From IMG/VR virus record IMGVR_UViG_3300022916_000054, positions 1 to 32,511 of that record: a stretch of 32,511 bases of DNA; one strand, written 5' to 3'. The translations under genes and the position numbers were made by a program. This document shows, piece after piece, positions 1 through 32,511 of this stretch. How positions within the stretch are numbered: the stretch's first letter is position 1; each line of letters begins with the position of its first letter. The stretch is from a virus. The notes below the pieces were generated by a model. The model ran no database searches, was not told where the DNA came from, and worked only from the letters and a program-made list of their open reading frames with translations.

Positions 1-1
1 A

Positions 2-100
2 CTTGAGGACCAGGTTCTTGACTTCGAATCTGAACTTGGAGTATTTAGGAGCATTCTTACATTGGGTATCGCAGGATTTAATACAGGAGAGATCATATAA
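2..100 (+). CDS. C-terminal end of a neck or tail-completion protein (partial)
   Basis: An open frame enters from the left edge and ends at TAA 98-100, giving 32 codons that finish with the residues FNTGEII. It stops 13 bases before the next start, and the GGAGG of that start lies just after the stop, so the two look like one operon. The position directly before the major tail protein is where tailed viruses usually keep a tail-terminator or head-tail joining protein. That role is inferred from order only, since too little sequence is present for family recognition. A competing frame over the same bases would simply extend the next gene upstream and lacks a ribosome site. Confidence 0.55.
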   Translation, partial: LEDQVLDFESELGVFRSILTLGIAGFNTGEII

Positions 101-113
101 GGAGGAAATAAAT

Positions 114-1142
114 ATGGCAAGAGAATTTTATAAAGGACCAAATTCATATGTAGTATATGCAGAAGATTCTGCATTTGGTACAGCAGGAACACCAACAGCA
201 AGTGATAGGATAGGAAGAATACAAAACGCTTCCTGGACTGTGGAGAACAACTTCATACTTAGTCAGGGTGCTGGAGAAGGAAGAGACGCAACAACCGCAA
301 CATTAGGAAAATTAGACATTTCAGGATCATTAAGCTTTTTAATAGATAATTTCGATATCTTTGAATATTTTGTTGGAGAAAAATCAGGAGCTGGATTAGT
401 AGCAGATCCGTATCAGATAGAAGAGAAAGACTTTGTAGGTTATGGTGCAGGGTTAATCCCAACCCTAACTTTAGAGTTTGGACATGAAGGTCCAGCTACA
501 GATTTGACTGAAACAATTGACGGGGTATATTTTCCATCATTTACAATAAACATGAGTCAAGGAGAAGTGGCTAGTTGTGATGCTACTTTTAATGGTAGGC
601 ACATGGATGTTGGATCATCAATAGTTACATATACTGCTCCAACAACTAGACCATTTACTTTTGTTGATGGAAATGTTACTGTTGGATCAGATTCAGCAAA
701 GGTTAAATCCTTTAGTCTAACACATGATGCAGGATATTCAACAGACCCAGAGGTTGGATCAAGATATATTGTTCAACCAGTTGCAGGCCAGAGAAGATAT
801 ACATTTTCAATAACCATGTATTTCACAAATGATGATACTGCATCAGTATTATCTGGAAAGGAAATGATGGGCTTGGCATTGGGGGGTACAACCGCAAGTA
901 CTTCAACAAGTGACGTAGCAGAATTTGCTAGTGCTGGAACCTTAAGTCTTGACCTAGTGGAGGGAGCAGCATCTAATGATAGGGTGGTTAATATTGACCT
1001 AGAAAATGTATTTATCACAAATATGAGCCCATCAGTTGATGTTGGTGGTGGCGCGATAGAAGCTACAATTTCAGGAGTTGGATTTGCAGGATTAACTGAT
1101 GGGGCATTAAAGGTTCCAATTAGGTGGTACACTATCGCCTAA
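114..1142 (+). CDS. Major tail (tube) protein
   Basis: This is a 342-residue protein, soluble in character, rich in Thr, Ser, Gly and beta-strand-like segments. It has no membrane segment. The start at MAREFYKGPNSY was chosen because AAGGAGG at 99-105 sits 8 bases before the ATG; an upstream in-frame start would overlap the previous gene. Size, composition and position (immediately before the chaperone pair and the tape measure gene) fit the tail tube subunit that polymerises around the tape measure protein. A C-terminal Ig-like or decoration domain is possible because the protein is longer than the usual 150-250 residues of simple tube proteins. The call rests mainly on gene order. Confidence 0.72.
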   Translation: MAREFYKGPNSYVVYAEDSAFGTAGTPTASDRIGRIQNASWTVENNFILSQGAGEGRDATTATLGKLDISGSLSFLIDNFDIFEYFVGEKSGAGLVADPYQIEEKDFVGYGAGLIPTLTLEFGHEGPATDLTETIDGVYFPSFTINMSQGEVASCDATFNGRHMDVGSSIVTYTAPTTRPFTFVDGNVTVGSDSAKVKSFSLTHDAGYSTDPEVGSRYIVQPVAGQRRYTFSITMYFTNDDTASVLSGKEMMGLALGGTTASTSTSDVAEFASAGTLSLDLVEGAASNDRVVNIDLENVFITNMSPSVDVGGGAIEATISGVGFAGLTDGALKVPIRWYTIA

Positions 1143-1147
1143 TCATA

Positions 1148-1492
1148 ATGAAAAAAATAATAAACTTTAAATTGGAAAATGGGGATGACTGGATTCCGTG
1201 TTCAGTAAGCCTCAAGACAATTTCAGCTGCGGTTGGAAATGACTTAGCTAGGAAGTACTACAAAGAAGTTTCAAAGGGAGATCTTTCAGGATACTTTGAA
1301 GATAAGCTTTGGGTTAGTATAGATAGTTTTGAAGGTATCGAGGTAAAATCCCTCTCTAAATTAAAAGAGACACTTCCTCAATATGTATTTGATAAACTAT
1401 TGGATGAAATGAGAGGGTTGGAGGCACTGAGCCAAGAGCAGGCATTTCGAGTTGAGGAAAGCGATAAGATCGAAGAAGATCCCGGACAATGA
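1148..1492 (+). CDS. Tail assembly chaperone, upstream frame (G-like)
   Basis: This is a 114-residue, mostly helical, acidic protein (MKKIINFKLENGDDW...). The ATG at 1148 was preferred to an upstream in-frame start that lies inside the major tail gene. It ends in a 41-base overlap with another frame, directly before the tape measure gene. This is the classic layout of the lambda G/GT pair, where a chaperone that coats the tape measure protein is made in a short form and, by frameshifting, in a longer form. The sequence itself was not recognised as a named family. The C-terminal 15 residues would be replaced in the frameshifted product. Confidence 0.7.
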   Translation: MKKIINFKLENGDDWIPCSVSLKTISAAVGNDLARKYYKEVSKGDLSGYFEDKLWVSIDSFEGIEVKSLSKLKETLPQYVFDKLLDEMRGLEALSQEQAFRVEESDKIEEDPGQ

Positions 1493-1691
1493 TGAGATCA
1501 GAGATTTTGTTATAAAAGAATATATGGCCACTAGGTACAGGCTATCACCAAGAGATGTTGAAACTATGACTCAAAAAGAAATAGATGCCTTTTTGATAAT
1601 AGGTGACGAAAAGAATAAGATAGAAGACGAGAAGAGCAAGGTTAGAGAACACAAAGCAACAGTAGAGAAATTAAGGAGAACGAAAATTTAA
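1452..1691 (+). CDS. Tail assembly chaperone, downstream frame (T-like extension)
   Basis: This frame is 79 codons from a TTG at 1452 and is probably expressed mainly as a +1 frameshift fusion with the upstream gene. It is open from 1431, just after a TGA at 1428-1430, so the shift must occur between 1431 and the upstream stop at 1490-1492. No convincing ribosome site precedes the TTG, and the in-frame ATG at 1524 has none either. The content is charged and helical (IRDFVIKEYMATRYRL...KVREHKATVEKL), as in chaperone T domains. It abuts the tape measure start at 1692. A shift at TTT CGA (1445-1450) would give a fusion of about 180 residues. Confidence 0.68.
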   Translation: MRKAIRSKKIPDNDEIRDFVIKEYMATRYRLSPRDVETMTQKEIDAFLIIGDEKNKIEDEKSKVREHKATVEKLRRTKI

Positions 1692-2981
1692 ATGGTAACA
1701 ATAGCAGGAATGGATGTTGGCGGAGGAAAAGCCAGAGCTGGTGGAGGTGGATTAGTTAACCTACTTCGTAACAGAGTAACTCTTCCAATAACAGATGTTC
1801 TTGGTGGAATAAAGAAGGGAATGGATACAATAGTTCGTGCTAGCCCAGACTTAACTGCAGCATTTAAAGAGTTAGGTTTAGGTCTTAGGATGATTCTTCT
1901 TCCAATAGGTCAGACAATCTCTAACTTCCTTAGACCTTGGATTCTAAAATTTAATCGTGTTGCTTTCAAATTCTATGAAGATTATATTCAAGAGGGTGGC
2001 CTTTGGGGAGCAATAAGATCATTAGTTAGTGGAATTACTGGTATTGATAAAGATGATGCAGGGAAGGTAATTGGTGCAACATTATTATTTGGAGCTGTAG
2101 CTTGGGGGGCGGCAGGATCTTTTATTTCTTGGATTGCCGCATCCACAGGACTATCACTTACAAAAGGTGCATTAACTGTTAGTTTATTGGCTGCTTTTGG
2201 GGGATTTATTATTGGGAAAGAATATGGGTATTCTGATATTACTTCTGGATTGTTAGGTATTCTAGCTGCTGGTGGGATTTTTCTTGCGGGGGGTGCTTGG
2301 AAACTAGCAGTAGCAGTAACCATCATTGGTTCTGTTTGGCTTGATGATAAGTTACAAGAATGGCAAACCGGATTTAGAACTATGATTGGTTTAATTGACG
2401 AGGTATGGAAGGGTTTATCTGGAGAGACTAGAAAGACCTTCCCACTAGAAGAAAATTTTGCTAATGCCTCCCAAGATGAAATGATGTTATTAATGGCCAA
2501 AGAAAATCAAAGAACTGGTGGAGGCTTAGTTGATCAGAAGTTATTGGGTGGAAAGATTTCTGCATTCGAAGCCGGCGGAGTTAGCTCAACTATAGATACA
2601 ACTTCTTGGACAAAGATGATAGACCAGACTAAAGCGAACACAAATCAACTGAGGACAGGAGATGATTTAACTATTAAACTGCTAAAAAATATACCAATCA
2701 TTGGAGGTCTAGTTAGCGGATTAGTATCTAATATAATTGGGGGACGTGGTGAATCTGGAGATAGTGGAGGAACTAAGATAAGTTTGAAAGATGGGGTATT
2801 GCAAGTTGGAAATACATTGGAAAGTACTGTCCAGAGTATATGGAACCCAATGTTTGAGTCAATGAAACAAAGCACAATAAATTCAACAACAGAAGTAATG
2901 AACCTTCAAAGTCAAATAGATAGTATTCCAAACGAGACGGTTAAGTATATAACAATAAAGACTAGACACGAGACAGCATAA
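1692..2981 (+). CDS. Tail tape measure protein (short)
   Basis: This is a 429-residue protein starting directly after the chaperone pair. The N-terminus is Gly-rich (residues 8-22) and then helical. Residues about 125-225 form several hydrophobic stretches (for example GATLLFGAVAWGAAGSF), the usual pattern for a tape measure protein that may cross the host membrane during DNA entry. The C-terminus is polar and helical (ESMKQSTINSTTEVMNLQSQ). Tape measure length scales with tail length at roughly 1.5 angstrom per residue, so this predicts a short tail of some 60-65 nm. No peptidase or lysozyme domain is visible. The role is inferred from position, hydrophobic pattern and the preceding frameshift pair. 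Confidence 0.75.
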   Translation: MVTIAGMDVGGGKARAGGGGLVNLLRNRVTLPITDVLGGIKKGMDTIVRASPDLTAAFKELGLGLRMILLPIGQTISNFLRPWILKFNRVAFKFYEDYIQEGGLWGAIRSLVSGITGIDKDDAGKVIGATLLFGAVAWGAAGSFISWIAASTGLSLTKGALTVSLLAAFGGFIIGKEYGYSDITSGLLGILAAGGIFLAGGAWKLAVAVTIIGSVWLDDKLQEWQTGFRTMIGLIDEVWKGLSGETRKTFPLEENFANASQDEMMLLMAKENQRTGGGLVDQKLLGGKISAFEAGGVSSTIDTTSWTKMIDQTKANTNQLRTGDDLTIKLLKNIPIIGGLVSGLVSNIIGGRGESGDSGGTKISLKDGVLQVGNTLESTVQSIWNPMFESMKQSTINSTTEVMNLQSQIDSIPNETVKYITIKTRHETA

Positions 2982-3127
2982 TGGGAAAATATAAATTTAT
3001 AGACGAATTAAAGGAAGAACTTTTAAGTATTCCAAATGTTACAGTAGTTAAGACTATTCAAGTTTTAAATGAGAAGAAAAAGAAGAACTTATATTCAAGA
3101 AGAAGTTTTTCAAGAGGTACACGTTAG
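2981..3127 (+). CDS. Small basic protein between tape measure and distal tail genes
   Basis: This 48-codon frame starts in a TAATG overlap with the tape measure gene and ends in TAG directly before the next ATG at 3128, so it is packed without a gap between two real genes. The product begins MGKYKFIDELKEELLSI and ends with a strongly basic tail containing KKKK and RR. No family was recognised. The tight coupling on both sides supports translation. A minor tail or assembly role is a guess from context only. Confidence 0.6.
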   Translation: MGKYKFIDELKEELLSIPNVTVVKTIQVLNEKKKKNLYSRRSFSRGTR

Positions 3128-3514
3128 ATGGCAGCAACAACACTAGGGGGAGTAACACTTGAAAATGTTTCATCAATAGATGAGAATAATGAGGCGAACA
3201 TAGAGGTGATTCCAAGACCAAGAACAGATAGTAGTAGTGCATTGGTTTATGATTTCTTTGGTGCAACAAGCACATATTCTCTTTCTGGAAGATTTATAGC
3301 ATCATCTGTTGGTGCATTAAAGACAAAACTCGATGCAGTAAGGGCTTTCATAAGTGGAAACCAAGCAAGCACAGTAACCCTTTCATCAGATATAACTGGA
3401 AGTATAAGCGTAATTGTAAATTCGGTAGTTATAAATTGGAATAATGAAGCACAAGGAAAGGCAGAATACACAATAACTGTAACAGAGGGGTTGACTCCTG
3501 CGGAGGTCAGCTAA
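3128..3514 (+). CDS. Probable distal tail / baseplate protein
   Basis: This is a 128-residue protein predicted to be beta-rich (TVTLSSDITGSISVIVNSVVI). It follows the tape measure region and shares a TAATG overlap with the large hub gene. Small beta proteins at this position in tailed viruses are commonly the distal tail protein or a LysM/gp53-like baseplate piece joining tube to hub. The sequence does not identify which. Confidence in coding is high because start and stop are coupled to neighbours; confidence in function is modest. Confidence 0.62.
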   Translation: MAATTLGGVTLENVSSIDENNEANIEVIPRPRTDSSSALVYDFFGATSTYSLSGRFIASSVGALKTKLDAVRAFISGNQASTVTLSSDITGSISVIVNSVVINWNNEAQGKAEYTITVTEGLTPAEVS

Positions 3515-5460
3515 TGTTAACTGAGGTTATTGTAGATTCTATAGATATTTCTAACTATGTTGTTAAGTGGGAAACAGAAGAACTAATGTTCGAAGCGATA
3601 ACAACACTAGAGGTAGAAGTTATCCCTTATGTAAATAGCCTTGTTACAATAGAAGTTGGTAATACAATCACAGTTAAAAGAGGATTCTCTGCTGTTAGTG
3701 AGGATTTTGTATTTGATGGATATGTTGACCAAATAGATAAAACAAAGGGAAATAGGTGGACCCTTTCATGTAGAGATAAGTTATCTGATTTAGTTAAACA
3801 CGAAATAACTAAATCCTTTGATGAAAACATTGATACTGAAGCGGGAGTTGTTTCTGATATCTTTCTAACATTAGTAAACACTTATGGCGGGGGAGTACTT
3901 GCGGCAACAGGGGTGACTGTTCAAGATAGTTCTGCCTTACCGAACATAAGTAAGTTTGTTTGTGATCACACAGATGTTTATGAAAGAGCACAAGTACTTG
4001 CAGATCTAATTAATTGGCAATTCTATTTTAAACCAGATGACGGATTAGTCTATTTTGAACCAAAAGGGTATCTTGGAAACTATGGAACTATAACTGTTGG
4101 TGATGAGGTCTCAGATATTCCACAGTGGAAAAAGGACGGATATCAATTGGCTAATGAGATAACTGTTTTCGGTGCTGAGAGTGAGGTAGAAACAACAGAA
4201 ACTGGTCAAATAGGAGTAACCTCTGGATATACCACTTCATCAATAGAACTAACAAAAACTCCAACATCAGTTAAAGTATTTTCCGACGCAGCTAATCCCC
4301 CAACAACACTAAGATCTGGTGGTTTAGAAAATAGTACTTCAAATTTCGATTACAGCGTTGATAGACTTAATGATAAGATAATTTGGAATACTTCCCAATA
4401 TACTCCTGGAGCTAGTGATTACGTTGAAATTAGATACTCATACAAGATCCCTTCTCCGGTTATTGCTAAGAATGATGCTTCCAAGGTTACATATAATCAA
4501 ACAGTAAAGAAAACATTTTCCTTTGATGATATAAAAGATGTTACTGATGCAGAGGCGAGGGCAGTTGCCTTAATCGCAAAGTATTCAACACCATTTATCT
4601 CAACAACCCTAACCCTAAGTAAATTAATAGATCTTAGGGCTGGACAGACAGTTAGAATTATAGATGGTGTAAATGGTGAAGATAGTACTCTTCTAATTCA
4701 ATCAATAAATAAGTCCTGGCCATTTAAAGGAGATAAGCTAGAGGTTGGAGAGAAAAGGTGGAGGGAAGAAGATTGGGAAGTTGAGGTAATGGACAAGCTG
4801 AAGAGGTTTGAAGAGAAGGTAACAGAAAATGTTCAGGTACTTACACACCTATTATCGGTGGATAGAGATATAAATTATAGAAGAAGATATCTTAAGTTAC
4901 AGAAAAAAACATATCCAGCTCAATCAGCAGATTTACTTATCTGGGATAGTGCATTATATGGAATTTGGGGAACAAACAAATGGGGAGACACAGTTTCAGC
5001 ATTCTTATTAGGAAGTGCGAACTATGGAGTACTTGGAGTAAACAAACTTGGAGATTCATCTGGGGCGAGTTATTCAGATGTGAGAGTAACACAAGGAGAA
5101 AATACATACAAGGAATATTTCTTGGACACAATATTCAAAGATACAGCAACAACAACTGCAACTTGGAATACTGGAACAAACGAACTAACATTCACTGCTG
5201 GACAGATCGGACAAACAGAACCAATCTTTTTAGATACTGATGCAGGAGACACAATCAATACAGCGTTAGTGACATTAACTAACACAGGAACAATCACCAT
5301 TGAGTTAAGTCCAGACGGTGGAAGTAATTGGGAATCTGTTACTGGTGGGGTTATTCATAGCTTTACTAATGTGGGTAGTGAACTATTAGTTAGATTAACA
5401 GAAGGTGCAGCAACAACTGCAACCGCAACATATTTAGAGGTGGGGTACACCTTATCATAG
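3514..5460 (+). CDS. Tail hub / tail-associated (gp27-like) protein with C-terminal beta extension
   Basis: This is a 648-residue protein. The N-terminal 400 residues resemble in layout the hub proteins of the T4 gp27/Mu gp44/Tal group: an opening strand region with ISNYV, FVFDGYVDQI, LSCRDKLSDLV, then YERAQVLADLINWQFYF and a conserved-looking IDLRAGQTVRIID segment. After residue about 430 comes a charged helical linker and a Trp-rich repeat-like part (LIWDSALYGIWGTNKWGD), then a Thr-rich beta domain that may bind fibres. It starts in a 1-base overlap with the preceding tail gene and is followed 12 bases later by a fibre gene. The hub assignment is from order, size and these motifs. Confidence 0.65.
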   Translation: MLTEVIVDSIDISNYVVKWETEELMFEAITTLEVEVIPYVNSLVTIEVGNTITVKRGFSAVSEDFVFDGYVDQIDKTKGNRWTLSCRDKLSDLVKHEITKSFDENIDTEAGVVSDIFLTLVNTYGGGVLAATGVTVQDSSALPNISKFVCDHTDVYERAQVLADLINWQFYFKPDDGLVYFEPKGYLGNYGTITVGDEVSDIPQWKKDGYQLANEITVFGAESEVETTETGQIGVTSGYTTSSIELTKTPTSVKVFSDAANPPTTLRSGGLENSTSNFDYSVDRLNDKIIWNTSQYTPGASDYVEIRYSYKIPSPVIAKNDASKVTYNQTVKKTFSFDDIKDVTDAEARAVALIAKYSTPFISTTLTLSKLIDLRAGQTVRIIDGVNGEDSTLLIQSINKSWPFKGDKLEVGEKRWREEDWEVEVMDKLKRFEEKVTENVQVLTHLLSVDRDINYRRRYLKLQKKTYPAQSADLLIWDSALYGIWGTNKWGDTVSAFLLGSANYGVLGVNKLGDSSGASYSDVRVTQGENTYKEYFLDTIFKDTATTTATWNTGTNELTFTAGQIGQTEPIFLDTDAGDTINTALVTLTNTGTITIELSPDGGSNWESVTGGVIHSFTNVGSELLVRLTEGAATTATATYLEVGYTLS

Positions 5461-5472
5461 GAGGAAGATAAA

Positions 5473-6213
5473 ATGGCAAACGGAGTAACAAACACATTCG
5501 TAAATGGAACAGTAGCATCAGCTACAGAAGTTAATACAAATTTTAGTGAGGTAATAAATCCTATTGGGTCTATGATGCCTTGGCTTAAGACATTCACATC
5601 AATATCAAGTGGAAATGCAGATACAAATACAGTAGATAAATTAGTTGATTCAGGAGCAACGTTTCAATCAGATGGAGCAGTAGCAGAAATGGTAATTCAT
5701 AATTCAACAGATGATACCTTTGGTATTGCTGGGACTGTTGAGAGTGAAACCTCGATTGCACTTTCTGCAGACTCTGGAAGTGGAAGCGCAGTAACAGATG
5801 TATTTCCACTAGGAACTGAAGCATATACTATCTATGCAACTCCTGCTTTACCTGCGGGCTGGCTAGAATGTAATGGGCAAACAGTTAGTGATGCTTCAAG
5901 TCCATATGATGGACAAGCAATACCAGACTTAAACGCTGACAGTGGAACAGCTAGATTCCTTAGAGGTGGAACCTCTTCAGGTGGAACTAGTGGCTCAGAG
6001 ACTCACAACCACCAGTGGTCAGATACAGGAACAACGGATGGTTTTGCATCTCAAACTAGTGGGTTCACTAAAACAGATGGGTCTTATAATTCTGCTGGAG
6101 CAAACACAGCCATAACTGAATCAGGGGGATATATTACTGGTAGCTATTACACAGATAAGATAAGCACATTACCAAGCTACTATGAAGTTGTCTGGATAAT
6201 GAGGATAAAGTAA
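5473..6213 (+). CDS. Tail fibre protein with phage tail collar-type domain
   Basis: This is a 246-residue protein. The C-terminal half carries the hallmarks of the phage tail collar/fibre tip family: PAGWLECNGQ near residue 135, IPDLN...RFLRGG, a TSGSETHNHQW stretch with paired histidines, and the closing PSYYEVVWIMRIK. In this family the His pairs often bind metal in a trimeric fibre. The N-terminus (NTFVNGTVASATEVNTNF) looks like a short attachment region. AGGAGG at 5459-5464, overlapping the hub stop, supports the ATG at 5473. It probably contacts the host surface. The collar-domain match is strong by eye; the receptor is unknown. Confidence 0.8.
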   Translation: MANGVTNTFVNGTVASATEVNTNFSEVINPIGSMMPWLKTFTSISSGNADTNTVDKLVDSGATFQSDGAVAEMVIHNSTDDTFGIAGTVESETSIALSADSGSGSAVTDVFPLGTEAYTIYATPALPAGWLECNGQTVSDASSPYDGQAIPDLNADSGTARFLRGGTSSGGTSGSETHNHQWSDTGTTDGFASQTSGFTKTDGSYNSAGANTAITESGGYITGSYYTDKISTLPSYYEVVWIMRIK

Positions 6214-6214
6214 A

Positions 6215-7096
6215 ATGACAGATTCAATAATAACCAATTTAGGAAAGAATGTTTTGCTTAACCGGGGTTACCAAGACACCCCCGACTATTCTGCACCATC
6301 TCAGTTTAAAGTTGGTATAGATCAAACAACTCCGGCAGTTGGAGATACGGATTTGGATGTTCCAATTCCTATAAGTGGAACTGAAACAGTTGATGATTGT
6401 GATGCAGCAGATTGGGTAGATAGTGCAGACATGACAACTACATTGAATACAACAACATTCAAAGAAGGAACTGGTTCACTTAACCTAACTAAAGATGCTG
6501 GAGCAAGTGCGGTTGCAGATACAGACAAGACAACAACAAGTGTGGACTTCACAAGCAAGGAGTTATCAATGTGGCTGTATATTAAGGATAGCACGATGCT
6601 TAATAAACTGGCAGTTACAGATTGTGTAACAATAAGATTTGGTAGTGACAATGCAAACTATTATGATTATACCAGAGACTTAGCAGACTTAGCAACCGGT
6701 TGGAATTTAATCTACTTTAATACATCAACAGCAGATAGTACAACTGGAGCGCCAGTAATTGCTGCTTGTGATTACAGTTATATTGCTATTGAAGCTGATG
6801 CAGCAGCAACAGTTTGGAGTGCTGGAGATTTAATAATGGATGATTGGAAAGTAGCATCTAGTGACGACTTTTTAAAAACAGTTGTTAGTGGGTATCCTAC
6901 ATTTGATGAGACATTGAAACAAGTAACAATGCGTGGCTTCTTGAGTGTAAATGAAGCTAATGGTTATGATATAAGTGGATTCGGATGGTTTAACACTGAT
7001 GGCACCCCAAAGTTGTGTTCAGAAGATAGTTTTACCGCTGAATCAAAAAGTTCAACGGATGAATTTGTATTTATCTCAGTTGACGTAGTAGATTAG
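6215..7096 (+). CDS. Tail fibre-like protein with jelly-roll (carbohydrate-binding-like) middle domain
   Basis: This is a 293-residue protein in the fibre cluster. The N-terminus (MTDSIITNLGKNVLLNRGY) looks like a virion-attachment segment. Residues about 55-210 have the order seen in beta-sandwich CBM-like domains (GTGSLNLTKDAG, KELSMWLYIKD, ATGWNLIYFN, DDWKVAS). The C-terminal part contains GFGWFNTDG. It starts one base after the preceding stop, with GAGG inside the previous gene as ribosome site. Acidic and Thr/Ser/Asp-rich composition suits an extracellular adhesin. Sugar binding is inferred from fold-like pattern only. Confidence 0.62.
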   Translation: MTDSIITNLGKNVLLNRGYQDTPDYSAPSQFKVGIDQTTPAVGDTDLDVPIPISGTETVDDCDAADWVDSADMTTTLNTTTFKEGTGSLNLTKDAGASAVADTDKTTTSVDFTSKELSMWLYIKDSTMLNKLAVTDCVTIRFGSDNANYYDYTRDLADLATGWNLIYFNTSTADSTTGAPVIAACDYSYIAIEADAAATVWSAGDLIMDDWKVASSDDFLKTVVSGYPTFDETLKQVTMRGFLSVNEANGYDISGFGWFNTDGTPKLCSEDSFTAESKSSTDEFVFISVDVVD

Positions 7097-7109
7097 GAGG
7101 ATAAAAAAA

Positions 7110-8216
7110 ATGGTAGAAGGAGATTTCCCAAAAGTTGATGGTGATATATTTTACGCATCAGAGTTTAATGCCTCTCTTATCCCAGTAAGTTTTTTTGGTG
7201 ATGGGAGTGATGGAGACGCGACAATTAGTTCTAATACAGACTTGGGAGCAAGTAACGAAAAGTTTTATGATAACTTAACCATAGATAATACTTTCACATT
7301 ATCTGGTGACTCACCACTAATTATTAGGGTAGCAGATACCCTTACAATTAATGGAACTCTTAGCCCGAACGCAGGTCCAACAGGTGGAGCTGGTGGAGCT
7401 GGAGGTGGGGCGACAGGAAGTGGTGGAACTGGAGGTTCTGGTGGAGGAACCATTTTAATCTATGCTAGAAAAATTGCAGGTTCAGGAACAATAGTTGCAG
7501 ACGGAGTTGTTGGTGCAGTAGGAGTATCACCAAGTGCTGGAGGTGGATCAAGTGGGACAGATGGTACAATCGGAGAGTCATCAGTGTTCTTCGGAGAAGA
7601 AAGAACACTGACAGCAGGAAACCTTGGGAATAGGGGGAGATATGGTGGGGCAGGATCTGCTGGAGGGGCATCTACTGCAAGTACTGCATATTCTACAAAT
7701 ACTAGGGGATTCGGATATGTTCTAGCAGACCCAGTAGACGATCAGACCTCATCAGGTGGAGGCGGAGGCGGCGGAGCAAGAACCAGTGCAGCTGAGAAAG
7801 CCTATGGTGGAGGCGGCGGAGGCGGCGGCGCTGCAGGCGGAGCTGGAGCAGCTGGAGGCGGCGGAGGATCTAGTTCTACTAACGGAGCACAGGTAGCTGG
7901 ATCCGGAGGAGCCGGTGGAGGAGCCGGTGGTCAAGTATTACTTGCATTTATAGAACCTTCTTCCCCAACACTAACAATTTCTGCTGTTGGTGGAGCCGGT
8001 GGAGCAGGATCAAATGGAACATACTCTGGCGGTGGAGGCGGAGGCGGAGCTGGCGGCGGAAAGATATTCGTAGTTGGTGAAACAGACCTTACTAGTGGAG
8101 CAGTTGTAACTGGTGGAGCTGGTGGAGCTGCAGGTACTGGTGCAACAAGTAATGGAACAGCTGGATCTGCAGGAAGTGCAGGAAGTGCAGTATTTAGGCA
8201 ACTGAGGTTGCTATAA
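7110..8216 (+). CDS. Glycine-rich tail tip / adhesin-like protein
   Basis: This is a 368-residue protein. The first 100 residues form a beta-rich region (DNLTIDNTFTLSGDSPLII, ADTLTINGTLSP). From about residue 90 onward it is dominated by Gly runs (GGAGGAGGG, GGGGGGGA, AGGAGGGAG) interrupted by short hydrophobic strands such as GTILIYARKI, GQVLLAFIE and GKIFVVGE. This resembles polyglycine-sandwich adhesins of the T4 gp38 type and other Gly-rich fibre tips. AGGAGG at 7095-7100 precedes the ATG. The gene is G+C-richer than its neighbours because of GGN codons, which is compositional rather than a sign of transfer. Host recognition is a likely role. Confidence 0.68.
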   Translation: MVEGDFPKVDGDIFYASEFNASLIPVSFFGDGSDGDATISSNTDLGASNEKFYDNLTIDNTFTLSGDSPLIIRVADTLTINGTLSPNAGPTGGAGGAGGGATGSGGTGGSGGGTILIYARKIAGSGTIVADGVVGAVGVSPSAGGGSSGTDGTIGESSVFFGEERTLTAGNLGNRGRYGGAGSAGGASTASTAYSTNTRGFGYVLADPVDDQTSSGGGGGGGARTSAAEKAYGGGGGGGGAAGGAGAAGGGGGSSSTNGAQVAGSGGAGGGAGGQVLLAFIEPSSPTLTISAVGGAGGAGSNGTYSGGGGGGGAGGGKIFVVGETDLTSGAVVTGGAGGAAGTGATSNGTAGSAGSAGSAVFRQLRLL

Positions 8217-8374
8217 TGAGAAAACTACTTAAGGAAGTAAAACCAGTAAGCTTTGAGAGAGGACAGAAGTTGATGTGGGAAGAAATTCTCGCACGTCTCG
8301 AAGCTCTCGAAAAGGAAGTGTTTAAAAATGACTCTAAGGGAAACCGTAGCAAAGTGGTTCAACCTGATAACTAG
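8216..8374 (+). CDS. Small charged protein overlapping the hydrolase gene
   Basis: This 52-codon frame begins in a TAATG overlap with the Gly-rich gene and runs 47 bases into the next gene in another frame. The product has a helical core (KLMWEEILARLEALEKEVF) typical of a short coiled coil and a basic tail. No family was recognised. Coding is supported by the coupled start and by the leucine heptad spacing. It might help assemble the tip or regulate the following hydrolase, but nothing shows this directly. Confidence 0.5.
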   Translation: MRKLLKEVKPVSFERGQKLMWEEILARLEALEKEVFKNDSKGNRSKVVQPDN

Positions 8375-9038
8375 GGAAAGTTACGATCAGGTAACTGATC
8401 TACTTATTCAATATCAGGATGAAGAGAACGCAAGGATTACTGTAGGACATGAAGAGCACCATATTACTTCTAAGTATCCAACTGTTAAGAAACTATATGC
8501 TGGTAGGCCTTTGCCTCCTAAGAATCAAAAAGTAATGATTGATCCAAGGATTCTTTTTACTCCTTACGATTCTAAGCTTTGGGATATTGTTAAGAAATTA
8601 AAACTAGATGGGCTTTCCGACGACGATAAGGCCTTTGCTTGCTTCAAGTGGGTGAGAAAAAATATCAGTTATAAGTTTGACGATAAGAACTTTGGGAGTT
8701 CAGAGTACTGGAGTTTTCCTTATGAAACTCTAGCTAAGAAAGCAGGAGATTGTGATTCGCAGAGCATACTCCTGGCTAACCTTTGCTTAGTTGCGGGGAT
8801 CGATTATTACAAATTACGTTTAACATGTGGGCCAGTTAAGGGTGGTTATCATGCATTCCTAACATACTATAATTCTGAAGGAATCTGGATTGTTCTAGAT
8901 ACTACGTATTGGGCGAATACTTTACACCCATCAAAAAGAAAATCCTATCACGAAGAGAAGAAATACTTCGATACTATTTGGTTCTCCTGGGACCAAGAAA
9001 ATGTTTACCAGAAGTCTCACAAGACCTGGATCAAATAA
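8328..9038 (+). CDS. Transglutaminase-like cysteine protease/hydrolase
   Basis: This is a 236-residue protein with a papain-like transglutaminase core. The catalytic Cys is in KKAGDCDSQSILLANL (Cys142), the His in KGGYHAFLTYY (His175), and the Asp in WIVLDTTYW (Asp191), preceded by the helix DDKAFACFKWVRKNISY. The order and spacing Cys-(33)-His-(16)-Asp are those of the superfamily. No signal peptide or membrane segment is visible. The gene closes the fibre cluster. Known relatives in viruses of pseudomurein-walled methanogens (PeiW/PeiP) cut the wall peptide, so an entry or lysis role is possible; virion-protein processing is an alternative. Fold assignment is firm, substrate unknown. Confidence 0.8.
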   Translation: MTLRETVAKWFNLITRESYDQVTDLLIQYQDEENARITVGHEEHHITSKYPTVKKLYAGRPLPPKNQKVMIDPRILFTPYDSKLWDIVKKLKLDGLSDDDKAFACFKWVRKNISYKFDDKNFGSSEYWSFPYETLAKKAGDCDSQSILLANLCLVAGIDYYKLRLTCGPVKGGYHAFLTYYNSEGIWIVLDTTYWANTLHPSKRKSYHEEKKYFDTIWFSWDQENVYQKSHKTWIK

Positions 9039-9043
9039 TCATA

Positions 9044-9379
9044 ATGAAAGCAACTAAGACATGGAAATCGTTCGAGCTCAGAATTGCTAAGTTCTTCGGA
9101 GCACAAAGAAATCCACTATCGGGTGGTAACTCCAAACATACTAGAAGTGACTCTCTACACCCAGTATTATTCGTAGAGTGCAAGTGGAGGCAGAAGTCTT
9201 CTCTATGTAACCTATACAGGAACACAGTTCCAATGGCTAAGGTAGAGGGAAAGATTCCAGTACTGGCAATTACAGATAAGGCAACTAAGGCCGACTTAAT
9301 TGTAATGAGAAAAGAAGATTTATTGGAGGTAGCGAAGTATGCCACAGAGGAATTGCAGCAAGTGCACGAAGAGATTTAA
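9044..9379 (+). CDS. PD-(D/E)XK nuclease, Holliday-junction-resolvase-like
   Basis: This is a 111-residue protein starting MKATKTWKSFELRIAKFF. Visible core: an N-terminal helix with Glu (Glu11), then LSGGNSKHTRSDSLHP with the catalytic Asp, and LFVECKWR supplying the E-x-K pair on the next strand, followed by an amphipathic helix. This matches the archaeal Hjc/VRR-like PD-(D/E)XK arrangement and size. Such enzymes resolve branched DNA before packaging. The ATG at 9044 was chosen since a longer frame would overlap the previous gene by about 130 bases. It sits five bases after that gene. Resolvase versus other endonuclease cannot be decided here. Confidence 0.7.
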   Translation: MKATKTWKSFELRIAKFFGAQRNPLSGGNSKHTRSDSLHPVLFVECKWRQKSSLCNLYRNTVPMAKVEGKIPVLAITDKATKADLIVMRKEDLLEVAKYATEELQQVHEEI

Positions 9380-9524
9380 TCTATTTGACCTAGAGAGAAT
9401 ACAGCCAAATAGGCATGTCTATTTTATCTGCCCAAAATGCATGAAAACCTACCTAAACATGCAGAGCAAGCCAGAGATTGATCCCTATGAAAAGGGAAAA
9501 GTTGCGTTACTACGAACCTTTTAG
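9339..9524 (+). CDS. Small zinc-ribbon protein
   Basis: This is a 61-residue product with two Cys pairs, NCSKCTKRF and FICPKCMKTY, 24 residues apart, forming a likely zinc ribbon. It overlaps the end of the nuclease gene by 41 bases in another frame and has GGAGG about nine bases before its ATG. Its stop TAG falls in the loop of a hairpin (9514-9534). Zinc ribbons of this size in viruses often act as transcription or nucleic-acid-binding accessory proteins; the specific role is unknown. Confidence 0.65.
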   Translation: MPQRNCSKCTKRFNLFDLERIQPNRHVYFICPKCMKTYLNMQSKPEIDPYEKGKVALLRTF

Positions 9525-9541
9525 GAAAAGGTTCACGAAAA
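9514..9541 (+). repeat. Hairpin of the TTTT-AAAA family at a stop codon
   Basis: A perfect 9-bp stem GAACCTTTT / AAAAGGTTC (9514-9522, 9526-9534) has loop AGG. The stop codon of the zinc-ribbon gene lies in the loop. The 3' flank ACGAAAA follows. An almost identical copy lies at 10601-10630. It probably marks the 3' end of the tail transcript, yet the flank is A-rich rather than T-rich, unlike a classic intrinsic terminator. Confidence 0.7.
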
Positions 9542-9555
9542 TTCCCTATAGGGAA
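9542..9555. promoter_or_regulatory. 14-bp perfect palindrome upstream of a TATA box
   Basis: TTCCCTATAGGGAA is its own reverse complement. It lies about 20 bases upstream of the TATA box at 9574-9583 and could be a regulator binding site for the small cassette that follows. No second copy was seen in the window. Confidence 0.35.
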
Positions 9556-9569
9556 ATAACTAGTGCACT

Positions 9570-9584
9570 AAAGTTTATAAATAG
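9570..9584 (+). promoter_or_regulatory. Archaeal-type promoter (BRE/TATA)
   Basis: The sequence AAAGTTTATAAATAG contains a purine-rich BRE-like AAAG followed by TTTATAAATA. The first ATG (9594) is only about 15-20 bases from the box, so the transcript would start at or near the start codon. The box matches the archaeal TATA consensus better than any bacterial -10/-35 pair in this stretch. Confidence 0.6.
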
Positions 9585-9593
9585 TTAAAGTAT

Positions 9594-9731
9594 ATGATTA
9601 TTACTTTTGAGGAACTTCATTGGCATGTGGAGCAAGAGTTATGGCGAAACACTATATCATTGCAATGTTTTGTGCCATGGGAATTTTGTACGACTCCAAA
9701 ACTCAAAATGGCACAAGACAAAATATATTAA
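9594..9731 (+). CDS. Small protein, near-leaderless mRNA
   Basis: This 45-codon frame (MIITFEELHWHVEQELW...) starts right behind the TATA box and stops one base before the next ATG. A longer overlapping frame from a TTG at 9607 covers the same bases but fits neither promoter nor spacing. The product has an acidic, Trp-rich helical N-terminus and two Cys. No family was recognised. Coding is supported by its fit between promoter and the next start. Confidence 0.5.
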   Translation: MIITFEELHWHVEQELWRNTISLQCFVPWEFCTTPKLKMAQDKIY

Positions 9732-9732
9732 A

Positions 9733-9864
9733 ATGAAAGAAAATAAAACCAGATTCCAGACACTGTATGAGTTATATAAATCCCAGCAAGAGATCCTTCA
9801 AGCTCTTGAAACTATGTTGATTGCAGAGTGTAAAAAGAACAGAAAAGAGTATAACCACTCCTAA
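9733..9864 (+). CDS. Small helical protein
   Basis: This 43-codon frame (MKENKTRFQTLYELYKSQQ...) begins one base after the preceding stop, so translation may be coupled. The product is one amphipathic helix (LYELYKSQQEILQALETMLIAE) with a basic end, likely to dimerise. There is no known family. It could be a small regulator or antagonist protein; nothing specific supports this. Confidence 0.5.
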   Translation: MKENKTRFQTLYELYKSQQEILQALETMLIAECKKNRKEYNHS

Positions 9865-9902
9865 GTGAAATTCTAAATAGTAAGGCTTAAAAACCTATTT
9901 TC

Positions 9903-9925
9903 CTAAATATTTAGATATAAATAGC
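9903..9925 (+). promoter_or_regulatory. Palindrome and TATA-type promoter for the acidic membrane protein
   Basis: CTAAATATTTAG (9903-9914) is a perfect 12-bp palindrome running into ATATAAATAG (9915-9924), an archaeal TATA box. Transcription would start near 9943, leaving a leader of about 25 bases that contains AGGAG at 9952-9956 before the ATG at 9969. An 8-codon frame (9938-9964) begins in this leader but may lie upstream of the start site. The palindrome could allow repression of this promoter. Confidence 0.55.
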
Positions 9926-9968
9926 GACCCAGAGTTCATGAATTTGGTTAGCAGGAGTTTATAACAAA

Positions 9969-10601
9969 ATGGTAAAACAAAAATCAAATTGGTTAAAGGG
10001 CTCAGCACTTGGTGTTGGAGCATTACTTGTTGGTGGCCTTGTTGGCGGACTAGCATTTACCCCTGAACCAGTTACACAAATTGAATACAAAAATGTATCT
10101 GTAGTAAATGAAACTGCAGTTAATGAATTAGAGTTAGAAAAAGCATTAGTTGAAGGCAACTTAACATTAGAGTTAGAAGCTAACGCTGCTTTAGTTGAAC
10201 AACTTGAAGCATTAAATGCTGAACCTGAGTTCAGAGAGCTAGAGTTTAAAGCTGCTTTGAGAGAGTCCGCTTTGGAAGACCTAGAGTCTAAAGAAGTACT
10301 TAAAGAAGTTGCTGATGTACTTGAAGCTGAGTATGGAATCGTAGCTAAATGGGATGATATCTCTTTGGATGTTGAAATGGATGATTCAGAAGAAATTGAT
10401 GAATCCTTTGAATATGACCTTGGTGGTGTTGACTTCGTTGACCCAGAGTTCGATGCTAGCGAAGAAGATGCAGAAGTAGTTGTTCTTGCGGAAGCTAAAG
10501 GTAGAGATGTAGACGACGACAGGTTCAAAGATTTGATGGTTAAGATAACCTTCTCAAAAGAAGAAACTGACTTCGACTTCGTTCAAGCTGAAAAAGCATA
10601 G
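9969..10601 (+). CDS. Membrane-anchored acidic coiled-coil protein
   Basis: This is a 210-residue protein. Residues about 8-31 form one hydrophobic, Gly-rich anchor (LKGSALGVGALLVGGLVGGLAF) after a basic N-terminus, so the rest likely faces outside. Residues about 50-120 have Leu/Glu-rich heptads (LELEKALVEGNLTLELEAN). The remainder is very acidic with Asp/Glu clusters (DDSEEIDESFEYD). The gene stands alone on the plus strand with its own promoter and ribosome site, convergent to the long minus operon, with hairpins of the same family before and after it. No family was recognised. A surface or envelope-modifying role such as superinfection exclusion is possible but unproven. Confidence 0.7.
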   Translation: MVKQKSNWLKGSALGVGALLVGGLVGGLAFTPEPVTQIEYKNVSVVNETAVNELELEKALVEGNLTLELEANAALVEQLEALNAEPEFRELEFKAALRESALEDLESKEVLKEVADVLEAEYGIVAKWDDISLDVEMDDSEEIDESFEYDLGGVDFVDPEFDASEEDAEVVVLAEAKGRDVDDDRFKDLMVKITFSKEETDFDFVQAEKA

Positions 10602-10630
10602 AACCTTTTTAGGAAAAACGTTCACGAAAA
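10601..10630 (+). repeat. Hairpin of the TTTT-AAAA family at the end of the cassette
   Basis: GAACCTTTTT (10601-10610), loop AGG, AAAAACGTTC (10614-10623), with a single C-C mismatch, then ACGAAAA. The stop codon TAG shares its last base with the stem. It is nearly identical to the copy at 9514, and it lies where the convergent minus-strand operon ends, so it may serve both directions. Confidence 0.65.
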
Positions 10631-10648
10631 AGTATTTTTTGATGGGGA

Positions 10649-11173
10649 TTATTCCCCTTTTATTTTTATTTCATCGCCATTCCAACCATTTCTAGAATAG
10701 TCCATATAGCTTTCATTATCATCCATTAGTCCATTTCCATTCTCGTCTACCCAGTAAACTAATGGTAAGCCAGGACAATCTCCGTCTTGTCCCTCACAAG
10801 GAGTTAGAAACGAGTAATCTAATATTCCGTTACAATGAGTATCAACAATTCTACTTTCATAGAATTTATCTTCTACTTCAACTCTCTGAGTAGTAATGCA
10901 AAGCTTATCCTCATCTTTCAACGGCCTTTTAAGTTCATCATCCACTGGAGACCCCCAAATAGATTGGCCGCTATATGCATCAAGAGTTGTATCTAAATCT
11001 CTTTGCTGGTATTGGCAGGCGTCACAAGATCTCTCGGCCTGTTTGCTATAATGCTTATCAAGAACATAACCCATAACTCCAATTGTTAGTCCAAGGGCTA
11101 AGAACCATGCTGAGATATTTCTTGATGCGTCTTTTTGATATTCCCTACTTAAAATTTCACTCCGGCTTGCCAT
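10649..11173 (-). CDS. Single-span membrane protein with EF-hand/dockerin-like acidic motif (paralogue A)
   Basis: This is a 174-residue protein. A transmembrane helix lies at about 21-40 (ISAWFLALGLTIGVMGYVL), followed by a CDAC pair and other Cys (CITT, HCNG, PCEG, DCPG) that could form disulfides outside the cell. Near the C-terminus VDENGNGLMDDNESY has the D-x-N-x-(D/N)-G-x-x-D spacing of calcium-binding loops, and GWNGDEI closes it. A second gene (14716-15141) has the same plan and the same C-terminal pattern. AAGGAGG lies 8 bases before the ATG. It is the last gene of the minus operon and overlaps the gene before it. The function is unknown; a calcium-stabilised surface protein is likely. 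Confidence 0.68.
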   Translation of the reverse strand: MASRSEILSREYQKDASRNISAWFLALGLTIGVMGYVLDKHYSKQAERSCDACQYQQRDLDTTLDAYSGQSIWGSPVDDELKRPLKDEDKLCITTQRVEVEDKFYESRIVDTHCNGILDYSFLTPCEGQDGDCPGLPLVYWVDENGNGLMDDNESYMDYSRNGWNGDEIKIKGE

Positions 11174-11691
11174 AACATCCCTCCTTCTTTAGCTGTATTG
11201 TATCTTGTTGAAAATCCAAGATAGAAATTTCCTACATCTTGGGTTATTGATAAATATCCCCCTACATTAAGTTTAATATCAAAGAATGGAACTGCTGCGT
11301 CAACTTCTTCACCTTCTACTGTATATCTTCTAGTTTCCATATCCACTCCAAGAGGCAACTCTATTCCCCCGCTTACCCTTGAACTGTATAGACTATCTAG
11401 TGATTCTTCGTAGATTTCATAACCTAAAAATGGAGTTCCTCGAAAGTGATATCTCTCTCCATCTGTAACATAATCTTGTTCGCCTATTACTGGCACATCC
11501 ATTTCTCCAGACCCCTCTGTTTCCGATGGAGTTGTTCCATGTATCCTTATTCCTGCTTCAAAGTCTCTAACTTCTCCACAGGCAGTAACCCCTTGTTGAA
11601 ACATGTACTTATTTTCTATTGCAATATCATAGGCAACCCTATAATTTGTACAAGATAAAGCAAAAAGTCCAGCAAGTAATAGTGTTCGCAT
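11149..11691 (-). CDS. Putative lipoprotein with beta-barrel-like C-terminus
   Basis: This is a 180-residue protein. The N-terminus MRTLLLAGLFALSCTN is a signal peptide ending in a lipobox-like ALSC. The rest alternates polar and hydrophobic residues, with GYLSITQDVGNFYLGFSTRY and a last residue Phe (AGVKF), which resembles the closing strand signal of bacterial outer-membrane barrels. The start is coupled by TAATG with the gene before and has GGAGG upstream. Lipid anchoring is also known in archaea, so this does not decide the host. It may be exported to the host surface or be part of a virion-modifying set with its neighbour. No named family was recognised. Confidence 0.6.
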   Translation of the reverse strand: MRTLLLAGLFALSCTNYRVAYDIAIENKYMFQQGVTACGEVRDFEAGIRIHGTTPSETEGSGEMDVPVIGEQDYVTDGERYHFRGTPFLGYEIYEESLDSLYSSRVSGGIELPLGVDMETRRYTVEGEEVDAAVPFFDIKLNVGGYLSITQDVGNFYLGFSTRYNTAKEGGMLWQAGVKF

Positions 11692-11912
11692 TAATCATCC
11701 TCCAAACACATAGGGAAAGTTATTTTATACATGCATCTTCGATTGTTATTTTTGCACCATCCACCATAAATATCAGAGTAATATTTACAAGAAACATCAG
11801 TAGAGATTTCTGCAGTTTGAAGGTCTTGCTTTAGTCCCATACTTCCTTCAATTTCACAACAATAAAAAGCAAATCTCCTTATTCCCTTAACAAAATCTCT
11901 ATCTTTGTTCAT
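11691..11912 (-). CDS. Small cysteine-rich protein
   Basis: This is a 73-residue product with six Cys (YCCEIEG, SCKYY, WCKNN, RCMYK, MCLED). Cys spacing could make a zinc site or disulfides. No signal peptide is visible. It overlaps the gene before by ATGA and the gene after by TAATG, so it is translated within the operon. No family was recognised. Confidence 0.6.
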   Translation of the reverse strand: MNKDRDFVKGIRRFAFYCCEIEGSMGLKQDLQTAEISTDVSCKYYSDIYGGWCKNNNRRCMYKITFPMCLEDD

Positions 11913-12211
11913 ATCCTTTCTCTCCGATTGTATAGCTTAAGCCAACTTTTTTTCTTTAATCTAGAGATCCTACACTTTCTTAATTGTCTAAGTTGAGTGC
12001 TTTTCCCATCTAGAGGATATTCTACGAAGTGTCCATCTGATGAAGCATAAGGGCATGCAAAGTTCTCTGAGTCACTAGCATCACAATATATTCTATCGTA
12101 TTTTAAAGATAGCATCCCTGCGAGTCTTTCCCCACAAAAGAAACTTGCTGCTTCTGCAAAGTCTTCAAAACTTAGGTCTGCTGTTCCATCTTCATTATCT
12201 TTTCTTTTCAT
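11909..12211 (-). CDS. Hypothetical protein with basic C-terminus
   Basis: This is a 100-residue product. The N-terminal half is acidic (EDGTADLSFEDFAEAASFF) with Cys at FFCGE, IYCDA and FACPY. The C-terminal 30 residues are strongly basic (LRQLRKCRISRLKKKSWL), suggesting nucleic-acid or membrane-surface contact. It is overlap-coupled on both sides in the minus operon. No family was recognised. Confidence 0.58.
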   Translation of the reverse strand: MKRKDNEDGTADLSFEDFAEAASFFCGERLAGMLSLKYDRIYCDASDSENFACPYASSDGHFVEYPLDGKSTQLRQLRKCRISRLKKKSWLKLYNRRERI

Positions 12212-12438
12212 TGTTCATACTCCATTATTCCCCCAACACTAATTACATGTAGTCTCCCGCGACTAGCATCTGCAAGACAAACTTTTCTCTCATCACAAAG
12301 GTATTCTAGGAACTCTTCATAGTGCATTAGATATGAATCCATAGTACCTCTAAGATCTGCTAGATTCATAATTATAGCTCCACCTCCACGTCTAAATATC
12401 TCTTTTATGTCGTTTTGTTGATATCTGTCGTTCTCCAA
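12208..12438 (-). CDS. Hypothetical small protein (TTG start)
   Basis: This is a 76-residue product if translation starts at the TTG at 12436-12438, which has GAGGAGGG six bases upstream. A second in-frame start, ATG at 12369, also has a strong GGAGGTGGAG upstream and would give 53 residues (MNLADLRGTMDSYL...), so two forms are possible. The core reads YLMHYEEFLEYLCDERKVCL. There is no recognised family. The long form overlaps the preceding gene by 47 bases. Confidence 0.52.
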   Translation of the reverse strand: MENDRYQQNDIKEIFRRGGGAIIMNLADLRGTMDSYLMHYEEFLEYLCDERKVCLADASRGRLHVISVGGIMEYEQ

Positions 12439-12670
12439 ATTTTCCCTCCTCTACAAAAGCAAGTTGTTCTTCCTTACTTAGATGCAAGAACATATCCATC
12501 CTAATATAGATTGGACAGTCTTCATATTCTCTACAATCACATGGTTGTCCTGTTGAACCATATGCAAGTCCACGAATGTTACAGTATACTTGTCTTTCTC
12601 TCATGTAGGCATAGGCCTCTGGGCAGGTATATCCTTCTGCTCTAGGGTCCCTTAATCCATTGCTTGTCAT
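12392..12670 (-). CDS. Cysteine-motif small protein (CxIY family, member 1)
   Basis: This is a 92-residue product. It holds a compact Cys motif: CPEAYAYM, VYCNIRG, PCDC and EDCPIY, then a polar helical tail. The pattern C-P, x-Y-C, C, C-P-I-Y resembles a small metal-binding module that recurs in archaeal proteins. Two other genes in this operon (13493-13702 and 15143-15343) share its closing C-x-(I/F)-Y and spacing, so they look like paralogues. GGGTGAG precedes the ATG. The function is unknown. Confidence 0.62.
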   Translation of the reverse strand: MTSNGLRDPRAEGYTCPEAYAYMRERQVYCNIRGLAYGSTGQPCDCREYEDCPIYIRMDMFLHLSKEEQLAFVEEGKFGERQISTKRHKRDI

Positions 12671-12671
12671 C

Positions 12672-13496
12672 TTACAGACTCACCCTTATGCTTCTCTCAT
12701 CGCCTTTTAATTTAACTTTCGGACTTCCAATTCTTGCGGGCTGCATTGACTTTCTGTGTGCGTATGAGTTCCAGTGGTCTAAGTAAGCACCAGTAATCAA
12801 AAAGTGAGTTGGTACTGTCTCTATTGTTCCTCTACGTAAATCCGGACGATATGCCTGCGCTACGTGGTGAGATAATTGATGTAGGTGCCCCATTGCATAG
12901 ATGTCTGCTCCCTTTGCCATGTGTTCTAAGTCTATTGCTGCTTTAATTTTTGTGTGTGCTTTCTGGGCTCCGGAATGTCCATGAGTAGTATAGAGGGTGT
13001 ATCCTTGATCTCCAACTCTTAACCTTGTGTATTGTCCCCAATCAAAATGTGGAACTCCCAATTCCTTACACATCATTTCAGTAACATCTAAAGCCACCCT
13101 TTGAGTAATTCTATCTTCGTGGTTCCCCCCATGGATCCCCAGAATTAATTCTTTGTCTGCCAGAGGTTTGTATAGTCCAACAAACTCTTCCATCTGTCCC
13201 TGAAGATGTTCGTCTTGTTCGTATACTCCTGCACCAACAGAGTCTCTAAGTGCAGTTTCTAGTTGGTCCCCCATCAGGATTAGTTTTGCTTCTTCCTCAT
13301 AACACCATTCTAAATTTCTAAGGTGTTCGTCTCTTCTATACTGCCTCGCTCCTATGTGGGTGTCTCCCATAAGAACTAAAGTAACATTATCTTCGTCGAA
13401 TTTGTAAGTCTTTAGTTTTGGATGCAATTTAGCTTTCTTACTGGCTTCTTGTGCAACCCTCCACTCTTCTACTTTTGATTTTAATGAATCACTCAT
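12672..13496 (-). CDS. Calcineurin-type metallophosphoesterase
   Basis: This is a 274-residue protein with all core metal-binding motifs in order: MGDTHIGA (residues 43-50), MGDQLE (75-80), GGNHEDR (123-129), THGHSG (171-176) and GHLHQL (203-208). These place two metal ions for phosphoester cleavage. Size and absence of extra domains resemble small viral and archaeal phosphodiesterases acting on DNA ends or nucleotides, but the substrate cannot be read from the motifs. AAGGAGG lies 8 bases before the ATG. It is two genes away from a HAD phosphatase in the same operon, which suggests a shared task in nucleic-acid end or nucleotide processing. Confidence 0.85.
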   Translation of the reverse strand: MSDSLKSKVEEWRVAQEASKKAKLHPKLKTYKFDEDNVTLVLMGDTHIGARQYRRDEHLRNLEWCYEEEAKLILMGDQLETALRDSVGAGVYEQDEHLQGQMEEFVGLYKPLADKELILGIHGGNHEDRITQRVALDVTEMMCKELGVPHFDWGQYTRLRVGDQGYTLYTTHGHSGAQKAHTKIKAAIDLEHMAKGADIYAMGHLHQLSHHVAQAYRPDLRRGTIETVPTHFLITGAYLDHWNSYAHRKSMQPARIGSPKVKLKGDERSIRVSL

Positions 13497-13702
13497 CTTT
13501 CTAACCTCCTTGTGTCCATGAGATCGAAGGTCTCATCAACATCTAATCTTATTGTATAAATCTCACAGTTTCTATTATCTCCATCCAAAGTACAGTAGTC
13601 TACATGCCCATTAAGAGCATAGCATTCACCGTACTTGCAGTCTTCCTTTTTGGCAAAATATTCACATTGCCCATCAAATAATTCTAATTGTCTTTTTACC
13701 AT
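13493..13702 (-). CDS. Cysteine-motif small protein (CxIY family, member 2)
   Basis: This is a 69-residue product with Cys in QCEYF, EDCKYGECYALNG, DYCTLDG and NCEIY. The last two elements align with the Cys module of 12392-12670 and 15143-15343. A likely zinc site is followed by an acidic helix. Start has GGAGG seven bases upstream; the gene overlaps both neighbours by a few bases. The function is unknown. Confidence 0.62.
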   Translation of the reverse strand: MVKRQLELFDGQCEYFAKKEDCKYGECYALNGHVDYCTLDGDNRNCEIYTIRLDVDETFDLMDTRRLER

Positions 13703-14124
13703 TTTGTATCCTCCATTATTTTTTTAACCATTAACATCTCTTCAGGAGTTCTTACTTCGTCCCCAACATAGATATCAAGATATAATTTGTTCATTACTAG
13801 AGTATTATATGGAACCACATGCCAGCCCAACCAGTCTTCGGTTATTGGTCTAAACCTTTCGTTCCTGGCAGTGAATATGTAGACCCACCAATCTGCCTCA
13901 GAGTAATCTCTAACCACTTGGATCATTTCTTCGTTTGGTCTTGCTCTGTGATAGATCTTACCTTCAGCCATAGTATCATCATATCCAAAGTTAAATGGTT
14001 CAGTGCGGCATAGGGTTTGATCTAAATCAAAACCAATTATTTTTCTCCTAGATCCATCTCTACGTCTATTAGTAAAAGCTACTTCAAAGGCAGTTTTTTT
14101 TAGTCCATCAAATGTCTCTTCCAT
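13696..14124 (-). CDS. HAD-superfamily phosphatase
   Basis: This is a 142-residue protein with the HAD signature: nucleophile motif FDLDQTLC (Asp33 and Asp35, Thr37), motif II YIFTARN (Thr85), a Lys at MNKLYLD (Lys113) and an acidic motif YVGDE (Asp122, Glu123). The small size with only a minimal cap (residues 40-75) resembles phosphatase domains of polynucleotide-kinase and 5'-nucleotidase groups. Possible targets are DNA/RNA 3'-phosphates or nucleotides. GGAG lies seven bases before the start, and the gene overlaps the protease gene upstream by 17 bases. The superfamily is clear and the substrate open. Confidence 0.8.
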   Translation of the reverse strand: MEETFDGLKKTAFEVAFTNRRRDGSRRKIIGFDLDQTLCRTEPFNFGYDDTMAEGKIYHRARPNEEMIQVVRDYSEADWWVYIFTARNERFRPITEDWLGWHVVPYNTLVMNKLYLDIYVGDEVRTPEEMLMVKKIMEDTKW

Positions 14125-14461
14125 CCATTATCTCCCACAGATCACCCCTTCTCTCTCCTTTTTGATCGGAGATGAAATAGTCAACGATGTATCTGTATCT
14201 TCTAGTCCTTGCCCACCCAGTTGCTAAGTCTTCGATTTCTAGTTCGCTGTAAATCTCTTGGGTATCCAAAGCATGTCCGACTTCGTGTAAAACTGTTATG
14301 TAAAAATCTCTATTATTTTCGATCTCTCGAGGGTTGTAGTAAAGTACCAGTTCATCAGGACAGTAAAGTCCCTTGCATGGCATGTCATAGTCTACCTTGA
14401 GTTCGTATTCTTCCAATGCCCAGACCAGAAGGTCTTGGTCGAAATCTTCACGAAGTGACAT
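14108..14461 (-). CDS. HExxH zincin metalloprotease-like protein
   Basis: This is a 117-residue protein. VLHEVGHALDTQ (residues 57-68) is the HExxH zinc-binding helix; a downstream acidic helix ELEIEDLATGWA (73-84) could give the third ligand, as in gluzincin/ImmA-type peptidases (E-xx-A...WA). No signal peptide is seen, so it likely acts inside the cell. Small ImmA-like proteases in mobile elements often cleave repressors, which is a possible but unproven role. Its start follows a hairpin-bearing leader of about 135 bases with a possible promoter of its own, so it may begin a separate transcript. Confidence 0.72.
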   Translation of the reverse strand: MSLREDFDQDLLVWALEEYELKVDYDMPCKGLYCPDELVLYYNPREIENNRDFYITVLHEVGHALDTQEIYSELEIEDLATGWARTRRYRYIVDYFISDQKGERRGDLWEIMDGRDI

Positions 14462-14485
14462 GATCCTAAGTTAAGTTTTTTTGGT

Positions 14486-14506
14486 AAACCTTTTGTCAAA
14501 AGGTTT
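14486..14506 (-). repeat. TTTT-AAAA family hairpin in a leader
   Basis: A 9-bp perfect stem AAACCTTTT / AAAAGGTTT with loop GAC (minus strand) is followed on that strand by ACCAAAAAA. It lies in the 135-base gap before the metalloprotease gene and matches the orientation of transcription. Confidence 0.6.
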
Positions 14507-14596
14507 GGAGCAGACATACGGGTTTTGATATCCGCAAAGGCTTATCCCCGCATCCTCTCCGTATATTTCTGGTGTTAAACTAACTTAAATATGGTC
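14507..14596 (-). promoter_or_regulatory. Intergenic leader with possible promoter and folded RNA
   Basis: The gap 14462-14596 contains no gene on either strand that fits its context. On the minus strand ATATTTAAGTTA (14581-14592) resembles the TATA boxes elsewhere in the window. Downstream, ATACGG (14559-14564) and CCGTAT (14516-14521) can pair around a G-rich segment, followed by the hairpin at 14486-14506. A short regulatory RNA or 5' leader for the protease gene is plausible. Confidence 0.35.
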
Positions 14597-14719
14597 TTAT
14601 TTATTTTTCTTCTTTTTTTCAAATGCCCCCATGGCTCTTTCTCTGGTTGCACTCATGCAATCGTTGCATTCAGCAATCTCTCCCTGGGTTTGTTTGCCAC
14701 ATTTTTTGCATTCTATCAT
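14597..14719 (-). CDS. Tiny zinc-ribbon protein
   Basis: This 40-residue product starts in an ATGA overlap with the end of the EF-hand-like gene. It contains MIECKKCGKQ and ECNDCMSA, two Cys pairs 11 residues apart, followed by a basic helix ending KKKKNK. This is the classic minimal zinc ribbon. It may bind nucleic acid or a partner protein. Coding is supported by the coupled start and the Cys spacing. Confidence 0.62.
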   Translation of the reverse strand: MIECKKCGKQTQGEIAECNDCMSATRERAMGAFEKKKKNK

Positions 14720-15141
14720 TCTTCACATTCAAATGGAATCTCATTACCGTTAAGTCCGTCCTCTTCCATATCAAGGAACTTTTCCCAACAATCCATTCTT
14801 CCATCTTCGTTTATGTCTTCCCAGTGAACTAACGGGTGCGGTTGTTCTGATCGGTATAATTCCCCCCTGTTAGGTCTTCCATCACAGAAGTCATCATAAA
14901 GTACTGATTGCATATCTCCGTATTTGTTAGTTACTATGCTTCTACTAACACAGTCATCTTTAGTTCTTAGTCCTGGCTCGGCAGCATAAGTAGCTTCTAT
15001 TTGAGTCTTCATTCTTCGTTCTGCTCCGCGATCACCTACGAAATCTTGTAAGTAAATAGCTGAAGTAAATCCAATTAGTCCTATTGCTGCGGCAACCCAT
15101 TCCCACCTCACATTTCTTTGTTCAATTGTGTATTCTGTCAT
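14716..15141 (-). CDS. Single-span membrane protein with EF-hand/dockerin-like motif (paralogue B)
   Basis: This is a 141-residue protein from MTEYTIEQRN (an upstream in-frame ATG at 15171 would overlap the previous gene by 29 bases). A transmembrane helix is at about 15-33 (WVAAAIGLIGFTSAIYL). The outer part has Cys at DDCVS, DFCDG, MDCWE and FECEE. VHWEDINEDGRMD gives the D-x-N-x-D-G-x-x-D loop and DGLNGNEI follows, matching YWVDENGNGLMDD and GWNGDEI in the gene at 10649-11173. The shared layout indicates duplication. The function is unknown; calcium-dependent folding is suggested. Confidence 0.68.
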   Translation of the reverse strand: MTEYTIEQRNVRWEWVAAAIGLIGFTSAIYLQDFVGDRGAERRMKTQIEATYAAEPGLRTKDDCVSRSIVTNKYGDMQSVLYDDFCDGRPNRGELYRSEQPHPLVHWEDINEDGRMDCWEKFLDMEEDGLNGNEIPFECEE

Positions 15142-15142
15142 C

Positions 15143-15343
15143 TTAATTTTCAACCTTGCCCCTTTCAGCATACCCTTTAAATCTGTCTAGGTCATCTTTA
15201 GTAGTGTATTCCTTATTTGGAGTGTAGAATATGCACTCTTCAAATTTTTCATACATTTCACATCTATCTCCTTTTGTGTCTTTGCCACAAATATTATCCT
15301 CCCTTAAGAATAATAGGTTTGGGCATATTTCTCTGGAAGTCAT
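15143..15343 (-). CDS. Cysteine-motif small protein (CxIY family, member 3)
   Basis: This is a 66-residue product: EICPNLLF, NICGKD, DRCEMYEKFEECIFY, then a polar helix (TTKDDLDRFKGYAERG). The four-Cys arrangement and the closing ECIFY pair with EDCPIY and NCEIY in the two sister genes. GGAGGGAAG lies before the ATG, and the gene overlaps the one upstream by ATGA. Probably metal-binding; role unknown. Confidence 0.62.
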   Translation of the reverse strand: MTSREICPNLLFLREDNICGKDTKGDRCEMYEKFEECIFYTPNKEYTTKDDLDRFKGYAERGKVEN

Positions 15344-15651
15344 TCTTCCCTCCTTTGGTCCAAACTCTTTTTTCCAACATACTTTCCTTTGTCGTCGTAA
15401 TCATAGCGGGTTCGCCATTCAATCTTCTCTGGGTCTTCTGGAATTACTTCTTTGAATCTCCAGATCTCATTATTCTTTGCAGGATTTATGTATGCCAACC
15501 AATTTACTGGTTTATAGAAGATTCCAGTATCGCTATCTACTAGTACAACCGCGTCATCCCAGAAACCTCCCTCTGGAGATTTCACACTACCAATCCCTTC
15601 GTATGTTGGGTGTATCCTTCTCTTGTCTGTTGAGTCTTTGTATCCAGTCAT
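15340..15651 (-). CDS. Hypothetical protein
   Basis: This is a 103-residue soluble, charged product with a beta-like centre (DDAVVLVDSDTGIFYKPVNWLAYI) and a basic-acidic end (RTRYDYDDKGKYVGKKS). GGGAG lies seven bases before the ATG. It follows a hairpin-containing 39-base gap and leads into the Cys-motif gene by overlap. No family was recognised. Confidence 0.58.
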   Translation of the reverse strand: MTGYKDSTDKRRIHPTYEGIGSVKSPEGGFWDDAVVLVDSDTGIFYKPVNWLAYINPAKNNEIWRFKEVIPEDPEKIEWRTRYDYDDKGKYVGKKSLDQRREE

Positions 15652-15671
15652 TTATTTCTCCCTATTTTTAT

Positions 15672-15691
15672 AGACTTTTTAGAAAAAGTCT
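15672..15691 (-). repeat. TTTT-AAAA family hairpin abutting a stop codon
   Basis: AGACTTTTT / AAAAAGTCT pair across a two-base centre. On the minus strand the stop TAA of the holin-like gene runs into the stem. Its 3' flank is ATAAAAAT, then a ribosome site for the next gene. The element therefore sits inside the operon transcript. Confidence 0.55.
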
Positions 15692-15894
15692 TATTTGTTT
15701 TGCACGTAGTTCTTAACAAAGTATGTTAGTCCTGAAACAACTAATCCTATTGGCGCAGCATATTCTGCCGGAGCATTAGCTTGGAATGCAGCCATCATTG
15801 CTAGTATTGCTGGTCCCCAAATGATTGCTAGGTTCTTACATGTCTTCATGATTCCTGTCAACCAGGAATATTTTGTTTCTATTTTTTTTGCCAT
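15691..15894 (-). CDS. Two-span membrane protein, holin-like
   Basis: This is a 67-residue product from MAKKIETKYSW (chosen since GGAG lies about ten bases upstream and the previous gene ends at 15900). Hydrophobic segments are IWGPAILAMMAAFQANAP and APIGLVVSGLTYFV with a basic N-terminus and a short polar C-terminus. Size and two spans fit small holins, which form lysis pores, but other small viral membrane proteins look alike. It is not next to the candidate hydrolase gene at 8328, which weakens the lysis link. Confidence 0.55.
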   Translation of the reverse strand: MAKKIETKYSWLTGIMKTCKNLAIIWGPAILAMMAAFQANAPAEYAAPIGLVVSGLTYFVKNYVQNK

Positions 15895-15899
15895 CTTTT

Positions 15900-16160
15900 T
15901 TATTCTCCTGCCTTTGGCCAAAGGTCTTTATTTGTTCTGCCAGAGGTTCTAAGATCTCTCTCAATCTCCCACCTACTATCTGTAAACTCTTCACCGAAAA
16001 ACTGTTCTTCAGCTGAGAGTAAATCTACTAAATGATCTTCTGGTATTGCTACTAAAAATTCTGAGTCTCTCAGAACTGCATAGCCTGTTGAGTCTTTATA
16101 GACTGGGTCTCCTTCGTATCTTATTCCCTCTACCAGTGTGTGTCCTTTGTATGTGCTCAT
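15900..16160 (-). CDS. Hypothetical acidic protein
   Basis: This is an 86-residue product with a beta-hairpin-like start (GHTLVEGIRYEGDPVY) and EFLVAIPEDHLVDLLSAEEQ. No motif, signal or membrane segment. AAGGAG lies before the ATG and the gene is coupled by ATGA to its upstream neighbour. No family was recognised. Confidence 0.58.
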   Translation of the reverse strand: MSTYKGHTLVEGIRYEGDPVYKDSTGYAVLRDSEFLVAIPEDHLVDLLSAEEQFFGEEFTDSRWEIERDLRTSGRTNKDLWPKAGE

Positions 16161-16393
16161 TTCTTCTCCTTCTTTTTCCTATAGATTGCTTCAATCCCAT
16201 CTCTATCTTGACAGTAAAAATAATCCCAATCTGAATTGAAACGAGAATAAGTCCATAACTTTAAAGTCTTATTCCAATCTGCTGAATTATTCACTAATGC
16301 TTTTATCCAAATTCCTTCTACCTCTAATACCTCATCAAATATAATAACTTCGTCTTTTTCTTCTTTATTTTCAAATAAGTTTAATACTTTCAT
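16157..16393 (-). CDS. Hypothetical protein
   Basis: This is a 78-residue product, Trp- and Tyr-rich (GIWIKALVNNSADWNKTLKL), with a highly charged start and a basic end (YRKKKEKK). AGGAGG lies five bases before the ATG. It lies between the YopX-like gene and its overlap-coupled partner. No family was recognised. Confidence 0.58.
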   Translation of the reverse strand: MKVLNLFENKEEKDEVIIFDEVLEVEGIWIKALVNNSADWNKTLKLWTYSRFNSDWDYFYCQDRDGIEAIYRKKKEKK

Positions 16394-16402
16394 TTTTTCC
16401 TC

Positions 16403-16807
16403 CTATGAAGGGGTTGCACCCCTTTCATCCCCGCTTTTTAATAATTCTGGATTCTCGAATATGTTTCCTATTACTTCTACTTCTTCCATTAAAAATGATT
16501 CACTATAGTCTCCTGTTCCAAATGGATAAAAATACGCATGTTCTTCATCGTATTTAACAATCATCTTTGTGCTTCCAAATACTTCACAACCAATAATTAT
16601 ATCTCCTTCATAGATTTTTTTGCTATTCTTATCCTTTAGTCCTGTAAACTCTCCAATACTTTCTGGTTTAATTTCATAACGAGTAACTCCATTCTCCATG
16701 GTTATAATCTCATATTTCAATTTAAACCCTTCCTTATATTGATTAATAAATCCATATACAAACCCTTTTCCAAAAACAGGGGCTCCTCTAAATTTTATCT
16801 TTCTCAT
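16403..16807 (-). CDS. YopX-family protein
   Basis: This is a 134-residue protein. The start MRKIKFRGAPVFGKGFVYG and the block SIGEFTGLKDKNSKKIYEGDIIIG are the diagnostic features of YopX proteins, which are widespread in phages and prophages of Firmicutes and other bacteria and have no settled function. The later VKYDEEHAYFYPFG and VEVIGNIFENPELL also match the family plan. Presence in a virus with archaeal-type promoters suggests past exchange with bacterial viruses. AAGGAG lies before the ATG. The last codons contain a GGGG/CCCC hairpin (16409-16424). Confidence 0.82.
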   Translation of the reverse strand: MRKIKFRGAPVFGKGFVYGFINQYKEGFKLKYEIITMENGVTRYEIKPESIGEFTGLKDKNSKKIYEGDIIIGCEVFGSTKMIVKYDEEHAYFYPFGTGDYSESFLMEEVEVIGNIFENPELLKSGDERGATPS

Positions 16808-16841
16808 CTTTTTCTCCTTAACTCTTTTCTACCCCGAAATA

Positions 16842-17045
16842 TTATCTATATTTTTTTAGGGGTAATTCCTTTCTCATTTCCCTTCTCTGTAGTTCCAACT
16901 CAAGTTTAACTCCCTTTAGTTGGCTATTTTGTATTCCTGGTTCTCTACTTTTTCTTTTGTCTATTTGTAGTTCCCCAGTAACATAGGCCCAAGATGATGT
17001 CTTCTCTCTTGGTTTGTTTACTCTCTTCTTTTTACCTAATGCCAT
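16842..17045 (-). CDS. Small basic protein
   Basis: This is a 67-residue product with Lys/Arg throughout (MALGKKKRVNKPREK, LELQRREMRKELPLKKYR), helical in the second half. Likely nucleic-acid-binding by charge. There is no strong ribosome site, so translation may depend on the gene three bases upstream. No family was recognised. Confidence 0.5.
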   Translation of the reverse strand: MALGKKKRVNKPREKTSSWAYVTGELQIDKRKSREPGIQNSQLKGVKLELELQRREMRKELPLKKYR

Positions 17046-17048
17046 CTT

Positions 17049-17258
17049 CTAGTAGTATAACCAATAAACTGCAAAAAAGATTAGTCCTAAAATAAATCCT
17101 ATTGTGTTTAACAGTATATCTCTATCGTATTTTCCTTTCTTTACTGAAAATCCTATTATTGCTAATGCGATGGATATTCCTGGACTAAGCCAGCTAACTG
17201 CAATAGATGCGATTCCCATCCCATAACTTACTTTTGTTTTTTGTTTCTTTTTTCCCAT
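17049..17258 (-). CDS. Two-span small membrane protein
   Basis: This is a 69-residue product. A basic start (MGKKKQKTK) precedes IASIAVSWLSPGISIALAIIGF and, after KKGKYDRDILL, a second span IGFILGLIFFAVYWLYY. This layout occurs in DUF4190-like small membrane proteins and in holins. GGAG precedes the ATG. It is one of several small membrane proteins clustered here. Confidence 0.58.
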   Translation of the reverse strand: MGKKKQKTKVSYGMGIASIAVSWLSPGISIALAIIGFSVKKGKYDRDILLNTIGFILGLIFFAVYWLYY

Positions 17259-17438
17259 TTATTCTCCTTCCGAATGCATTTGTGTTGCATAGTCCATGAA
17301 CATTTTCGTTGTTTGTAAATTGTCTATTTGTTCGTCTGTTAGTGCTTTTAAGTCTATATTCTTATGTTCGCAGAAAGCCTCGAAAACTCCTCCGTGGCTA
17401 TTCTCTATGAACTCTATAATTGTATTTCCGTTTGTCAT
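17259..17438 (-). CDS. Small protein with AFC-EHK-IDL motif (paralogue 1)
   Basis: This is a 59-residue product: VFEAFCEHKNIDLKALTDEQ followed by NLQTTKMFMDYATQ. A related gene at 17859-18002 contains AFCKEHKIDLDTLTDEQ and NLLTTKVFRDF, so the two arose by duplication. It is a helical, soluble protein. It ends immediately before the start of the next gene. No known family was recognised. Confidence 0.58.
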   Translation of the reverse strand: MTNGNTIIEFIENSHGGVFEAFCEHKNIDLKALTDEQIDNLQTTKMFMDYATQMHSEGE

Positions 17439-17439
17439 T

Positions 17440-17559
17440 TTATTTTCTCCGTCTTATTTTTTTTATTTCGTTGTGTATGTGGATAAATCCTAAAATATTA
17501 ATAGCCATTAATACTATTGTTAATAATCCAATACCTTGCATATAATTTATAAAATCCAT
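17440..17559 (-). CDS. Tiny single-span membrane protein
   Basis: This is a 39-residue product with one span (GIGLLTIVLMAINILGFI) and a basic end (EIKKIRRRK) predicted to stay inside. It lies one base from each neighbour: the stop of the gene upstream and the start of the gene downstream. The tight packing supports coding. The role is unknown; possible holin, antiholin or membrane regulator. Confidence 0.52.
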   Translation of the reverse strand: MDFINYMQGIGLLTIVLMAINILGFIHIHNEIKKIRRRK

Positions 17560-17560
17560 T

Positions 17561-17707
17561 TTATTTACCTCGCTTAATTTCTACTTCTTTAGGCCCCCAA
17601 CGTAATGCTAGGTATACAAGTCCCAAGAATCCGCCCATGATCAACCAAAAGATCAACCATCCAACGCTTCCTGTAAATCCGTTTACAATTTGTGTTTTTT
17701 TCTTCAT
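17561..17707 (-). CDS. Tiny single-span membrane protein
   Basis: This is a 48-residue product from MKKKTQIVNG, chosen over an upstream GTG because GGAG lies eight bases before this ATG and the start overlaps the preceding stop (TAATG). One long span (SVGWLIFWLIMGGFLGLVYLA) is followed by RWGPKEVEIKRGK. The role is unknown. Confidence 0.55.
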   Translation of the reverse strand: MKKKTQIVNGFTGSVGWLIFWLIMGGFLGLVYLALRWGPKEVEIKRGK

Positions 17708-17862
17708 TATTTTTTCTCCTTGTCTTCTCTTTCTATAAATGTCCACTCTCTTGTTTCTAATTCATTATTATTAAGATTTCTAAATGAATGAATAATAAAT
17801 GCCCCATATATTGAGAGTACTATTCCAACAACTATAAACATAATTATTTCAAGACCATTCAT
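17707..17862 (-). CDS. Tiny single-span membrane protein
   Basis: This is a 51-residue product: an N-terminal span (IIMFIVVGIVLSIYGAFII) followed by a charged outside or inside tail (NNNELETREWTFIEREDKEKK). It is coupled by ATGA upstream and TAATG downstream. GGGGGG precedes the start as a possible ribosome site. The role is unknown. Confidence 0.52.
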   Translation of the reverse strand: MNGLEIIMFIVVGIVLSIYGAFIIHSFRNLNNNELETREWTFIEREDKEKK

Positions 17863-18002
17863 TTTATTCCCCCCTTCATATGAAAGTCCCGAAAGACCTT
17901 GGTTGTCAACAGGTTTTGTCCCTGCTCGTCTGTTAGTGTGTCTAAGTCTATTTTATGTTCCTTGCAGAACGCTGTTAAAACTTTACCTTTTTTTAAGCTC
18001 AT
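17859..18002 (-). CDS. Small protein with AFC-EHK-IDL motif (paralogue 2)
   Basis: This is a 47-residue product: TAFCKEHKIDLDTLTDEQ and LLTTKVFRDFH match the gene at 17259-17438 closely. It lacks about ten residues of the partner's N-terminus. It overlaps the end of the gene upstream by 20 bases; GAGG precedes the ATG. The role is unknown. Confidence 0.55.
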   Translation of the reverse strand: MSLKKGKVLTAFCKEHKIDLDTLTDEQGQNLLTTKVFRDFHMKGGIK

Positions 18003-18186
18003 TTTGTATTAGTTCCTCTATTTTTTTAGAGATCTTTTCCCCGTCGGTTTCGAAGGAAGTTACCACATCATCTAGTTCTTTATTATTCTCAAATGATAGG
18101 TTGATTATTAACTCTCCCGTTGGGTCGAATGGTATATTCTCTAATCCGGTTGTTTGAGTCCTTATCTCTTTAAGTATTGCCTTCAT
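17983..18186 (-). CDS. Hypothetical helical protein
   Basis: This is a 67-residue product, acidic in the middle (SFENNKELDDVVTSFETDGE) with a charged amphipathic C-terminal helix (ISKKIEELIQNELKKR). It is coupled by ATGA to the zinc protein upstream. No family was recognised. Confidence 0.55.
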   Translation of the reverse strand: MKAILKEIRTQTTGLENIPFDPTGELIINLSFENNKELDDVVTSFETDGEKISKKIEELIQNELKKR

Positions 18187-18470
18187 TTCTTACACCTACA
18201 CTTAACAGTGCCTCCGTTTGCGTCTTTGAAGTAGCCTGTGCCATTGCATAGGATACATTTGTTTGATCGTCCATCCTTAGTTTTATAGTGGCACTCATTG
18301 CAATGGAACCCATCTGAGGCGTACCGCCAATCATCTCTAGATAGCTTTATTCCACATTTAGCGCAAGAACTAATTATCTTGTTAAAGACCTCTTTTCCTT
18401 CTTTCCGTGAACTCCTTTCTAAAGGGTTCTTGAGGGCTGGAGCTGCTTTTAATATTGCGTCCCAACTCAT
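18183..18470 (-). CDS. Zinc-finger protein with DnaJ-like Cys repeat
   Basis: This is a 95-residue product with two metal sites: SSCAKCGIKL with FHCNECHYK, and KCILCNGTGYF with VKCRCKK. The C-x-x-C-x-G-x-G unit resembles the zinc repeat of DnaJ, and the first half resembles a LIM/ribbon-type finger. Likely binds nucleic acid or protein. It is overlap-coupled on both sides near the promoter end of the minus operon, so it may be made early. Confidence 0.65.
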   Translation of the reverse strand: MSWDAILKAAPALKNPLERSSRKEGKEVFNKIISSCAKCGIKLSRDDWRYASDGFHCNECHYKTKDGRSNKCILCNGTGYFKDANGGTVKCRCKK

Positions 18471-18721
18471 TTTGAATATCCTGTTTCCCCATCTTTCATC
18501 CTCTTTCTTAATCCAAGGTGTTCACAAATCATAACCTTCGCCTGCCCCTTCATGTGCGAGGACATTATTAGTGGTGGTTTTTTAGCCATTTTAAAATCTT
18601 CTAACTCCCCGAAAGCTATCTCCCAAAGAGAATATCCTTTTAACATAAGTTCTTCTATTGCCTTTCTACACTTTGGTTTTTCACAGGCATATTGTCCACT
18701 AAATTCACTATTCTTTCTCAT
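18467..18721 (-). CDS. Hypothetical protein with Cys/His pattern
   Basis: This is an 84-residue product. YACEKPKCRKAIEELMLKGYSLWEIAFGEL suggests a Cys pair followed by a helix-turn-helix-like segment; IMSSHMKGQAKVMICEHLGL follows with His and Cys. A DNA-binding role is possible but not shown. It is coupled by ATGA to the first operon gene. Confidence 0.55.
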   Translation of the reverse strand: MRKNSEFSGQYACEKPKCRKAIEELMLKGYSLWEIAFGELEDFKMAKKPPLIMSSHMKGQAKVMICEHLGLRKRMKDGETGYSK

Positions 18722-18864
18722 TTTATACTGTACTCCCAGATGAATTCCATTCCATCTTCCATTGGTAGGATTCTAGTTATTTCAAATACGTCTCCCTCTG
18801 CCGCAATGTTAGACACCGCGTAAGACAGTGGTTCGCTTCTTCCAGATTTATATATTCTTTTCAT
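18718..18864 (-). CDS. Small protein, first gene of the minus operon
   Basis: This is a 48-residue product (MKRIYKSGRSEPLSYAVSN...), compact and probably beta-rich (DVFEITRILPMEDGMEFIWEY). It is the first gene behind the divergent promoter, with GAGG before the ATG and a 25-30-base leader. It overlaps the next gene by ATGA. No family was recognised. Confidence 0.58.
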   Translation of the reverse strand: MKRIYKSGRSEPLSYAVSNIAAEGDVFEITRILPMEDGMEFIWEYSIK

Positions 18865-18907
18865 ATTGTAACACCTCACATGTTTCATATAACTACTGTG
18901 ATCTTAC

Positions 18908-18920
18908 TTGTTTATATAGT
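18908..18920 (-). promoter_or_regulatory. Promoter of the long minus-strand operon
   Basis: On the minus strand AACTATATAAACA has an archaeal TATA box with an A-rich BRE-like stretch before it. Transcription would start near 18890, about 25 bases before the ATG at 18864, leaving room for the GAGG ribosome site. This is the only good promoter seen for the 29-gene operon apart from a weaker one near 14590. Confidence 0.6.
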
Positions 18921-18924
18921 TTTC

Positions 18925-18938
18925 TATACTACGGTATA
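18925..18938. promoter_or_regulatory. Inverted repeat between divergent promoters (operator candidate)
   Basis: TATAC-TACG-GTATA is an inverted repeat with a four-base centre, located between the two divergent TATA boxes. It is well placed to control both directions, with the small RHH-like product of the plus-strand gene at 18994 as the natural candidate regulator. Confidence 0.4.
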
Positions 18939-18960
18939 TATATGTATATTGGAATAGGGA

Positions 18961-18974
18961 AAAGTATATAAAGG
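18961..18974 (+). promoter_or_regulatory. Promoter of the replication module
   Basis: AAAGTATATAAAGG combines a purine BRE-like start and TATATAAA. The ATG at 18994 lies about 25 bases from the box centre, so the mRNA should be leaderless, and no ribosome site precedes that ATG. This supports both the start choice and the archaeal reading. Confidence 0.62.
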
Positions 18975-18993
18975 AGTGTGACAAAGATAGAGT

Positions 18994-19146
18994 ATGGTTG
19001 ATAAAAACATTAAAGATCTAAGTGAAAGCGAATCATTAATCTGGTCTAAGTTTACACATATGGCACGATATAGAGGTTATAAGGTAAAGGACTATTTAAT
19101 GGATCTACTTGAAGTAGAGTTAGAGAAGTTTGAGAATAAGAAATAA
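18994..19146 (+). CDS. Small ribbon-helix-helix-like regulator
   Basis: This is a 50-residue product: a polar start, then IWSKFTHMARYRGYKVKDYL followed by a second helix MDLLEVELEKFENKK. Helix-turn-helix spacing and size resemble MetJ/Arc/CopG-type proteins, which bind as dimers to short inverted repeats, although the N-terminal strand is not obvious. It is the first gene of the plus-strand replication module, next to an inverted repeat. A role as the early switch regulator is inferred. Confidence 0.5.
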   Translation: MVDKNIKDLSESESLIWSKFTHMARYRGYKVKDYLMDLLEVELEKFENKK

Positions 19147-19165
19147 ATCCTCGGAGGTGGATAGG

Positions 19166-19393
19166 ATGGAAATAAAAATTTTACATGCACCAGATGTGCT
19201 TGGACTAGAACAACAAGTTAATGCTTTTTGTGAGTATGGGGTACCCGAAGATACGAATAAAGATTATTACTACTTTGGTTCTGGAAGAATAATAGACTTT
19301 TATAAAATTAAATACTATTTTAATTCAACTGTAATCGAGGGAGTAAAACAATTAGATTGTATTGCAGTAATAACAATTATGGACAGATTATGA
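19166..19393 (+). CDS. Hypothetical protein upstream of the replication gene
   Basis: This is a 75-residue product from MEIKILHAPDVLG, preceded by GGAGG; an upstream in-frame ATG lies inside the previous gene. The pattern (hydrophobic strand, LGLEQQVNAF helix, DYYYFGSGRIIDFYKIKYYF, VKQLDCIAVITIMD) resembles small alpha/beta proteins of unknown function common in mobile elements. It ends nine bases before the Prim-Pol start. Confidence 0.58.
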   Translation: MEIKILHAPDVLGLEQQVNAFCEYGVPEDTNKDYYYFGSGRIIDFYKIKYYFNSTVIEGVKQLDCIAVITIMDRL

Positions 19394-19402
19394 GGTGAGA
19401 TT

Positions 19403-21640
19403 TTGATACAGATACCAAATAAACTAAAAAAAGGTGGGATTGACTTCGTTCTTATTGAGAAGAGCGGAAAGAAGCCATTCCAACAAGGATGGCAGAACAG
19501 AACTATTCCTTATTATTCTGATGAATTATTAGATCACATTGAAAAGGGAGGAAACTATGGGGTGCGTGGTGGCGGAGAGAAGCACCTAGTTATAGTTGAC
19601 TTCGATAATGAAGAGCTGCAGAACGCAGTTCTTGGTAAGTTCCCAGAAACCTTCACAGTTAAGACTGGTGGAGGACTATTACATTTATACTTCTGGAGCG
19701 ATCAGAGTGATAGCTTCAAAATATTCACAGAGGACAGAGATACTCTGGCTGATGTGCAAGGCACTGGAAAGCAGGTAGTTGGACCTAGTTCAATACACCC
19801 TAATGGTAATAGTTACTCCATTGTGTTCAATAATGATATTGCACAGATTAGTTACGCAGAGCTTAGAGCTATTCTAATGCCTTATGATAGGGCTCCAAAG
19901 AAGGCTAGGCAAGAGCCCAAGGAAGTAAAGAAAGAGGGTGGAGATGACCTATTACTTCAGGAGATGAAGTCTAAGATTAGTATAAAGGCAGTTCTAGGAA
20001 AGATAGGCATTGATACAGAGCAGAACCCTACAATGTGTCCGTTCCACTCAAGTAAGGGCGGTAAGTGTTTGGGATTTAATGGAGAGGTGGCTCACTGCTT
20101 CCACTGCGATGAGAGCTGGAATATATTTAGTTTAGTTATGGATTATAAGAAAGTTGGATTTAGAGGTGCTCTTGAGTGGCTGGCTGCTGAATTCGGAATG
20201 CAGAGGGAATTGGATGAGAGTACTGAAAGATACTTCCAGAAGCAGGTGAGCGATAAGGATAATGAGTTGGCCAATGTCAAGATGGAATACTTTGGTGCTT
20301 TGTTAGCGGATCCCAAGAGTAAGGATTGGGCAGCAGCCTCAGAGGTTCTGGTGAAGCACATCGAAGATAAGAACCAAATCTACACAATCAAATATGATGC
20401 TAAGAATGAGATGTGGATCTATCAGGAAGGGATCTATGTTCCAAATGGTCGGAGTGAGATAAGCGCCATTGTAAGGGATATCCTTGGAGACCAATTTAGT
20501 AATCATATCCTTGGCTTGGTTACCTTGAAGATAGAAGCAGATACATATATCAATGCTGATGATTTCTTTAACTTCAATGCTGGAGGGGAAGTCCCAGTGA
20601 TCAATGGCCTACTTAATGTTAGGACTAGGGAATTGTCAGAGTTTGATTCTAAGAAAATCTTCTTTAGTAAGTTCCCAGTTACATATGATCCTGCAGCTGG
20701 GTGCGGTAAGATCACTGAGTTCCTTGGAGATACTCTGGCTAAGTCTGAGGATGTTAAGTTATTCTATGAAATGGTGGGATATGCCCTACTTAATGAGTAT
20801 AAATTTGAGAAGGCATTCATCTTTGTTGGAGATGGGCGTAACGGTAAGAGTAAGAGCATTGAGCTGATTAAGAAGCTTATTGGTGCTCCCAGCTGCTGTT
20901 CACTGCCTTTAACTTCCCTTGTACCTGAGAGTTTCTCCATCTCTGAATTGTTTGGAAAGAGGCTTAACTTGGCTGGAGACATTGGGAGCAAGGATTTGAA
21001 AGACACTAGTATGTTCAAGGCCCTTACTGGCCGTGACCTTATTAGTGCCAAGAGGAAGTTCCTTAATGAGTTACACTTTGAGAATACTGCTAAGTTCATC
21101 TTTGCCTGTAATGAGCTACCTAGAGTATATGATACTTCTAAGGGATTCTGGGACAGATGGGTGCTTTTGGAGTTCCCATACACCTTTGTTAGTGTGGAAG
21201 AGCATTCCAGCGCGGAGGATAATTCAACTATGAAGATTAGAGATGAGGATATAATTAAGAAGATTTCAGACCCAATGGAACTTAGTGGGTTCTTGAACGC
21301 GGCCCTTGATGGGTTGGATAGGTTGCTTGAACAAAGGACCTTTTCATCAACTTTAGGTGCTGAAGAAATTAAGAACAGGTGGGTTAGAAAGGCTAACTCA
21401 ATCATGGCTTTTTGTTTTGATAGAGTGGTTGAATCTGCCCAAGATTATATGCTTAAGAAAGACTTTCGGAGGCAATATAGTATATATTGTAAAGAACATA
21501 AAGTAAAGGTTGCTTCCGATAAGGCAATTAATGAAGCACTGACTGAACTGTTTGGAGCCTACTCCGAAAGGCGATCCCCAATGCCTGGAATGGACCAAGA
21601 ACATATGTGGTCCGGGATAAAATGGAAGAATGCTTTGTAA
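19403..21640 (+). CDS. Replication protein: Prim-Pol primase, CHC2-like zinc finger and SF3 helicase
   Basis: This is a 745-residue multidomain protein starting at TTG with GAGGTGAG six bases upstream. Residues 1-165 form a Prim-Pol (AEP) domain: VDFD (Asp66, Asp68), TGGGLLHLYF (88-97), GPSSIHPNGNSY (127-138). Residues 205-240 form a CHC2-type zinc finger (CPFH at 211-214, CFHC at 231-234), more usual with DnaG primases. From about 430 lies the D5-type SF3 helicase: Walker A GDGRNGKS (475-482), Walker B region LNLAGDIG, sensor FIFACNELPR. It would unwind the origin and prime replication. G+C seems slightly higher than in nearby small genes. It is the only clear replicase-type gene in the window, so elongation probably uses a host polymerase or one encoded elsewhere. 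Confidence 0.88.
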   Translation: MIQIPNKLKKGGIDFVLIEKSGKKPFQQGWQNRTIPYYSDELLDHIEKGGNYGVRGGGEKHLVIVDFDNEELQNAVLGKFPETFTVKTGGGLLHLYFWSDQSDSFKIFTEDRDTLADVQGTGKQVVGPSSIHPNGNSYSIVFNNDIAQISYAELRAILMPYDRAPKKARQEPKEVKKEGGDDLLLQEMKSKISIKAVLGKIGIDTEQNPTMCPFHSSKGGKCLGFNGEVAHCFHCDESWNIFSLVMDYKKVGFRGALEWLAAEFGMQRELDESTERYFQKQVSDKDNELANVKMEYFGALLADPKSKDWAAASEVLVKHIEDKNQIYTIKYDAKNEMWIYQEGIYVPNGRSEISAIVRDILGDQFSNHILGLVTLKIEADTYINADDFFNFNAGGEVPVINGLLNVRTRELSEFDSKKIFFSKFPVTYDPAAGCGKITEFLGDTLAKSEDVKLFYEMVGYALLNEYKFEKAFIFVGDGRNGKSKSIELIKKLIGAPSCCSLPLTSLVPESFSISELFGKRLNLAGDIGSKDLKDTSMFKALTGRDLISAKRKFLNELHFENTAKFIFACNELPRVYDTSKGFWDRWVLLEFPYTFVSVEEHSSAEDNSTMKIRDEDIIKKISDPMELSGFLNAALDGLDRLLEQRTFSSTLGAEEIKNRWVRKANSIMAFCFDRVVESAQDYMLKKDFRRQYSIYCKEHKVKVASDKAINEALTELFGAYSERRSPMPGMDQEHMWSGIKWKNAL

Positions 21641-21810
21641 TAGAAGTGTAAAAAGCTGGATAAGGTGGTTAATAGTAAAAGTTAACAATAGATTATCCAG
21701 CTTAGCCATGATATTTGACCCTAAGAGTGAAGGAAGGTACCTTTCCTATAGAGTGCAAAAAAGCTGGATATCCTGGATAATGTGGATTTGGACTAAAATA
21801 GATAGTAGGA
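21641..21810. other. Repeat-rich intergenic region, possible replication origin
   Basis: The 213-base gap after the replication gene has no fitting gene. AAGCTGGATAA (21653-21663) and TTATCCAGCTT (21693-21703) are an exact 11-base inverted repeat with a 29-base loop. A third copy, AAGCTGGATA, is at 21761-21770, followed at once by TCCTGGATAA (21771-21780). AAGGTACCTT (21734-21743) is a palindrome. Iteron-like repeats beside a helicase-primase gene are typical of origins. A transcription control region is the alternative. Confidence 0.45.
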
Positions 21811-21845
21811 AATATATAACATAACAGTCATAAATTGACAGGAGA
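21811..21845 (+). promoter_or_regulatory. Promoter and shared leader block
   Basis: AATATATAAC (21811-21820) is a TATA candidate. It is followed by a 22-base block (21824-21845) beginning ACAGTCATAAATTGACAG and ending with the ribosome site GGAGA. The same block with one change is at 23117-23138 before another gene. Confidence 0.45.
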
Positions 21846-21853
21846 TAAATAAA

Positions 21854-22147
21854 ATGGAATTAGAATTATCAAAAGAAAAAATTAAAAGAGAAATAACATT
21901 ACCAAAGATAGAAAAAACAGTTCAAGAGCTTAGAGTTTATGCAAGAGAAATCCTAATGAAAATGGTTGACTTAGAGTTGGGATTTACTGGATCTCCAAAT
22001 ATACCAATGGAAGTCAAATCAGGGGGATCTATTGACAGATTAGAAGATCTATCAATTAATCTTGTGGGGATAAGAGAAGACCTAACATGGATTAAAGTCA
22101 TTATTAACCAACTAAATGAGGCACTGAATAATAAAGAACAGGACTAG
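21854..22147 (+). CDS. Hypothetical helical protein
   Basis: This is a 97-residue product, helical and charged (LSKEKIKREITLPKIEKTVQ, LVGIREDLTWIKVIINQL), probably a coiled-coil dimer. The ATG has AGGAGA eight bases upstream in the shared leader block. Its stop TAG is the first part of an 18-base sequence repeated at the stop of the gene at 22545-22718. No family was recognised. Confidence 0.6.
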   Translation: MELELSKEKIKREITLPKIEKTVQELRVYAREILMKMVDLELGFTGSPNIPMEVKSGGSIDRLEDLSINLVGIREDLTWIKVIINQLNEALNNKEQD

Positions 22148-22344
22148 GTTTTTGCAGCCTTTCACCAGGCTAACGCCTGTGTGTCCAAGTGCAAAGCACT
22201 TGAGACATCTGAAAAAAACATAACAGTTACTTAGGTAACATCTCGGGGGGAGGTTTATAACTTTTCATCACCTCACCTATAAGTCCCCCTCCCCCCAACC
22301 TTTTAAGAAAAGGTTGACAAAAAGAAGCTTTTAAAAAAAGCTTC
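22145..22344 (+). ncRNA. Structured intergenic RNA region, copy 1
   Basis: The region holds six potential hairpins in a row: CAGGC/GCCTG (22166-22179), CAAGTGC/GCACTTG (22186-22202), GTTAC/GTAAC (22226-22239), a 9-bp GGGGGGAGG/CCTCCCCCC stem (22245-22253, 22288-22296), AACCTTTT/AAAAGGTT (22297-22315) and GAAGCTTTT/AAAAGCTTC (22324-22344). It opens with TAGGTTTTTGCAGCCTTT at a stop codon, as does copy 2 at 22716. No known RNA family was recognised. A 3' UTR element, processed RNA or regulatory leader are all possible. Confidence 0.5.
22250..22262 (+). promoter_or_regulatory. TATA candidate inside a GC-rich stem loop
   Basis: GAGGTTTATAAC places a TATA-like TTTATAA right after a purine-rich BRE-like stretch. 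Transcription would start near 22285, close to the C-rich arm of the stem, and lead into the gene at 22374. Confidence 0.35.
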
Positions 22345-22373
22345 AGCAAAAGAAAAATATGGAGAAAAATAAA

Positions 22374-22535
22374 ATGAACATTAAAGAAAAGATAGCATTT
22401 CTTACTGAGTTAAGACTAGCATCAGGAGACATTATAATGCTAAGGGATGATGAGACAATGGATTCAATTATGGAAATATATTTATTAACTGCAAAATCTG
22501 TAGCCAAGGAATTAAACAAAAAGAAAAAAGGGTAA
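22374..22535 (+). CDS. Small helical protein
   Basis: This is a 53-residue product (MNIKEKIAFLTELRL...), helical with a basic end (AKELNKKKKG). GGAG nine bases upstream favours this ATG over an in-frame ATG 15 bases earlier, which overlaps that ribosome site. No family was recognised. Similar in style to early regulators of viruses. Confidence 0.55.
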   Translation: MNIKEKIAFLTELRLASGDIIMLRDDETMDSIMEIYLLTAKSVAKELNKKKKG

Positions 22536-22544
22536 ATAAACAAG

Positions 22545-22718
22545 ATGAGTATGTATATAGATTATGAATGTAAGTATTGTGGTAATAAAGGAAAGATTAG
22601 TACTTGGAAAGAACCTTGTTTCAAAGGGATCTTTCTGGAATGTAATTGTGATAATTGCAAGTATTATGAAAGACTAAGAACGGTATGCTTAGATTGCCAA
22701 GAAAAGCAAATGAAATAG
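22545..22718 (+). CDS. Small multi-zinc protein
   Basis: This is a 57-residue product with eight Cys: ECKYCGNKG, PCFKG, ECNCDNCKYY, VCLDCQEK. The pairs can hold two zinc ions in ribbon-like folds. The start ATG follows nine bases after the previous stop. The stop TAG begins the 18-base repeat shared with the gene at 21854. A transcription or RNA-binding role is likely for such proteins, but unproven. Confidence 0.6.
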   Translation: MSMYIDYECKYCGNKGKISTWKEPCFKGIFLECNCDNCKYYERLRTVCLDCQEKQMK

Positions 22719-22842
22719 GTTTTTGCAGCCTTTTATGAAAAAGTCTTCATGCTCATTGGGCTTCGGCTCATTTGAGACCCCCAGAGGTTTTGATCACCTC
22801 TTTCCTCTGGGGCTGAACTTTTTCCTAAAAAGTTCACAAAAA
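22716..22842 (+). ncRNA. Structured intergenic RNA region, copy 2
   Basis: It opens with TAGGTTTTTGCAGCCTTT at the stop codon, like copy 1. Next is a CTCA/TGAG stem (22752-22776) enclosing GGGC-TTCG-GCTC, a very stable UUCG tetraloop, then AGAC, a 9-bp CCCCAGAGG/CCTCTGGGG stem (22779-22787, 22804-22812), and a perfect GAACTTTTT/AAAAAGTTC hairpin (22815-22835) followed by ACAAAAA. The order of elements parallels copy 1 in shorter form, suggesting a duplicated functional RNA. Confidence 0.5.
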
Positions 22843-22857
22843 GGATAATTATCACAA

Positions 22858-23103
22858 ATGGAGAAACAAATGACAGAAGAAACGAAAGAAAGAATTGAAA
22901 TAGAACATAGTACAAGGCAATTAATGATGCTTCCTGGAGAGGATAAGGTAATCATGGAAATGAGATTTAGTGCAAAGGCACACACAATGGATGAAATAAA
23001 GACCCTTATAGGCAGTTTTTACGCCAATAAGGCGCATAACGAGAAAGAGTCTAAGGATTTGTTGACTAAAATAAAGAAAGCGGCGAAACGAGCTAAGAAG
23101 TAG
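22858..23103 (+). CDS. Hypothetical charged protein
   Basis: This is an 81-residue product, or 77 from the second ATG at 22870, which has a better placed GGAG. Acidic-basic helical content (EERIEIEH-like start, MDEIKTLIGSFYANKAHNEK) and a strongly basic tail (IKKAAKRAKK). No membrane segment. Probably nucleic-acid associated by charge; no family was recognised. Confidence 0.57.
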   Translation: MEKQMTEETKERIEIEHSTRQLMMLPGEDKVIMEMRFSAKAHTMDEIKTLIGSFYANKAHNEKESKDLLTKIKKAAKRAKK

Positions 23104-23116
23104 GTTAAATGAGATC

Positions 23117-23138
23117 ACAGTCATCAATTGACAGGAGA
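23117..23138 (+). repeat. Second copy of the shared leader block
   Basis: ACAGTCATCAATTGACAG followed by GAGA repeats the block at 21824-21845 with one base changed (A to C). Both copies lie just before a start codon and include its ribosome site, so they may give the two mRNAs a common translational control. Confidence 0.6.
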
Positions 23139-23147
23139 ACTAACAAA

Positions 23148-23693
23148 ATGGAAGAATATGTGCAAGAACAAGAAAACCAAGACATAGAAGTAAACATCAG
23201 CGCAATGAGCGACAGAAAAATCGGAGAAACATTCGAGAAGACAGAGAAACCGAACCTAGATGGTAAGGAAGTGGAGATTACTAATGTTATCCTAAAACTA
23301 AAGCCAGAAGTGAAGACTACTAAAGATGGGAAGAAGGAAACAAGGAGTTTTATCTTTTCGTTGGAGTATGACGGGCTACACAGAGAAAACTTTGGGGGCG
23401 TAACCGCTTTCGTACATGACGGAAAAGTTGGAGATCCTACAATCTGGATCGAAGGGAAATCCGCAGCTACTAAGCTTCTAAAGCTATGGTTAGACTATAC
23501 AGGTAAGACCTTTGAGAATATCTCATATAGAGAGTTCTTCTTAGGACTTAAAGGTATGAAGGCAAGGATTAAGAACGTAACAACAATGTACCAGGGCGAT
23601 GAGTTCCCAAAGAATATCATTGCAGAGTTTGTAGGGGGGGCGAAAGCCCAACCTACTTCTCACCATGGAATTGAAATGGAGACAGTCAAATAA
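23148..23693 (+). CDS. Probable DNA-metabolism protein, SSB-like in layout
   Basis: This is a 181-residue product from MEEYVQEQENQD, chosen because AGGAGA lies about ten bases upstream. An acidic N-terminus precedes a beta-rich core (EVEITNVILKLKPEV, TRSFIFSLEYDGLHRENFGG, TIWIEGKSAATKLLKLWLDY) and MKARIKNVTTMYQGDEFPKN. The arrangement of strands and position in the replication module resemble single-strand binding or recombination mediator proteins with an OB-like core, but no signature residue proves it. It overlaps the next gene by TAATG. Confidence 0.55.
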   Translation: MEEYVQEQENQDIEVNISAMSDRKIGETFEKTEKPNLDGKEVEITNVILKLKPEVKTTKDGKKETRSFIFSLEYDGLHRENFGGVTAFVHDGKVGDPTIWIEGKSAATKLLKLWLDYTGKTFENISYREFFLGLKGMKARIKNVTTMYQGDEFPKNIIAEFVGGAKAQPTSHHGIEMETVK

Positions 23694-23947
23694 TGAAAGT
23701 TCAAAGATATTGGGTAGACAATGTTGAAGACAAAGAGTTTGCTAGACATTATAAAGTGATAGAAGAGACGATTGGAGGATATAGAGTAGCACAGATTGAC
23801 CTTGGCGGTAAAGGGCATCTAGAGATTAGTTGCTGGTCAGGAGATTTTGAAAGGATTGCTAAGAAGGATAAATCTATTATTCCATGTCACGGTAGAAGAT
23901 TCACTAACATCTGGAAAAAGATTTCAGAGATGATTACGGAACACTAA
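23693..23947 (+). CDS. Hypothetical protein of the replication module
   Basis: This is an 84-residue, Trp-containing basic product (GGYRVAQIDLGGKGHLEISCWSGDF, SIIPCHGRRFTNIWKKISEM). It is coupled by a TAATG overlap to the SSB-like gene and so probably acts with it. It carries two Cys and several His but no paired metal motif. No family was recognised. Confidence 0.58.
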   Translation: MKVQRYWVDNVEDKEFARHYKVIEETIGGYRVAQIDLGGKGHLEISCWSGDFERIAKKDKSIIPCHGRRFTNIWKKISEMITEH

Positions 23948-23965
23948 AATAGAAGTATGAACATG

Positions 23966-23981
23966 GAGATTATATAATAAA
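23966..23981 (+). promoter_or_regulatory. Promoter of the winged-helix gene
   Basis: GGAGATTATATAATAA contains a TATA box about 17 bases before the ATG at 23992, again giving a near-leaderless start. A bacterial-style -10 TATAAT could also be read here, so this one alone does not decide the domain of the host. Confidence 0.45.
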
Positions 23982-23991
23982 AGGGTTGAAG

Positions 23992-24330
23992 ATGGGACAA
24001 TTTGAAATAAGACAATATTTAAAGAAAAGACAGGGGAGATATCTTTCTGCAAAAGAAGTCGCAACGTATTTCGACTCTAGCAATATTAATTATATAAATC
24101 TCCTTTTGAACAAACTTGAGAATCAAGGAGACATATGTGTGAAATGGGAGGGTAAACGTAAGATGTATACTTTTAAGACACAAACAAAAAAACAAGTAGA
24201 TGATATCATGGAAGAGCTAACCAAGATGCAAGCTGCATATCCTGGTATCAGAAGAGATGACGCATTACAGATCCTGTTGCTACAGGAATTAAGGAGAACT
24301 AAAAATGGAACAAAGACTATACAAAAATGA
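23992..24330 (+). CDS. Winged-helix DNA-binding protein
   Basis: This is a 112-residue product from MGQFEIRQYL (ATG behind the TATA box). Residues 1-55 have the winged-helix pattern: IRQYLKKRQGRYLSAKEVATYF, NINYINLLLNKLENQG, then the wing ICVKWEGKRKMYTF. A helical region follows (VDDIMEELTKMQAAY). Likely a transcription regulator, well placed to control the switch to packaging and head genes. It overlaps the next gene by 26 bases. Confidence 0.62.
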   Translation: MGQFEIRQYLKKRQGRYLSAKEVATYFDSSNINYINLLLNKLENQGDICVKWEGKRKMYTFKTQTKKQVDDIMEELTKMQAAYPGIRRDDALQILLLQELRRTKNGTKTIQK

Positions 24331-24775
24331 AAACATAGTAGAAGGCGACAAGATCGTTATCAGAAACGAGATTGAAGAAGTCCTAGAGAAGAACGAAGCG
24401 ATCACCCATTACTTCAAGGTGCAGCAACAGTTAGCGCAGCTTAAGGCTAATAGGGAAAAGATCCTTAAAGAAATCGAAGAGAAGGTCTGGGAAAAATCCC
24501 TAGAGCAAGTAGAGAAAACTATCAAAAGGGTAGAAGATGCTACAGGCGACCTTGGTGAGAAACTTAAAGAAGACATTGAGAGAATCACTGCAGAAGTTAC
24601 CAAGTACGTGAAAGTTGAGAAAGCTAAGAGAGGATACAGGCAAGGCGACAAGAGCGCTAAAAGCATTGCAAGAAACAAGATCCTAGCAGATGCAGCAATG
24701 TGCGAAGAGTGGAAACTTGATGACGTATCACACCCAATTCTAGCTGGTGTAAGACAAAGATTTGAGGAGATTTAA
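24305..24775 (+). CDS. Coiled-coil protein
   Basis: This is a 156-residue, highly charged protein. Residues about 20-100 are continuous helix (QQLAQLKANREKILKEIEEK, LGEKLKEDIERITAEVTKYV). The C-terminus contains HPILAGVRQRFEEI. AAGGAG precedes the ATG inside the winged-helix gene, so the two are coupled. No enzyme motif is seen. It could be a structural or DNA-associated partner of the regulator. Its stop codon lies inside the loop of a terminator-like hairpin. Confidence 0.62.
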   Translation: MEQRLYKNENIVEGDKIVIRNEIEEVLEKNEAITHYFKVQQQLAQLKANREKILKEIEEKVWEKSLEQVEKTIKRVEDATGDLGEKLKEDIERITAEVTKYVKVEKAKRGYRQGDKSAKSIARNKILADAAMCEEWKLDDVSHPILAGVRQRFEEI

Positions 24776-24788
24776 TTCTCCCTTTTTT
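24766..24788 (+). terminator. Terminator-like hairpin before the packaging genes
   Basis: GGAGA-TTTAAT-TCTCC (24766-24781) is followed by C and six T. The stop codon TAA of the coiled-coil gene is in the loop. The T run would end transcription of the replication module in either domain of life, just before the terminase genes. Confidence 0.55.
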
Positions 24789-24791
24789 ATT

Positions 24792-25256
24792 ATGCCACGT
24801 CATGCACCAACTGAAAAGTCACTTAGGAATCTGATACCTATGGCTAGTCGGACGAAGGAAGAGAGGCTGGCGATAGCAAGGAAAGGTGGAGAGGCAAGAC
24901 AGACTCAGAAGGTTTGGTCCAATCTAGTACGGATTTGGGAAAAGGAAAAGAAGATAACACCTCAAACGGCAGAGGATATTAAATTAATGCTTCGTGGAAG
25001 AAAGACTGCGGCATTAAGAACATTAAAACTTATAGAAAAATCAGTTAAGATAGGGGACGAGAAGAAGGCAGCACTACTACTAAAAGCAATAGAGGTTATC
25101 CACGGTAAAGTAACACCAGACAATCAAATTAATATTCAGAATAATAGCAACGAAGCAATCACAGTAAATTTTATAGTCAACGATGGAAATAACAGCACAA
25201 TTATCGAAGAAGCAGAATCAAGCACTGGAGATACTAGCGGACAGAAAGACGACTGA
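24792..25256 (+). CDS. Terminase small subunit
   Basis: This is a 154-residue product from MPRHAPTEKS (an in-frame ATG at 24840 would give 138 residues). The N-terminal part (TKEERLAIARKGGEARQTQK) is basic and could bind DNA; the helical middle (TAALRTLKLIEKSVKIGDEKKAALLLKAIE) fits the oligomerising core of TerS, and the C-terminus is polar. It lies directly before and overlaps the large subunit by 74 bases. It would recognise the packaging site. The call rests on order, size and helical pattern. Confidence 0.7.
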   Translation: MPRHAPTEKSLRNLIPMASRTKEERLAIARKGGEARQTQKVWSNLVRIWEKEKKITPQTAEDIKLMLRGRKTAALRTLKLIEKSVKIGDEKKAALLLKAIEVIHGKVTPDNQINIQNNSNEAITVNFIVNDGNNSTIIEEAESSTGDTSGQKDD

Positions 25257-26526
25257 ACTATTTTACGGTGGAGCTGCGGGCGGTGGAAAATCCTTTATAG
25301 GATGTGTTTGGATAATCCTAAGTTGTTTGAAATATCCTGGAAGCCGATGGCTAATGGGGAGAGCAGTTCTAAAATCACTTAAGGAGTCAACACTATTAAC
25401 CTTCTTTCAGATATGTAAGGAATGGAATATATCTGAGAAGTTTAAGTATAACCAGATGGAAGGAGTTATCAGATGGGATAATGGAAGTGCAGTATACCTA
25501 AAGGACTTATTCGCATACCCAAGCGACCCAGAGTTCGATTCCCTTGGTTCAACAGAATTTACAGGAGCATTCATAGACGAGTCTTCACAGATTACCGAGA
25601 AGGCTAAGAACATCGTATCTTCTCGTCTGAGGTATAAGCTAGAGGAGTTCAAGCTAATACCTAAGCTATTCATTGCAAGCAACCCATCTAAGAACTTTCT
25701 ATACTATGATTTCTATAAACCATGGAAGGATGGCACCCTGCCAGATTATCGGAAGTTCATTGTGGCCTTAGTTCAGGATAACCCATTCATTTCTCCATTC
25801 TACATTGAGAACCTAAAGAAGCTTGACAAGGTAAGTAAGCAAAGGCTACTATATGGTAACTTCGAGTATGATGATGATCCAGCAAAGCTATTCGAGTATG
25901 ATGATATAATTAGGATATTTAAGAACCCAAGCCAGGTATGTGGTAAGAAATATCTATCGGTGGACGTGGCTAGGTTTGGTAATGATAAGACAATAATCTG
26001 CCTATGGGACGGGTTGCACATGGAAAAAGTATTCTCATTTACTAAGAAGTCCACAGCAGAGACAATAGATGAAATCAAGAGGCTATCTTCTAAGCACAAC
26101 ATCCCAATAGATTCGGTAGTAGTTGATGAAGATGGTATTGGGGGCGGAGTAGTAGACCAGCTACCGGGAGTTACTGGCTTTGTGAATAACTCTCGGCCAA
26201 TAGAAGAGAACAAGGTAAAGGCAGGAGAGCCCACACTTCACAACTTTGGTAATCTAAAAGCACAATGCTATTTCAAGCTGGCTGAGCTATTAAGAAACAA
26301 TCAACTTAGCTGTACAGAAGACCTAGAGCCCTGGATGAAGGAGCACCTAATTGAAGACCTAGAACAGGCAAAGTGGAAGGATCCAGATAAAGATGGAAGG
26401 ATTTATCTGATACCAAAAGACAAAGTTAAAGAGTTAATTGGACGTAGCCCAGACATTGGTGATGCAGTTATGATGCGTATGATCTGGGAAGTAAGAAGCA
26501 AGAGGGGGTCATTTTTCTTTGCCTGA
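25183..26526 (+). CDS. Terminase large subunit
   Basis: This is a 447-residue packaging motor and nuclease. Walker A GGAAGGGKS is at residues 29-37, Walker B GAFIDESSQ at 128-136, and the coupling motif IASNPS near 164-169. The RNase-H-like nuclease has VDVARFGNDKT (Asp261), VVVDEDGIGGG (Asp315) and SPDIGDAVMM (Asp427). The start lies 74 bases inside the small terminase gene and lacks a clear ribosome site, so translation may depend on coupling. It cuts concatemers and drives DNA through the portal with ATP. All core residues appear intact. Confidence 0.93.
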   Translation: MEITAQLSKKQNQALEILADRKTTELFYGGAAGGGKSFIGCVWIILSCLKYPGSRWLMGRAVLKSLKESTLLTFFQICKEWNISEKFKYNQMEGVIRWDNGSAVYLKDLFAYPSDPEFDSLGSTEFTGAFIDESSQITEKAKNIVSSRLRYKLEEFKLIPKLFIASNPSKNFLYYDFYKPWKDGTLPDYRKFIVALVQDNPFISPFYIENLKKLDKVSKQRLLYGNFEYDDDPAKLFEYDDIIRIFKNPSQVCGKKYLSVDVARFGNDKTIICLWDGLHMEKVFSFTKKSTAETIDEIKRLSSKHNIPIDSVVVDEDGIGGGVVDQLPGVTGFVNNSRPIEENKVKAGEPTLHNFGNLKAQCYFKLAELLRNNQLSCTEDLEPWMKEHLIEDLEQAKWKDPDKDGRIYLIPKDKVKELIGRSPDIGDAVMMRMIWEVRSKRGSFFFA

Positions 26527-26530
26527 TTAA

Positions 26531-26548
26531 TGTATTTGATATTTAAAT
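26531..26548 (+). promoter_or_regulatory. Promoter before the portal gene (18-base repeat, copy 1)
   Basis: TGTATTTGATATTTAAAT includes the TATA-like ATTTAAAT, whose end is 25 bases before the portal ATG. An identical 18-base sequence precedes the protease gene at 29397-29414. No ribosome site lies before the portal start, consistent with leaderless mRNA. Confidence 0.62.
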
Positions 26549-26573
26549 GGGTTAGAGCATAGTAAATTAAGAG

Positions 26574-28739
26574 ATGGCCGACTCAAATAATTTTTTTACT
26601 AAATTCAAGAGTCTTTTTTCAGGTGCAGAAGGATCCAATGTGGCTCCGGAAGTTGAAAAACAAGCAGGGAGGTCCTTTACTGGACTTTCAACTGCACCAG
26701 ATGAGAATAGACCGATTGTACCTAGATGGTTCCACAGTGCGTTACTTGGACAACCCAGAGATCAAGGATTCAACATATTTAATTTAAGGAAATATGGAAA
26801 ATCCCCATGGGTACAGATGGTTATTAATTCTGTAAAGAAACAAATCCAATCCACCGAGTGGAAAATCATTAACACAGATCCTGAAGATGACACAGACTAC
26901 GAGAGTATGATCAAGGAAGCAGTAGATTTACTAGAAGATCCAAACGAGAACGATGAAACCTTTGACGACCTGTGGGCACAATACCTTAACGATCTTCTAT
27001 TATACGATGCTGGAGTTATGTGGAAGGGCTTTGGAAAGGATAACAAACTTGAGAAGCTCCAAGTATATGACGGCCCAAGATTCCTTATTGAAATGAATGA
27101 GAATGGAGTAATCACCGGTTATTACCAATACAGTTTCAAATCCCCTACATCCGCACCACGAAGGTTCGAAACTGATGAGATTATCTATGGTGCAATTAGC
27201 AGACAGCCTGAATGGTATCCCTACGGCCTATCACCACTACAAACTATACAACAGGAAGTAGAGGTTCTAATACAATCAACACGTTACAACAAAGATTTCT
27301 TCAAGAACAACATGGTTCCTGATTCACTTATTTATCTTAACTATCCAGATGATAGACTACAGGACTTCCAGAATCAGTGGAAGAATCAAGTAGAGGGAAA
27401 GCCACACAAGATGGTGTTTACTAACAAAGAGCTGGATGTTAAGCAGATGTCTGTTACCAATAAGGATATGGAATGGTTAGAAGGACAACAATGGTACCAC
27501 CACTTAGTATTCGGAGCATACGGCCTATCTCCACAGGAAGCAGGATTTTATGAAGGGTCTGGCAGAGCCACTGGAGAGAGCCAAGAAAGAATTTCTATTA
27601 AGAACGCAATTAAACCATACCTATCACACATTAGAGCAAAGATCAACAGAGAGATCCTTCCGGCAATATTTCCAGAGTTCGATGTAAAGGCAATGCCAAT
27701 CATGTTCGAATGGTTCCCTAAGGACCACGTGCAAGAGAAGATTGAGCACGAGCAAGAGATGAGTAAGCTTGAAAGTGGAGTACTTACAATTAATGAGGTT
27801 AGATCTAAAGACGGACTTGACCCAGTAGAGTGGGGAGACGTTCCACTGAGTATCCAGAGTCAGGAAAGTGCTGATAAAGAAGAAGATAAAGGCGATACCC
27901 CAGAGATGGAAGAGAACGAAGAAGCAACTAATGATGAGCTTCCAGACAATGGTGAGAAGTCTTTAAAAAAAAACCTCTCAGAACCAGATTTAGTTGAAGA
28001 TGCTCAAGATATGGGTGATTTCTTAAGTAAAACTTATACCAAGATAGGCAAACAAGTAATGAATGCATTAGATACTGAGCTACAAGAAGTTGGTCTAAAG
28101 AAGAAAGGAATCATAGCAATTATCTCTCCAGTATTCAAGGTTCTTAATAGTCAAAGCTTCGCATCAAAGATTTTCTCCTTTGTAGGCAAGGCCTTAAAGG
28201 GTGGAATCACAGATGCAGAGGAAGATATGAAGGTAGACATTGGGTTCACATCTGGAACAAAGGAAAGGCAGAAGGTTCTAACAGATGAGCAGTTATATGG
28301 TTACACAATCAATGGTAAGGAATGGAAAGGGATTGTTGGTACATCAAGAGAATTACAGTTCGATATACTAAAGGCAGTGGACACAGGAATCCTTGAGCGT
28401 AAGTCTATAAGCGCAATAAAGGAAGATGTTTCTAAGCTCCTGGCTCAAGAGATAGGCACTGAAGAATCAGAGGGCCGAGCAATGAGAATCGCTAGGACTG
28501 AGACAACAAATATTAGAAATAAAGGAAGGCTGCAGGCATACAAAGATAGCGGTGTTGAGGGTAAGAAGGTTTGGAATGCTAATCGTGATATTAAAACTTC
28601 TAAGTTATGTTCTAGATTGGATGGACAATTAAGGGGCGTTGATGAACCATTTATTGATGAAATAACTAAAAATGCGTGGATGACTCCAAGTTCTCATCCA
28701 AATTGTAGGTGTTCTCTAGGATTTATAGTAAAGGAATAG
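26574..28739 (+). CDS. Portal protein fused to Mu gpF-like head morphogenesis domain
   Basis: This is a 721-residue protein. Residues 1-430 are a portal of the HK97/SPP1 type (NLRKYGKSPWVQMVINSVKK, LQTIQQEVEVLIQSTRYNKDF, QEAGFYEGSGRATGESQER), the dodecameric channel for DNA. An acidic linker (KEEDKGDTPEMEENEEATND) follows, and residues about 590-721 are the Mu-F domain: AMRIARTETTNIRNKGR, TSKLCSRLDGQ and HPNCRCSLGF. A run of nine A at 27965-27973 (codons 464-467) lies between the two parts; slippage there would give a portal alone of about 474 residues. The fused arrangement is known in some viruses, though two genes are more usual. Confidence 0.88.
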   Translation: MADSNNFFTKFKSLFSGAEGSNVAPEVEKQAGRSFTGLSTAPDENRPIVPRWFHSALLGQPRDQGFNIFNLRKYGKSPWVQMVINSVKKQIQSTEWKIINTDPEDDTDYESMIKEAVDLLEDPNENDETFDDLWAQYLNDLLLYDAGVMWKGFGKDNKLEKLQVYDGPRFLIEMNENGVITGYYQYSFKSPTSAPRRFETDEIIYGAISRQPEWYPYGLSPLQTIQQEVEVLIQSTRYNKDFFKNNMVPDSLIYLNYPDDRLQDFQNQWKNQVEGKPHKMVFTNKELDVKQMSVTNKDMEWLEGQQWYHHLVFGAYGLSPQEAGFYEGSGRATGESQERISIKNAIKPYLSHIRAKINREILPAIFPEFDVKAMPIMFEWFPKDHVQEKIEHEQEMSKLESGVLTINEVRSKDGLDPVEWGDVPLSIQSQESADKEEDKGDTPEMEENEEATNDELPDNGEKSLKKNLSEPDLVEDAQDMGDFLSKTYTKIGKQVMNALDTELQEVGLKKKGIIAIISPVFKVLNSQSFASKIFSFVGKALKGGITDAEEDMKVDIGFTSGTKERQKVLTDEQLYGYTINGKEWKGIVGTSRELQFDILKAVDTGILERKSISAIKEDVSKLLAQEIGTEESEGRAMRIARTETTNIRNKGRLQAYKDSGVEGKKVWNANRDIKTSKLCSRLDGQLRGVDEPFIDEITKNAWMTPSSHPNCRCSLGFIVKE

Positions 28740-28773
28740 ATACACTTAAGTAGTTTCTGTACTGGCTATTAAT

Positions 28774-29367
28774 ATGGCCCCAAAAAAAGGTTTTGTTCCA
28801 CATAATAAAAAAGAAATAGACATTAACCTAATGAAAGAATTATATTTTTTGAAAGGATATGATTACCAGGAGATAGCAGACTATTTTGGATTTAAATCAA
28901 AGTCAGCAATATATGATCGTTTTAAGGCACTTGGATTAAAAGCTAGAACAAACTCAGATTTAAAAACAGGCACAAAACATAGTAAGATAACAAAGGAAAA
29001 GATAAGTCGTGCTGGTATTGGAAGAAAACATACTGATGAGGCTAAAAAAAAGATGTCTGAGAGGTTTGCTGGTGACCAAAATCCCATGCATGGTAAATTT
29101 GGAAGTAAAAATCCAAACTGGAAGGGCGGATATATTTCTAAGGCAGGATATAGGGTTGTTTGTGTTAAAGGAAAACAAGTATTGGAGCATAGGGATATCT
29201 GGGAAACACATAACAAGAAAAATATTCCAAGAGGATATCAGATCCATCACATAAATAGAAAACGAGAAGATAATAGGATAGAAAACCTTAGACTTATGAA
29301 AGAGGAAGACCACATAAAACTTCATTATGAGAAAAGAGGAAGAAATTCTTTTGGAAGATTTAAATAG
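28774..29367 (+). CDS. HNH homing-type endonuclease
   Basis: This is a 197-residue protein. Residues 15-55 form a helix-turn-helix (YDYQEIADYFGFKSKSAIYD). Residues 68-105 contain NUMOD3-like units (HSKITKEKISRAGIGRKH, AKKKMSERFAGDQNPMHGK). The C-terminal HNH nuclease has EHRDIW, GYQIHHINRKREDNRIENL and EEDHIKLH. This combination is typical of free-standing homing endonucleases. It sits between portal and protease, which are normally adjacent, so it is likely an inserted selfish gene. No ribosome site or shared promoter is visible before it. Confidence 0.88.
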   Translation: MAPKKGFVPHNKKEIDINLMKELYFLKGYDYQEIADYFGFKSKSAIYDRFKALGLKARTNSDLKTGTKHSKITKEKISRAGIGRKHTDEAKKKMSERFAGDQNPMHGKFGSKNPNWKGGYISKAGYRVVCVKGKQVLEHRDIWETHNKKNIPRGYQIHHINRKREDNRIENLRLMKEEDHIKLHYEKRGRNSFGRFK

Positions 29368-29396
29368 GGTTTGAAGTTCTTGAAGAATAGTTTTAG

Positions 29397-29414
29397 TGTA
29401 TTTGATATTTAAAT
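29397..29414 (+). promoter_or_regulatory. Promoter before the protease gene (18-base repeat, copy 2)
   Basis: TGTATTTGATATTTAAAT is identical to 26531-26548. Its end is 20 bases before the ATG at 29435, and no ribosome site lies between. It should drive the protease-capsid transcript separately from the portal. Confidence 0.62.
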
Positions 29415-29434
29415 AAGTTTTCCCCCGTAGATAT

Positions 29435-30400
29435 ATGGAAAACAACGTACGTAAATTATGGATGCCGATTTCTAAGCAATTTGGTGAGGGTGGAATCACA
29501 AGATTCGCAGCAATTCTTTCTGATAACTCAGTAGATAGAGACGGAGAGAGAATTGGAAAAGCACTTATTAATCAATGGGCTAAGAATGCAATCTTACCAG
29601 CACTAGTTAATCACGAAAACTCTATGGAGAAGTGGATTGGCGGATGGAAAGAACTCAAAGTAATTGAAAAGGGAGGAAACACCGCATTACAAGCAGAACC
29701 TTTCTTCTTCTCAGAAGCAGCTAATCCCCTTGCTGCGAGAGTAGAGAAACAGATTTCTGAAGCTTTAGAGAATGGCTTGAATGCTGGTATTTCTATCTCT
29801 GCTATCCCAAGTGGATCTCAGCAAGTAAAGGTAAACGGTAAAATGCTTACCGAATGGACTGAGGCAGAATTAGTTGAGGCAACATTTGTCCCTATTCAAT
29901 CAAATAGAAACGCAACTTTTGGTCATTTGGCCAAACAGTTTAGCCTAGAGAAAGAAGGCACAGATAACACGACACAGATCAAGGAGGAATCTAAGATGAC
30001 TGAAGAAATAAAGAAACAAGAAGAAATTCAAGCTCAAGAAGCACCTGTTGAAGTAGTAGCAGAAGAAGCTCCTAAGGAAGAAACTAAAGTTGAGGCACCT
30101 GTAGAGGAAGCACCAGCTGAGGAAGAATCCAAAGAAGAAGAACCTGCTGTTGAAGAAGCAGAGGCTAGTGAGAAGGTAGAACCTGCAGAAGAAGAAGCTC
30201 CGGCTGAACCTGAAGTAGAGGAACCAAAAGAAGACGTAGAAGCTATGAAAGCTAAGATTGCAGAATTAACCAAAGCGGTTGAATCATTGCAAGAGAAAAA
30301 GCTTAGTGGCAGTAGACCAAGCGTAGAGGCGCCAAGTGTAGTAGAAGAAGAAACTAATTACACATTCACAAAGGCACTAAAACACATACTAAGTAAATAA
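29435..30400 (+). CDS. Prohead protease fused to scaffold domain
   Basis: This is a 321-residue protein. Residues 1-170 resemble HK97-type prohead proteases (S78/U35 group): ILSDNSVDRDGERI, LPALVNHE with the presumed catalytic His60, GLNAGISISAIP with a candidate Ser near 120, and VEATFVPI. From about 188 it is a very acidic, Glu/Ala/Pro-rich stretch with a helical end (MKAKIAELTKAVESLQEK), as expected for a scaffold removed during maturation. The promoter repeat lies 20 bases upstream and no ribosome site is present, suggesting a near-leaderless start. An internal start could make the scaffold separately. Confidence 0.82.
   Translation: MENNVRKLWMPISKQFGEGGITRFAAILSDNSVDRDGERIGKALINQWAKNAILPALVNHENSMEKWIGGWKELKVIEKGGNTALQAEPFFFSEAANPLAARVEKQISEALENGLNAGISISAIPSGSQQVKVNGKMLTEWTEAELVEATFVPIQSNRNATFGHLAKQFSLEKEGTDNTTQIKEESKMTEEIKKQEEIQAQEAPVEVVAEEAPKEETKVEAPVEEAPAEEESKEEEPAVEEAEASEKVEPAEEEAPAEPEVEEPKEDVEAMKAKIAELTKAVESLQEKKLSGSRPSVEAPSVVEEETNYTFTKALKHILSK
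29996..30400 (+). CDS. Nested scaffold protein from internal start
   Basis: AAGGAGG at 29981-29987 lies eight bases before an in-frame ATG (29996) inside the protease gene. Translation there gives 134 residues (MTEEIKKQEEIQAQE...) that match exactly the acidic scaffold part. The layout copies lambda Nu3 inside gene C. The ribosome site is among the strongest in the window, whereas the full-length start has none, so extra free scaffold is likely. Confidence 0.65.
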   Translation: MTEEIKKQEEIQAQEAPVEVVAEEAPKEETKVEAPVEEAPAEEESKEEEPAVEEAEASEKVEPAEEEAPAEPEVEEPKEDVEAMKAKIAELTKAVESLQEKKLSGSRPSVEAPSVVEEETNYTFTKALKHILSK

Positions 30401-30415
30401 GGAGAAAAAATAAAA

Positions 30416-31507
30416 ATGGCATTTGCAAATATGGATTTACTCAATGATTACGAAGCTGGTTACAACTTTGACCAGACATTCGGAAAAATGGGTATTGTAG
30501 AAGGACAAACTTATTACGATCCTATGAACGCATTAGATAAAACTCTAAACGTTAGGAAAGAAATGGGCACAACCCTAGCAAAGAATCTTGGATTAAACAA
30601 GGCTCCGAGCATTAACACCACAACTGGTGGGACATTCACAGAATACCCTCTTATCCCGTCATTCATCGATTCTGAAATCGTTGATAGAACAGTAAGAGAA
30701 ACACCTTTACTAGGATTAATTTCTAGGAAAGCAGTTAGAGGTAGAGCTTATGTATACAACTTAATCTCAGCTAAAGCAGGTCCAACATCTGGAACCCCAG
30801 GATACGGATTTCTATTAGATGATGCACCATTAAGTGAAGATGTAGATACTAGAAGCAATGCTACAGTTAACATGAAATACTTGTATACTGTAGGTAGAGT
30901 AACTGGACCAGCTATGAGATCTGCTGAAGGATCATTTAATCTAATGGAAGAAGATATTAGAACAAAGACCTCTTCATTGATGGAATCTCTAGAAAACGAA
31001 ATCATTAACGGAGCTGTTGCTACAGCACCTGCAGGATTCGATGGTTTAAGAGCTTTAATCACCACTAACACCACAGACAACTCAGCAGCAGCTATTACAT
31101 TAGACCAGTTTAGGGCTGACCTAAATACTTCATTCGAAGCTAATGGTAGAATTGACTTAGCAGTTACTGATGGTACAACCCACAACGTATTGAAAGGATT
31201 ACTTTTCGATATCCAAAGACAACCAGCTATGCCTTCAAGCAACCCGGCAATTATGTCCTTTGGTATCCCAGATGCTTTCATGATTGATGGAGTAACCGTA
31301 ATTAGAGATAGATTCATGCCAGTTACAGCAACTGCACACGAAGTTCTATATCTAGATTCAAGATATCTATTCTTGGGTGTATTACAAGACATTACCTTTA
31401 GCACTCTAGCTAAAACCAATGATTCCGACAAGTATTACTTAAAGTGGTACGGATCTCTAGTAGTTACCTTTGAGGCATCTATGGTTCGGAGATACGGAAT
31501 CGCATAA
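30416..31507 (+). CDS. Major capsid protein (HK97 fold)
   Basis: This is a 363-residue protein following the protease-scaffold gene. Patterns of the HK97-type shell include an N-arm (residues 1-60), IDSEIVDRTVRETPLLGLI, GRAYVYNLISAKAG, LYTVGRVTGPAMRSA, LENEIINGAVATAPAGFDGLRAL (spine helix and following loop) and the A-domain segment IMSFGIPDAFMIDGVTVIRDRFMP near the C-terminus. The N-arm is not the long delta domain of HK97, consistent with a separate scaffold. GGAG precedes the ATG. Position, size and motifs agree. Confidence 0.85.
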   Translation: MAFANMDLLNDYEAGYNFDQTFGKMGIVEGQTYYDPMNALDKTLNVRKEMGTTLAKNLGLNKAPSINTTTGGTFTEYPLIPSFIDSEIVDRTVRETPLLGLISRKAVRGRAYVYNLISAKAGPTSGTPGYGFLLDDAPLSEDVDTRSNATVNMKYLYTVGRVTGPAMRSAEGSFNLMEEDIRTKTSSLMESLENEIINGAVATAPAGFDGLRALITTNTTDNSAAAITLDQFRADLNTSFEANGRIDLAVTDGTTHNVLKGLLFDIQRQPAMPSSNPAIMSFGIPDAFMIDGVTVIRDRFMPVTATAHEVLYLDSRYLFLGVLQDITFSTLAKTNDSDKYYLKWYGSLVVTFEASMVRRYGIA

Positions 31508-31520
31508 GGAGGAATAGAAT

Positions 31521-31790
31521 ATGGCAGCAATAGCAATTGGAGATTGTACTGTAACTATGATCACAGCTCTAGCAGGATTGAATGTTTATAGCATTGTAAC
31601 CCCTGCAACCGCAGATCAGGCAGATACAATTATCGTAAGTACACTTTTCCCTAATGCATTCGTTCTTGCAGCATGTGCAAATGCTACTGATGGTTGTTTA
31701 CTATCAGCTACAGCAGGCACAACAAGTATCACTCTACCATCTGGTGGAACTGATAATGAAGCAAGAACCATTTACGCAATGGGATACTAA
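31521..31790 (+). CDS. Small head decoration / minor capsid protein
   Basis: This is an 89-residue product, hydrophobic and beta-rich (GDCTVTMITALAGLNVYSIV, LLSATAGTTSITLPSGG) with three Cys, starting 13 bases after the capsid stop with GGAGG upstream. Small beta proteins at this site often stabilise the capsid. It is followed by a strong terminator, so it shares the capsid transcript. No family name can be given. Confidence 0.6.
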   Translation: MAAIAIGDCTVTMITALAGLNVYSIVTPATADQADTIIVSTLFPNAFVLAACANATDGCLLSATAGTTSITLPSGGTDNEARTIYAMGY

Positions 31791-31825
31791 GCTGGGCAAC
31801 CAGCATTTTTATTTTTTTTATTTTA
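31791..31825 (+). terminator. Hairpin plus T-rich terminator after capsid genes
   Basis: GCTGG-GCAA-CCAGC (31791-31804), with a GNRA-type loop, is followed by ATTTTTATTTTTTTTATTTT. It starts right after the stop codon. Both an intrinsic bacterial terminator and an archaeal oligo-T terminator would fit. It would limit readthrough from the strongly expressed capsid genes. Confidence 0.72.
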
Positions 31826-31832
31826 TAATACA
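31818..31832 (+). promoter_or_regulatory. Possible promoter for the downstream beta-rich gene
   Basis: TTATTTTATAATACA just after the T run contains a TATA-like TTTATAAT. A start near 31850 would leave a leader of about 40 bases with GAGGGAG before the ATG at 31894. Confidence 0.4.
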
Positions 31833-31893
31833 GACACAAACAAAAAAACAAATTACCACGGTTTACTTATCGTGAGGGAGAAAAAAAACAAAA

Positions 31894-32511
31894 ATGGCAT
31901 TCGGAATTACACAATTAGAAACAAGGGACTGGACATTCAAAAATGATGTTACAGTTACTGGAGACTTAACTGTTAGTGGATCAATTTCATTCACTGACAT
32001 TTCAGCTACTTCTTTAACCACAACCGGAGACGTAACAGTTAATGGCGGAGATATAAGCGTAGTAGAAACAGCAGCTGGCGCAACAGGCGCAGAATTAAAT
32101 TTACAACAAATTTCAGCTAGTCCGGCAGCATCAGATGTTGTTGGATTAACAAATTTCATTGGAAGAGATGACGCAGGAAATGATGTAACCTATGCTATAT
32201 TAGGCGGAGTTATTGAAGATCCAACAGATGGTGCAGAGATAGGTTCTGTAGTTGTTCAAGCACAAAATGGAACAGCATCATTAGCAACTTGTTGTTCATT
32301 CGAACATGACGGATCTTATGGAATAGTACAAGCAGGAGACGGAGCAGCAGAAGGAGTTTTTCAATCAGCTGGAAACTTTGACTTAATTTTGCAAACAGGA
32401 AACGCAACAACTGGTAGCATTACATTGACTGATGGAGCAAATGGAGACATCTTAGTTACTCCAAATGGATCTGGAGCAGTAGTTGTACCAGCAGCAGCAG
32501 GTGTTGAATCT
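31894..32511 (+). CDS. Beta-repeat structural protein (partial, runs off the window)
   Basis: An open frame of 206 codons starts at MAFGITQLETRDWTF and is still open at the window end. It has short repeated beta units (NDVTVTGDLTVSGSISF, TTTGDVTVNGGDIS) and later segments such as SITLTDGANGDILVTPNG, a style typical of fibre shafts or capsid fibres. GGGAG lies about 12 bases upstream. It stands behind the capsid terminator with its own possible promoter, so it is probably a head fibre or decoration protein. Full length and C-terminus are unknown. Confidence 0.68.
   Translation, partial: MAFGITQLETRDWTFKNDVTVTGDLTVSGSISFTDISATSLTTTGDVTVNGGDISVVETAAGATGAELNLQQISASPAASDVVGLTNFIGRDDAGNDVTYAILGGVIEDPTDGAEIGSVVVQAQNGTASLATCCSFEHDGSYGIVQAGDGAAEGVFQSAGNFDLILQTGNATTGSITLTDGANGDILVTPNGSGAVVVPAAAGVES

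Follow-up and report, generated by a model that had tools for sequence, protein, structure and literature searches.

The genome of a tailed virus contains two paralogous structured RNA elements, referred to as C1 and C2, whose stems have been altered while the base pairing has been kept. Each of them consists of a virus-specific 5' module (a 5' block, the hairpins H1 and H2, and a GC-rich hairpin H3 with a fixed loop) joined to a terminal hairpin, H4, which, together with its C(A/G)AAAA-type tail, belongs to a hairpin family common in the phylum of the probable host. The reading that we favour, tentatively, is that C1 and C2 act in cis, as modules of the mRNA lying between cistrons, and serve to define its 3' end, to process it or to stabilise it.

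Structure and organization of C1 and C2

The window, i.e., the whole stretch of DNA under investigation, is a 32.5-kb virus record (IMGVR_UViG_3300022916_000054, 32,511 nt), and both elements are located in its rightward operon, just downstream of the primase-helicase gene (19403-21640). An earlier note, made from the letters of this DNA, had described two related elements opening with TAGGTTTTTGCAGCCTTT at 22145 and 22716, with the TAG acting as the stop codon of an ORF; this is confirmed, the two ORFs spanning 21854-22147 (C1) and 22545-22718 (C2). The following parts can be recognized:

22145..22324, + strand: C1, the structured RNA module in full, running from the stop codon of a 97-aa ORF to ACAAAAAG (z -6.7)
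22145..22162, + strand: conserved 5' block TAGGTTTTTGCAGCCTTT of C1, TAG being the stop codon
22166..22179, + strand: hairpin H1 of C1, CAGGC/GCCTG; 4/4 aligned pairs differ on both sides from C2
22181..22208, + strand: hairpin H2 of C1; TTGAGAC (22200-22206) ends its 3' strand
22245..22296, + strand: GC-rich hairpin H3 of C1, loop with TTTTCATCACCTC; ATCACCTC at 22267-22274 predicted unpaired
22296..22323, + strand: terminal hairpin H4 of C1, CAACCTTTT-AAG-AAAAGGTTG with an ACAAAAA tail
22324..22351, + strand: second H4-family hairpin, adjoining C1, GAAGCTTTT-AAA-AAAAGCTTC followed by AGCAAAA
22716..22843, + strand: C2, the structured RNA module in full, running from the stop codon of a 57-aa ORF to ACAAAAAG (z -3.7)
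22716..22733, + strand: conserved 5' block TAGGTTTTTGCAGCCTTT of C2, TAG being the stop codon
22735..22750, + strand: hairpin H1 of C2, ATGAA/TTCAT, compared pair by pair with that of C1
22752..22776, + strand: hairpin H2 of C2, with a cUUCGg loop; TTGAGAC at 22772-22778
22779..22812, + strand: GC-rich hairpin H3 of C2, loop with TTTTGATCACCTC; ATCACCTC at 22793-22800 predicted mostly unpaired
22814..22842, + strand: terminal hairpin H4 of C2, GAACTTTTT-CCT-AAAAAGTTC followed by ACAAAAA

The 18-nt 5' block is exactly the same in the two elements, and beyond it their alignment still beats 500 of 500 shuffled pairs; both end shortly 5' of the start or ribosome-binding region of the next ORF. The sequence GGTTTTTGCAGCC occurs in two exact copies in the window, one in C1 and one in C2, and the + strand of the window has TTGAGAC at just two positions, 22200 and 22772, which lie 55 and 56 nt from the TAG. 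The cUUCGg loop of C2 is real, and the TTGAGAC, the GC-rich hairpin and the TTTT-AAAA hairpin with ACAAAAA are shared as had been claimed; this last hairpin, however, is not private to the two elements, since five more are present in the window. A further feature, overlooked in the earlier note, is the H3 loop TTTT[C/G]ATCACCTC, conserved in both copies. A covariance model (R1) built partly from C1 and C2 themselves matched C1 with 78.9 bits (E 4e-16) and C2 with 152 bits, both being in part its own source, and it also matched H4 elsewhere in the window.

The search of the window against Rfam 15 at the gathering threshold matched no family, in agreement with the earlier statement that no known RNA family could be recognized; relaxing the threshold yielded a single hit, to U7 (E 2.5), in another part of the region and without meaning. 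The covariance search proposed in the earlier note did not detect, in viruses, any homologue of the complete element. Among the matches listed (at least 120) for exact scans of IMG/VR with the 5' block, the rest of the element was present only in this virus and in near-identical records, and a complete scan with the 5' block plus TTGAGAC gave the same outcome for the whole element. A distant DNA search of phages for the element returned none, and homologues of the 5' module were not found outside near-identical copies of this virus. These records share 99.94-99.97% identity with the virus of the window, and two of them (L124 and L125) have zero variants within C1 and C2, so that they contribute no covariation.

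Folding and compensatory changes

The predicted folds are stable (-70.2 kcal/mol, z -6.7, for C1; -41.7 kcal/mol, z -3.7, for C2), and in both cases 0/200 shuffles equal them; relative to shuffles, the opposite strand folds less well (z -4.4 and -3.1, respectively). C1 was trimmed by hand before the alignment, by removing an extra arm and one nucleotide before H1 and by partly shortening the loop and stem of H3, and its comparison with C2 comprised 128 alignment columns and 22 pairs. Letters are available in both copies for 19 of these pairs, and all 19 can pair, none being broken; the three remaining ones, in H3, fall in alignment gaps and were left out of the compensatory count. Eight pairs are compensatory on both sides, H1 contributing four of them and H3 and H4 two each, versus one or two in slid controls, where the partners were moved by 1-3 columns. 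Since the folds beat shuffles and the compensatory pairs exceed the controls, the selection on RNA structure advanced in the earlier note is supported, structure conservation being here that of two sequences from one virus; the covariation between them is good, yet it is not independent evidence, because hand trimming favours the alignment.

In either copy, an alternative GAGGT/ACCTC pairing within H3 is less favourable by about 6 kcal/mol. A closing helix TTTTTG/CAAAAA has a pairing probability of 0.69-0.99 in isolated C1, which is low in C2 and in a longer context, and is not claimed here.

The virus and its probable host

The virus probably infects a Nanoarchaeota-type (DPANN) archaeon, on the basis of divergent BRE/TATA promoters of archaeal architecture (18911-18985), of a terminase 56% identical to that on a Nanoarchaeota contig, of portal relatives in 3/371 genomes of the Nanoarchaeota phylum, and of the phylum-specific hairpins described below. 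The host is probable rather than proven because terminase relatives are also found among Bacteroidota phages; many of them occur in Bacteroidota and in viral contigs, all without the RNA element.

Other features of this genome can be mentioned. The promoter region carries GAAAA[G/C]TATATAAA and separates the leftward from the rightward operon, and the rightward promoter implies that the first gene is leaderless or almost so. The 200-nt gap 3' of the primase gene harbors CTGGATA repeats in both orientations (21640-21790) and an 11-bp hairpin, with a best sliding-window z of -5.8; it is possible that it represents an origin or a regulatory region. The leader ACAGTCAT[A/C]AATTGACAGGAGA is repeated at 21813-21845 and 23106-23138, each time before an ORF, with a 4-bp hairpin GTCA/TGAC immediately 5' of the Shine-Dalgarno sequence, and is possibly a translational operator. 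The search for protein relatives of the small early ORFs gave none. An HNH_3/NUMOD3 homing-type endonuclease gene (28774-29367) is flanked by the portal and the protease/capsid genes, and a distant relative (L127) has a similar gene 3' of its portal.

The H4 hairpin family

The palindrome AACCTTTT-NNN-AAAAGGTT, with up to three mismatches, occurs 7 times in the window versus 0.46 expected. Besides the three hairpins in and adjoining C1 and C2, the following have been found:

9514..9541, + strand: H4-family hairpin; the stop codon TAG of the upstream ORF lies within its loop region
10601..10630, + strand: H4-family hairpin with one bulge, directly 3' of a stop codon
14478..14506, - strand: H4-family hairpin in the sense of the leftward operon, preceded by a structured stretch
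15662..15691, - strand: weaker H4-like hairpin AGACTTTTTCTAAAAAGTCT followed by ATAAAAA, at a stop codon of the leftward operon

Including stem variants, the H4-type hairpins are seven, and all of them are intercistronic and sense to transcription (the chance of 7/7 in sense being 0.008); three of the seven touch or include a stop codon, and in six cases the next start follows at a distance of 21-73 nt. The region 14478-14602 on the - strand is a third structured intercistronic stretch ending in H4 (z -2.6), without the 5' block of C1 and C2. A hairpin-family model (R2), built from 29 copies, 24 of which from hosts, matched the window at 22296, 14506 (- strand), 9514 and 22815, with E from 2e-8 to 4e-6, viral copies being among its 29 seeds. 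Within C1 and C2, it is H4 only that exhibits the 9-bp stem NAANCTTTT/AAAAGNTTN, the 3-nt loop and the NNC(A/G)AAAA tail of the family.

What the covariance search did show is that H4 is a member of a large family, with covariation, present in Nanoarchaeota genomes. The phylum to which a Nanoarchaeota MAG belongs was sampled with 371 genomes (metagenome assemblies); the palindrome was retrieved in its exact form from 23 of them, with about 44 sites versus 3 for the reversed control, and the C(A/G)AAAA-type tail follows nearly all of these sites. The R2 motif is present in 119/371 genomes (E <= 0.01; about 4 expected by chance), its seeds deriving partly from the same set but from only about 23 of the 119, versus 7/192 in Patescibacteria and 3/148 in Bacteroidota. 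The richest genome (G023) carries 31 copies of one variant pattern and another (G060) carries 15, with zero control matches; in the former, GCTT stems tend to be followed by the tail AGCAAAA, and GTTT stems by ATCAAAA or AACAAAA. The outermost base pair, lying outside the search pattern, is paired in 27 of 29 copies and appears in all four Watson-Crick forms. These sequence data point to a widespread, covarying and phylum-specific hairpin of Nanoarchaeota, which is absent from Rfam, for which a literature search found no description, and which had previously gone unnoticed.

As for their position, 31% of the host copies are just 3' of sense stop codons, versus 9% of random positions, and 9% are inside sense ORFs, versus 47%, these proportions being rough and referring to loci (L408-L465, L474-L493) picked by score; some copies open with the stop codon itself. 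Other copies are embedded in intron-bearing tRNA genes, one being a tRNA-Gly(CCC) recognized by both ARAGORN and Rfam (L424/L458) and others being recognized by Rfam (L417, L463), and still others lie within about 100 nt of tRNA genes; one is upstream of 16S (L408) and one, by eye, is in 23S (L432). Hairpins beside tRNAs and next to partial copies of tRNAs were also observed (L423, L425, L434 and, in tandem, L435).

The H3 loop and the 16S rRNA 3' tail

Both H3 loops hold UUUU[C/G]AUCACCUC, which matches the 3' tail of 16S rRNA (anti-Shine-Dalgarno region) and is predicted to be unpaired in C1 and mostly unpaired in C2. The resemblance resides in AUCACCUC (C1) or GAUCACCUC (C2) displayed in an apical loop; the viral copy differs in being enclosed in a hairpin loop, whereas the rRNA tail is free after helix 45, and in the absence of the final C of CCUCC. 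Three readings can be given for this loop: an antisense to GAGGUGA-type Shine-Dalgarno sequences, a decoy for a protein, or a coincidence.

On the first two readings, C1 and C2 would be trans-acting RNAs, in which H3 would expose its loop as a partner either for Shine-Dalgarno sequences of the GAGGUGA type or for proteins recognizing the 3' end of 16S rRNA. The octamer ATCACCTC is confined, on the + strand of the window, to the two elements and to matching positions of their folds, where it is predicted unpaired even though the stems beneath differ, and the 16S tail CTGGATCACCTCCT is present in 2/15 host-phylum genomes checked; the match to it was, nevertheless, spotted post hoc, and the GAGG of the stem, being complementary to the CCTC of the loop, could alone constrain part of the latter. 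Duplex scans revealed no specific antisense target: self-complements aside, the best pairing of the loops is with ribosome-binding regions (for example at 18869 and 14124), and they also pair well with the GAGGTGA of the primase, as any anti-Shine-Dalgarno-like string would with a Shine-Dalgarno sequence, so that this support is weak. A precedent for a protein reader exists in the bacterial GTPase Era, which reads GAUCA plus CCUCC and is absent from archaea (PMC10582724); therefore, in archaea some other protein would have to do the reading, and it would face loops that both lack the last C of CCUCC. Read in this way, a trans-acting role explains the loop and leaves H4 and the stop-codon position unexplained, and we regard it as rather unlikely.

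Origin and possible role of the elements

A cis-acting mRNA-end module is favoured because what the sites share is an RNA end or a place of maturation. We infer that C1 and C2 act as RNA, in cis, and with a role in processing or stability: the module might define or protect an mRNA 3' end or, alternatively, might be a processing site that separates and differentially stabilises small early/middle cistrons, while the virus-specific part would contribute a loop that binds a protein or an RNA. Such a role is consistent with predicted folds that are stable and stronger on the sense strand, with seven viral hairpins that are all sense and intercistronic, and with a host family found at stop codons, in tRNA genes and near rRNA, i.e., at RNA maturation sites. 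Against it, the fixed sequence of the H3 loop is left unexplained by processing, and some host copies of H4 lie in longer repeats, in tandem and in either orientation, as would befit a mobile DNA repeat.

According to the latter idea, C1 and C2 would be two copies of a non-autonomous mobile palindrome (REP/MITE-like) with conserved ends and a host-type 3' palindrome, their structure being a by-product of a single-strand transposase. IS200/IS605-type elements and REPs likewise rely on hairpins, both ends are common to C1 and C2, and host genomes carry up to 31 H4-type hairpins. The likeness to REP/BIME sequences extends to a short palindrome that is repeated many times in a genome, is largely extragenic, frequently sits at the 3' ends of genes and is oriented by a conserved flank (PMC3733652, PMC2817692); H4 differs from them in its tag, a 3' (N)C(A/G)AAAA instead of the 5' GTAG of REPs, in its occurrence in an archaeal phylum and in a virus, also inside tRNA genes, and in terminating, in C1 and C2, a larger structured module. 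Membership in the REP/RAYT system was rejected: no GTAG-type tag was seen at the 5' foot, and the Y1 transposase (PF01797) does not track hairpin number, with one match in the richest genome and none in that with about 15 hairpins. A mobile palindrome accounts well for the host H4 but not for the compensated stems of C1 and C2, unexpected for decaying insertions, nor for seven viral copies that are all sense and intercistronic, and it seems an unlikely explanation of the elements. All the observations would also fit a mixed origin, with viral RNA modules having co-opted a host repeat.

The position of C1 and C2 just downstream of the primase-helicase gene, past the intergenic region with CTGGATA repeats, could also evoke DNA-level hairpins in replication initiation or packaging; this is improbable, given a sense-strand fold stronger than the antisense one, the presence of G-U pairs and of the cUUCGg loop, and H4 copies spread over both operons and always in sense. 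Even less credit can be given to programmed stop-codon readthrough driven by a structure immediately 3' of UAG, of the kind known from PYLIS and from viral readthrough signals. UAG does open each element, and VFAAF is the beginning of the frame downstream in both; these frames, though, part at once (after 5 codons) and end at 28 and 18 codons, while the shared block is identical at every position, beyond what a protein would require. Without a conserved coding frame after UAG, such an identity was rejected, as was a frameshift reading. As in bacterial-type intrinsic terminators, a GC-rich hairpin is located in operon gaps 3' of stop codons; a U-tract is, however, absent, the sequence directly 3' of the hairpin reading ACAAAAAG or AGCAAAAG, and this identity was discarded too. 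Some H4-family copies lie inside intron-bearing tRNA genes, which recalls the bulge-helix-bulge introns of archaeal tRNA and rRNA (PMC4090602), whereas C1 and C2 are between protein genes and their removal would join no reading frame; a mobile group I or II intron was likewise rejected, with no Rfam match and with flanking ORFs that are complete and have their own starts and stops.

Knowledge of RNA signals in DPANN archaea and their viruses is extremely scant. Should the hairpin family turn out to mark processing sites or the 3' ends of RNAs, it would provide a regulatory signal for the whole phylum, readable from sequence, and it would tie unassigned viruses to Nanoarchaeota hosts. A bolder scenario, which we consider doubtful, is that Nanoarchaeota and at least one tailed virus share an undescribed hairpin-(N)C(A/G)AAAA signal for RNA maturation, at stop codons, tRNA genes and rRNA flanks, from which the virus would have built larger modules displaying a copy of the 16S 3' tail, thereby manipulating how a DPANN cell translates or turns over its RNA. 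C1 and C2, in which the 16S-tail-like loop stays fixed and the stems change freely, offer a concrete, testable case of possible viral RNA mimicry.
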